Virus record (IMG/VR): IMGVR_UViG_3300043673_000039
Coordinates: 1 to 39,768 of that record
Strand: one strand, 5' to 3'
DNA: 39,768 bases
From: a virus
Part shown: positions 1 to 39,768 of the stretch, piece by piece
Numbering within the stretch: the first letter of the stretch is position 1
How the letters are laid out: the number at the start of each line of letters is the position of its first letter
Translations under genes and position numbers: made by a program
The notes under the pieces: model-generated
The model's input: only the letters and a program-made list of their open reading frames with translations
Told to the model about the DNA's origin: nothing
Database searches by the model: none

Positions 1-663
1 GGTGTGCGAGTAGAGGTTCTGCTCTTCAAACACATCGAAGGTTTTCAGTTTCCCCATCGAGCCTTCCTTGAACGCCTGGGTGATGGCGTCGGCCGGTTGG
101 AACAGGGAAGTGACTGGGGTGTTGATGGAGTTCGTCTGCATGGAAGACGAAATCAGCGCGCACCGTTTCTTGGCCAGTGCGGAGCCTGCCTTTTGCAGCA
201 TGCGGCCGCGGGCCTGATCGAGATAGGTGATCGAGGTGGGATCGGTGCCGAGCGAACCGACGATTTGCGAGATGTTGTTCTTGGCGAAAAATGCCGCCCG
301 CGAATCGATTTCGTTCGCGATCTGCACGCCGGCCGGTTCGAGATACTGCTCCCGAATCTCTTCCTCGCTGCGCTCCGCTTTAACGGCTGCTTCGTAATCG
401 TCCCATTGAAAGTCGATGCCGAAGGGCTGGTCGAGCGAAACCGTGGTCGAAATGCGGTTGATGCCTTGCGGGTTATATCCGAGTCCGTCCCGGATGGTGA
501 ACTGTTGCGGGAATTTGACTGTGATGGTCGTTCCGACGGCGAACGTCTTCTCGTAGTCTTTCTCCCAGTCTGAGTTGAAATATTCGGCAACCTTTAATGC
601 GTTCTTGAGGTTGCGCAACACCTCCATGGATATCCAGGAGGTGTTTAGGAATTGGTCTGCCAT
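1..663 (-). CDS. Major capsid protein, P22 coat (gp5)-like, C-terminus off the window
   Basis: Main shell protein of the virion. The ATG at 663 opens an uninterrupted frame of 221 codons that runs off the left edge, so only the N-terminal part is visible; P22-type coat proteins are roughly twice this length. The start reads MADQFLNTSWISMEVLRNLK, and residues of about 80-118 contain FGIDFQWDDYEAAVKAERS followed by a helix ending in ANEID. This is the E-loop to spine-helix region of HK97-fold P22 coats. It lies 4 bases downstream of the scaffold gene, the usual portal-scaffold-coat order. The stretch WDDYEAAVKAERS recurs exactly in a plus-strand ORF at 37931-38278. Family call rests on N-terminal pattern and synteny. 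Confidence 0.88.
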   Translation of the reverse strand, partial: MADQFLNTSWISMEVLRNLKNALKVAEYFNSDWEKDYEKTFAVGTTITVKFPQQFTIRDGLGYNPQGINRISTTVSLDQPFGIDFQWDDYEAAVKAERSEEEIREQYLEPAGVQIANEIDSRAAFFAKNNISQIVGSLGTDPTSITYLDQARGRMLQKAGSALAKKRCALISSSMQTNSINTPVTSLFQPADAITQAFKEGSMGKLKTFDVFEEQNLYSHT

Positions 664-667
664 GAGC

Positions 668-1795
668 TCATCCTTTTTTCAGGCGGGCCAGAGCACGCGC
701 GTTTTGCTCGCGCATGTAGGTCTCGGTATCGCCTTCCTCAACGGCTCGCTCGACCGCGTCCTTCGTCGCGGTTCCTCTTCCGGAAACTTGACGCGCGGGC
801 GGCGGGGCCTGGGTGATTGGCTTGGCAGAAGAATTAGGGGCAGGTTTCGCGTCCGTCGCAGTTGCTTTGTCGGGCAGCGAATTTTCGATCTTCGAGAGTT
901 CGCGCAGCTGGCGCACCGGATTCAACAGATAGTTTCCCTTCGCATCGCGGGCGAAGATGTGTTTGGCCGCATCCAGATTTCTGAAGATGTGGTTGAGCAC
1001 TTCATGCCCTCGATCCGAGTCGAGGAAAAATCCGTCGATCGGCGAGCCCTTGGTGTAGAAGATGGCATCCCGGCCGAGATCATCTTTTGCCGCCAACGCC
1101 GTGGCCGCGACATCGTCGTAATCTGGAAAATCCTTACGAATGGCCACAACACGGTCGTTGACGGTTTTCTCGATGATCTGTTCGGTCTGCTGCTGCTGGC
1201 GTTCGCGCTGGGTTTTCTCGGATGCCGATTGAAATTCCCGGATTGCCTCTTCACGGTTCCACTTGCTGTGGGCGGCGAGATAATCCTTCAACGAGGCGTA
1301 TTTCGGTTTGCCCGTTGCATCGACATCTTCGATCTGCGGCTCGGCATTGCCCTTGGCTTCCTTCGCAGGTTGCGAGGCCTGCTGCCTGTCACGCTGCGTA
1401 TCTTCGGAATTTGTCTTTGGGGCTGCTTCGAGTCGCGCCAGGCGTTCGCGCATCTCGCGATTTTCGCGGGTAACCTTTGCCCAGCGGCTCTCTCCGGTTT
1501 TGTCGTCCTTCGATTGCGCTGGTCCCTTTTCCTTCTGCGTGGATGCGGCTTCCGAGGCCGCGGCGGTGTCGGATTTGGACGCAGCCGATTCGTCCTCGTT
1601 CACTGACTGGTTTTCGTGTTCCTGATTTTCTTTTTCCTTGGCGGAAGCTGCCGAGGCTTCCTTTTCCTCTTTCGAGGAAGATGACGGCAGTTCTCCCGTC
1701 AGACGGTAGTTCTTGTCTGCTGGAAGGAACTCAGAATTGCTGGTCGAGGTGCGGGCTGCTGCCGGGGCTGCCGGAGTAACGGCGGTTGTGCTCAT
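668..1795 (-). CDS. Scaffolding protein, P22 gp8-like by position and composition
   Basis: 375 residues, likely the internal scaffold that directs coat assembly and then leaves or is degraded. The sequence is highly charged and low in complexity. A Ser/Ala/Glu/Lys-rich disordered N-terminal third (residues ~1-130) is followed by long predicted helices and coiled coil (~125-160 and ~200-300). The C-terminus is basic and Ala/Arg-rich (ARALARLKKG), like the coat-binding tail of scaffolds. It sits between portal and coat, as in P22. The ATG at 1795 has a GGA-type ribosome site just upstream. No catalytic motif is visible. The call depends on position and composition, since scaffolds diverge quickly. 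Confidence 0.75.
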   Translation of the reverse strand: MSTTAVTPAAPAAARTSTSNSEFLPADKNYRLTGELPSSSSKEEKEASAASAKEKENQEHENQSVNEDESAASKSDTAAASEAASTQKEKGPAQSKDDKTGESRWAKVTRENREMRERLARLEAAPKTNSEDTQRDRQQASQPAKEAKGNAEPQIEDVDATGKPKYASLKDYLAAHSKWNREEAIREFQSASEKTQRERQQQQTEQIIEKTVNDRVVAIRKDFPDYDDVAATALAAKDDLGRDAIFYTKGSPIDGFFLDSDRGHEVLNHIFRNLDAAKHIFARDAKGNYLLNPVRQLRELSKIENSLPDKATATDAKPAPNSSAKPITQAPPPARQVSGRGTATKDAVERAVEEGDTETYMREQNARALARLKKG

Positions 1796-1863
1796 GGTTG
1801 TGTCCTTTGGGTTGTGCTGGGGTGCGCTTAACGCCGCGCGGGCGAAGGTGCTAAAGTCGGCTT

Positions 1864-2049
1864 ATGCATTGCCTGGTTCCACAACTCAAAGCGAAGAGCT
1901 GCTATCGTCTTCCGGAAGGATTTCGATTGGTCGTGGAAGTCAAATATTGCGCGCTCTGTCACACGTTTCACGCGGAGCTGGAATTTGAACCGTCGTTGCC
2001 GCTCATTCCGGCGCTGGCTCCAGTGCTCGCGGCTGTTGCCGTAGGCTGA
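1864..2049 (+). CDS. Possible small counter-strand zinc-knuckle protein
   Basis: Low-confidence 61-residue ORF in the 172-base gap between portal and scaffold, opposite to the surrounding operon. It contains VKYCALCHTFHAEL, a CxxCHxxxH arrangement that could bind zinc. The last third is antisense to the portal C-terminus and is Pro/Ala/Val-rich, as expected of a shadow. A rival minus-strand ORF (GTG at 1962 to the stop at 1828, 44 residues) fills the same gap in operon orientation. Neither has a good ribosome site. It is listed because similar small plus-strand ORFs occur in other late-operon gaps. Confidence 0.28.
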   Translation: MHCLVPQLKAKSCYRLPEGFRLVVEVKYCALCHTFHAELEFEPSLPLIPALAPVLAAVAVG

Positions 2050-4205
2050 AGCGCCGCGCTCTGAGTCGCCAAATCCTTCGCGTTCTCGTGATTGACGCTC
2101 GTCATCGCGAGCTCGTGCGCGGCATCGTGGGCCCGATCCATCTGATCGTGATTGAAGCCGAGCTGCGTTTCGAGCAGTGATGCATCGCGCTCGGCGATGG
2201 CGTCGGTCGATCGTGACTTCGCGGCCAGTTCCTTGCCGATCAAATCGCCCAGAGTCTTGATGTGCTGCAGCACCATGGCGTTCTGTCCCTTGAGCGCCTC
2301 GATCTCTTTCTTTGTTTGCTGTTCGAGCACGCGTCCGGCGCGGTCCATGTGCAGCGCGGAATTCTCCTGCGTGAGTTGCTGCAGTTGGGCCTGCAGTTGC
2401 GCGATCTGCGCTTGGGCTTCGGGTGGAAGGTTCGACGCATCCGGCGGATCGAGCAGGTTTGCGATATCGTCGCCGACCTGGCCGAGGTCTTTCATGCGAA
2501 TCATCTTGGCGAGAACTTTATTCGCGATGGCGGGATTGATCCCAAGTGTCTGCCAGTTCGCGACCATGTGATCGACGAATTGCGATTGCTCGTCACGCTC
2601 GGAGTCGAAGTTCGGGCCTTCGGAGATGGTGACGCCGAAATTGCCCTTGCCGGTGTGGAGGTGATCGTCCGGCAAGCCCTGGACTTCGTAAGCGCCTTGA
2701 TCGTCGAGCGGATGCGAAGTCTTGCCGACAATCGACATGGTGCCGTGGGTGCCATCGGGCTTTGTGATCGGCTCTTCGCGCTGGGTGTCGAGGATCGGGG
2801 AGATGAGTTCATTGATCTGCCAGCCCATGTTGTGCAGGAAGCCCATCTTGAAGTTGTCGCCAAAGTGGAAGCTGCCTACTGACTCCTGATCGTCTATCTT
2901 TTCGAGCGCGGCTCCAGATTTCTCGTTGTTGCGCTGCGCGGCCGTTGGAAGTGGGGTGATGCCCATCGCGGCCTGAATGGAGCGGCGGGCGGAATCTTTC
3001 GCGATCTCGTACTGCTGGAAGTTGGCGACGTATTGCGGTCGCGTCGGTGCGGGCAGAAAGCCTTGCGCCCCATCCGGCATGGGATCGTATTGCACGTAGC
3101 TGTGCGGAACCTTGTTGATTTCTTTCCAGACTTCCTCGTCCGATTCGAACTGGCCTTTCGCGCCGACGAAGGGAACCTTCGGCACCATGCCCGCCTCTTC
3201 GCATTCCTGCGTCGCGAGATAAGCGAAGAGCATTTGCGGATCGCGCGCCAGGCGGATCAGCGACATCAACTTCCGCACCGCTCGCCCGCCTTCGTTCAGA
3301 TAGAGCTCTTTGCCGAAGCACGAGATGATCGGGATGCGCGAGCCCGCCCACGGGATCCCGTCGAGGATCTCCAGGCCGTTCGTCATGTACTGCATCACTT
3401 TTGGAATCGGAACGCGGCGATCGCGAATGACGCGGGTTTTCTTGCCGAGAGCGGCGCTCATTTCCTCATATTCTTTTTCGCTGAGGATTACCGGGCCGTC
3501 GGGCGATTCGACGAGTAACAGCGTTTTGTAATCGTGCTCGATCTTCCAGTACTCGGCTTCCTGCACCATCTTGTCGGTGATCCAGTCGCTCACTCCCGAC
3601 TCGCCCATGATCTCGCCGGTGAAGTTGGTGATCTTCGCTTTGGGGTATTTCTCTTTGAACGCAGTCTTTAGAATGCGATCGACAATGAAGCCGTCCGAGA
3701 TATCGGAGGCGTTCGCCTGTTTGTAGAACGGGTTGATGAGGATGGTGTCGGGATTCGCAACACGTTCGATCTTGATGGTCTGGTCGAAGCTCAATTCGTC
3801 TTTATACTCGGTGCGGAGGACCGCGAATCCGTAACCGCGTGATGCCGCGCTCTCAGCTGCGGTGATGTAGGCTCCCGAGGGCGCGTTCGATTTGTATTCA
3901 ATGCCGCGGATCAGGTTGGCGCGCTTTTTCGCGTCTTCGTCGTTTGCGCCGTCGCCTTCCGGTGTCACCTTCACACCGAGCTTTTGCTGGCGCAGATTGT
4001 TGACGTACTGATTCACGTATTGATTCAGTTCATCGAGCGAGAGGCAGGGCCGCCCAGCGTCTTCGCGAGCCTGGCGATCGGCGGGATCCCACGGGTCGCC
4101 CGCGATGTAGCGCATGTCTTCCTGGCCTTCATCGTAGATATCCTTCCACTCGGAGCGATACTCCTGGAAGGCTTCGCGGATTTCTTTTGGGGTTGGGGCG
4201 GACAT
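1968..4205 (-). CDS. Portal protein, P22 gp1-like
   Basis: 745 residues from the chosen ATG at 4205 (MSAPTPKEIREAFQEYRSEW); an in-frame extension to 4253 overlaps the preceding gene and is unlikely. It forms the dodecameric ring at the packaging vertex through which DNA enters and leaves. The N-terminus has the typical helix and RYIAGDPWDP/RPCLSLDELNQYVNQ block of P22-type portals, which normally introduces the clip and wing region. The middle carries MGFLHNMG and repeated charged helices. Residues of about 600-745 form a long Gln/Ala-rich coiled coil ending in a Ser/Gly/Ala tail, resembling the barrel extension of P22 gp1. Length is close to P22 gp1. It lies downstream of the terminase genes. 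Confidence 0.9.
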   Translation of the reverse strand: MSAPTPKEIREAFQEYRSEWKDIYDEGQEDMRYIAGDPWDPADRQAREDAGRPCLSLDELNQYVNQYVNNLRQQKLGVKVTPEGDGANDEDAKKRANLIRGIEYKSNAPSGAYITAAESAASRGYGFAVLRTEYKDELSFDQTIKIERVANPDTILINPFYKQANASDISDGFIVDRILKTAFKEKYPKAKITNFTGEIMGESGVSDWITDKMVQEAEYWKIEHDYKTLLLVESPDGPVILSEKEYEEMSAALGKKTRVIRDRRVPIPKVMQYMTNGLEILDGIPWAGSRIPIISCFGKELYLNEGGRAVRKLMSLIRLARDPQMLFAYLATQECEEAGMVPKVPFVGAKGQFESDEEVWKEINKVPHSYVQYDPMPDGAQGFLPAPTRPQYVANFQQYEIAKDSARRSIQAAMGITPLPTAAQRNNEKSGAALEKIDDQESVGSFHFGDNFKMGFLHNMGWQINELISPILDTQREEPITKPDGTHGTMSIVGKTSHPLDDQGAYEVQGLPDDHLHTGKGNFGVTISEGPNFDSERDEQSQFVDHMVANWQTLGINPAIANKVLAKMIRMKDLGQVGDDIANLLDPPDASNLPPEAQAQIAQLQAQLQQLTQENSALHMDRAGRVLEQQTKKEIEALKGQNAMVLQHIKTLGDLIGKELAAKSRSTDAIAERDASLLETQLGFNHDQMDRAHDAAHELAMTSVNHENAKDLATQSAALQPTATAASTGASAGMSGNDGSNSSSA

Positions 4206-4222
4206 AGCGGTGAAAACGAAAA

Positions 4223-4906
4223 CTACTGAACCGTGATCTCTTTCGCGTTGCATTCCGGGCAGAGCGCGGCGTCGCCGATGTGCCAGCCGCGGATTCGAGC
4301 CGCCGCGTAACCATCCTGCTGATCCCAGACTCGAATGCGTTGTTTGATCTCGCAGTTGGTGCAGGAGAGCGTCATCGTCGCGCGGCCGGGAACGTGCTTC
4401 GGGCAGTAAGTCTTCCCACCACCATCCGATCGCCAGCCTTCGACGTGAGCCTTTTTTTGCGCGTCTTTCTTTTTTGCGGCGCGGAAGTGCTCAAAGACGG
4501 TGCATTTCGTGCACACGAGTTCTAGCAGTCCGCCCTTGTCTTCGTGCTTTTTCTGCTGGATGGCTTCGGTTGCGATCAGATCGAGATCGACCGATCCCGC
4601 CTTGAAGGGAATCACTTCGCCGGTCGCCGGATTGAAGCCGGGCAGCTGTTGCCGTTCGGCCAGCTCTTTGATTTCTGCTTCGTATACATCGAGCGGCTTC
4701 GCGGCAAAACGCAGATGCGGGCGCAGGCTTTCATAGGCCACGCGGCGCTTCTCCGGCATGACGGAAAACAATTGCCCACGGAACTGCTCGTGCGTCTTGA
4801 TGAAGAACGCGATCGACGGGATCAGGTTCGGATCGTTGAGGCCGCCGAAGCCGAGCTTGCGCAGCTCGTGGTCTACTTTGGAGCGATTGTCGAGAACTTT
4901 CGGCAT
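4223..4906 (-). CDS. Unknown protein with C-terminal zinc-ribbon-like Cys pairs
   Basis: 227 residues, unrecognised. The N-terminal half is helical, with a HELRKLGFGGLNDPNLIPS opening. The C-terminal half carries four Cys-containing elements: VCTKC, a later YCPKH, SCTNC and ALCPEC. These read as two zinc ribbons or one cross-braced site, both followed by similar GW/RIRGWHIG segments, suggesting an internal repeat. It stops 17 bases before the portal start and begins one base after the upstream gene ends, so it belongs to the head operon. A role in packaging or head assembly is possible from position only. Confidence 0.75.
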   Translation of the reverse strand: MPKVLDNRSKVDHELRKLGFGGLNDPNLIPSIAFFIKTHEQFRGQLFSVMPEKRRVAYESLRPHLRFAAKPLDVYEAEIKELAERQQLPGFNPATGEVIPFKAGSVDLDLIATEAIQQKKHEDKGGLLELVCTKCTVFEHFRAAKKKDAQKKAHVEGWRSDGGGKTYCPKHVPGRATMTLSCTNCEIKQRIRVWDQQDGYAAARIRGWHIGDAALCPECNAKEITVQ

Positions 4907-5182
4907 TTACGCTTCCTGCTCGTCGCCCTCGGCCGCGGGTGCGGCTTTGGCTGATCCCCCCACCGCCGAGAGGTGATCTTCGACGTGATCCATCATCGCG
5001 CCATGTTCTTTCGCGGAGAAGGGTTGCGTGTGGCTGTTGTTCTCGTAGAACGCCATCGACTTCGATTTGTTCGCCGCCGAGGGCTCCATGGAGTGGTGAA
5101 CGGTGTAGCCCGTGACTTTCTTGTCCGGGCCGCGGTGGATTTCGACGCGCATCTCGCGCAACTGACCTGTTGGTTTCTTCAT
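4907..5182 (-). CDS. Small hypothetical head-operon protein
   Basis: 91 residues beginning MKKPTGQLREMRVEIHRG. A GAGGAG ribosome site precedes the ATG at 5182. The sequence has a basic N-terminal beta-like segment with TGYTVHHSMEP, a His-containing centre (HGAMMDHVEDHLS) and an acidic Ala/Glu tail. It has no Cys and no membrane segment. Its stop abuts the start of the next gene, so the two are probably co-translated. Function is not recognised; presence in the terminase-portal interval suggests a virion or assembly role. Confidence 0.7.
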   Translation of the reverse strand: MKKPTGQLREMRVEIHRGPDKKVTGYTVHHSMEPSAANKSKSMAFYENNSHTQPFSAKEHGAMMDHVEDHLSAVGGSAKAAPAAEGDEQEA

Positions 5183-5189
5183 AGGCTCC

Positions 5190-5339
5190 TCACTTCTTAA
5201 CTCCCATCGTCGCCGAACAATCGCGACAGAAGGCGAGCACGGTGCGCTCGGATACGGTCAGTTCGCGGCCGCATTTTCCGCACGATATCTCTTTCGTGAC
5301 CCGCTGCATCTCGGTGACTTTGTTGGGAGCGGTGCTCAT
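5190..5339 (-). CDS. 49-residue zinc-ribbon protein
   Basis: Starts at the ATG at 5339 (MSTAPNKVTEMQRV), inside a longer open frame. The start is fixed by a four-base ATGA overlap with the stop of the gene upstream. The protein is essentially one zinc ribbon: SCGKCGRELTV, then FCRDC 16 residues later. Such ribbons usually bind nucleic acid or stabilise a larger partner. It is one of many tiny Cys-pair proteins in this genome. Specific function unknown. Confidence 0.7.
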   Translation of the reverse strand: MSTAPNKVTEMQRVTKEISCGKCGRELTVSERTVLAFCRDCSATMGVKK

Positions 5340-5545
5340 AGCGTTAGAGTGTCCAGGTCGCGCTCGGGAATATCCCCGCCGATCTCGATCGCTTGACCGA
5401 TTTCGCCGCGGGCTTCGAGGCGCGCCAGGCGTTCGCTCGCGCGGATGGCAACAGACCGCGGGGCGCCGCATCCGGCGCAGTTCATTTCGCCCGCTTTATA
5501 GCGATGCCGTTGGTAGTGGTTTCCGTCGCGGTTGCAGTCAGCCAT
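5336..5545 (-). CDS. Small Cys-containing hypothetical protein
   Basis: 69 residues, MADCNRDGNHYQRHRYKAGE at the N-terminus, with a CAGCGAP pair and then a helical acidic half (SERLARLEARGEIGQAIEIG). Together with Cys4 the CAGC pair could form a partial zinc site. It is coupled to the next gene by an ATGA overlap at 5336-5339. Not recognised; position in the head operon is the only functional hint. Confidence 0.62.
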   Translation of the reverse strand: MADCNRDGNHYQRHRYKAGEMNCAGCGAPRSVAIRASERLARLEARGEIGQAIEIGGDIPERDLDTLTL

Positions 5546-5647
5546 TCGCTCTCCTTCGAACTTTTGCCGGAGCCTCGACTCGGTATTCGAGAACTCCGGC
5601 CCAGCGCATGATTGTGTAAGGGGTTGAGTGTGCGCTGGAAACTTTTA

Positions 5648-6028
5648 CTAGCTCATCGTGACGTTGAACGCCGCCACCACATACCACTTGCCCGCTTGCG
5701 CACGAAGGCGAAGATAGCCACCGGCATTCGCCGACCAGGTGGCGACGTTGACGTGCGCGGCGCCATCGACGAAGAGGCCGGTCGCGGTGACGGTGTGGGC
5801 GTTCGCGGTGCCACTCACGATGTCGATCTCATTGCCATCGTCGGCGCCGGATGTCGGTGCCGCCAGAGTATCGGCTAAAACGCCGGCTTTCGAAATGAAG
5901 TATCGGTTGGCTGAGTGCGGGTCGATGGCGCCATTGACGGTGAGTAGTACGGGTGCGGCGCCGCCGAGCTTCTGGATTGCGTCCGGCGTCAGTGCGCCAG
6001 GGTAAACGGTTGCGGGTGAAGGTGACAT
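5648..6028 (-). CDS. Small beta-rich structural protein, possible head decoration
   Basis: 126 residues with an AAGGAG ribosome site directly before the ATG at 6028. The body alternates short beta strands and Gly/Ala/Thr turns. Examples are ANRYFISKAGVLADTLAAP, a DDGNEIDIVSGTANAHTVT segment and a C-terminal GKWYVVAAFNVTMS strand. Small proteins of this style recur among phage structural hypotheticals (recalled pattern, not searched). Between terminase and portal a decoration or cement protein is plausible. No enzyme motif is visible. Confidence 0.72.
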   Translation of the reverse strand: MSPSPATVYPGALTPDAIQKLGGAAPVLLTVNGAIDPHSANRYFISKAGVLADTLAAPTSGADDGNEIDIVSGTANAHTVTATGLFVDGAAHVNVATWSANAGGYLRLRAQAGKWYVVAAFNVTMS

Positions 6029-6064
6029 GAAAGCTCCTTGTATTTTGAAAGTCGGATTGACGAA

Positions 6065-6493
6065 CTAAACTTTTCCCATCATTCGCGCACGCATGAAGTT
6101 CTGTTGATCTTGCGGCGGCATGGCGGCGCCGGGCATTGGGGCCCCAGGCTGCGGAGTTGCTGCAACTGGCATCGGAGCAGCGATCGGAGGCTGGGCGCCT
6201 ACAACCGGCTGCGGAGATCCTACGGCCATGTTCGGGCGCATCGTGTTCGTGGGCGGCATCATGCCGGCTCGCTGCGCGACGATGTTCTGCGGTGCAACGT
6301 TCTGCGGTGCACCAACTGCCACTGGCGGCGCCACTGCTGTAGGTGGCATTACGCCTGGCTGCGGCTGCATCCCTACTGGCATTCCTGCGGGTGGCATCGC
6401 TGCCGGCGGCGCCATATTCGGAGCTGGTGCCGGCGCGGGGATTCCCATCGCGCGGTAGCGGAGATTGTTGACGGGCATTCCAAACGAGGCCAT
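6065..6493 (-). CDS. Pro/Met/Ala-rich low-complexity protein
   Basis: 142 residues, most of them Pro, Met, Ala, Gly, Val and Gln in PAPAP, MPPAGMP and GAPQNVAPQN-type runs. It is bounded by a short ordered start (MASFGMPVNNLRYRAMG) and a basic end (QQNFMRARMMGKV). It begins two bases after the large terminase stop, so it is translated with it. The composition predicts an extended, disordered chain of the kind that links or tethers proteins. No family is recognised. The plus-strand ORFs here simply mirror the low-complexity coding and are ignored. Confidence 0.65.
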   Translation of the reverse strand: MASFGMPVNNLRYRAMGIPAPAPAPNMAPPAAMPPAGMPVGMQPQPGVMPPTAVAPPVAVGAPQNVAPQNIVAQRAGMMPPTNTMRPNMAVGSPQPVVGAQPPIAAPMPVAATPQPGAPMPGAAMPPQDQQNFMRARMMGKV

Positions 6494-6495
6494 AG

Positions 6496-8010
6496 CTAAC
6501 TCCAGGCGGAGTGTGCTCCGCGAGATTTTGTTGCTGTTGGTTTCTTTTGTGGGGCGATCGGCATGGCCCAGGTGAGGGCGTAAGCATCGGCGCGATCGGG
6601 GCTCTGTTCGCCGCGGTCCTGAATATCAGCCTTCGATTCGATCACAAGCTTTCCCGATTGGTTCGTGTGGTAGCCCGGCAATGCGATTTGCTCGGCAAGC
6701 TTCTCATCGTCTTTTGGCAGGGCGCCGAGCAACAACCAGTCCTTCATCTTTCCCCACATGTAGGCGCGCATGTTGAGGAAGTGTGGATCCGGAGAAGCGC
6801 CGCCGAAGTTGACTTCGTAAACATTCTTGAAGCCCATCGACTGCAGGCGCACAACGATCGCGGCGCCGAAAGCGGAATCGACGAACATAGCGGCGAGCAC
6901 CCGGCCGGGCCTGCGATCGCTGAGCAACTCCGCACAGAGTGCGACACGTTGCGAGCGATCGGGATCATGCTCGCCGGGGATGTGGATCGGCTTCATGCCC
7001 TCGGGATTCCCGTCGAGCCCGCGGCGGAAATAAATCTCGTTCCAGGCGCGGCCGCCGCCTGAAACGTCGAAGCCCGCGATCAGGGGCTCGTCCGGGAGTG
7101 CGTAACCAACTCGTTGACGTGCCGCGTCGATGCGGGCCTTGTCGATATATTGCAGCTCGGAAGCGGAAGGCGGGTAGCCGAGCACGCGAACTTTGTAGTG
7201 ATCGCTCTCGATGCCGTAATCTTTCTCCCATTGTTTGATGAGTTCTTTGTTGGTGAAGCGGCTGGTGCGGCTGTCGACGCGGCGATGGTTCCAACGCGCG
7301 GCCAGGGAGCCGAAATTGATCTTGTAGAATTCGCCGGTGTTGCGGACCATCTGCCCCCAGGCGAAGAACATAGGCTCGCCATCGGTGAGGCCTCCGTAAG
7401 CGGTTTCGAAAACTTTGTCCGGCACTTCGCTCGCCTCGTCGAAGAGATACCAGCTGCTCGACGTCTTCGCGTGCTGGCCGGCGAAGCTCTGCGCGTTCTG
7501 CTCTTTGCAGGTTTGCGCGACAACCTTCCAGGTCTCAGGGTGTTGCTTGTGGTGGATCCCGCGCGCCTGGATATCAAACCAGTGCCCCATGATGCAGAGC
7601 TTCGTCCAGTAGCGGATCGCGGCCCAGGTGCGGCTCTCAAGCTGCGTGAACGTGCCGGCGGTGACGGTACCGATCGAATGCGGCCGCGTGCCGAGGATCC
7701 AGTCGGTGATCCAGGCGCCCTGCGCGCTCTTGCCGGTGCCGTGACCGCTCGACTCCGCCATCAGGATCGGCATCACGGCTTGCATGCCATCGAAGCCGCG
7801 TTTGCGGACCTCTTCGCCGAGCGAGGTTAGGAATTCGATTTGGTTGTCGTCGGGTCCGGTTTCGTTTTCGAGTTCGGTGCCAGGCTCGCCCCAGGGATAG
7901 GCGAACATGACGAAGCCCAGGGGATCATCGTAGAACTGCGCCAGCTCTTCGGCGAGGAGCTCGTCGGCGTTTGCTGTCATTGGTGCGGAAATCAAAGCTG
8001 CGGCGCTCAT
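6496..8010 (-). CDS. terL: Terminase large subunit (packaging ATPase-nuclease)
   Basis: 504 residues. Cuts concatemeric DNA and pumps it through the portal. The N-terminal ATPase has a Walker A-like ESSGHGTGKS at about 86-95 and Walker B WYLFDEAS with D191/E192. The C-terminal RNase H-fold nuclease shows its acidic ladder: IAGFDVSGGG (D315), MFVDSAFG (D378) and SPDRADAYALTW (D472, D475). Length fits the family. It overlaps the small subunit by ATGA at 8007-8010. The order TerS-TerL-portal-scaffold-coat is that of headful-packaging P22-like phages, so headful packaging is likely (inference). Confidence 0.95.
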   Translation of the reverse strand: MSAAALISAPMTANADELLAEELAQFYDDPLGFVMFAYPWGEPGTELENETGPDDNQIEFLTSLGEEVRKRGFDGMQAVMPILMAESSGHGTGKSAQGAWITDWILGTRPHSIGTVTAGTFTQLESRTWAAIRYWTKLCIMGHWFDIQARGIHHKQHPETWKVVAQTCKEQNAQSFAGQHAKTSSSWYLFDEASEVPDKVFETAYGGLTDGEPMFFAWGQMVRNTGEFYKINFGSLAARWNHRRVDSRTSRFTNKELIKQWEKDYGIESDHYKVRVLGYPPSASELQYIDKARIDAARQRVGYALPDEPLIAGFDVSGGGRAWNEIYFRRGLDGNPEGMKPIHIPGEHDPDRSQRVALCAELLSDRRPGRVLAAMFVDSAFGAAIVVRLQSMGFKNVYEVNFGGASPDPHFLNMRAYMWGKMKDWLLLGALPKDDEKLAEQIALPGYHTNQSGKLVIESKADIQDRGEQSPDRADAYALTWAMPIAPQKKPTATKSRGAHSAWS

Positions 8011-8573
8011 GCCTTTTTCTTTGTTGCGAGCCGCTCCGCGACGCGCGCGCGGCCGGCTTTCAATTTCGCGATGATGGCGCTTGAGTCACTCACTTCGATT
8101 TTGTCGGTGAAGAGTTTGTGGTGCCGGCCGAGGCGTTCAAGGTTGAGGCCGCGATCGGTGAACCTGATCTTCGTCACCGTTCCGATCTCCGCGGAGAGGC
8201 CTTTGCCGTAGTGCTGGAAAAGTTTTTCGATGCTGAAGCCGGTCAGTGCCCGCACGGTCATCCCGTCGAGTTCGGTGATTTTCTTCAGGCTGCCGTCTTC
8301 GTTGAACATCTTGCGGGGATCAAAGAATGCGAGTTCGCCGAGACCCTGCAGAACACGCTCGGCCGAGATTTCGAGCTTATCGAGGAGCTTGCCGCGAAGG
8401 TTAGCTAGTTCCTCCGCAACATTAGGTTTTCTTAGCAGCTTCGAGGCCGTGACACTCGCAGTCTTCGCGCTCCAACCCGCTGCAATTACTGCTCTTGTCC
8501 CCTTTCCATCCTTCAAATACTCACGGATGAAAACCTGTTCTTTGGGGCTAAGGTCGCCTGCTTTTTTAGGCAT
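8007..8573 (-). CDS. terS: Terminase small subunit
   Basis: 188 residues. Recognises packaging-site DNA and loads the large subunit. The N-terminus LSPKEQVFIREYLKDGKGTRAVIAAGWSAKTA is the helix-turn-helix signature of the Terminase_2 family; a second helix pair with SKLLRKPNVAEEL follows. The remainder is helical, for oligomerisation, with a basic tail ATKKKA. The ATG at 8573 follows an AAGGG element. Its 3' end overlaps terL by four bases. A 180-base gap upstream separates it from the recombinase gene and probably holds the operon promoter, although no convincing -35/-10 pair stands out there. Confidence 0.92.
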   Translation of the reverse strand: MPKKAGDLSPKEQVFIREYLKDGKGTRAVIAAGWSAKTASVTASKLLRKPNVAEELANLRGKLLDKLEISAERVLQGLGELAFFDPRKMFNEDGSLKKITELDGMTVRALTGFSIEKLFQHYGKGLSAEIGTVTKIRFTDRGLNLERLGRHHKLFTDKIEVSDSSAIIAKLKAGRARVAERLATKKKA

Positions 8574-8753
8574 AAATAAGCCCTTTTTGAGGGTGTTTGG
8601 AGGGCATCAGGCTAAGAAGTGGAAAGATTCGACTCACAAAAGGTAAGGATGAGGTCACTATCGAGCTAACATCGCGCGAATCGTGTAAAAACGGGCTCAA
8701 AACGGGCCGCTAAGTTGTTGATGTTGCCGTAGGAACCATCTGAAACAAGCTCC

Positions 8754-9350
8754 CTACGCACGCGCGGCCTCCTGGCGCTGCATTCTGCCGTGTCGCCAGA
8801 GTGTCGTGCGGCTCGGCCCCTTCGCCGGATCGATCTTCGGCCCGGGGATGTGGCCCTTGGAGCGGGCGAGCTTCATGCCGATGCGCGTGTTCTCCGCGAT
8901 CACGTCGCGCTCAAACTCAGCGAGGGCGCAGAGGATGGTGAAGAACATCTTGCCGATCGGCGTGTCCAGGTCGAAGCCTTCCTGTTTGCTGATAAACCCG
9001 ACGCCGGCGTCGCGCAGCTCGGAGATCAGAGCGTGTAGGTGTTGCGTCGAACGCCCGAAACGGCTCAAGCGCCATACGACGACTGATTTGAAATCTCGCA
9101 GGCCCTTGGTTGCGTCGCGCATAAGCCGATCGAGTTCGGGCCGCGATTTTTTTGTGCCGGAGATCCCGCGATCGACATATTCCGATTCGATCAGGTGTTT
9201 CTGAGCTTGACACCATTCGCGAAGTTCGCGCAATTGCGCTTCCGGGTCCTGGCCGCGGAACTCATGCGCCGCTGCCTCGTGTGTTATCGGCTTCTTTCCG
9301 CAGATCTCGCATTTGTCGGTCGAGACTCGGGCGTAGAGAGCGACTTTCAT
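8754..9350 (-). CDS. Small serine recombinase (resolvase/invertase family), unusual insert
   Basis: 198 residues. Catalytic core clear: KVALYARVST with nucleophile Ser10, SVVVWRLSRFGRS with the active-site Arg pair, and a long E-helix (FFTILCALAEFERDVIAENTR). Members cut and rejoin two sites through a 5' phosphoserine link for resolution, inversion or integration. Two oddities stand out. After Ser10 there is an extra segment carrying C14xxC17 and H24xxxxH29, a possible zinc site. The C-terminal helix-turn-helix is shortened to little more than a recognition helix (SRTTLWRHGRM). No recombination site was recognised. It is the only recombinase or integrase-type gene in the window. Confidence 0.9.
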   Translation of the reverse strand: MKVALYARVSTDKCEICGKKPITHEAAAHEFRGQDPEAQLRELREWCQAQKHLIESEYVDRGISGTKKSRPELDRLMRDATKGLRDFKSVVVWRLSRFGRSTQHLHALISELRDAGVGFISKQEGFDLDTPIGKMFFTILCALAEFERDVIAENTRIGMKLARSKGHIPGPKIDPAKGPSRTTLWRHGRMQRQEAARA

Positions 9351-9354
9351 CGGA

Positions 9355-9618
9355 TTACACTACGCGCAAGAATCGGTGCCTGGTCACGGCCTCGCAATCG
9401 TCGCAATGCAGCGCTGGCCTGACTTGCTCGTCGGCGGGTCGCATGTATCCCCACTGCCGGATGCCGCCGCAATCGCGGCAGGCCCAGAGCTGCGCTCCGA
9501 ACTCCGGCATTTGTTCGCGGAGATCGTGGCCGCAGTGTTCGCAGGAGCGGAAGTTGTAGCCGGTTGCGAGGCTGGAGCGGGTGCCGACGCTGTCGATCGG
9601 GTTGGCGAGGGTGCTCAT
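9355..9618 (-). CDS. 87-residue zinc-ribbon protein
   Basis: Contains three Cys pairs: SCEHCGHDL, ACRDCGGIRQWG and LHCDDC, the last followed by His. The first two make a standard zinc ribbon; the third may be a second half-site. The gene ends four bases before the recombinase start and overlaps the upstream gene by ATGA at 9615-9618, so it is part of the recombinase operon. Function unknown; nucleic acid or protein binding is typical of such ribbons. Confidence 0.72.
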   Translation of the reverse strand: MSTLANPIDSVGTRSSLATGYNFRSCEHCGHDLREQMPEFGAQLWACRDCGGIRQWGYMRPADEQVRPALHCDDCEAVTRHRFLRVV

Positions 9619-9893
9619 AGTTTCGAAAAGAGCGCGGTGGCCAGCCAGGCTATCATGCCGCCTTCGGCCACAACCACGCTGCTCAATATCCAGAATTTCA
9701 GGTTCAGGAAGCGGAGTCGCTCTTTCAAATCCTTGTTGGCCTCGCTGAGCTTGTCGCGCTCCCGGATCACGAGCACCAGCAGGTCGGATAAATCGTTGAC
9801 CTGGCCCTGCAGCTTCACGGGATCGGTTTCCTTGTACGAGCGCGGCCGTCCCGCGAGAAAATTCTTGAAGCGGATCTCAGGTTCGATGTGCAT
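9615..9893 (-). CDS. Coiled-coil protein with C-terminal membrane anchor
   Basis: 92 residues from the ATG at 9893 (MHIEPEIRFKNFLAG); a GTG at 9956 just after the upstream stop would add 21 residues. A heptad-rich segment (VKLQGQVNDLSDLLVLVIRE, then DKLSEANKDLKERLRFLN) is followed by one membrane helix (FWILSSVVVAEGGMIAWLAT). The architecture is like small membrane-anchored phage accessory proteins such as superinfection-exclusion factors or spanin-like proteins, but no family is recognised. It overlaps the next gene by ATGA. Confidence 0.6.
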   Translation of the reverse strand: MHIEPEIRFKNFLAGRPRSYKETDPVKLQGQVNDLSDLLVLVIRERDKLSEANKDLKERLRFLNLKFWILSSVVVAEGGMIAWLATALFSKL

Positions 9894-9960
9894 GGAGTGC
9901 TTTTTAATGGCTAAATCCACCCGCTCGATGCACCAGCCGATGAAGTTTGAACTCACGCAT

Positions 9961-10341
9961 TCAGAGCGACGAGTGGGCGCCAGTCTGTTCGATTGGATGG
10001 AGCCCGAGGGAAGCCGCCAATTGACGATCGCCATAAACTTCGCGAAAGCGCGGAAGGTAGCGCGATCGTACTCCATTCGAGTCTCTTGTTTTCGGGGCGA
10101 TGAACTTCACACCCTCGATCTCGCGCGGCGCGAGCTTGTCGCCGATGATTCGGCATCGCGTCGCTGGTTTTAACAGCCGGAGTTGGGAGCCAGGCGCGAA
10201 GGCGCGGATGACTTTGCGCGAGATGCGTTCGGCGGCGAGATCGTGCACAAGCTCGTCGGCGTCGGTTTTCGCAAGATAACCACCGGCAGGGCGGACGAAG
10301 CCAGCGATCGGCTGATCGTGGCCTAAGAATGCGATTCGCAT
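9961..10341 (-). CDS. Hypothetical protein, 126 residues
   Basis: Starts MRIAFLGHDQPIAGFVRPAG and ends near the recombinase-side coiled-coil gene. The middle is basic (RISRKVIRAFAPGSQLRLLK, then RCRIIGDKLAPREIEGVKFI), with a beta-like pattern. No domain is recognised. There is no clear ribosome site. The other open frame on the same strand (to 10076) overlaps it; this frame was preferred because its composition is more protein-like and its stop lies right before the next plausible start. The last ~40 residues are less convincing. Confidence 0.5.
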   Translation of the reverse strand: MRIAFLGHDQPIAGFVRPAGGYLAKTDADELVHDLAAERISRKVIRAFAPGSQLRLLKPATRCRIIGDKLAPREIEGVKFIAPKTRDSNGVRSRYLPRFREVYGDRQLAASLGLHPIEQTGAHSSL

Positions 10342-10460
10342 GATTTATTGCACACGTTTAGCAGGGGGTGACAGGGCTTCACCGCATGGCGCGGGAATGC
10401 CTAATGAGGACCTGGCGGTCTGAGGACTAAGAGTAGGGGTCGAAGAGAGAGAGGGGCAAG

Positions 10461-11483
10461 TTACGGGCGTGCTAGAGCTTTTGCGGTTTGCTCCTGAAAA
10501 CTTCGTAAACGTAAAGAACTTATTAAGGCCACCGCCGTGACGATGTACGCCCAGATGAAATACCGGGCTTCAGGTGAAGGGAATAGAAGAAAATGCGCGA
10601 GCGCGGCCGTGGCGGTCACGACCAAAAATGGCGACGGCCGCAGGCACCACGCAACAATGCCGAGAAGAATCCAAAGCGCCAGCTGCGGAAAAACCGAAAA
10701 GGCTCCCCTTGCGCACTGCACAAGGTATTCATGGATCGTAACCGAATGCGCGACCGTTGCGGCGCGTCCACCGAAGAAGCTGAGACGGAATAGCACTGCC
10801 CACCCGTAATTGTGCGCCCAACGATTGATGGCCATCACCGCAGCCACTCCAATTCCGGCAACGGCTACCGCGATGGGAGCCGATATCGCTTTTTCCCAGG
10901 CTAGCCAACCGATCACCGCGAACAACAAAAGAAGATTGTCGGTCCTCATCCCGAGCGAAACAAGGAGGAGAGCGATGGGGGCGATTGGCGATGACAATTT
11001 GCGATCGACGAGCCACAGCGCAGATATGCCGAAGAGAGACGCTAAAGCATCGGGAGTTCCCATTCTGCCCAAAACCGAGATCGGGTAGCAGGCCGCTAAA
11101 AGAGCGCTCGCAAGAGGATCGCGCGTCCATGCGAGCACGATGATGCAGATCCCCACGAACGAAGATGCTGATATCAGGTTGATGGCACCCTGAAGAGGAA
11201 GCCATCGTGCGATGAGGGCAATTGCCTCCACGTAGATCGGCCGAATCCGGTAAAGGGGCATGATCTCCACGAGATGCTCCGGGCTGTCCAGGGTCTCGCT
11301 CTCTTCGGCGCGCGGGCTCTCGTGTTTCACAGCCTGGTAGACCTCGCCGATCGGCTGCGAACGAGCACGAACGAGCGCCTCGTAAATGTAACGATCGAAA
11401 TCATCGGTAAGAGGATGCCGGTAATAAACCCAGCCAAGGGCGATGATGAACAAAAGGGAAGCAGAGAGCTTCCACCTAGACAT
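10461..11483 (-). CDS. Polytopic membrane protein, GT-C glycosyltransferase-like
   Basis: 340 residues with about nine to ten hydrophobic helices. An aspartate pair sits in the first outer loop (HPLTDDFDRY, D27/D28), the hallmark place of the catalytic acid motif in GT-C transferases that use polyprenyl-phosphate sugars. Such enzymes on phages often alter the host surface sugar, as GtrC-type proteins do in serotype-converting phages; here that role is inference. The start ATG at 11483 lies inside the end of the 50-residue gene upstream (8-base overlap), so the two are coupled. It looks like a moron placed between the recombinase block and the early promoter. Confidence 0.72.
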   Translation of the reverse strand: MSRWKLSASLLFIIALGWVYYRHPLTDDFDRYIYEALVRARSQPIGEVYQAVKHESPRAEESETLDSPEHLVEIMPLYRIRPIYVEAIALIARWLPLQGAINLISASSFVGICIIVLAWTRDPLASALLAACYPISVLGRMGTPDALASLFGISALWLVDRKLSSPIAPIALLLVSLGMRTDNLLLLFAVIGWLAWEKAISAPIAVAVAGIGVAAVMAINRWAHNYGWAVLFRLSFFGGRAATVAHSVTIHEYLVQCARGAFSVFPQLALWILLGIVAWCLRPSPFLVVTATAALAHFLLFPSPEARYFIWAYIVTAVALISSLRLRSFQEQTAKALARP

Positions 11484-11628
11484 TCTTTTCTCTTTTCGGT
11501 TTTTCCCAGCGGGCTTGGGCGGCGCGGCGGGCTTTTTCTTTACGCTGTTTCGGTGTGAGTTTGCTATTCGTCGCCTTGGCCCCGCGTCGGCCTAGCTTTG
11601 AAAGGTAGTCTTTGACGGGATCGGCCAT
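11476..11628 (-). CDS. 50-residue basic protein coupled to the membrane protein
   Basis: Starts at the ATG at 11628, MADPVKDYLSKLGRRGAKAT, and ends with a Lys/Arg-rich helix (LTPKQRKEKARRAAQARW, then KPKREK). Nearly a third of residues are Lys or Arg, which suggests nucleic-acid or membrane-surface binding. The LxxxGRRGAKAxxxxLTPxxRxExARxAAxARW pattern looks like a compact conserved family and not chance coding. Its stop overlaps the start of the membrane protein. Not functionally recognised. Confidence 0.7.
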   Translation of the reverse strand: MADPVKDYLSKLGRRGAKATNSKLTPKQRKEKARRAAQARWEKPKREKNV

Positions 11629-11646
11629 AACCGCACATTACCATGG

Positions 11647-11732
11647 TGCTCACCGGACGGGCAAGCACGAAAAAGTGTAGAGAACGAGCGGAAAACCCCG
11701 CAAATAGCTCTTGACAATGCTCGCCGGACGAG
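11647..11732. repeat. Two-copy direct repeat around the rightward promoter (candidate operators)
   Basis: TGCTCACCGGACGGG at 11647-11661 and TGCTCGCCGGACGAG at 11718-11732 match at 13 of 15 positions, 71 bases apart. The second copy fills the spacer between the -35 and -10 of the rightward promoter and is itself dyad-like (CTCG...CGAG). The first is bracketed by GTGCT...AGCAC. A regulator bound here would block the promoter. Confidence 0.5.
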
Positions 11733-11740
11733 AATAGAAT
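11711..11740 (+). promoter_or_regulatory. Sigma70-like promoter of the rightward early operon
   Basis: Consensus -35 TTGACA at 11711-11716 and near-consensus -10 TAGAAT at 11735-11740, spaced 18 bases. It lies about 85 bases upstream of the first plus-strand gene, leaving a leader that ends in AAGGAGG before the ATG at 11826. Confidence 0.75.
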
Positions 11741-11825
11741 GTTACATGTAATCAGTAGTCGGGCCGTCTGAGTGTTAGAAGCACCCAAGCGGCCCTAACC
11801 AAATCAGCCTTATAAGGAGGCTTCA

Positions 11826-12083
11826 ATGGCTCACAGCACTCTACCAGTTTTCTCCCCTTCCACATTTGCACAGCTGATTCCCTCCATCGTCGGCCGCGAA
11901 ATCGCGCGGGTCGATCGCATCCTCGCCGAAGCCGAACTCTCCACTTGCGATTACGTTGAGCCGGAATCGGTGTACGGGGCGTGCGATGGCGGCTTCTCGT
12001 GCACCGAGAAAGCGACGGTGCATCACCTCGAAACCGATCTCGAATATTGCGCCGGGCATTTCCAGGAGGTGGACCTTGGCTGA
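11826..12083 (+). CDS. First gene of the rightward early operon, small Cys/His protein
   Basis: 85 residues from the ATG at 11826, preceded by a full AAGGAGG ribosome site. The N-terminal half is helical (LIPSIVGREIARVDRILAEA). The C-terminal half holds four Cys (Cys41, GACDGGFSC, EYCAGHF) with two adjacent His (VHHLE), which could form one zinc site. Early position behind a strong promoter suggests takeover or regulation, but the protein is not recognised. Confidence 0.75.
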   Translation: MAHSTLPVFSPSTFAQLIPSIVGREIARVDRILAEAELSTCDYVEPESVYGACDGGFSCTEKATVHHLETDLEYCAGHFQEVDLG

Positions 12084-12336
12084 TGCCGCCGCCCAATACG
12101 TCGAGTTCCGGAAACTGATCGAGCGCCGCGATCTTGCCGCCTATCGCGCGGCCGCGGCCGTTTCGATGGTCATTCACTTTTGGGAAGCGCAAGACTACGA
12201 CGCAGCCTTTACCAGCTTGAAACGCGCGCACGATGATTTCGAGCTCGCGAATTCCCGTGTCACCGAGTTTTACAAATCGATCCACACTTCGAAACAAGGA
12301 GAAAACAAACGCCATGGCCACCGCACAGCAGCTTAA
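12076..12336 (+). CDS. Small helical hypothetical protein, TTG start
   Basis: 86 residues. The TTG start at 12076 is chosen because AGGAGGT sits six bases upstream and the start overlaps the end of the previous gene by eight bases; upstream in-frame extension is only shadow. The protein is almost wholly helical (AQYVEFRKLIERRDLAAYRA, HDDFELANSRVTEFYKSI), acidic-basic mixed, without Cys. It overlaps the ATPase gene by 23 bases, so translation is probably coupled. Function unknown. Confidence 0.65.
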   Translation: MADAAAQYVEFRKLIERRDLAAYRAAAAVSMVIHFWEAQDYDAAFTSLKRAHDDFELANSRVTEFYKSIHTSKQGENKRHGHRTAA

Positions 12337-13513
12337 CCTCAACCCGCAAATCGTCACGCAGATTCCGAAGAAATTGCCGCTCATCCTCCCGGTAAAGGCC
12401 GGATTCATGGGCGAGCAGGGAACTGGTAAAACAACCACGGCCGGGCTTCTCGCGGCCGCGATCTCCGCGCAGTTTCACGATCGAGCACCCGTGCACGTCA
12501 CCGATCCGGAACTTGGCTGGCAGTTTCTTAACCCGATCATCTTCCAGAAAGAGCGCATCCCGCTCGTACTGCGCACCGTGCCGACGTTTGCGGCGATGTT
12601 GAAAGACATCGAGCGAGCCGAGCGCGAAGGGGCCTGCGTGTGGGCGGTCGAACTTGGAAAAATCTGGATCGAGATCGTTCGCACTCTACAGAAAACCGAT
12701 CCAGTTGGCTGGGGCATGCAACTGCGCTCGATGTGGGACGACTTCGTCGCGCGATTCCTGAACTCGAAAATGCACTGCCTGGTCCTCGGCCGCATCCAGG
12801 ACGTGATCGAGGACGTCGTCACCGAAAAAGGCGACATCCGGTCCATCAAGGTCGGCGAAGGAATGAAGGCTGGAGGGCAGCGCAACAACTTCGGCTACGA
12901 GCCGCATCTCGTCATCCGCATGCACCTCGAACAGAAACCCCGCACGAAGAAGGGCAAGACGTTCGAGGATGAAGGCCGCATGGTGCATCGGGCGCACGTT
13001 CTGAAAGATCGCACCTGGGCAATTAACGGGCACGTGTTTCGCTGGCAGGACCGCGACAGCTACCGACCGGGCGACTTCAAGCACGTGTGGAACTCACTGA
13101 AGCCGCACTTCGACGCGGTGCAGGACACCAAGGATCGCATCACGCTCGACACGCTCGCGAGCTCGGCCGAAATCATCCAGACTGACGGGAACGGCGAGTT
13201 CTACCGCGAACGCGATCGCCGCGAACGGCTCTTTGCGGAAATCAAAGCCTGTCTCGATATGTATTTCGCGGGCCAGGGCAAAGAAGATAAACAGATGCGC
13301 CTGGCGGTCACGGATTTGATTTTCGGGGTGAAGTCGTCCGAAGCGGCGGCCGCGCTCACAGCCGAAAAACTCGAACGCGGGCTGCGCATCCTGCACGGCT
13401 ATGAAAAACTCGCGAAGCACAACCTGGACTCGAAGGAATCGGTGCTCACGCAGATGGTCGAGATCATCCAGGAGTACGATCGCGGCGAATCGGAAATCGA
13501 GTTGCCGTTCTAG
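12314..13513 (+). CDS. P-loop ATPase, RecA/Sak4-like recombination protein
   Basis: 399 residues from the ATG at 12314 (MATAQQLNLNPQIV), with an AAGGAG element 13 bases upstream. Walker A is GEQGTGKT at residues 33-40, followed by a VHVTDPELGWQFLN strand that matches the 'DtE' element of Sak4-like and related phage ATPases. At the place of the usual VIDS/VVDS Walker B there is VWAVELGKIWIEI, with Glu instead of Asp. A strand MHCLVLGRIQDV, a glycine-rich segment (GEGMKAGGQRNNFGYEPH) and a helical C-terminal third follow. Such proteins assist single-strand annealing or replication. The precise subfamily needs a profile search. Confidence 0.75.
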   Translation: MATAQQLNLNPQIVTQIPKKLPLILPVKAGFMGEQGTGKTTTAGLLAAAISAQFHDRAPVHVTDPELGWQFLNPIIFQKERIPLVLRTVPTFAAMLKDIERAEREGACVWAVELGKIWIEIVRTLQKTDPVGWGMQLRSMWDDFVARFLNSKMHCLVLGRIQDVIEDVVTEKGDIRSIKVGEGMKAGGQRNNFGYEPHLVIRMHLEQKPRTKKGKTFEDEGRMVHRAHVLKDRTWAINGHVFRWQDRDSYRPGDFKHVWNSLKPHFDAVQDTKDRITLDTLASSAEIIQTDGNGEFYRERDRRERLFAEIKACLDMYFAGQGKEDKQMRLAVTDLIFGVKSSEAAAALTAEKLERGLRILHGYEKLAKHNLDSKESVLTQMVEIIQEYDRGESEIELPF

Positions 13514-13523
13514 CCAGGTCGAA

Positions 13524-13558
13524 ACCGGGCCGGATCATATATATGTGATTCGCCCGGT
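13524..13558 (+). promoter_or_regulatory. 35-base imperfect palindrome between early genes
   Basis: ACCGGGC at 13524-13530 pairs with GCCCGGT at 13552-13558. The AT-rich interior ATCATATATATGTGAT pairs with itself almost throughout. Hairpin or DNA dyad. No T-tract follows, so an intrinsic terminator is unlikely; it could be an RNA processing or stability element, or a protein-binding site, between the ATPase and the next gene. Confidence 0.6.
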
Positions 13559-13593
13559 CTGCGCGTAAGGCGCGCACTGAGGAGACCAACCAA

Positions 13594-14001
13594 ATGCAGG
13601 CTTTCCGGGTTGAAACCGCGAAGGGCGACAGTTTTTTCTACTGCTCGATGACGTGCGCGACGAAGCACAATTTCGGCATCACCGAGGGCGCGTGGCTTAT
13701 GCAAGACGAGTACGACGATGCCGAGTTTTGCGCGAACTGCGAAATCTTTCTGGACGATCAGCGACGATCAGTCTCAGTACTCATGGGGCGCGGCGTTCCA
13801 TGTGGCCAACCCGCCCGCGACGCGAAGATTCTCGCCGAGAGCAACATCGAACTACTGAAAGACGTGAAGATGTGCCACGCCTATCTCCGCGAGGTTGCCG
13901 TGTTTCTGACCGAGATTGACGCCAAGCACGAAATGTCACCGCATCGCTGCACCAACTTGATCTACATCCTCGAAGCGACGATTAAGGAAACCGAAGGTTG
14001 A
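13594..14001 (+). CDS. Cys-rich hypothetical protein, 135 residues
   Basis: Preceded by GAGGAG. The N-terminal half looks like a zinc domain: SFFYCSMTCATKHNFG, then EFCANCEIFLDD. The second half is helical (LLKDVKMCHAYLREVAVFLT, HRCTNLIYILEATIKETEG). The first domain resembles treble-clef or ribbon folds in which Cys pairs are 25-35 residues apart. It belongs to the rightward early operon. Its stop codon is the beginning of a 22-base repeat seen again at 14446. Not recognised. Confidence 0.72.
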   Translation: MQAFRVETAKGDSFFYCSMTCATKHNFGITEGAWLMQDEYDDAEFCANCEIFLDDQRRSVSVLMGRGVPCGQPARDAKILAESNIELLKDVKMCHAYLREVAVFLTEIDAKHEMSPHRCTNLIYILEATIKETEG

Positions 14002-14018
14002 TCCGCCGCCGCCCCATC
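13997..14018 (+). repeat. 22-base direct repeat at a stop codon, copy 1
   Basis: Begins GTTGATCCGCCGCC and ends CCCCATC; identical to 14446-14467. In both places the TGA within GTTGA is the stop codon of the preceding gene in the same phase, so the repeat links gene ends to the following spacer. Confidence 0.8.
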
Positions 14019-14043
14019 CCGCGATCCCGCGAAAGGAGAAGTC

Positions 14044-14202
14044 ATGCCGAACACTCAAGTCAGCACCACATGGTTAACGCACGCTCACGAACTGGTAGGC
14101 GCAACTCAATCGCTCTGTGAAGCCTCCCGCGATGGTCGCCCCGTCCCGGAATGGTTGCAGGAACGGTTGAAAGACATCGAGATACTGCTGGAGAAGTTAT
14201 GA
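14044..14202 (+). CDS. 52-residue helical protein
   Basis: Starts MPNTQVSTTWLTHAHELVGA after an AAAGGAG ribosome site and ends LKDIEILLEKL. All-helical and acidic, with a central SRDGRPVPEWLQER turn. Its stop overlaps the next start as ATGA at 14199-14202. Function unknown; size and composition suit a small regulator or an inhibitor of a host protein (inference). Confidence 0.65.
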   Translation: MPNTQVSTTWLTHAHELVGATQSLCEASRDGRPVPEWLQERLKDIEILLEKL

Positions 14203-14450
14203 GTTACGTTCGCCGCAAAGGTGAGAAAGGGCGCTACTGGATGGTGGACCGTCAGTGCATCGGGCGCTCCTGTTTCGCTCCGGGCGAATTCCAGCATCGT
14301 GGAGCTGTGTTGTCAGGTTCGCGCAATACGGGCAACACTTCGCTCTGCTGTATGCGCAACGCCTACCACGGCTGCCCGAATGACAAGGATCAGCTCTATT
14401 CGATCGCGCTAGAGCGCGAGCACAAAAAGGAAGGCTGGAAGAACTGTTGA
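14199..14450 (+). CDS. Small Cys-rich basic protein
   Basis: 83 residues from the ATG at 14199, set by the ATGA overlap. Basic start MSYVRRKGEKGRYWMVDRQC, then five further Cys (RSCFAPG, SLCCMRN, HGCPND and C-terminal NC). Spacing does not match a standard ribbon, but a zinc-stabilised fold is likely. It ends on the second copy of the 22-base repeat. Not recognised. Confidence 0.65.
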   Translation: MSYVRRKGEKGRYWMVDRQCIGRSCFAPGEFQHRGAVLSGSRNTGNTSLCCMRNAYHGCPNDKDQLYSIALEREHKKEGWKNC

Positions 14451-14467
14451 TCCGCCGCCGCCCCATC
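14446..14467 (+). repeat. 22-base direct repeat at a stop codon, copy 2
   Basis: Exact copy of 13997-14018, 449 bases downstream, again starting on the last codons of a gene. The two copies bracket the two-gene unit 14044-14450. Confidence 0.8.
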
Positions 14468-14576
14468 GACTGAGTGACGACTTCGATACGTCCCTGTGCA
14501 AATTTGAACAGATTGAAGTGGCGGGAATCGTCGTATTCTTGGAGTGTACGGTACGGCACGCGCGGAGGAAAAAGCG

Positions 14577-14837
14577 ATGCCACTCCCGTTCTACACCTCG
14601 TTCTATACCTGGAAGCGCACTCTCCTCGAGTCCGCAGGCTCGGCCAGCACCCCGATAGTTGGAATGGGCGACTTTGTGCTCGAACTGTTTTGGCGAGATG
14701 GATGCGAACCAAGTCTCAGCGCCCTGCTCGATTACGCGCAGTCCGGATTGCATCCGGTGTATGAGGCCAGTAGTTTTTCCCGCTTAAAATTGCGAAGGAT
14801 GCAGCCGCCGGAAGACGCTAGCGAGGGATCATCTTGA
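14577..14837 (+). CDS. Last gene of the rightward early operon, hypothetical
   Basis: 86 residues from the ATG at 14577, preceded by GCGGAGGA. Opens MPLPFYTSFYTWKRTLLESA and contains a DFVLELFWRDG strand-like centre; no Cys pair and no membrane helix. Its last 20 bases overlap the end of the convergent minus-strand gene, so the two early operons collide here without a visible terminator. Function unknown. Confidence 0.62.
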   Translation: MPLPFYTSFYTWKRTLLESAGSASTPIVGMGDFVLELFWRDGCEPSLSALLDYAQSGLHPVYEASSFSRLKLRRMQPPEDASEGSS

Positions 14838-15003
14838 TCAGCTCTCGTACCTGGTCCGGGGTGTAATGCATCGTCGCTGATCCGAATGCGACAAAGATTC
14901 TTCCCCTTCCGCACGTGTCGCAGATTTCCAGAAAATCTCCTGAGAGCCTGTACCCCACGAGCCGCCAACCGTGAAAGCCGATTTTGCAGAACAGGCGTTT
15001 CAC
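14818..15003 (-). CDS. Small zinc-ribbon-like protein, last of the 12-gene chain
   Basis: 61 residues with a GTG start at 15003 (GTGA overlap). MKRLFCKIGFHGWRLVGYR leads to EICDTCGRGRIFVAF: a half ribbon CDTCG plus Cys6/His11 as possible partners. C-terminal helix DQVRELIKMIPR. Similar short 'CKIGxHxW ... CxxC' proteins occur as stand-alone hypotheticals in bacteria and phages (recalled pattern). Convergent overlap with the plus-strand operon. Confidence 0.65.
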   Translation of the reverse strand: MKRLFCKIGFHGWRLVGYRLSGDFLEICDTCGRGRIFVAFGSATMHYTPDQVRELIKMIPR

Positions 15004-15212
15004 TTTTCGGCCCTGACCTGGTACGGCGTGTAGTTCGGGTTGCCCTCGTTCAAACGGTTCAGGAATTCCAAATCCTCTTTCATACTTTGGCGAAGACTTT
15101 TCCCGCGTTTCGACAAATAGCCCGCCGACATCCCAAGCTTGAACACCAGATTTTCATAATCTTCCCGGCTCATGGTGAGGATCACCTGGTCGTTCTCTTC
15201 GCGGTAGCTCAT
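15000..15212 (-). CDS. Small helical hypothetical, chain gene
   Basis: 70 residues from the ATG at 15212, set by the ATGA overlap with the upstream stop. Beta-hairpin-like start (MSYREENDQVILTMSREDYE) and then basic helices (SKRGKSLRQSMKEDLEFLNR). No Cys. It ends in YQVRAEK. Coupled by overlap on both sides. Function unknown. Confidence 0.65.
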   Translation of the reverse strand: MSYREENDQVILTMSREDYENLVFKLGMSAGYLSKRGKSLRQSMKEDLEFLNRLNEGNPNYTPYQVRAEK

Positions 15213-15463
15213 GTCAGTTCTCCCAGACGTTTTTTCCACCATGCCTCATTCGCGGCCTGCCACGATGCAACCTCTTCCTTTGTCGCGGGCGGAATCGCGT
15301 TCCCCTCAGCATCTCGCGCTTTGCCCGTCGCGCACGGGTAGCACTTCGTCTCGCTCAACCCGATGCAGATTTTCCCTCCACAGTCGGGCGTGTCGCAGTT
15401 CGGCCAAAGTTCCAAAAGCCATTCGGGATATTCATCTTCCAGATCGTTCGATTGGCCGTTCAC
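15209..15463 (-). CDS. Cys-rich small protein, chain gene
   Basis: 84 residues from a GTG at 15463 (GTGA overlap). An acidic segment DLEDEYPEWLLELWPNCDTP precedes a compact Cys cluster: CDTPDCGGKICIG, then KCYPC. Five Cys close together suggest one zinc site. Trp-rich C-terminal helix (ASWQAANEAWWKKRLGEL). A longer in-frame extension exists but overlaps the upstream gene. Not recognised. Confidence 0.65.
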   Translation of the reverse strand: MNGQSNDLEDEYPEWLLELWPNCDTPDCGGKICIGLSETKCYPCATGKARDAEGNAIPPATKEEVASWQAANEAWWKKRLGELT

Positions 15464-15693
15464 GGTTGCGCCTCTTCTCTCCAGATCTGCTGCCGAGCCT
15501 TGTCCGCTTCGGTTTCGAGTCCGAGCCACCAGTTATCGGCGTCCTTCCGGCCTTGCGTGTAGCCTTTGTCGTAGGCGTCTTTCGCGCCTTCTTTTACGCC
15601 GTTGCGTCGGCCGCGTTCATGGAATGCGAGCGCGATCAACACGATGGCGATGAGTTCGCCGACGAAAATCGCTGTTGCCTCGAAGGGATTCAT
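15460..15693 (-). CDS. Single-pass membrane protein, chain gene
   Basis: 77 residues from the ATG at 15693 (ATGA overlap). N-terminal membrane helix ATAIFVGELIAIVLIALAF followed at once by HERGRRNG, so the charged C-terminal tail probably stays in the cytoplasm. Tail with DAYDKGYTQGRKDADNWW and a helical end. Small membrane proteins of early operons often act in superinfection exclusion or host inhibition, but nothing specific is recognised. Confidence 0.65.
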   Translation of the reverse strand: MNPFEATAIFVGELIAIVLIALAFHERGRRNGVKEGAKDAYDKGYTQGRKDADNWWLGLETEADKARQQIWREEAQP

Positions 15694-16001
15694 GCTGGCA
15701 CTTCCATTTCGCAGCGGCAGATGCGCCCGCCGCCGATCAGGAATCCGCACTCGCGATCTCCTTCGTGCAAGTGGCCACAGCGCGGGCAGGTTTTATGGAG
15801 CGAGTTTATGGGGGTTTCCGGCTTCAGCGCTTGCGCCAGTTCGATGCACAGAGTGGTGAAGTCGGTCAGGTCCATGATTCGTCCGCCGTCCGCGAGTCGC
15901 ACATCGTAGGCGTTGTTCGCGAGGTAGAGGAAAAGTTCACGGGGATCGGGCGAGGGGCCGGATTGGGCGCGGAAGTTCGTGATCATCTCGCGGGCGGTCA
16001 T
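15690..16001 (-). CDS. Zinc-ribbon protein, chain gene
   Basis: 103 residues. Helical N-terminal half (MTAREMITNFRAQSG; DLTDFTTLCIELAQALK) joined to a C-terminal ribbon: TCPRCGHLHEGDRECGF, then GGRICRCEMEV. The Cys spacing is good for a four-Cys zinc site. ATGA overlap at both ends. Helix plus ribbon is typical of small adaptor or nucleic-acid-binding proteins. Function unknown. Confidence 0.68.
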   Translation of the reverse strand: MTAREMITNFRAQSGPSPDPRELFLYLANNAYDVRLADGGRIMDLTDFTTLCIELAQALKPETPINSLHKTCPRCGHLHEGDRECGFLIGGGRICRCEMEVPA

Positions 16002-16216
16002 GCGGATTCTCTCTCAAGCCAGAATTGAATTTGCGAAGAGAGCAACTCAGCTTCGGCGTAAGCTTTCTCGACGCAGGCCGGGGCCGAGCACACGCCGTCG
16101 ATCAGCCAACCGCATACCGTAAAGATTCCAGTCGCGGCGCTCGTCAGATTGCCGTCAATGTCGATCTGAATCTGGCACGGCTTTTCATCGGTGCAGCCGC
16201 AGAATTTGCACTTCAT
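15998..16216 (-). CDS. Cys-rich protein, chain gene
   Basis: 72 residues from the ATG at 16216. Begins MKCKFCGCTDEKPCQI, the N-terminal signature of small proteins annotated only as Cys-rich hypotheticals; then TVCGWLIDGVCSAPAC. Seven Cys overall. The acidic C-terminal helix ends in FWLERESA. A longer open frame upstream is antisense-like Arg-rich shadow and was rejected in favour of the ATGA start. Function unknown. Confidence 0.68.
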   Translation of the reverse strand: MKCKFCGCTDEKPCQIQIDIDGNLTSAATGIFTVCGWLIDGVCSAPACVEKAYAEAELLSSQIQFWLERESA

Positions 16217-16428
16217 GCTCGGCCTCGAATTTCCCGCTTCACCTCTTCGCTCGGCTCGTAAGCGGGATACCGTTTGCGGAATACGTTCAACGCCGGACGC
16301 AACACGGGATAGTTCTCCGCGTCCGCATGAAGAGCCGCACGCGCGAAGTTGGAAAGAAAACCTCCAGCCTTTTGTTCGGCGTTCGCGAGCCACTCCAAAA
16401 TTTCTGGATCATCGGTCTGTGCGATCAT
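16213..16428 (-). CDS. Small helical hypothetical, chain gene
   Basis: 71 residues from the ATG at 16428 (ATGA overlap). MIAQTDDPEILEWLANAEQK begins an all-helical protein; a basic tail (SEEVKREIRGRA) follows a YPVLRPALNVFRKRYPAY segment. No Cys. Composition suggests a soluble protein that might bind a partner by helix packing. Not recognised. Confidence 0.62.
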   Translation of the reverse strand: MIAQTDDPEILEWLANAEQKAGGFLSNFARAALHADAENYPVLRPALNVFRKRYPAYEPSEEVKREIRGRA

Positions 16429-16634
16429 GCAGCCTCCTTCGATGGAACGACGACAACAAACAGGTGCGGCGCGAAATAGCCCGCCCAGCCTTCGAGGCGG
16501 ATCATCCCGTGCTCGGCTTCGGTCACGAGGATCGGCGTCGGGTAGCACTTCGAGGGGAGATGGGCGAAGCGGACGTAGCAACCGACCAGAGCTTCGGCCT
16601 GCAATCTTCGCTTGCGCTTTTCGGAGCACCTCAT
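16425..16634 (-). CDS. Small beta-rich hypothetical, chain gene
   Basis: 69 residues from the ATG at 16634 (ATGA overlap). Basic start MRCSEKRKRRLQAEALVGCY is followed by alternating strands and turns (HLPSKCYPTPILVTEAEHGM, YFAPHLFVVVVP), like a small SH3-type barrel. Two Cys in the barrel part. The longer frame upstream is shadow. Function unknown. Confidence 0.62.
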   Translation of the reverse strand: MRCSEKRKRRLQAEALVGCYVRFAHLPSKCYPTPILVTEAEHGMIRLEGWAGYFAPHLFVVVVPSKEAA

Positions 16635-16837
16635 GCGCTCTTCTCTCCGAAGAGCGTGCCCTGCCGCGCCGCCCGCCTGCGCTCGATTTCGTTTTGCGCG
16701 TGCTCGACCGTGAGCCGCGCGATGCATTCCAGGCACGGACCTCTGCGCCGGTCGTCGATCCGGTGTTGCGTAAAGCGTTGGCACTTCGAGCACCAGCCGT
16801 CGGCGGAGATCGTGTTGCGGGTGTAGTGCTGGGTCAT
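16631..16837 (-). CDS. 68-residue zinc-ribbon protein, chain gene
   Basis: WCSKCQRFTQHRI followed by GPCLEC 18 residues after the first Cys makes one zinc ribbon. The rest is a long basic helix (AQNEIERRRAARQGTLFG), ending EKSA. The design, a ribbon plus a basic helix, suits DNA or RNA binding. Coupled by ATGA overlap on both sides. Confidence 0.68.
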   Translation of the reverse strand: MTQHYTRNTISADGWCSKCQRFTQHRIDDRRRGPCLECIARLTVEHAQNEIERRRAARQGTLFGEKSA

Positions 16838-17079
16838 GATCGTGACCTCGAAGAAACTGAGGACCGGTCTGCGCCTTGTAAGTCCCTAATTGCACGCTGG
16901 CGTCGTGCTCCGGCCCAACTCGAAAACTCAATGACTGTGGCGCGGTTGCGAACATTCTTACGGCCGTAAAAATTCCGCGCGACGAGAAAAATGAGGAGCC
17001 ACGGCCCGAATCCGGTTGTGATCGAGAGCTTCGCGAGCGCCTGCGCGAAGAGCCAGAGGTTGAAGAGTTCGGAGTGCAT
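16834..17079 (-). CDS. Small membrane protein, chain gene
   Basis: 81 residues from the ATG at 17079. Two hydrophobic stretches (ELFNLWLFAQALAKLSIT and FGPWLLIFLVARNFYG) suggest one or two membrane helices. A basic Arg/Ser-rich cytoplasmic tail follows. The start shares one base with the stop of the gene upstream (TGATG). Function unknown; the second small membrane protein of the cassette. Confidence 0.6.
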   Translation of the reverse strand: MHSELFNLWLFAQALAKLSITTGFGPWLLIFLVARNFYGRKNVRNRATVIEFSSWAGARRQRAIRDLQGADRSSVSSRSRS

Positions 17080-17252
17080 CACGCCACCTCCGAATTCACT
17101 CTCGTGAAGGGCGCGATCCGCTCGTCGCCGCAACCGAGGCAGCAGCCAACTAAACCTGCGTCGCACTCCCAGCCCGCGACGAAAACTTGTTCCCGATCAC
17201 ACTTCGGGCAGAAGCGCATGAACTGGATCGTGACCGGCAGCGGCGTCGTCAC
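17079..17252 (-). CDS. 57-residue zinc-ribbon protein, chain gene
   Basis: GTG start at 17252 in a GTGA overlap. Contains RFCPKCDREQ, a WECDAGLVGCCLGCG block and a short tail. Four to six Cys give a standard ribbon (CPKC ... CLGC). Very short, but its coding start and stop both fit the overlap pattern of its neighbours, which supports it. Function unknown. Confidence 0.62.
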   Translation of the reverse strand: MTTPLPVTIQFMRFCPKCDREQVFVAGWECDAGLVGCCLGCGDERIAPFTRVNSEVA

Positions 17253-17584
17253 TTGAGCCTCGCAATCTTCGCGGGGCCGCGTCCAGCGCGCAATTGGTTC
17301 ACCTGCTCAATCGCACTCGCGACTTCGACGATGATCTCGGAGGCGGCTTCGGCAGCCAATTGCTCTTGCCATTCGCGGTGCTCGCGCATTCGCCGATCAA
17401 GAAAAGCGGCGTCGAATTGTGGCCGGGAAGATTCGACGACCGGATCAGGATTCGGTGTGGGTTCGACGTGCGAGGAAGATGGCGGATGCGCGGAGTTCCG
17501 GTCAAGCACGCGGTCCACGCGATCAATCAGAGCGGAAAAGAAATGCGGCGAGGCGATCGCCGGTCGAGCGATACTTTGGGCCAT
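17249..17584 (-). CDS. Hypothetical acidic/helical protein, first gene of the 12-gene chain
   Basis: 111 residues from the ATG at 17584 (MAQSIARPAIASPHFFSALI); GGAGGAAC lies directly upstream and decides this start over the in-frame TTG at 17596. Pro/Ser-rich linker (AHPPSSSHVEPTPNPDP), then a long helix with FLDRRMREHREWQEQLAAEA and a basic end. It separates the ATPase gene from eleven downstream genes joined by overlaps. Function unknown. Confidence 0.68.
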   Translation of the reverse strand: MAQSIARPAIASPHFFSALIDRVDRVLDRNSAHPPSSSHVEPTPNPDPVVESSRPQFDAAFLDRRMREHREWQEQLAAEAASEIIVEVASAIEQVNQLRAGRGPAKIARLK

Positions 17585-17640
17585 GTGTTCCTCCAACGGG
17601 GCGGGTCAAGGAATTCGAAACTGAAGCGAAACGATTCGCA

Positions 17641-19383
17641 TCATCCGTACTTGCGATCGGCGCCGTTGAAGAGCATCTCCGCCGGCTCGACGGGTCCGGA
17701 TCCTGGTTTCAACAATTGACGCGACTGCAGAAATTGAATGTAGCGATTACGCGTCGAGCGCTGATAGCCAGTCGCTTCGCCGATCGCCTCGCGATTCACC
17801 TTCTCGCCGACATGCTGCAACACGAAAGCGAAAATATGTTTTTCGCCGGCGCCCAAACGATTGAGCCAATACTGCTGCAGCTCTCGGCCTGTCGGCAGTG
17901 GCGTGTAATCCGGGCCCAGCGCGGCCATGCCCTTGGGCGTCGGCAGAATCTTTTCGTCTTTGTCTTCGACGTAACCCTTCGACTGCAAAAATTGGATGTA
18001 GCGATTCCGCGTGGACCGTTTGTAGCCGGTGAGAATTGAGAGCTGCCCGCGATCGGCGGGATGGCATTGCGCGGCTGCGAGCAGGATTTCTTTTTCGCCT
18101 TTGCCGAGGGCGCCGTTACTCGAAGCCACGTCGCTTGCGGTCGCTAATGGAATCGGTTTGCGCGGAATCGCCGGCGCCGGCAGGGAAGAGACAAGTGCCG
18201 ACGGGATCTCGATCGCCGGCATATTAGGAGCATCGTAGGCGATCGACTGAATCTCGGCCGCCAGGCGCTTAACACCCTCCGCGAATGTGCCTTCGATCTT
18301 GCGCTGCAAACCGCGCAGTGATGTCAGCCATTCGCGATCGCGAGTTTTCAGTGCGGCCGCGATCGCGCGCTCGGTGGCTTTCTGGTCCACGACGGTTACA
18401 GACTTCGCCGGCGCCGGCACAACATGTTTCTTCGCGAGCTCCTGGCGCAGCTGCGCTACCTGAGCCTTCAACTCTTTCGGATCGTTGGCTTTGGCTTCCG
18501 CGATCACAGCGGAGAGTTTTTCTTTTACCTGGTCGAGATCGATCTCCGACCATCCTGCCTGGCTGACTTTTTTCTGCAGCTGCGGCGGCGCGAAAGAATC
18601 GAAGGTCTGAAACATCGGGAACTGCACGCGGGACGGGCCGAAATCGTTTTCCGGCGACCACACCCAGGCTTCGCCGCGCTTCAATTCCGCGAGCGTCGAA
18701 AGGACTTGTTTCCCTAATTCGCGATCGCCTTTGGCATTGATCCACTCTTCGGTCGCCTCGCGCGATCGGGGATGTGTGACTCGCATTGCGATCAGCGTTT
18801 CGCAATTGTCGAGCGTGTCGTTGTGCACTTTCTGCGGCCGCTGCGATGCGATGAAGAACGTGAGCCCGAGCCCGCGGCCTTCGCTCATGATCCGGTTCGT
18901 CCAGTGCAGACACTTGCCGGAATCCGGATCCATGATCTTGCCCTTCGGCGCGAAGTTGTGCACTTCGTCGATGATGACGTAGAGCTCACCCTCGTTCGCA
19001 TTGAAAAGCGTCGGCGCGAATTCCAGCCAGAAGCGCACCAACTGTGCCGGCATCCATCCGCGAAAACCGAGGACACACGGGCGGTTTCCGGTGGCGATCA
19101 ATTCGGCAACGTCTTTGCCGCTGCGATCGTTGATCGGAACGTCGGTCGCGCGCGGCTCTTTGAAATCGCCGAACATGATCACCGGGTAGCCGGCGCTCTT
19201 GCCGCTAGCGGCTGACTTCAATCCCCACCAATCGCCCTTCGGATCGATGATGGCGACGCGGCGCTGCTTGTCGAGCAGGTGCTCGGCGATCACGCGCATG
19301 GCGGAAGATTTTCCGGATCCGGTTTTGCCGAGTGTCGCGATGTGCTGGTGGAGCACGCGCTCCGGGAAGGGAAGTCGGCTCAT
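17641..19383 (-). CDS. HerA/FtsK-like ATPase (DUF87 type) with tandem winged-helix repeats
   Basis: 580 residues. N-terminal motor domain: Walker A GKTGSGKS at 19-26, then VAIIDPKGDWWGL, the DPKGD/DPHGD-type element of HerA and VirB4-like pumps. Walker B is LYVIIDEVHNF at about 134-143, with a later FIASQRPQ sensor. Such hexamers move DNA in recombination, repair or transfer. Residues of about 275-400 are coiled coil. The C-terminus holds two similar winged-helix units, each ending with RSTRNRYIQFLQS and preceded by GYK or GYQ. It is joined by an ATGA overlap to the upstream DnaA-domain gene, implying a joint role in phage DNA replication (inference). Confidence 0.85.
   Translation of the reverse strand: MSRLPFPERVLHQHIATLGKTGSGKSSAMRVIAEHLLDKQRRVAIIDPKGDWWGLKSAASGKSAGYPVIMFGDFKEPRATDVPINDRSGKDVAELIATGNRPCVLGFRGWMPAQLVRFWLEFAPTLFNANEGELYVIIDEVHNFAPKGKIMDPDSGKCLHWTNRIMSEGRGLGLTFFIASQRPQKVHNDTLDNCETLIAMRVTHPRSREATEEWINAKGDRELGKQVLSTLAELKRGEAWVWSPENDFGPSRVQFPMFQTFDSFAPPQLQKKVSQAGWSEIDLDQVKEKLSAVIAEAKANDPKELKAQVAQLRQELAKKHVVPAPAKSVTVVDQKATERAIAAALKTRDREWLTSLRGLQRKIEGTFAEGVKRLAAEIQSIAYDAPNMPAIEIPSALVSSLPAPAIPRKPIPLATASDVASSNGALGKGEKEILLAAAQCHPADRGQLSILTGYKRSTRNRYIQFLQSKGYVEDKDEKILPTPKGMAALGPDYTPLPTGRELQQYWLNRLGAGEKHIFAFVLQHVGEKVNREAIGEATGYQRSTRNRYIQFLQSRQLLKPGSGPVEPAEMLFNGADRKYG
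19199..19215. repeat. Palindromic 17-mer, copy 1 (GCCGCTAGCGGC core)
   Basis: TTGCCGCTAGCGGCTGA, with a perfect 12-base palindrome, inside the ATPase gene. The same 17 bases occur at 22657-22673 and the core again at 23095-23106. Confidence 0.75.
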
Positions 19384-20654
19384 GGGCTCGGCTCCGCTTC
19401 ATCGAGCTCGCCTTCGCCAAACCGTACGCGAAGACGTTCCTTCACTCGCTCGTTTACCCGCAGATTGCTGTCGCGACGTTGTTCTGCTTTATTCAACGGC
19501 CGTCCATCTAAATTGGCGTTGACTGCGATCGACCCCACCGCAACGTGTTGATCGCCATCGAACTTCTGTTTCCAGCCCGTAGCTTCAAGCGCCGCCGCGA
19601 GTGGGATGCCCGTCGATTCACACGCTGTAAGCACTGCTTCGCGGAAACGGAGTGCAGGGACTTCTGCGGCGATCGGCTCCGTCCATTCGAAGGCGACTTC
19701 CTCATACCCGAGGCAAAGATCAGTCACCGCCTCTTGAATCGAGTCGCGATACTTTTCTCCGATGTGAGCGAATTCCTTGGTGGGAATCGCCACGAAGATT
19801 TGCTTGCCATCTGCCACACGGAGGCGCGTCGGCTTGAGCCAGGTATCAAAGCTGTGCGGATTCACTCGCCGGCGCAAGCTGTTGAGAATTTCGGCCCACG
19901 GGTCCGGAGAAGTCGCGCCCTTCGGCTGAATCGAGGACCGCGCGAGCTGCAATCGGTACTGGCTTCGCGTCTCTCCGCCGGAGATCTTGCGCGGCCGCAT
20001 CAACGCCGTGACTTCATTCACGATCGTTTCGCGGATTTTGCGCGCGCCACGATCGCCGCCCAAGATTTGCCGATGGCTCTTTTCGGGCGACGCCATGGCC
20101 ACGGCCACAGGAGCCGCGGGATTAACCGGGAGGGCTTTTGCGGGCTCCTGTGCGGGCGGGGAAGAGTGATGGACGGAGTGAAGCGCGCGCCGGGGCGGAC
20201 GGCTCTTCTTCACTTCCTCGTAGGTGCGGCGGCGCCGGAGCGCGGAGATGTTGAGCCGGTACGTCGCAGGCCTGCGAATTGTGTTCGCCGCGAAGACCAT
20301 TTGCAGCACGCCGATTTTCTCCAGTTCGCGAAGGTTGTAGCGCAACGCGCGTTCGGAGACGCCGGCTTCGATCGCGTAGCCTTCGACCGCCGCGAAGCAC
20401 AGAATCTCGCCGGTGCTGCTGTACGGCCTCTTGGAGGCGCGCCAGATGCCTTTCAGGGCAGCGACGAGATGGCGGCGGCGGTAGTTCCGGGTGCCTTTCT
20501 CGCGGCCCGATCTGCGAATGATCGTGGCTTCCGAATCGCGGGAAAAGTCGGCCGCGTCGAGCAGTTCGGCAATGTCGTCACGCGACAGGAACTCGCCTCT
20601 TTTCAGGCTTTGCGTCTCGGTCGAATTGCGATATGCTGACGTTGCTGTAGCCAT
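19380..20654 (-). CDS. Replication-initiator-like protein: winged helix plus DnaA domain I
   Basis: 424 residues. Residues ~60-135 form a winged helix-turn-helix (basic RNYRRRHLVAALKGIWRASK; ERALRYNLRELEKIGVLQMV). A Pro/Ala-rich linker follows. Residues ~252-324 match DnaA domain I: DPWAEILNSLRRRVNPHSF, then TWLKPTRLRVADGKQIFVAI and a FAHIGEKYRDSIQEAV helix. There is no AAA+ or DnaA domain IV. In DnaA, domain I contacts DnaB and regulators; here it may recruit the host helicase to a phage origin (inference). The C-terminal ~90 residues include a charged helix. The start at 20654 has only a weak ribosome site. Overlaps the HerA-like gene by four bases. Confidence 0.8.
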   Translation of the reverse strand: MATATSAYRNSTETQSLKRGEFLSRDDIAELLDAADFSRDSEATIIRRSGREKGTRNYRRRHLVAALKGIWRASKRPYSSTGEILCFAAVEGYAIEAGVSERALRYNLRELEKIGVLQMVFAANTIRRPATYRLNISALRRRRTYEEVKKSRPPRRALHSVHHSSPPAQEPAKALPVNPAAPVAVAMASPEKSHRQILGGDRGARKIRETIVNEVTALMRPRKISGGETRSQYRLQLARSSIQPKGATSPDPWAEILNSLRRRVNPHSFDTWLKPTRLRVADGKQIFVAIPTKEFAHIGEKYRDSIQEAVTDLCLGYEEVAFEWTEPIAAEVPALRFREAVLTACESTGIPLAAALEATGWKQKFDGDQHVAVGSIAVNANLDGRPLNKAEQRRDSNLRVNERVKERLRVRFGEGELDEAEPSP

Positions 20655-20714
20655 ATTTTTTCGTTCTGGCTGTAGCTTCCTACGACTAGCGGGTCAAGGG
20701 AAAAAGCAATTCAG

Positions 20715-20753
20715 CGGCGCGGGGAATGAGGACTCCGCGCCGTTTTGTTTTTC
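20715..20753 (+). terminator. Intrinsic terminator, plus-strand orientation
   Basis: CGGCGCGG at 20715-20722 pairs with CCGCGCCG at 20735-20742 around a 12-base loop, followed at once by TTTTGTTTTT. In this orientation it would stop transcription running against the flanking minus-strand genes. On the minus strand only a distant T5 follows the stem, so termination there would be weak. Confidence 0.7.
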
Positions 20754-20768
20754 CCCACCAAACTCTTT

Positions 20769-21140
20769 TCAGGCCATGTTGCGGCCGTCGTTCACGTAGC
20801 GTGCCAGGCGCACCGATTGCACCGGCTTTTTCGGCGGCAAGTCCTGCGAAAGCCCGTCCAACGAAAGATCGCCGACAAAGTTCACCGAATCGCCCGGATA
20901 AAAAACCTCGTAGTACGCCCCGCATTGCGCCTTCCTGCGCGCGACGATCGCGGGCCATACGCGCTCGGGATGGAGCCCCAGGACGGCATAGGTGGCCGAG
21001 ATGTGGGGAATCATCTGGCCGCGCTCCGCGCGCAGCACCGTGATCCATGCGATCCGGAGATCGCTTTGAAAGTGTGGATTGAGTTCGTGCGACTCGGCTT
21101 CTTCCAGCCGAGCAAGGATTCTCTCGGCAAGCGAGGCCAT
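20769..21140 (-). CDS. Hypothetical early protein, 123 residues
   Basis: Starts MASLAERILARLEEAESHEL at the ATG at 21140. Helical N-terminus, then VLGLHPERVWPAIVARRKAQ and a beta-rich second half with YYEVFYPGDSVNFVGDLSL; ends RLARYVNDGRNMA. No motif recognised. The ribosome site AGGGGAA is held in a short hairpin (21143-21164), so translation may be controlled. A longer ORF in another frame is Arg-rich shadow. Confidence 0.65.
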   Translation of the reverse strand: MASLAERILARLEEAESHELNPHFQSDLRIAWITVLRAERGQMIPHISATYAVLGLHPERVWPAIVARRKAQCGAYYEVFYPGDSVNFVGDLSLDGLSQDLPPKKPVQSVRLARYVNDGRNMA

Positions 21141-21142
21141 GC

Positions 21143-21164
21143 ATTCCCCTGATGAAGGGGGAAT
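21143..21164 (-). promoter_or_regulatory. Hairpin over the ribosome site of the 20769-21140 gene
   Basis: ATTCCCC (21143-21149) pairs with GGGGAAT (21158-21164) around an eight-base loop. On the mRNA the right arm is the AGGGGAAT ribosome site two bases before the ATG. Pairing would hide it. Confidence 0.5.
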
Positions 21165-21244
21165 CGTAGAGGGGGAAAAACAGCGACAAAGCAGTTCGCC
21201 AGTTTTGTCCGATTTTCCGAACTAAGAGCGCGACCGCGAAGGGC

Positions 21245-21634
21245 TTACGCCGCGAGAGCATCGTGGGGGCTCCCGGCGGGATTCAGCTTGACCGGAACCG
21301 GCGGACGCCGCTCCGGCGAAAGTGGCAACGTCTGATAACAGGTACGGCGTCTATGTTCCGAGAGCTGCTGGTGCGCATCATGGCTCACCTCTAGCGGCAC
21401 ACCGCCACCATCCGTCGGATCAGTCGGGCGCGGCGGCCGCGCGGTTGGATACTTCTCTCGATCCCAACGCATCGAGCGGCACCGGTGATTCGGGCAACGC
21501 TTGGGACGCTTCTGGGGATCGATCAAGGCCTCGGGGTTTGCGGGAATCCATGCCGACTCGCACATCTGGCACTCGAACCCTTCCCCGGTGCGCCGGTGAA
21601 CGACTTCCTGAATAACTTCCACGATTTCAGCCAT
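21245..21634 (-). CDS. First gene of the leftward early operon, zinc-finger protein
   Basis: 129 residues. MAEIVEVIQEVVHRRTGEGF leads to a zinc domain: FECQMCESAW, then KRCPNHRCRSMRWDREKY, a CxxC...CxxxxC arrangement. The remainder is Pro/His/Arg-rich and probably disordered (PTARPPRPTDPTDGGG). The ATG at 21634 lies about where transcription from the promoter at 21642-21671 should begin, and no ribosome site is visible, so the message may be leaderless. Early DNA-binding or host-directed role is inferred from position. Confidence 0.68.
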   Translation of the reverse strand: MAEIVEVIQEVVHRRTGEGFECQMCESAWIPANPEALIDPQKRPKRCPNHRCRSMRWDREKYPTARPPRPTDPTDGGGVPLEVSHDAHQQLSEHRRRTCYQTLPLSPERRPPVPVKLNPAGSPHDALAA

Positions 21635-21641
21635 GCGGAGA

Positions 21642-21671
21642 ACTATCCACGTATCAATGGACGGCTGTCAA
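21642..21671 (-). promoter_or_regulatory. Sigma70-like promoter of the leftward early operon
   Basis: On the minus strand, consensus TTGACA (21671-21666) and GATAGT (21647-21642) are 18 bases apart. The predicted start of transcription falls within a few bases of the ATG at 21634. Confidence 0.6.
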
Positions 21672-21747
21672 GCACAAACCTTAACCCCCTCGACACTCCC
21701 TCGCTCCGCCGAAAATTCTCAGCCGCCGAATCGCCTCTTCGTACCCC

Positions 21748-21815
21748 GGCAATTATTGCCCAACTGCAATAATTGCTCACCTGCAAACTTTGCATGTTTA
21801 CCCTGCAATAATTGA
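21748..21815. repeat. Array of four dyad repeats (operator or iteron candidates)
   Basis: GGCAATTATTGCC (centre 21754), GCAATAATTGC (21771), TGCAAACTTTGCA (21788) and GCAATAATTGA (21810) share the form GCAA-N3-TTGC. Centre spacing is 17, 17 and 22 bases. They lie 77-144 bases upstream of the leftward -35 box. A multimeric repressor or a replication initiator could bind. Confidence 0.65.
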
Positions 21816-22133
21816 CCCCCGAAGTTGCTTTTAGAAGTTAGTACTAGAGGGAAAAAGAAAACCCCCTAACCCCCTAAGTTCGCAGGCCAAGACGCATTCG
21901 GCGCGAGAACCAACAGCAACAGCACAAGGCGGCGCGCAAAACCCGCGCGCGATTTTCAACCCTAAAGAAGCATTTTTTGGACGAGCAACACCAACAGCTT
22001 GCCTGAGGAGCGGCAAAGCACTTCGGGTGCCAGAGTTCGGACGGAGAGACGCGGCGGAAAAGCGGGTGACGGAGAAAAAACCGGAAACCGTGAGGCCGAT
22101 TCCCTACTGTTAACCGACAAGGTTCCCCGAACG

Positions 22134-22172
22134 AAAAAACGGGCCGCCGGAAGAATTCCCCCAGGCGGCCCG
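22134..22172 (-). terminator. Intrinsic terminator of the late operon
   Basis: A nine-base perfect stem (CGGGCCGCC 22140-22148 with GGCGGCCCG 22164-22172), loop of 15, followed on the minus strand by TTTTTT. It stands 39 bases beyond the last late gene. Confidence 0.85.
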
Positions 22173-22210
22173 CCTCGTTTCGGAACCGAATTTATTAAAG
22201 TGCCTACAGT

Positions 22211-22543
22211 CTACGCCGCGATCGCCTCTTTCGCGCGTTCAAAGTTGAAGTTTGTTGTGACGTGATCGGCCATGGTTTGCGTCGGCGGCAACGCCGAGCC
22301 CGGATCGAGCATCTGCGCGAGAGCGATGAATCCGCCATACCAGGCGATGAAGTCGGCGCGCATAATTTTCGGTGTGGGAGTGATGTTTGGCACGGGCGGC
22401 GTCGCTTTCGAGCCGTCGAGCCCGAGCAGGACGTGATTCGTCCGCGTGAGTTTGTTGGTCAGCGACCCGAAGTAGAGATCGCCGATTTTTTCTTTCGTGA
22501 GTTCAGAGATTTTCGAAGTTGGTGCCGTCGCATTGTGGTCCAT
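22211..22543 (-). CDS. Last late-operon gene, hypothetical
   Basis: 110 residues from the ATG at 22543, preceded by GGGAGG; the longer frame to 22741 is rejected because it runs under the divergent gene. N-terminal helix (SKISELTKEKIGDLYFGSLT), a Pro-rich centre (PPVPNITPTPKI), then DFIAWYGGFIALAQML and a helical end. No family recognised. Position after the lysis genes and just before the terminator suggests a late accessory role. Confidence 0.68.
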   Translation of the reverse strand: MDHNATAPTSKISELTKEKIGDLYFGSLTNKLTRTNHVLLGLDGSKATPPVPNITPTPKIMRADFIAWYGGFIALAQMLDPGSALPPTQTMADHVTTNFNFERAKEAIAA

Positions 22544-22656
22544 CGTAGCGCCTCCCACAGAACTGGATTTTGTTGCCAATGATTCGGATTGTAGGACCGG
22601 GGAGTCAGGAAAGTAATAGCCTTTTCCCGCCCGAGGCCTCACACTCGGAAACATAT

Positions 22657-22673
22657 TTGCCGCTAGCGGCTGA
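22657..22673. repeat. Palindromic 17-mer, copy 2
   Basis: TTGCCGCTAGCGGCTGA, identical to 19199-19215, upstream of the plus-strand gene at 22691, ending 17 bases before its ATG. Confidence 0.75.
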
Positions 22674-22690
22674 AAAATCGGGAGAAAAAA

Positions 22691-23095
22691 ATGGAAATTC
22701 AAACTTGCGTGCGCTGCGGCCGAGGACTGAAGGCTCCGCAAGGCATCAACACCACGGGCGACAAAGCGATCGCCGTTTTTGTTTCCGCACTCACCGTCGG
22801 CATTCGTCCGCGCTTAAAATCGCGCGCACAGCGACAAGTTTTCTGTATGCCGTGCGCCGCTTCGATCGCGCTCGGACCGGCACCCGAAAGTGGTGCGTTC
22901 AATTTCGCGGTCTACGGAATCCTCTGCCACTTGAACAGCATGGGCAGAATCATGGTCGAGTCAGCCTGGGAAGAGACAAACACGCCGCGTCTGCAACTGA
23001 AGCGATTGCCTGGCTCGAAACCAGACACGGCTCCCGATCGGACGCTCGAAGCGCCAGTAACGAAGCAGCCCGAGATACTCCGCGCGGTCAGTTAG
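22691..23095 (+). CDS. Counter-strand zinc-ribbon protein in the late region
   Basis: 134 residues, ATG at 22691 after GGGAG. N-terminal QTCVRCGRGLKAP and later VFCMPCAASIAL form a zinc ribbon split by a hydrophobic GDKAIAVFVSALTVGIRPRL segment. The C-terminal part is mixed, with FNFAVYGILCHLNS. It is transcribed against the late operon, and copies of the GCCGCTAGCGGC palindrome lie on each side, the downstream one starting at the stop codon. This looks like a self-contained accessory cassette (moron). Function unknown. Confidence 0.72.
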   Translation: MEIQTCVRCGRGLKAPQGINTTGDKAIAVFVSALTVGIRPRLKSRAQRQVFCMPCAASIALGPAPESGAFNFAVYGILCHLNSMGRIMVESAWEETNTPRLQLKRLPGSKPDTAPDRTLEAPVTKQPEILRAVS

Positions 23096-23108
23096 CCGCT
23101 AGCGGCTA
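23093..23108. repeat. Palindromic 16-mer, copy 3
   Basis: TAGCCGCTAGCGGCTA, a perfect 16-base palindrome whose first three bases are the stop codon of the plus-strand gene. Confidence 0.75.
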
Positions 23109-23142
23109 CGCTAAATTTTCAGGGGTGAAGCGGGAAGGGAAG

Positions 23143-23553
23143 TTACAGCGCGACTTCGACCGCGTAAGAGTACGTGATCGGAGTCTTCGAGCGAATTTCA
23201 GCGGCCGCGGTTTCGCCAAATTCATCTGCATAAATCTGGCTCCACGATGGGTATTGGCCCTGGCTCGTTTTGGAGAAGTTAAAGGCAGGTGAGCCGCGCT
23301 CTGGCTTCCAGTCGCCCGCAGCGAGACGCGAATTGAATTTCTTTTCGACCTCTCGCGGCGACAACTTCTTCAACTCATCGGCCGATTTAATGCCGAGAAC
23401 TTTTTCCGCGAGACTCAGACGTCGAAAGGCGAGTTCTTTTTCGGCCGCGCTGGCGCGTTTTTTTGCGTCGGCAAATTTGCGCTCCCAATCCGCGAGCTCC
23501 AGGAGTTCGAGGTTCGAGACGAGTGCGGTGTCTTTGGCGGCGGCGGTGGCCAT
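23143..23553 (-). CDS. Hypothetical late protein with coiled coil
   Basis: 136 residues. N-terminal coiled coil (LELLELADWERKFADAKKRA, SAAEKELAFRRLSLAEKVLG) and a C-terminal ordered part with WKPERGSPAFNFSKTSQGQY and a YADEFGETAAAE helix. No Cys and no membrane segment. It lies between the holin and the end of the late operon. Not recognised; could be a late regulator or virion component. Confidence 0.68.
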   Translation of the reverse strand: MATAAAKDTALVSNLELLELADWERKFADAKKRASAAEKELAFRRLSLAEKVLGIKSADELKKLSPREVEKKFNSRLAAGDWKPERGSPAFNFSKTSQGQYPSWSQIYADEFGETAAAEIRSKTPITYSYAVEVAL

Positions 23554-23622
23554 CGCTCACAATCTTCCGCGCCCCTCCATTCGGAAAACAAGCGCAAACC
23601 GGACAGGGAAGGTACGAAAGTA

Positions 23623-24174
23623 CTAGGGTTTGCTGCTGGCGATCGCGGAGAGCGTCTTCGTCTTATCGTCTGATCCGGCCGAACTCCCGAAGTAGTACGA
23701 GAGCACCAGGATCAGCGCGGAGTCGAGCGTGCCGAGGATCCGGCCGATCAACTCTCCGGAAGCGTTCGCGGGCGAGCCGTGCATGAAATAAAAGCCCTCG
23801 CCGCCGAAGCACAAAATCACGACGATGAAGGCGAGGATTCTCGGCGTCCAGTCTTTGACCTGGATCTCCCGGTTGCGCGCGCTGTCCCGGTCCTTCTCCG
23901 CGATCTGCTCGATCTCTTCCGAGTGCTGATAGCCGAGTTGCTGCATCTGCACCTGGAAATCCTGCTCGGCTTTGAGCAGGGCGGCGCGTTGCGTTGGATC
24001 CGCGAAGGCGAGTGCGATCGCGTTCGAAATGGAATCGCCATTGTTCGCTGGAGTCTTCGTGAGCCCGAGCGCGTTGCCGACGAGCGAAGCGGCCATGGTG
24101 CCGAGCGGACCGCCGAGAGATGCGGCCGCAGAAATAAACGGGAAGGACTTTTTTAGAACGTCAGTGAATGCCAT
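23623..24174 (-). CDS. Holin, 3TM family-like
   Basis: 183 residues. N-terminal hydrophobic, glycine-rich helix region (SAAASLGGPLGTMAASLVGN), a central charged helix with EKDRDSARNREIQVKDWTPR, then two membrane helices (ILAFIVVILCFGGEGFYF and LDSALILVLSYYFGSSAG). The KDW-TPR entry into the membrane pair and the C-terminal YYFGSS are what I recall of GTA/3TM-type holins. Holins gather in the inner membrane and open it at lysis time. Small membrane genes lie beside it and a DUF5675-like gene is nearby, as in a lysis module. Confidence 0.75.
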   Translation of the reverse strand: MAFTDVLKKSFPFISAAASLGGPLGTMAASLVGNALGLTKTPANNGDSISNAIALAFADPTQRAALLKAEQDFQVQMQQLGYQHSEEIEQIAEKDRDSARNREIQVKDWTPRILAFIVVILCFGGEGFYFMHGSPANASGELIGRILGTLDSALILVLSYYFGSSAGSDDKTKTLSAIASSKP

Positions 24175-24177
24175 GAA

Positions 24178-24264
24178 TCACCCCAAAGCGAAATAGAGAA
24201 CGAGCGCGATCGCGCAGACCTCAAACGCGCCAATCACGCCCAACACAAATGTTTCCTCGCGCAA
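24178..24264 (-). CDS. Possible 28-residue membrane peptide
   Basis: TTG start at 24264, one base after the stop of the gene upstream. The product is LREETFVLGVIGAFEVCAIA plus LVLYFALG, a single membrane helix with a charged N-terminus. It exactly fills the gap before the holin. No strong ribosome site. It could tune the holin, as antiholin peptides do, or be a chance ORF. Confidence 0.4.
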   Translation of the reverse strand: MREETFVLGVIGAFEVCAIALVLYFALG

Positions 24265-24265
24265 C

Positions 24266-24454
24266 TTAGAGCGCTTTCTTGACCCCGGCCGCTACGTTCT
24301 CGACCTGTCGCATGGTTGCGCCGGCGAAGGCTTCGCCCTTTTTGTATTCCGTGACCGTTAGCGTGACGACCTTCGCCGCGAAGCGGGAGAGGAAGAATGC
24401 GCCCGCAACCAAACCGAGCGCCGCGCCTGATACGAATCCATAAGCGAATTGCAT
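24266..24454 (-). CDS. Small membrane protein of the lysis module
   Basis: 62 residues. N-terminal membrane helix (AYGFVSGAALGLVAGAFFLS) and then a cytoplasmic or periplasmic amphipathic tail (TEYKKGEAFAGATMRQVENV). AAGGAG lies before the ATG at 24454. Near the holin, a second holin or spanin-like role is plausible; no family signature is clear. Confidence 0.65.
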   Translation of the reverse strand: MQFAYGFVSGAALGLVAGAFFLSRFAAKVVTLTVTEYKKGEAFAGATMRQVENVAAGVKKAL

Positions 24455-24478
24455 GTGAGTGTTCTCCTTGAAAAAGTT

Positions 24479-24910
24479 CTAGACCGAATCGCCGCTCACG
24501 TCTGGGAACGGCAAAACTGGATCGACATAGGTGATCTGCTGCGGACCGGCGTTGCAGGCCTCTAAGATCACCTTGAAGAGCTTTTCGAACTCATCGCGGC
24601 TGTGGCCGACGAAATCGTTTTCGTGAATCGAGCCAACGAGGGTGCAGCCTTCGGTGTCTCTTGGAAAATTCCCCCAGTGGATGAGCACGCCTTCGAAGTC
24701 CGGCACGTCCTCGACATGCGGCATCAGGCGCGCAAATCGCGGGGAAAAACGGATAGTGAGCCGGTAAGTTCCGGCCGGGATCGCGCGCGGCTTCGAGCCG
24801 TCCGTCTTTTTCGGCGGTTCGAGCGTGTAGCACTCGAACTTTCCGTCGAGCAGAAGCTCGCCCGTGACGGACTGAGGATCAGTCCAGCGTCGCCGCACTA
24901 GGAAATTCAT
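24479..24910 (-). CDS. DUF5675-like protein, likely lysis-associated
   Basis: 143 residues from the ATG at 24910 (MNFLVRRRWTDPQSVTGELL); an upstream start to 24961 would overlap the preceding gene. Conserved blocks: CYTLEPP, IPAGTYRLTIRFSPRF, then VPDFEGVLIHWGNFPRD followed by TEGCTLVG. These match the DUF5675 pattern 'IPaGtY ... VpGF.gIlIH.GN...dTeGCilvG', and the His and Cys of IHWGN and EGC recall L,D-transpeptidase-type active sites (inference). Adjacent membrane and holin genes suggest a cell-wall role, but biochemical proof for this family is not known to me. Confidence 0.72.
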   Translation of the reverse strand: MNFLVRRRWTDPQSVTGELLLDGKFECYTLEPPKKTDGSKPRAIPAGTYRLTIRFSPRFARLMPHVEDVPDFEGVLIHWGNFPRDTEGCTLVGSIHENDFVGHSRDEFEKLFKVILEACNAGPQQITYVDPVLPFPDVSGDSV

Positions 24911-24950
24911 TAGATAAAATCTGGAGTTAGTAAGTTGGGGAAGGGAACGG

Positions 24951-27431
24951 CTAGTCCTCAATCGTATATTGCGGGCAAGTCTGCCCGGTCGTCGAAGTCA
25001 ATGCGATTGTAAAGCTCACTCCCGGCGATACGGCCGAGATTGTGGGCATCGTCGTCGTCAAGGGCGCAACGCACGTCGGCGTGCTCGGCAGATCGGATGC
25101 GAACGTGAGCCAGGTCAAACCAATCCGGCTGTGCGAAGTGACGGCTGTCGTGTTGACGGTGTAAGTCGCAGTCGTCGTCGGAATGACGACGGCTCCCGCT
25201 GCCGCCGATCCGCACGCGGCCGGCGAGGCCGAATTCACCGCGCAGTTTGTGTTGGTCGAGTAAGTGAATGCGCCGACTGATCCTGTCTGATCGACGGTCG
25301 GAGCCGTGGCGCCGTTTCCAGCGAGGCCATTGTCGACGAAGGCGGTGTTGAACGGGAATGGGATGTTGCCGATCAACCCTAGCGTCGCTGGCGTTCCGCC
25401 GGAAACCGTGCGATAGATGTTGATGCTATAGATTTCCTTTTGGTTCGGGAAACTGGCGCAGCAACCCATCGTGTTGAAGTTCGTTCCGTTGAGAGTTGGA
25501 GCCCCGACCGCGGTTGTGAATGTTCCGCTGTGCGGCGCTTCCCGTCCGTTTCTATCGACGGCCACCGCCACATAACTCCAGGTGTTCGTGCAACTGCCGG
25601 TGCAGGTAATCGATACCAGAGTCGGCGCTCCAATCGTGCCGAACTGGTTAGCTGCGGAGACGCTGCCGGTGAAGCCCTGCGGAGCAACGATCGGGCCGCC
25701 AAAATAATTCTGCCCCGACCCGACGGCTCCGCTCTTGCTGTAAAAGTTGTAATCTGCCGTGTTCGAGCCGAAGTCCTCGGAAAAGAACCCGTAATTGGCA
25801 TTGGCGAAGCGGGTGATGGCTCCAGTAGGGGCTAAGGCGTAAAGACCTGCCGCCGCTGAATCCGTCGAGCCGCCATTGACGCCTGCGTCCCCAAGCACTC
25901 CTGCGAAGCAGACCGACTGGTTGGCAGCGGTACAGTTACCACCCGTCGCGGTTGAACTTGAGTTTGCTGACGTCCCTATAACTCCGGTGTAATGAACGCC
26001 CGAGCTAAAAGTTGTCGTGGCTACATTTGTCCGTTCTCCAAACCCGCTTACTCCGGCAATAGCGCCAGCGCCGCCATTGCCGGCAGGTCCGGTGCGTCGA
26101 TCCGCGAATGTTCCGCGCAGCGAAGAAGGCGGCTCGATCTGGTTCAGAACGGCTGTCCCGTAAAGATCGGTTTCGGAATACAAACCCAGCCATGGGTTCG
26201 AGTAGGTCGTGCTATCCGTGCCGTTTGGATTGTTCTCAATCTGCACTTGCATGGGGACGGTGAAGGGCGAGACCACGCGATGAAAAACGACGAGTGCGCC
26301 GTTCGCCCCAAAGTCCGGCGCGACGCCGGAGGAATTGAAAATGACGGGCCGGCAGAACTCGATGAATCCCTTGTAGCCGACGTTGTTAAATGTCGTGGTC
26401 GTATCGAGACCGGCGCCGGTGTGAAAATTTCCGGCGGTGTCTTGCTGGAAGGCGAACGGATTTACACCCGTGGGACACTCGCTCGCCTGAAGATTCGGTG
26501 GATTGACCGGGATGGTCGTATTCGTCGAAGGCGGCACGGCTCCGGTGCCCGACGTGCCGATGACGCAATTTGTGGTGATGGCGACGCAGGCCGCGAGAGC
26601 GGTTTGCTGCTTTTCAGTTCCGGCAGCGCCATTCGCGGAATAGACGGTATAAGTTTGTCCCGCCGTTAAGGTTGGTGCCGTGACCGTAACTGAACAAGCA
26701 GAGCCGGAAGCGCAATTGTTGCCGCTATTCAGGTTGAAAACTTTTTCGAGTGATGGCAGCGAGCTCCCCAATGCGTTATTGATGGTGATCTGAACGTATT
26801 CGATAGTTCCTGTGGTCAGCGTGCCTCCGGTCAGAGCCCCGGTCAGTACGGGTTGCGGCGCGAAGAGTCCAGCCCCGCCGGGAGAGAGCCAACTCGTGGT
26901 ATTGGTGACCTGGCCGGAGCCCGATGGAGTGAGACTCGCATCGCCAGAACTATTCGAACCAACGGCCATCGCCGCGCCCACGTTGGTGCTCGATGTAAGC
27001 GCGGAGAATGCATTCGACCCTGTTCCCCCTGCCGCTCCGGAGCCTGCCGGAGCCTGGCTGAGATTCAGCCAGACGTTGGCCGTGCCGCTCGTTACCGTGT
27101 TGCCGCAAATGAGCAGATTCGAGTAGCCGGCGACGAGGGTGAAGTACGCGCCATTGGCGGTGATAGTCGCTTGCGCGGTCGTCGAAGTCGAAGGCGTCAC
27201 CTGGACGTTGAAGGCAGCCTGCCCCTGAATCGCGGCTTGCGGCTGCAGCGTGCCGGACCAGGTGCCGGTCACTTGAATGCCGACAACCGACGAAAACAGA
27301 GAAACGCCGATCGGGGCGCACTGGTTAGAGGTGATTGCGAACGGCCCGACCGTCTGCGCAAAAATCGGCAGCGAGCAGAAAACGAGCAGGCAAAGGCCAG
27401 CGGCGGAGAAAAAACGGAAAGTTTTCATCAT
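24951..27431 (-). CDS. Large secreted-type tail appendage protein
   Basis: 826 residues from the ATG at 27431. Sec signal peptide (MKTFRFFSAAGLCLLVFCSL, cleavage near FAQ), then a domain paralogous to the whole product of the next gene: VTGTWSGTLQPQA and TTAQATITANGAYF. The remainder is Thr/Ser/Gly/Asn-rich and beta-strand rich, with GVIGTSANSSST-like repeats, typical of fibres or spikes. A middle unit around residues 360-640 has FRAGFY-like beta-helix spacing without a clear catalytic motif. It lies downstream of the ejection proteins, where P22 carries its tailspike. A signal peptide on a virion fibre is unusual. Confidence 0.7.
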   Translation of the reverse strand: MMKTFRFFSAAGLCLLVFCSLPIFAQTVGPFAITSNQCAPIGVSLFSSVVGIQVTGTWSGTLQPQAAIQGQAAFNVQVTPSTSTTAQATITANGAYFTLVAGYSNLLICGNTVTSGTANVWLNLSQAPAGSGAAGGTGSNAFSALTSSTNVGAAMAVGSNSSGDASLTPSGSGQVTNTTSWLSPGGAGLFAPQPVLTGALTGGTLTTGTIEYVQITINNALGSSLPSLEKVFNLNSGNNCASGSACSVTVTAPTLTAGQTYTVYSANGAAGTEKQQTALAACVAITTNCVIGTSGTGAVPPSTNTTIPVNPPNLQASECPTGVNPFAFQQDTAGNFHTGAGLDTTTTFNNVGYKGFIEFCRPVIFNSSGVAPDFGANGALVVFHRVVSPFTVPMQVQIENNPNGTDSTTYSNPWLGLYSETDLYGTAVLNQIEPPSSLRGTFADRRTGPAGNGGAGAIAGVSGFGERTNVATTTFSSGVHYTGVIGTSANSSSTATGGNCTAANQSVCFAGVLGDAGVNGGSTDSAAAGLYALAPTGAITRFANANYGFFSEDFGSNTADYNFYSKSGAVGSGQNYFGGPIVAPQGFTGSVSAANQFGTIGAPTLVSITCTGSCTNTWSYVAVAVDRNGREAPHSGTFTTAVGAPTLNGTNFNTMGCCASFPNQKEIYSINIYRTVSGGTPATLGLIGNIPFPFNTAFVDNGLAGNGATAPTVDQTGSVGAFTYSTNTNCAVNSASPAACGSAAAGAVVIPTTTATYTVNTTAVTSHSRIGLTWLTFASDLPSTPTCVAPLTTTMPTISAVSPGVSFTIALTSTTGQTCPQYTIED

Positions 27432-27463
27432 GGGGATGTGGGATCGAATTCGGAAAAAGGAAG

Positions 27464-27844
27464 TTAGTGTCCTGCGGTCGAGATATTCAGATACACCGAG
27501 GCGGTGCCGGTGATGGTGTTGCCACAAAGAAGAAACGTCGAATAGCCGGAGACCCCGGTGAAGTACGCCCCATTGGCCGTGATGGTCGCTTGCGCGGTGG
27601 TCGAGTTCGCGGGGGTGGCCTGCGCATTCACGGCCGGCTGTTCGGCGACCGACACTTGTGGTTGAATCGTCCCGGACCAGCTGCCCGTGACCTGATAGGT
27701 TGCCGTGCCGCGCTGCGTGACGCGGACAGCGGCGCATTGCGTGCCGGTGAGTGAGTAAGGGCCGAAAGACTGGCCGTGCGCGAACATGGCGCAGGCGAGC
27801 AAAATCAAACCGAAGACAAGAGCGTGACGCGCGGAGTTTTTCAT
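27464..27844 (-). CDS. Small secreted-type beta protein, paralogue of the neighbouring N-terminal domain
   Basis: 126 residues. Sec signal (ALVFGLILLACAMFAHGQ), then one beta-sandwich-like domain: VTGSWSGTIQPQVSV, TTAQATITANGAYFTGVSGY and LLCGNTITGTASVYLNIS. More than half of it is identical to the N-terminal domain of the 24951-27431 product by eye, so the pair arose by tandem duplication. The two conserved Cys may form a disulphide outside the cytoplasm. Likely an adhesin or appendage module. Confidence 0.7.
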   Translation of the reverse strand: MKNSARHALVFGLILLACAMFAHGQSFGPYSLTGTQCAAVRVTQRGTATYQVTGSWSGTIQPQVSVAEQPAVNAQATPANSTTAQATITANGAYFTGVSGYSTFLLCGNTITGTASVYLNISTAGH

Positions 27845-27851
27845 ATAGTTT

Positions 27852-29363
27852 CTAGTTACTCAAAACTGGAGTGACGGCGAGGAAGGTCGCTTCGGCCGGG
27901 GTGAAAGTAAAGAGGCCGCTATTCACGGTGACGGTCTGGCCGGCGTTGCACTGGATCTGCAAAGTGAATGTTGCGGTCGCGCCGGCGGCGTAGGTTGCGC
28001 TCGAAACTTCCGAACTGGTAAGCGCTGAGAAGCCGCTTCCGTTGCCGTCGAGGCCGCTGAGAGCAAAAGCTCGGCTATTGGTTGTGTCGATCGCTTCCGC
28101 CGCGCACGCATTGTTGCCGGCCGTCATCCATGCGCTGTAGCGGACGTCGGCGCGATAGGTGCCAGTTCCGGACGGGAAAGAAACGCTTTCGGTTAGGACG
28201 ATGGTCTGCGTGTTCGCGACGAGAACAACCGGAGATCCGAGATTGACGCGCTGCGGCGCAAATACCGGACCCGATCCTGAGCAACTGGTGGTAGCGCCGC
28301 CATTTGCATCGGTACAGAGTGGCGAACCCGTTCCGGTCACAGTGCTCGACGATAAAATCTTTACGTCCGGCGAGCCTTGCACGGAGGTCTGCGCCACAGA
28401 TCCGTTGACGGCGATGGAAGTGAATTTTCCGCTGTTGGGAGTGGTTGAGCCGATCGTGCCAGGCGCTTCCCAGGTACCGCCTTCGAGTTGACTGGCGTTG
28501 AGATTCGCAACCTGCGTGGTGGAAGCGACGACGAGCGGTGGCTGGCCGGTCGCGATATTCGAAATGAGTTGCGTTCCGGTAATCGTGCCGCTGGCGATCA
28601 AACTTCCGACCGATACCGCGGGACCGGTGCCGGTGACGCCTGGCCCGAGCGCGATCGCATTCGTTCCGTTCCAGTAAAAGAATTGGCTTGTGACCTGGTT
28701 CGCGGCGGTGCCGATCGGAGCTCCGCCGATCAGGTTCGCTGGCCAGGTGAAGGTGTGGCCCCCAGCGGAGTCCTGCGTGATTTGAAACGCGATCCACGCC
28801 GGCGGGATGATTCCGACAGCCGTCATCGGCTGCGCGACGGCGTTTCCGGTGAGCGTTATCTCGAAGAGTTGGTTTTCGGCCTGAACTGGAAAGACAGGCG
28901 TAGCGCTGTAAGTGACGAGCGTGGTGAGGATCGTGAGACCGCCGCCGATTCCGTCGATTGTGTACTGCGTCGTTCCGAGAGCGCAGTTCGTGCCACCGGC
29001 AGAGACAGCTTTTAGCGAGTAGGCCTGGCCCGCCTGGATCCAGACGCCGCTCGATCCCGTTCCGGTGAAGCCGCCTATCGTGAGGATGACGGGGTTGGTG
29101 TTTTGCACTGTGCCGGTGTAATCGGTATAAGTTGCAAGGGCGGTGGTGGTGCCGGAGATATAGCTGAAGAGGCAGCCGAAGGCGAGCGGGCGCCCGGAAT
29201 TGTCGAAATATTGCGGTTTCGGGACCGGCGCGAGCACCACGGGAACGGCCGTTGCACCGGCAAAACCCGAAGAAACCGCGAGTAATAGGGCAAGTAACAG
29301 GAACTTAGTAACTGATCGTAAGTGCCATTGTTGCGGGTTCGCAAGCGAATTAAGCTTTGTCAT
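27852..29363 (-). CDS. Tail fibre/spike with P22-tailspike-type head-binding domain and signal-like N-terminus
   Basis: 503 residues from the ATG at 29363. After a hydrophobic stretch (FLLLALLLAVSSGFAGATA) comes VPKPQYFDNSGRPLAFGCLF, then SGTTTALATYTDYTGT and GVWIQAGQAYSLKAVSAG. That is the 'yFdn.GkPLa.G.lytY.aGTt..~aTYtD..g ... i.l..G.sY' pattern of tailspike head-binding domains. The middle is Gly/Ser/Thr-rich; the C-terminus (~390-503) resembles a compact beta fold with TLQIQCNAGQTVTV. It probably binds the neck and carries the receptor domain. Confidence 0.75.
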   Translation of the reverse strand: MTKLNSLANPQQWHLRSVTKFLLLALLLAVSSGFAGATAVPVVLAPVPKPQYFDNSGRPLAFGCLFSYISGTTTALATYTDYTGTVQNTNPVILTIGGFTGTGSSGVWIQAGQAYSLKAVSAGGTNCALGTTQYTIDGIGGGLTILTTLVTYSATPVFPVQAENQLFEITLTGNAVAQPMTAVGIIPPAWIAFQITQDSAGGHTFTWPANLIGGAPIGTAANQVTSQFFYWNGTNAIALGPGVTGTGPAVSVGSLIASGTITGTQLISNIATGQPPLVVASTTQVANLNASQLEGGTWEAPGTIGSTTPNSGKFTSIAVNGSVAQTSVQGSPDVKILSSSTVTGTGSPLCTDANGGATTSCSGSGPVFAPQRVNLGSPVVLVANTQTIVLTESVSFPSGTGTYRADVRYSAWMTAGNNACAAEAIDTTNSRAFALSGLDGNGSGFSALTSSEVSSATYAAGATATFTLQIQCNAGQTVTVNSGLFTFTPAEATFLAVTPVLSN

Positions 29364-29364
29364 A

Positions 29365-29586
29365 ATGAGTCCGGATTCGATCGAGTACGAGCTGGTGAAT
29401 TTTGAATCACGCGAGATCTGGAAGTGCCTGGGCAAGTGTGGGCGCTTTCGTCATCGCGCCGCCCGGCCGGGGATCCTGCCCGCGGTGTGCTGCAGCCAGC
29501 CGGCGCGCCTCTTCGATCGATACGAGCAACCGACGATCGTCAACATTTCGGAGCCCATCATCTCTACTGCATCCGCCGGACAATAA
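29365..29586 (+). CDS. Possible small counter-strand Cys protein
   Basis: 73 residues from the ATG at 29365: MSPDSIEYELVNFESREIWK, then CLGKCGRFRHR and VCCSQPARLFDRYE. It just fills the gap between two minus-strand genes and overlaps the upstream gene's end by 23 bases. Its start is one base from the divergent spike start, leaving no room for separate ribosome sites. Composition is protein-like, but no upstream signal supports it. Confidence 0.35.
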   Translation: MSPDSIEYELVNFESREIWKCLGKCGRFRHRAARPGILPAVCCSQPARLFDRYEQPTIVNISEPIISTASAGQ

Positions 29587-31702
29587 CCGGGATTCGATCG
29601 ATTCCAGCTTTGTGCGCGGCGATCGCGCGGCCGCGGCCATCAACGTCGATGATGTTGTTGTTCGCGTCGCGCGTTTCGAGAACGGGCTCAACCGTCTGGC
29701 CCTTTTTATAAGCCGCGGTTAGCTTCTTGATGGAAGCGGCCGATTCCTGCGGGCTCATGCCGCGCGTTTGCTCGCGGCCGGCAGTGAAGCTATCCGGATC
29801 CACTCCCCAACGATCGAGCAAGTCTTTCGGAGCTGCGGATGTGAAGACGCCGCCTTTGCCGGGCGCCTGGTCGAGTGACTGCTGCATCAGGGAAGTGAGA
29901 TCCGCGCTTGCCGGAGTTGCGGCCGGAGTTGCGGCGGGGGCTGGGGCGTTCACTTTAGGCGCCGGAGTGGCCATCGCTTTCGCCGGCGAGGCGTTCATGA
30001 TTTCTTTCAGGTTCGCGAGTTTCTGCGCGAGCGGCGTGACTTCGCCTTCGGGGGATGCTGTCACCGCGGCCTTGGGGATAGGCTGCGGATTGCCCATTTG
30101 CCCTTTGGCGATCGGCGTCGCGTTGCCGCGCAGAATGGGCCAGGCTTTTCCCTTGGAGTCGGCATCTTCGAATGCTTTGAATTGCTCCGGGCTCACGTCG
30201 CCGTGAACGTAGTGACGGCCGTCGTTCGTGATTGAATCGAATTGCTGCGTTTCGGGATCGTACTTGTAACCGCGGAGCACGCTCGATTTGACGGGCGTGA
30301 ATCCTTCTGGGAGGTTCGCTGCCGGCGCCGCGGTCGCAGTCTGATTCTGATTCTTGAGTGAAACGCCTTTCTGGAGTGGCTTTCCGCCGAGCGCATCGTT
30401 GAGTGCTTTTTCGAGATCAGCGGGCGAGGCTTTCTTGGTGAGCGTTGCTGCAGGAGTTTCGTCCGGAGTTGCTTCCGCTTCCATGTTCGCGGCGTGCTCC
30501 GTCTGCGGGCTAGTGACACCTTCAAATTCTTCCGCTTCGCCAGGCGCGACGGCTGGTTCTGCTTCGACTGCGGGAGTTGCGTTTGGCGTTGCGACTGGTT
30601 TCTGTGGGACTATTGGCTGATTCGCTCGCTCTTTGCCGAGTATGCCTTCTGCGATCGCGCCTCCGGTTTTTGCGCCATAGTAAGCGCCAGGTGCGCTTAG
30701 TGCTCCATGTCCGGTGATTGCGCCGCTAGTCGCGCCGACCGCCTGTGCGGCCTGTTTCGGGGTGACATTGCGCGCCTTCTCCGCTCCCGCTTTAATGAGA
30801 TCGACAGTGCTTCCTGCGCGCGGTGCTGTCGCTGCCCCTGCAGCTCCGGCTACAGCTGAACCCGCGAGAAGCGCGTTCTGCACGTTCTCCGGCGACGTAT
30901 CGCCTGCTTTGACTCCCGGCTCAACTCCAGTCAGTTGCGCCGCGCCATGTGCACCAAAATACGCCGCCGGAATCGCCGGATCGACGAAGCCAAACGCGAT
31001 CGCGATCGCGTTTTTCCAATCCATGCCGCCCGCGACCATCTTGTCCACAACGACCGCAGTATCCGGCGCGAGTGAAAGCAGACGATGGCCCAGCCGTTCG
31101 TAAAATGGTTTTCCTTCCGACTCCGGTCCCATGGCGAGATTGGTTTGGTGCTGCGCTTGGCCCTGTAAATCCTTCGCGCGGTTTTCGAGATAGGTTTTCG
31201 GATCGTCCCAAAAGGTAGGTTCTGATTTCGCGGCAGATTTCTTTTCGTCGACGGGAGTCCATGCGGAGGTGTCTGCCTGCGTTGGTGCTGTTTCGTCGAC
31301 GGGAGTCCATGCGGAGGTGTCTGCCTTGGGAGAAGATTGCGCTGCTGCAGTCTGTCCGGCGAGCGCGGCTTGCGGCGGATTCGAAACATCGCCTGGCATC
31401 GCTCCGGAGAAATTCTGCTTTTGAAGCGTTACTCCGTTCGGTAAACGGGTTGGTTCTCCGCCCGGATCGGTGTCGGACGAAACTTTGATCCCGTTCGGAT
31501 TCGGAAGGACCGGTCCGCCAAAGTCCGAGGGCGCGCCCTGGCCTTGAGGTTGCGGCGCGTTCGCAACTTCCTGATCGGTCGCGATACGCGTTAGTCCGAG
31601 AGCGCGGCGCTCTTCAGGCGTGAGCTGGTCATAGCGCTTTTTAAGAAGCGCGGGGCTCAGGCCTGCGAGCGAGGGATCGAGTTTAAAGGCTTGCGTGCTC
31701 AT
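29564..31702 (-). CDS. Ejection-type internal protein with KTSC-like and ParB-like C-terminal domains
   Basis: 712 residues, low complexity and Ala/Pro/Gln-rich, with a short N-terminal helix pair (LSPALLKKRYDQLTPEERRA). Residues ~125-155 hold two copies of ADTSAWTPVDE. A hydrophobic Gly/Ala segment at ~230-350 could cross membranes. At ~475-530, GYKYDPETQQFDSITNDGRH and YVHGDVSPEQFKAFEDADS resemble KTSC. The end, VEPVLETRDANNNIIDVDGR then GRAIAAHKAGIDRIPVIVRR, resembles the ParB/sulfiredoxin core. In P22 this slot is gp16, which enters the cell with DNA. Domain calls are from recalled patterns. Confidence 0.7.
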   Translation of the reverse strand: MSTQAFKLDPSLAGLSPALLKKRYDQLTPEERRALGLTRIATDQEVANAPQPQGQGAPSDFGGPVLPNPNGIKVSSDTDPGGEPTRLPNGVTLQKQNFSGAMPGDVSNPPQAALAGQTAAAQSSPKADTSAWTPVDETAPTQADTSAWTPVDEKKSAAKSEPTFWDDPKTYLENRAKDLQGQAQHQTNLAMGPESEGKPFYERLGHRLLSLAPDTAVVVDKMVAGGMDWKNAIAIAFGFVDPAIPAAYFGAHGAAQLTGVEPGVKAGDTSPENVQNALLAGSAVAGAAGAATAPRAGSTVDLIKAGAEKARNVTPKQAAQAVGATSGAITGHGALSAPGAYYGAKTGGAIAEGILGKERANQPIVPQKPVATPNATPAVEAEPAVAPGEAEEFEGVTSPQTEHAANMEAEATPDETPAATLTKKASPADLEKALNDALGGKPLQKGVSLKNQNQTATAAPAANLPEGFTPVKSSVLRGYKYDPETQQFDSITNDGRHYVHGDVSPEQFKAFEDADSKGKAWPILRGNATPIAKGQMGNPQPIPKAAVTASPEGEVTPLAQKLANLKEIMNASPAKAMATPAPKVNAPAPAATPAATPASADLTSLMQQSLDQAPGKGGVFTSAAPKDLLDRWGVDPDSFTAGREQTRGMSPQESAASIKKLTAAYKKGQTVEPVLETRDANNNIIDVDGRGRAIAAHKAGIDRIPVIVRRMQ
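31243..31326 (-). repeat. Tandem 36-base repeat, period 48, in the ejection protein gene
   Basis: The same 36 bases occur at 31243-31278 and 31291-31326. They encode two ADTSAWTPVDE units 16 residues apart. In-frame unit duplication or loss by slippage is easy here. Confidence 0.85.
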
Positions 31703-31705
31703 CTA

Positions 31706-33292
31706 CTACTGAAGAGTCCAACCTGGAGGAAGGGAAGTGCCGGCAGGGGCTGTGTGTAATTTGCCTTGCGGATCGCGCGCCCGTATTGTGCCGCCGCCAC
31801 CAAAGTTCGGTTTACCCTTGACGCCTTGTTCATAGCTCTCTTTGAGAGACTTCTGTTTTCCAGCGAGTAATTCATCGGCGGTATCTGCATAGCCTTTGAG
31901 CTGTGCCGGCGAACTGGCGGCATTGATCTTGTCGAGCAACTCCTGCCGATCCTGCACGCCAACATTCGCACCTGCAAAAGCTTTTCCCACTTCTCCTGCG
32001 AAAGCCGAGCGTGCGATGTTGAAGTTCGTCGCCCTATCCGAACCAAACTGCATGCCGAGGTAATTCCCAATCTGATTCGCTTTGAGAAAATTCCCGTTGT
32101 CGAGTGCGTCGGCGGTGTCCTTGAACGTCTTCATGTGGTTGCGCGCCGTTCCGATGGCGGTAAGTTGTTGCCCTTGCGAGCCGGACGTGAACGCGGTTTG
32201 CTCTTTTTTCGCAACGCCGAAGGTGCCTTGATTGAAATCGGGATAGGCCGTCGAGAGATTGCGGAGGAACGTAGCCTTTTGGGCCGGAGGAACTCGCTGC
32301 AGGGCCGTTGCAAGATCAACACGATTCTGCCCCACCATATCGATCATCGGGTCGCCCGCTTGACCGAAATTGCCAGCCTGCGCTGCTTGTCTGGCGGCAG
32401 CGGTGTTTCTCGCGACTTCGACCTTGCCCCTCTGAATGTCTGGGTTGGTGTTGACCGCGATGTCCTTATTGACGGCGAGTTTGCTTTCGTAGGCCTGGTC
32501 GATGAACTTCTTTGCGCCGTCGTAGTCACCCCGCGAGAGCGACGCGTTGGTTTGTATCTTCACGAAATGGTTCTGCCCCTGATCGGCTGCGCTGCCTTTC
32601 GGATCGAACATGCCGTCGATCTGCGTGTCGAAATCGCCCGGCTTACTATTCTTCGTGAGATTGTTGACGAATTCCTGGTGCGCGGCTTGAGCGTTTTCCA
32701 GACGGCCCTTCGCTTCTTGCGCCGAGACTTCTCTGTCCTTGTCCGATTCCGCCACCAGCGCCGAATGTAAGCGAATAGCGGGCAAGTGCTGCGCGAACAC
32801 ATCGTCGCCGGGGTATTGCGGAGATTCTCGGGAAACGTCTATGCCGTTTTTCTGAAGCGTCGCTAATCCGCGTGTGTACACATCCTGTTTTTGTTCGGGC
32901 GGCGCTTGGGTTACCTGATCGTGAACGCCTTGCGTGAGATCGGCGATTTTCTGTTGGTGAGCAAAATCCTCATCCGAGAGTTTATTGAGGTTGGTCTTCT
33001 GATCGATGATGTTCTTCTGCAGCCCCATGTAGCCGGGTGCGGAAATCCCGCTTTTCTTCGCGCCGGTCAAAAGATCGTTCAAATCTTTTCCGTCCCAAGT
33101 CTGCATGGCTTTGGTCATCGCCTGCGAGTCGTTGAGCTGGTTTTGTTGCTGCTGGTTTTGAATCTGCTGGCCCTGCGTCTGCGCCTTCTGTGCGGCGATC
33201 TGCGGCTGCAACTGCGCCACGCGCGCGTATTCGTTGATGGCGTTTCCAGCGGGGTCGTAATCGGCAAAGTTCGGTGCTGGTATGGTTCCCAT
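31706..33292 (-). CDS. Ejection (DNA-injection) protein, P22 gp20/gp16-like by position
   Basis: 528 residues. The N-terminus is Gln-rich helix (AQLQPQIAAQKAQTQGQQIQ), then long amphipathic helices with little beta. A conserved-looking block sits at about 385-455: AFTSGSQGQQLTAIGTARNH, ADALDNGNFLKANQIGNYLG and RSAFAGEVGKAFAGA. The C-terminal end is a Gly/Pro-rich beta-like tail. These features are typical of internal proteins that leave the capsid first and help DNA cross the envelope. It starts three bases before the neighbour's stop region and is in the late operon. Confidence 0.75.
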   Translation of the reverse strand: MGTIPAPNFADYDPAGNAINEYARVAQLQPQIAAQKAQTQGQQIQNQQQQNQLNDSQAMTKAMQTWDGKDLNDLLTGAKKSGISAPGYMGLQKNIIDQKTNLNKLSDEDFAHQQKIADLTQGVHDQVTQAPPEQKQDVYTRGLATLQKNGIDVSRESPQYPGDDVFAQHLPAIRLHSALVAESDKDREVSAQEAKGRLENAQAAHQEFVNNLTKNSKPGDFDTQIDGMFDPKGSAADQGQNHFVKIQTNASLSRGDYDGAKKFIDQAYESKLAVNKDIAVNTNPDIQRGKVEVARNTAAARQAAQAGNFGQAGDPMIDMVGQNRVDLATALQRVPPAQKATFLRNLSTAYPDFNQGTFGVAKKEQTAFTSGSQGQQLTAIGTARNHMKTFKDTADALDNGNFLKANQIGNYLGMQFGSDRATNFNIARSAFAGEVGKAFAGANVGVQDRQELLDKINAASSPAQLKGYADTADELLAGKQKSLKESYEQGVKGKPNFGGGGTIRARDPQGKLHTAPAGTSLPPGWTLQ

Positions 33293-33295
33293 AAT

Positions 33296-34039
33296 TTATG
33301 CGCCTACGAACTGTCCTGCCATTTCTAGCGGTGAGGATCCGCCGCTGAAATCCATAGCCCCAAAGCCGTCGGCGAGTCCGCTCGCCATCCCGCCGGCCGC
33401 TTTGCCCCATTGCGATGCTGACTGCATATAACCCGAAGCTCTTGCGGCCGCGGCATTGTTCAACTGCTTTGCTTGTTGGTCCGCCGCGGTGAGATCGATG
33501 TTCGCGGTATTCTGCGCGCCAGCCTGGCCGAGCTGACCTTGTTCCGAAACCGCGGTCTGCCCGACGTTTGTTCCGCCGAGGAGCGTCTGATAATTACTCA
33601 TGTAGTTCTGCAGGGCGTTGTTATAAACCTGCTGATAATTCTGTGTGCCGAGTTGCTGGCCGTACTGCTGCAGCGCGGTGCCTTCGGAGCCTGAAAGCAG
33701 GTTGCCCGTCGCGGAGGCGCTTTTATCGAGCGCCGTGGTGCCCGATTGCAAAGCGAACTGATAGCCGGGATTGTTTTGGGCATCGGCGAGAGTAGGCGCG
33801 GAGAATCCGGTCTGCAGCTGCTTTTGCAGAGCGGCGGCCGAAGTCGAGCCGAGAGCCTGGTAGGGCGCTTCGTTCGCCTGGTTGGTTGAGGTCGCCGTAT
33901 TTTGCGCGGTGATTGCACTGTCCTGATTCTGCTTTTCGAGATCCTGCGCCTTTTTTGCGGCCTGCGATTCGACACTCGCCGCATCGTTCGCTGCGCCCGA
34001 CCCGAGAATTCCCCCGACTAGACTGCTGACAAAACTCAT
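33296..34039 (-). CDS. DNA transfer/ejection protein, P22 gp7-like
   Basis: 247 residues from the ATG at 34039 (MSFVSSLVGGILGSGAANDA), preferred over an Arg-rich extension to 34081. Small-residue N-terminal membrane-active helix, Gln/Asn/Ala-rich helices, then NPGYQFALQSGTTALDKSAS, ATGNLLSGSEGTALQQYGQQ and an AARASGYMQSASQWGKAAGG end. This 'NPGYqFal..G..aldrsAAA.G.l.SG....aL..yGq' pattern marks the DNA-transfer (p32/gp7-type) proteins of many podoviruses. It delivers DNA across the host envelope. Confidence 0.82.
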   Translation of the reverse strand: MSFVSSLVGGILGSGAANDAASVESQAAKKAQDLEKQNQDSAITAQNTATSTNQANEAPYQALGSTSAAALQKQLQTGFSAPTLADAQNNPGYQFALQSGTTALDKSASATGNLLSGSEGTALQQYGQQLGTQNYQQVYNNALQNYMSNYQTLLGGTNVGQTAVSEQGQLGQAGAQNTANIDLTAADQQAKQLNNAAAARASGYMQSASQWGKAAGGMASGLADGFGAMDFSGGSSPLEMAGQFVGA

Positions 34040-34043
34040 AGAA

Positions 34044-34520
34044 TTAGGCCGCTCTCTCCGCCGGCTTCGAGATGCCGACAAGCAACTGATGATGAAGCCG
34101 TCCGCCCTTGAGCGAGCTGTGTTGGTTCACGCCGAAAGGTTTCATGCCGGCGCGCAGAGCGCAGTGAATCGCCGGCGCATTCCACACCGGGACGGATCCC
34201 GTGATTCTGAGGCACGCGGTCTGCGCCCAGAGCCACTGAAAAACTTCCCGCATCGTGCGCGCGGCGGATCCCCAGAAATCCGGCAACATGCAGATATGTA
34301 CCTGCCAGGTAATAGAGTTCTCCGGGAAAAAAACAAACATGCCACGCGGATCCGCTTCCTTCTCATCGCCGAAAGCGAGCACGTACCAGATGCCTTCGTG
34401 CAGGACCGGCTTCCAGTTCGACGGGTCGCTCGTGATGTCGTCCGCCATCATCGGCCAGACGTCCGGGTGAGTTGCGATTGCATGGATCAATTGCGCGTTA
34501 TGGGTGCGGCGGAAAAACAC
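34044..34520 (-). CDS. GNAT-fold protein, P22 gp14-like
   Basis: 158 residues, GTG start at 34520. Core: WYVLAFGDEKEADPRGMFVF, DFWGSAARTMREVFQWLWAQ, then TACLRITGSVPVWNAPAIHC and ALRAGMKPFGVNQHSSLKGG. The helix-strand order with VPVWN..A...AlraG and a late GV strand is that of GNAT acetyltransferases. P22 gene 14 sits in the same slot and its product has this kind of fold. An acetyl-CoA binding loop (Q/RxxGxG/A) is not obvious, so enzymatic activity is uncertain. Next to the ejection genes, it probably helps injection or assembly. Confidence 0.68.
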   Translation of the reverse strand: MFFRRTHNAQLIHAIATHPDVWPMMADDITSDPSNWKPVLHEGIWYVLAFGDEKEADPRGMFVFFPENSITWQVHICMLPDFWGSAARTMREVFQWLWAQTACLRITGSVPVWNAPAIHCALRAGMKPFGVNQHSSLKGGRLHHQLLVGISKPAERAA

Positions 34521-35155
34521 TAGACGGGGATTTCATCCCACACGATGCCGGCGTCGACGACTGCCGCGGTGCCGGTCACGGTTGAAATAATTGCGGCGGC
34601 GTAGCCCGGAGGCACGATGAGCCCGCCCGCGGTTTCTTCGTAGCCTTGCGGAAAGCCGGTGGTCGTTGCTGTCGTTGCCGCGCCCACTCCCATGATCGGA
34701 CGAACGTAGAGAAGTGCGGACAGGCCGGTAGCGGCCGCGTTCGCGACGAACTTCGCAACCGATCCCGACGCCTGCAGCGAGGCCAGGTTGAGCGGCTGAC
34801 TGAGGTTTGCGGTGACTGGGGTCGTTGGTCCTGCTGACCAGACAAAACTTCCCGGCGAGACCGTGCCGTTATTTCGCATGGCGATGAACGACTGAAGGAT
34901 GACGAGGTTTTTTCCGGAGCCCGCGGGATTCCAGACGAGCAGAAGCGGCGTGCCGGCAGCTCCTAAAATTCCCGTGCTGACGCCGGTCGGGTTCGCGGCG
35001 GCGACCTGCGCGGCGAACTTGTTGCCGCGATAGGTCTGCTCGTAATAGCGCGCCATCAACTCGGTGATGAGTAATTCTGAAAACTCGCCGAGCCCGGCGG
35101 TGAGGTTCTGTCCAACTTGTTTGCCGGCCTGTCCCTGGTTTCCTTGTAATAGCAT
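34520..35155 (-). CDS. Beta-rich structural protein (putative virion surface or fibre component)
   Basis: 211 residues. MLLQGNQGQAGKQVGQNLTA leads to a helix (LITELMARYYEQTYRG), then a Gly/Ala/Thr/Val-rich beta fold with PLLLVWNPAGSGKNLVILQS and ETAGGLIVPPGYAAAIIS. No known catalytic site. It lies between small fibre-like genes and the ejection block; a fibre, decoration or neck-fibre role is likely. Its stop shares one base with the start of the next gene. No family recognised. Confidence 0.68.
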   Translation of the reverse strand: MLLQGNQGQAGKQVGQNLTAGLGEFSELLITELMARYYEQTYRGNKFAAQVAAANPTGVSTGILGAAGTPLLLVWNPAGSGKNLVILQSFIAMRNNGTVSPGSFVWSAGPTTPVTANLSQPLNLASLQASGSVAKFVANAAATGLSALLYVRPIMGVGAATTATTTGFPQGYEETAGGLIVPPGYAAAIISTVTGTAAVVDAGIVWDEIPV

Positions 35156-35167
35156 CGAAAATCTCCT

Positions 35168-35488
35168 TTAAAGTGAGCGGTCCATGACTTCGGCGTCGCT
35201 CGATAAATTCTGTGGATCGAAATCGGATGGAGCAGCCTTGCCGCCTTCGCAGGCGATTTGCGTCAGCGCGAGCCGCATGGCGCGCAGTTCGAGCAATAGT
35301 TTTGTCAGGGTTTCATTCACTTGAGTGGTGTCTCCCAACTGGATATAACCGAGCCCGACTCCCGGTGTTCCGAAAAACAGATTCCCCGTGTCGGTTGCGA
35401 AATACATCTCCGCGAGCGCGAGCGGCATGGCCTGCTGCAGATTGGCCTGCACGCCCTTGAGTGGCTGGAATTGAACATTTCTTCCCAT
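35168..35488 (-). CDS. Small fibre-adaptor-like protein
   Basis: 106 residues. The middle, LALAEMYFATDTGNLFFGTP and GLGYIQLGDT, is the 'gElyfATDtgkLyiGt' motif found at the N-terminal or shaft part of phage fibres and tropism determinants. The second half is a helix (TLTKLLLELRAMRLALTQIA). Likely a short fibre subunit or connector. It overlaps its upstream neighbour by one base (TGATG). Confidence 0.7.
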   Translation of the reverse strand: MGRNVQFQPLKGVQANLQQAMPLALAEMYFATDTGNLFFGTPGVGLGYIQLGDTTQVNETLTKLLLELRAMRLALTQIACEGGKAAPSDFDPQNLSSDAEVMDRSL

Positions 35489-35970
35489 CAGAACGTGCCG
35501 CAGTCAATCGAAGTGAGAGCCGAGCCCGCTCCAATCGTGGTGGGCAATTGCGCCTGCGTGATCTGGCCGGTGAAATCCGTAAACTGAAGCACCACGGCGC
35601 CGGTGTGCGTATTCACCGAAGTGACCGGGGCGGAGGCGAGGCCGATGGCGGTCCAGTTGCCGTTAACGCTCGCAGGCAGCGCCGTGAGAACGTAAGTGAC
35701 GCCGGTGTCGGTCTGAACGCAAATGTCTCCGAGAAGTTGGTTTGCGAGCGCGAGACGCGCCGCCAGATTTGCAGCCGTCGTAACTGTGGTATCACCAGCA
35801 ACTCTGAGCCAGGCGTTTCCTGGGCCGATTCCCGCGCCGGCTCCCGAATCGACATAGATCTCCTGCGTGTCGGTCGTGTAGGCGAGGACGCCGACTTTCC
35901 CGGTGCTGGCGAGCGCTCCGAGGGAAGCCTTGGTTCCGCGATAAACCTGAACTGCTACGTTGAGCGCCAT
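35488..35970 (-). CDS. Fibre-like protein
   Basis: 160 residues. It begins MALNVAVQVYRGTKASLGAL, then KVGVLAYTTDTQEIYVDSG, again a fibre-type 'tDT~eiYvd' motif. The C-terminal part has VTSVNTHTGAVVLQFTDFTG, the 'V.SVNg.tGaV.l...D' repeat common at fibre ends. The last residues IDCGTF match the IGTF end of the next upstream gene product, so the two are distant paralogues. Probably a trimeric short fibre. Confidence 0.72.
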   Translation of the reverse strand: MALNVAVQVYRGTKASLGALASTGKVGVLAYTTDTQEIYVDSGAGAGIGPGNAWLRVAGDTTVTTAANLAARLALANQLLGDICVQTDTGVTYVLTALPASVNGNWTAIGLASAPVTSVNTHTGAVVLQFTDFTGQITQAQLPTTIGAGSALTSIDCGTF

Positions 35971-36429
35971 CTAAAATGTGCCGATGTCGAAAGGCCCGCT
36001 GATCTGGGAAAAACTGTAGTCGCCTGCTTGGGCAAGAACCGCACCCATCCGCCCAAACACCGATGCAACCGCGCCGCCGCCGCCGCTCGTACCGCAACAG
36101 CTCTCGATCCAGGAGGTCGCATTCGACTTAAAGCGAGCCGCCTCGTACTGTGTGGTCAGAACGACGGTGCCCGAAAGCGCGCCGTTGATCGTGACCGTGT
36201 TCGCGTCGGCCGACGTTTTTACGTAGATGATTTCCTGATTCTGGTTCGATTCGCCGGTGGTCGAATTCAAGCCTGCCGGCGGGAGCGCAATCACAACATT
36301 GCCGCCGCTGGTATCGATCTCGACGAGCGGCAATTGACGCTGCAGCGTGAACAAATATCTTTGCTCAGTTGGCGCAAGCTTCGAGTCGCGAAACGCCGGC
36401 GGGAAAAGCGTCGTTTGCTTTACGCTCAT
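35971..36429 (-). CDS. Fibre-like protein, paralogue of 35488-35970
   Basis: 152 residues from the ATG at 36429 (ATGA overlap with the gp10-like gene). PLVEIDTSGGNVVIALPPAG, then NQEIIYVKTSADANTVTING is a beta-hairpin unit seen in fibre shafts. The C-terminal VASVFGRMGAVLAQAGDYSF and QISGPFDIGTF segments resemble the same part of the neighbour. A CCGTSGGGG linker lies between. Not catalytic. P22 places gene 26 (tail needle) between 10 and 14; these genes may replace it (inference). Confidence 0.68.
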   Translation of the reverse strand: MSVKQTTLFPPAFRDSKLAPTEQRYLFTLQRQLPLVEIDTSGGNVVIALPPAGLNSTTGESNQNQEIIYVKTSADANTVTINGALSGTVVLTTQYEAARFKSNATSWIESCCGTSGGGGAVASVFGRMGAVLAQAGDYSFSQISGPFDIGTF

Positions 36430-37916
36430 GCCGCCTCCAGGGAAGCTGAGGCCTTCACGTAAGCATTGGCGATCCGCCAGGCGATCGGATCCGTAACTGC
36501 GATCTCCCAAACTCTTTTGCGCGCTCGGCCGAGCATCGACTTTCTGGCGCGCGCGTTCGTCTGGCCGGCGAAGCCGCAGTTCAAAAGAAAAGTGCTCGAC
36601 CAGTTTTTCGCGCCGTCGTTCGACCAGCGCAGCATGACTTGCGGCGGGCGAATATTCGAACCGTCGGCCGCGGGCGGGTTGCCATCGGTGGTCAATGGCG
36701 GTTGCGGACCAAGCCCAGCCTCGATGTCGAGCTCGAACTCATCGAAATAAACCCACTTGTTGTCTTTGTTCATCGTCGGTGATCGGCGAAGGCCGCGCAG
36801 GATTCCGCCGTTGTCGGTATAGATCGAGGTTGACTGCTCGTAGATGTTGCCGGAGGCCCAGTCGCCGACTAGGTGTTTGCCGAAAATGAACATGTGGCAC
36901 TGCGCGTGATCGGCGTCGTAAGTTCCGGAGATCGGGTTGTACGCGCCGCGCTGGTGCCAGAATTCGGTTGAGAAGTCGTAAACCCAGGTCGCGTTCGCGG
37001 TCGGGAAATAAATCTGCCAGAAGGTATGCCCGTCTTCCTGATAGGCGAAGCCGCGCGCGTCCGCGATCGTCGCGTAACTCTGCCAGGCAAATTCGACGGC
37101 GTGCGTCGAGATCCTCTGATTGGCATAGCCGTTCAACCGGTAGGCGACGGCGCCGCCGCGTTCGTCCTGGCCGATCCATGCGATCGTGTTATCCGCCTGC
37201 ACGGTTGCTGCCATGGCGCCCGCACCGAATTCGGCGAAGGCGCCCTGAATCGGAATGTAGGAAGGGAAGCCGGCGCCGGAGTTGTAATAGCCCGCTGATT
37301 TCTTCGCGGAGAAGAACCATGCCTCGCGGTGATCGCACTTCATGGAAACGAAGTTGTCCGGGAAAAGGGAAACCGTCGCGACATCGAGCCCGGACCAGGT
37401 TGTGCCATCTTCGAGCGATGACATCTGAAAAGTGTGCGTGTTCAGAAACCAGGCGAAAAAGAAGCCGTCGGCAAAGCCGATCTGCGCGACTGAATTCGGG
37501 CCGCCCTGCAGCTGCGACATAGTGACGGCCGTCAGAACGTTGGTCGCGAGAACCAGCACGTAGAGGTTGCCATTGTTGAGGCAGAGCAGCTGCGTTTCGT
37601 TCGCTTCCATCTGGCAGGGCCGGACAGGCTGCGCGCCACCGAGCGGCCCGCGATCGGTGAAGGTTCCGTTCGCGTTCAGTTCCCAGAGATGCGCTCCGGC
37701 GACGAAGCCGCGGCCGTTGATGTTGAATTCGGAAGTGATGCCCGCTTCGGGCAGTGCTGCGAAGAGCTTTTTCCCTGGCGCCAGAATGAGCGGGATCTGC
37801 GACTTCGCCCCGCCCGACTCCGAATGCTCGCAAAATAAATTGATTGCGAGCTCCGCATCGATGTTCGGAGAGATGGCCTGATAGGTCGGGCCGCAAAAGC
37901 CTGGAATGGGAGGCAT
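36426..37916 (-). CDS. P22 gp10-like neck (packaged-DNA stabilisation) protein
   Basis: 496 residues. The start MPPIPGFCGPTYQAISPNID, ELAINLFCEHSESGGAKSQI and APGKKLFAALPEAG is the gp10 pattern 'ip..ggs...rs...daqrliNlY.E......k....L..tPGl'. The rest is beta-propeller-like with repeated W/G turns: GADGFFFAW-type, RISTHAVEFAWQSYATI and GHTFWQIYFPTANATWVYDF. In P22, gp10 binds beneath gp4 and seals packaged DNA. Length is close to P22 gp10. Together with the gp4-like neighbour it makes the neck. Confidence 0.85.
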   Translation of the reverse strand: MPPIPGFCGPTYQAISPNIDAELAINLFCEHSESGGAKSQIPLILAPGKKLFAALPEAGITSEFNINGRGFVAGAHLWELNANGTFTDRGPLGGAQPVRPCQMEANETQLLCLNNGNLYVLVLATNVLTAVTMSQLQGGPNSVAQIGFADGFFFAWFLNTHTFQMSSLEDGTTWSGLDVATVSLFPDNFVSMKCDHREAWFFSAKKSAGYYNSGAGFPSYIPIQGAFAEFGAGAMAATVQADNTIAWIGQDERGGAVAYRLNGYANQRISTHAVEFAWQSYATIADARGFAYQEDGHTFWQIYFPTANATWVYDFSTEFWHQRGAYNPISGTYDADHAQCHMFIFGKHLVGDWASGNIYEQSTSIYTDNGGILRGLRRSPTMNKDNKWVYFDEFELDIEAGLGPQPPLTTDGNPPAADGSNIRPPQVMLRWSNDGAKNWSSTFLLNCGFAGQTNARARKSMLGRARKRVWEIAVTDPIAWRIANAYVKASASLEAA

Positions 37917-37930
37917 GCTAAATTTGTGGA

Positions 37931-38278
37931 GTGAATCGTCGCGGCTTCATGTCGCTGCTCGGAATGACGGCTGCAGGTATGGCGCTCAATCGCGCGATTC
38001 CGCTCGGCCGCGTCTGGTCGTTTCCAAAAGAGATTGTCATTGCGAAGCCTTCACTGAATTCTTGGTCCGTTGACTTCGAATGGGATGATTACGAAGCGGC
38101 CGTGAAAGCAGAACGCTCTCTGGAAAAAATTGGCGTCTTGTACTTACAACCGGCTGCGCGGCAGTTACTTGCAGAAATCCGGACAATCTATTCCGCCGCC
38201 CCGCCCGGAGCTCCACCAGTTGCCCAGTTAAAGTCTCCCTTCGATCCCGGCTTTCGTCCCGCTCTCGGCATGCCATAA
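37931..38278 (+). CDS. Tat-signal protein containing a coat-protein segment
   Basis: 115 residues, GTG start at 37931, on the plus strand between two late minus-strand genes. The N-terminus MNRRGFMSLLGMTAAGMALN is a twin-arginine export signal (RRGFM plus hydrophobic stretch). Residues 48-84 read VDFEWDDYEAAVKAERSLEK and continue through YLQPAARQLLAEI; 24 of 37 positions equal the phage's own coat protein, with WDDYEAAVKAERS identical. In that run five codons differ at a synonymous third base and Ser uses another codon family. The final ~25 residues are antisense to the gp4-like gene and may be read-through. GGGAGG lies rather far upstream. Role unknown. Confidence 0.68.
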   Translation: MNRRGFMSLLGMTAAGMALNRAIPLGRVWSFPKEIVIAKPSLNSWSVDFEWDDYEAAVKAERSLEKIGVLYLQPAARQLLAEIRTIYSAAPPGAPPVAQLKSPFDPGFRPALGMP

Positions 38279-38997
38279 TCCTGCGTCGACATGCGCGGGC
38301 TCTTCGCGTTGTTCCCAAACACGGCCGTTCTCGCCGCCAGAGCCGACGCAATCAGCACCGGGTGCGCTTCCTTGGCCGCACCCGGCAGAAGCGATTCCGC
38401 GAGCGTGAGCATGAGCGCCGCGCGGTAGGCTTGCGGCAGCGTTCCCGGTCCGCCTGGCCCGCCGATCGGATCGTTGATCGACTGGAAGCTTTGAATGGTT
38501 TGCCAGAACTGCAGCCGCACCTGAGACGCGGCGTTCGGCACCGGCCAGAAATTGAGCGTCCCGGTTGGCACTCCGTTTTCGTAGTAAACATCGGTCGGGA
38601 TGCTGGTTTGAATCTGTTTCGTCTGTTGCGCCGCCCACCAGTCGTGATCGCGGACCCTCATCGGCTGATCGACGAGCGTCCCGGATGTATTCAGGAGTAG
38701 CGCCGCCGATTCGAGGCGCACCGGTGCCGACAGCGTGCCCGTCGAGAAGTTGGCGGCGGGTACGAGGCCCGCGGGTCCTATGGTATGCGGCTGCAGTCCT
38801 GCGACCAGCGTGTAAATGAGGTACTGGTAGCCGTAGACGTAGCGCTCTGACGCCTGCCACACGTCAACGAGATAGTTGAACTTCCGGAAGGCCCATTGCG
38901 CGGTGTCGCCGTCCGGCGTGTCGCCCGGCGCGAGGATGCCGCACTCGATGAGCGCGTCAACGATGACGTCGAGACACTGGTAGGAGATCGGGGCCAT
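38188..38997 (-). CDS. P22 gp4-like tail accessory / head-completion protein
   Basis: 269 residues. SYQCLDVIVDALIECGILAP, then AQWAFRKFNYLVDVWQASER and LIYTLVAGLQPHTIGPAG match the gp4 pattern '..d.i..al...gi........a.....~LN~mv~~W~~~~~~~~~......l..g...ytiG'. Later FWPVPNAASQVRLQFWQTIQ and an ALMLTLAESLLPG helix agree. In P22, gp4 binds the portal as the first neck ring and also has a muralytic activity; the latter is not visible here. Its C-terminus overlaps the plus-strand Tat gene in convergent fashion by 91 bases. Confidence 0.82.
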   Translation of the reverse strand: MAPISYQCLDVIVDALIECGILAPGDTPDGDTAQWAFRKFNYLVDVWQASERYVYGYQYLIYTLVAGLQPHTIGPAGLVPAANFSTGTLSAPVRLESAALLLNTSGTLVDQPMRVRDHDWWAAQQTKQIQTSIPTDVYYENGVPTGTLNFWPVPNAASQVRLQFWQTIQSFQSINDPIGGPGGPGTLPQAYRAALMLTLAESLLPGAAKEAHPVLIASALAARTAVFGNNAKSPRMSTQDYGMPRAGRKPGSKGDFNWATGGAPGGAAE

Positions 38998-39000
38998 CGA

Positions 39001-39339
39001 CTAGTCGTCGTTCTCGATGTCGGCCAATTCCTGCGCGATCAGGGCTTCTTCGCGCGGCTCGGCTTCCTGCTTCATGGGCGCGACCATCCCGCTCTTCGCC
39101 AGGTGATATTCGCGATCGGGCGCGGGCTCGCGTTTGAAGCCGTGCTTTTTGATCGCGACCTGCTCTTCTTTCGCCGAGGCAACGGTCAGGACTTTCCCGG
39201 TGTCATGGTGGTAGAGCATCTTCGGAAATTCGTTCTTCGGATCGTGCGGGTTATAGGGTTTGCGCGGCGGATTGTTGATGTCGATGACGCTGTTACCGGC
39301 GGCGTAATCGACGGCGAAACTGTTGGTTACTGGCGGCAT
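39001..39339 (-). CDS. Hypothetical late protein, start uncertain
   Basis: 112 residues from the ATG at 39339 (MPPVTNSFAVDYAAGNSVID), chosen for the AAGGAG with eight-base spacing just upstream. In-frame starts at 39501 (ATG) and 39522 (TTG) would add 54-61 residues. Contains NNPPRKPYNPHDPKNEFPKM, then YHHDTGKVLTVASAKEEQVA, similar to small phage proteins with an 'fPkmlYh~~g....V.~~~e~~~l~~~Gf' pattern often beside gp4. Acidic C-terminal end. It stops three bases before the gp4-like start. Function unknown. Confidence 0.7.
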   Translation of the reverse strand: MPPVTNSFAVDYAAGNSVIDINNPPRKPYNPHDPKNEFPKMLYHHDTGKVLTVASAKEEQVAIKKHGFKREPAPDREYHLAKSGMVAPMKQEAEPREEALIAQELADIENDD

Positions 39340-39536
39340 AAATGGTTCTCCTTCTGCTGTTGCAGAGTTGAAACTGCGCTCCTCGATGTGAGAAGCAAGA
39401 AGCCGCTCCCGATCCGCGGTTTCGCGGGGCACGCCTTCAAGGTCGAAGGCGAGCGGAAAGCGATCGCGCGATTTGGGATGATTGGCTTCGTGAATCGGCA
39501 TGTTAAAGTTCGGGCGGCCCAAGGAGGGCTACCCGA

Positions 39537-39768
39537 ATGAAACGAGTCGTTCTATTACTGTCGATTGTGCTGGTGTCGGCTCAAGGTTGGGCGCAAGGAG
39601 CGCGGTCCATTCTCACCGGCTGGTGTACTACAAATAATCCCAACAGTTCCACCGGCCAAACTGCTGGGTTCTTTGTGGGGCTCGGCGTAGTGTCTGGCTC
39701 CCAGCAATGCCTTGCGCAGCAACCGCCTTTCGCGCCGGAACTTGGAGCTTCGTTGCCTACGGGCGGAT
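39537..39768 (+). CDS. Secreted-type protein, truncated by the window end
   Basis: First 77 residues only. AAGGAGG stands nine bases before the ATG at 39537. The Sec signal (MKRVVLLLSIVLVSAQGWAQ) is followed by a Cys-containing segment: ILTGWCTTNNPNSSTGQTAG, FFVGLGVVSGSQQCLAQQPP. The two Cys, after export, may form a disulphide. Divergent from the late operon. Could be an exported accessory or appendage protein like those at 24951-29363; no similarity seen beyond the leader. Confidence 0.65.
   Translation, partial: MKRVVLLLSIVLVSAQGWAQGARSILTGWCTTNNPNSSTGQTAGFFVGLGVVSGSQQCLAQQPPFAPELGASLPTGG

Follow-up and report, generated by a model that had tools for sequence, protein, structure and literature searches.

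Why would a phage carry a short piece of coat protein behind an export-type leader, in a gene that runs against its own late operon? This arrangement occurs in IMG/VR virus record IMGVR_UViG_3300043673_000039, whose entire 39,768-nucleotide stretch is referred to here as the window. The open reading frame (37931..38278, + strand; GTG start, 115 aa) lies between the divergent head-closure gene Hc3 (phrog_578; 36426..37916, −) and the convergent head–tail adaptor gene (phrog_12985; 38188..38997, −), on the strand opposite the late operon. It encodes a 37-aa leader, VNRRGFMSLLGMTAAGMALNRAIPLGRVWSFPKEIVI (37931..38041, +), common to 60 cassettes; a coat-like piece, SVDFEWDDYEAAVKAERSLEKIGVLYLQPAARQLLAEI (38066..38179, +); and a C-terminal stretch, APPGAPPVAQLKSPFDPGFRPALGMP (38188..38278, +), that overlaps the 3′ end of the convergent adaptor gene. 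The final 30 codons alone overlap the adaptor gene, and because the coat-like piece is located in the gap between the two late genes, no coding sequence lies opposite it. The C-terminal ending recurs identically in L118b, L140, L144 and G010, and is probably dictated by the adaptor gene that overlaps it. A −10 box, TAAATT (37919..37924, +), with a TG one base upstream (37916–37917), stands 12 nt before the start codon in a leaderless arrangement, and the Hc3 start codon overlaps this promoter. With its conserved leader, its own promoter position and its relatives, the ORF can be regarded as real.

The coat gene at the other end of the window (1..663, −) encodes a P22-type major coat protein truncated by the window end (PF11651, 7.7e-8; phrog_283, 1.1e-25), and it lies, as a preliminary description of this locus had stated, on the strand opposite the ORF. 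The part that matches the ORF (304..426, −) does so at 59% identity (E 1.1e-11). Codon alignment reproduced the similarity reported in that description, with identical residues at 24 of 37 codons including the 13-residue run WDDYEAAVKAERS. Six codons in this run differ, all silently, and these changes amount to 8 nucleotides because serine is encoded by TCT in one gene and AGC in the other. Across the 37 aligned codons synonymous sites are saturated and dN is 0.30, in agreement with the earlier view that the protein and not the DNA has been kept. Recent duplication or assembly error, already thought unlikely, is ruled out by this saturation and by recurrence of the pattern in more than 60 contigs.

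Scored against a profile built from 87 coats, the 38-residue piece reaches E 2.2e-13 in the set of 60 tails described below, and it is the sole second coat-like place within the record. The piece corresponds to coat profile positions 82–119, running into and along the spine helix; the preliminary assignment to the E-loop and spine helix thus holds for the helix, and the E-loop is absent. The closest coat is that of another genome (G009, 27/36 identities), with the phage's own coat at 23/36, so the segment is coat as proposed but is not nearest to the resident copy. The full-length 115-aa ORF has no coat match in Pfam or PHROG, and its 38 matching residues fall short of the full ~400-residue fold of P22-type coats (PF11651/phrog_283); profile match and saturated synonymous sites together establish homology of the matched piece to that coat.

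An IMG/VR protein search with the ORF returned two kinds of match, coats at residues 45–83 and leader proteins at residues 1–39. This search, further scans and inspection of the surroundings of 80 coat loci yielded 60 proteins with the 'RVWSFPKEI' leader, a set that includes the window ORF and a few near-duplicates (L122/L123, G006/G007 and G039/G041). The leader is constant (consensus MNRRxFLSLxGxGVAGIALEQAIP[LF][GN]RVWSFPKEIVI) and the tails that follow it are variable. A sister leader clade, VRTFPFRV[FY]SFP, comprises 22 loci (L279–L300) with 18 distinct tails; locus L292 was excluded, as an exact 256-nt repeat at its contig end (4339–4594) is an assembly artefact that creates a false leader-protein tail. 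RRxF is invariant across the aligned leaders, which have the RR-x-F-L motif and hydrophobic stretch of Tat signals, and no clear A-x-A cleavage site is visible. The window ORF, described earlier as having a good Tat signal, is itself borderline (16.1 bits to TIGR01409 over residues 2–19, cut-off 16.7; PF10518 also below cut-off), and three of five relatives scanned pass TIGR01409 (L145, L159 and G014); the description as a Tat-type leader is supported. The leader matched none of 50,697 phage records or 72,556 plasmid records, and a scan of bacterial genomes gave a single, spurious match and no relative. A DNA pattern search for other Tat leaders fused to an ITREALR-type N-arm found none, a result of little weight given the strictness of the pattern. 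Elsewhere in the window (24951–29435, −, and 39537–39767, +), Sec-type signal peptides MKTFRFFSAAGLCLLVFCSLPIFAQT, MKNSARHALVFGLILLACAMFAHGQ and MKRVVLLLSIVLVSAQGWAQG open large tail-like and small proteins; such signals are unusual on phage tail proteins.

Many of the variable tails proved to be pieces of coat protein. The combination of Tat leader and coat segment that the preliminary description had proposed seeking in related phages is present: 23 of the 60 tails match the P22-type coat profile at E<0.01, against 0.01 per 60 expected from 200 shuffling rounds. The pieces are 17–55 residues long and differ between genomes, being drawn from profile positions 3–37 (N-arm), 29–62 (E-loop), 82–122 (spine helix), 239–268 and 369–405 (C-terminus), and taking in the I-domain flank. 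Placement relies on profile position and predicted secondary structure only (helix 13–22, hairpin 46–59, helix 100–133, strands 378–402), because the AlphaFold model of the coat is poor (mean pLDDT 45). Positions 123–238 contributed none of 27 pieces, although the information-weighted null for this comparison is badly calibrated and no avoidance of the region is claimed. Without exception the coat pieces are read in the sense orientation and the correct frame, for which the chance expectation is 1 in 6. L145 and G001 each carry two coat pieces in reversed order. Two-piece tails are mostly reversed relative to the coat (L145, G001, G014, G015, L294, L281/L282 and L298), the only forward-order cases, judged by eye, being G045 and L140. 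For roughly half of the tails no origin could be recognised. The preliminary description had offered leader homologues without the coat-like segment as grounds for rejecting its proposal; most relatives do lack this particular segment, but many carry other coat segments, and the finding is therefore strengthened.

Five coat families are represented among the tails, and phages with gpT-like, N4-like, phrog_9953 and phrog_14242 coats carry pieces of their own coat type. Where a genome lacked a P22 coat, its tail was searched against its own gene set, and in all three genomes with strong matches the match was the resident coat: the G044 tail picked out its own 344-aa coat (phrog_1357) as best of 2,587 genes (E 3e-8), and the best matches of G015 (phrog_9953, E 3.5e-6) and G014 (Mu gpT-like, PF10124, E 1e-4) were likewise their own coats, each in two reversed pieces. 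In the sister clade, 6 of 18 tails match the fifth coat family (phrog_14242-like) at E<0.01 (null 0.007), the L282 and L294 tails match their own coat family, and the L300 tail corresponds to positions 247–311 of the P22 coat (E 4e-8). Within the P22 group, the phage's own coat is the closest of about 100 for the tails of G024 (18/31 identities versus a median of 9) and G035, tied closest for G002 and close to closest for G042. For the remaining P22-group tails the resident coat is unremarkable (mean rank percentile 0.37), and horizontal exchange is therefore likely too.

Coat pieces are also attached to other small proteins. A six-frame coat-profile search of 117 contigs found about a dozen further small ORFs with such pieces. 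All five members of a DUF1660-like zinc-ribbon family end in the E-loop-like coat strand 'VGSTIRVKFPERW' and lie opposite the coat gene (L136 4657–4977, L147 8135–8434, L149 8607–9050, L132 6372–6584 and G013 33348–33572; all −), and all three members of a 170-aa family, on the coat strand, end in the coat C-terminus (profile 343–392; G016 11396–11917, L123 4232–4741 and L149 4342–4866; all +). Equivalent searches with terminase, portal, scaffold, adaptor, Hc3 and ejection profiles, under somewhat tighter filters, found almost no fragments, as against about 27 for the coat; because almost nothing comparable emerged, the coat is specifically used. Among the leader proteins, some tails resemble the adaptor (G003, G006, G007 and G027), Hc3 (L122a and L123a), the terminase Walker-A region (G029 and G004) or the portal (second half of L118a), in matches that are individually weak, mostly E ~0.001–0.02.

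The placement of the genes is equally regular. Leader and coat genes are on opposite strands in all 44 P22-coat cases in which both are on the contig, and on the same strand in the non-P22 records G014, G015 and G044. Exactly between Hc3 and adaptor neighbours lie 29 leader genes; others occupy the coat–adaptor slot, sit beside the portal gene or precede Hc3. Tails from the coat C-terminus are mostly found in the coat–adaptor slot (G002, G011, L122 6280–6702 and L123 12893–13306) and the remaining coat pieces mostly in the Hc3–adaptor slot, as though position and tail type were passed on together. Of 53 cassettes, 31 have TAnnnT exactly at −12/−13 from the start codon, mostly preceded by TG; transcription from this predicted promoter is therefore expected to begin at the start codon or close to it. 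The dN/dS analysis proposed in the preliminary description gave values below 1: 0.11–0.37 for the leader between relatives and 0.22–0.63 for the tail where measurable, synonymous sites being saturated elsewhere. A tyrosine recombinase is present in 17 of 24 records tested and a small serine recombinase in 4 others, including the window, a content that would fit a temperate or plasmid-like life. The small serine recombinase (window 8754–9350, −) was seen among the 24 records only where the tyrosine enzyme is missing. Neither the leader nor a coat piece outside the coat gene occurs in six phage isolates that have P22-type coats (hosts Vibrio, Pseudomonas, Shewanella and Thalassomonas; ~29% coat identity).

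Comparative sequence analysis thus defines a gene family of soil phages in which a constant Tat-type leader is joined to a variable tail of short pieces of the resident coat or, occasionally, of another morphogenesis protein. It demonstrates the constancy of the leader, the coat origin of many tails, their differing and sometimes permuted pieces and their tracking of the resident coat family, together with the opposite-strand position in the head operon, the −10 box beside the start codon and purifying selection. The coat-piece genes thus represent protein-level mimicry of the coat under purifying selection, neither relic nor accident. The suggestion that the ORF is a relic of a second coat gene fails against the differing and permuted pieces, the five coat families, the conserved slot and promoter and the low dN/dS. 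The other roles suggested in the preliminary description, an exported decoy and a coat-binding assembly or exclusion factor, are candidates still.

The product probably binds coat or some coat recogniser, and perhaps blocks rival phages. We infer that the tails bind coat or mimic it to a sensor, that the leader functions in export or in anchoring at the membrane, and that the gene is silenced by the opposing late operon during the phage's own assembly. The reading we tentatively favour, at well short of even confidence, is a trans-dominant coat decoy directed against the assembly of related phages that superinfect the cell. The tail would fill sites of contact between coat subunits, and the leader would deliver the product to the membrane together with any coat it had bound. 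The gene's own promoter would drive expression as long as the late operon is off, in a carrier state or early in infection, and the product would then spoil particle formation by such phages. Once the phage's own late operon came on, transcription from the opposite direction would silence the gene and its own capsids would be spared. Consistent with this proposal are the excess of coat matches among the tails, the own-coat matches of G044, G015 and G014 and the use of another coat family by the sister clade, the specificity for coat among late-gene profiles, the invariable opposite orientation in P22-coat cases and predominant Hc3–adaptor slot, the fixed promoter position, dN/dS below 1, recombinases that fit a temperate or plasmid-like state, and the existence of both assembly blockers (Tab, Tai) and coat-derived inhibitors (Ty1 p22, Ccm). 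It is weakened by the lack of an obvious need for a Tat leader in an assembly inhibitor, by pieces of 17–55 residues that may not fold or bind alone, by the half of tails without recognised origin, by the few P22-group tails that are closest to their own coat, by the absence of relatives in the bacterial genome scan, and by the zinc-ribbon and 170-aa carriers, which suggest a more general use in coat docking.

Those additional carriers favour a tag or tether, in which the piece inserts in the capsid lattice and attaches a leader, zinc ribbon or other small domain to the particle, either holding procapsids at the membrane or letting the protein travel inside virions to the next cell. Coat pieces end at least three unrelated families of small proteins, and for this purpose any piece that contacts coat would do; cargo should, however, be made together with coat, whereas both the Tat-type and the zinc-ribbon genes run against the late operon, and we regard docking as unlikely. 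An early-type promoter would fit an immune decoy, in which the pieces mimic the region of the coat detected by host sensors, binding those sensors without triggering them before the late coat appears. Bacterial sensors do bind coat directly (CapRel, PMC9712102; a TIR system, PMC11312562), variable tails would suit an arms race, and some tails resemble other late proteins, namely terminase, adaptor, Hc3 and portal. These non-coat matches are weak, however, and the leader and the restriction to one phage group go unexplained, making such an immune decoy a rather doubtful, if serious, alternative.

CapRel also provides a precedent for coat as a trigger (PMC9712102), and a constant effector-like part joined to a part that recognises the phage's own coat could form a switch: newly made coat would bind the coat-like tail and thereby free or activate a membrane-located leader, which would time lysis or abort the infection once coat appears. 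As the 37-aa leader has no known effector fold, we consider this very improbable. Scarcely better placed is the notion that the leader is the working part and the tails are leftovers of coat DNA captured by chance recombination. Hypervariable tails, many without recognisable origin, and a tail dN/dS above that of the leader would be expected from neutral capture; yet every coat piece is in frame and in sense, the protein is kept where synonymous sites are saturated, coat is used in preference to late genes that are longer, the pieces come from five coat families, and the six isolated P22-coat phages lack such pieces.

A broader interpretation, which we hold possible but with low confidence, is modular self-mimicry, in which constant leaders (two Tat-type clades, zinc ribbons and others) have recombined repeatedly with short, permutable segments from the coat of the same phage, and sometimes from other morphogenesis proteins, to form an exchangeable coat-recognising set in fixed head-operon slots; its Tat-type members would drag coat to the membrane as a layer of exclusion or assembly control. 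If the pieces bind coat, they would provide a prokaryotic counterpart of capsid-derived restriction factors and reveal assembly-critical coat contacts; if they bind host sensors, they would represent a new kind of anti-defence decoy and point to those sensors. Dozens of natural tail–coat pairs are at hand for direct tests of binding and assembly, and the recurrent in-frame, permuted capture raises the question of how phages build such chimaeras.

Among known systems, morons and lysogenic-conversion genes are extra genes with their own promoters among late genes. The family described here resembles them in its own promoter and opposite strand; morons, in contrast to many of these tails, do not derive from the coat of the phage that carries them. 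We found no described counterpart in phages to a constant export-type leader with interchangeable own-coat pieces, and no precedent in the open-access literature searched, within which the preliminary statement that no such Tat–coat system has been described holds good; the architecture fits the definition of no known family among those tested. Tab (PMC10884400) and Tai (PMC11364771) are prophage-encoded blockers of virion assembly that are neutralised in the lytic phase, and the proposed likeness is of a phage gene that blocks other phages' assembly and would have to be neutralised in its own lytic cycle. By their descriptions, however, they act on tail assembly, have separate counter-defence proteins and do not consist of a leader and coat pieces. 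CapRel, a bacterial defence that recognises coat protein (PMC9712102), and other coat-sensing defences are host sensors rather than phage mimics, and could be a target only. In SaPIbov5, the coat homologue Ccm of a mobile element is incorporated into the capsid of the helper, to the helper's detriment (PMC8569155); Ccm is a full-fold homologue, encoded by a satellite, that replaces coat in capsomers, whereas the present family consists of short, partly permuted pieces without a coat fold, encoded by the phage itself. Ty1 p22/p18 is a separately made fragment of the element's own capsid protein that inhibits assembly in trans (PMC4599808), and the window-ORF family shares with it derivation from the element's own capsid protein. 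Ty1 p22 is one long fragment, the C-terminal half of Gag, made from an internal start (PMC4599808), whereas the phage tails, as known here from sequence, are pieces of 17–55 residues taken from many regions of the coat and placed behind a constant leader in a separate gene.
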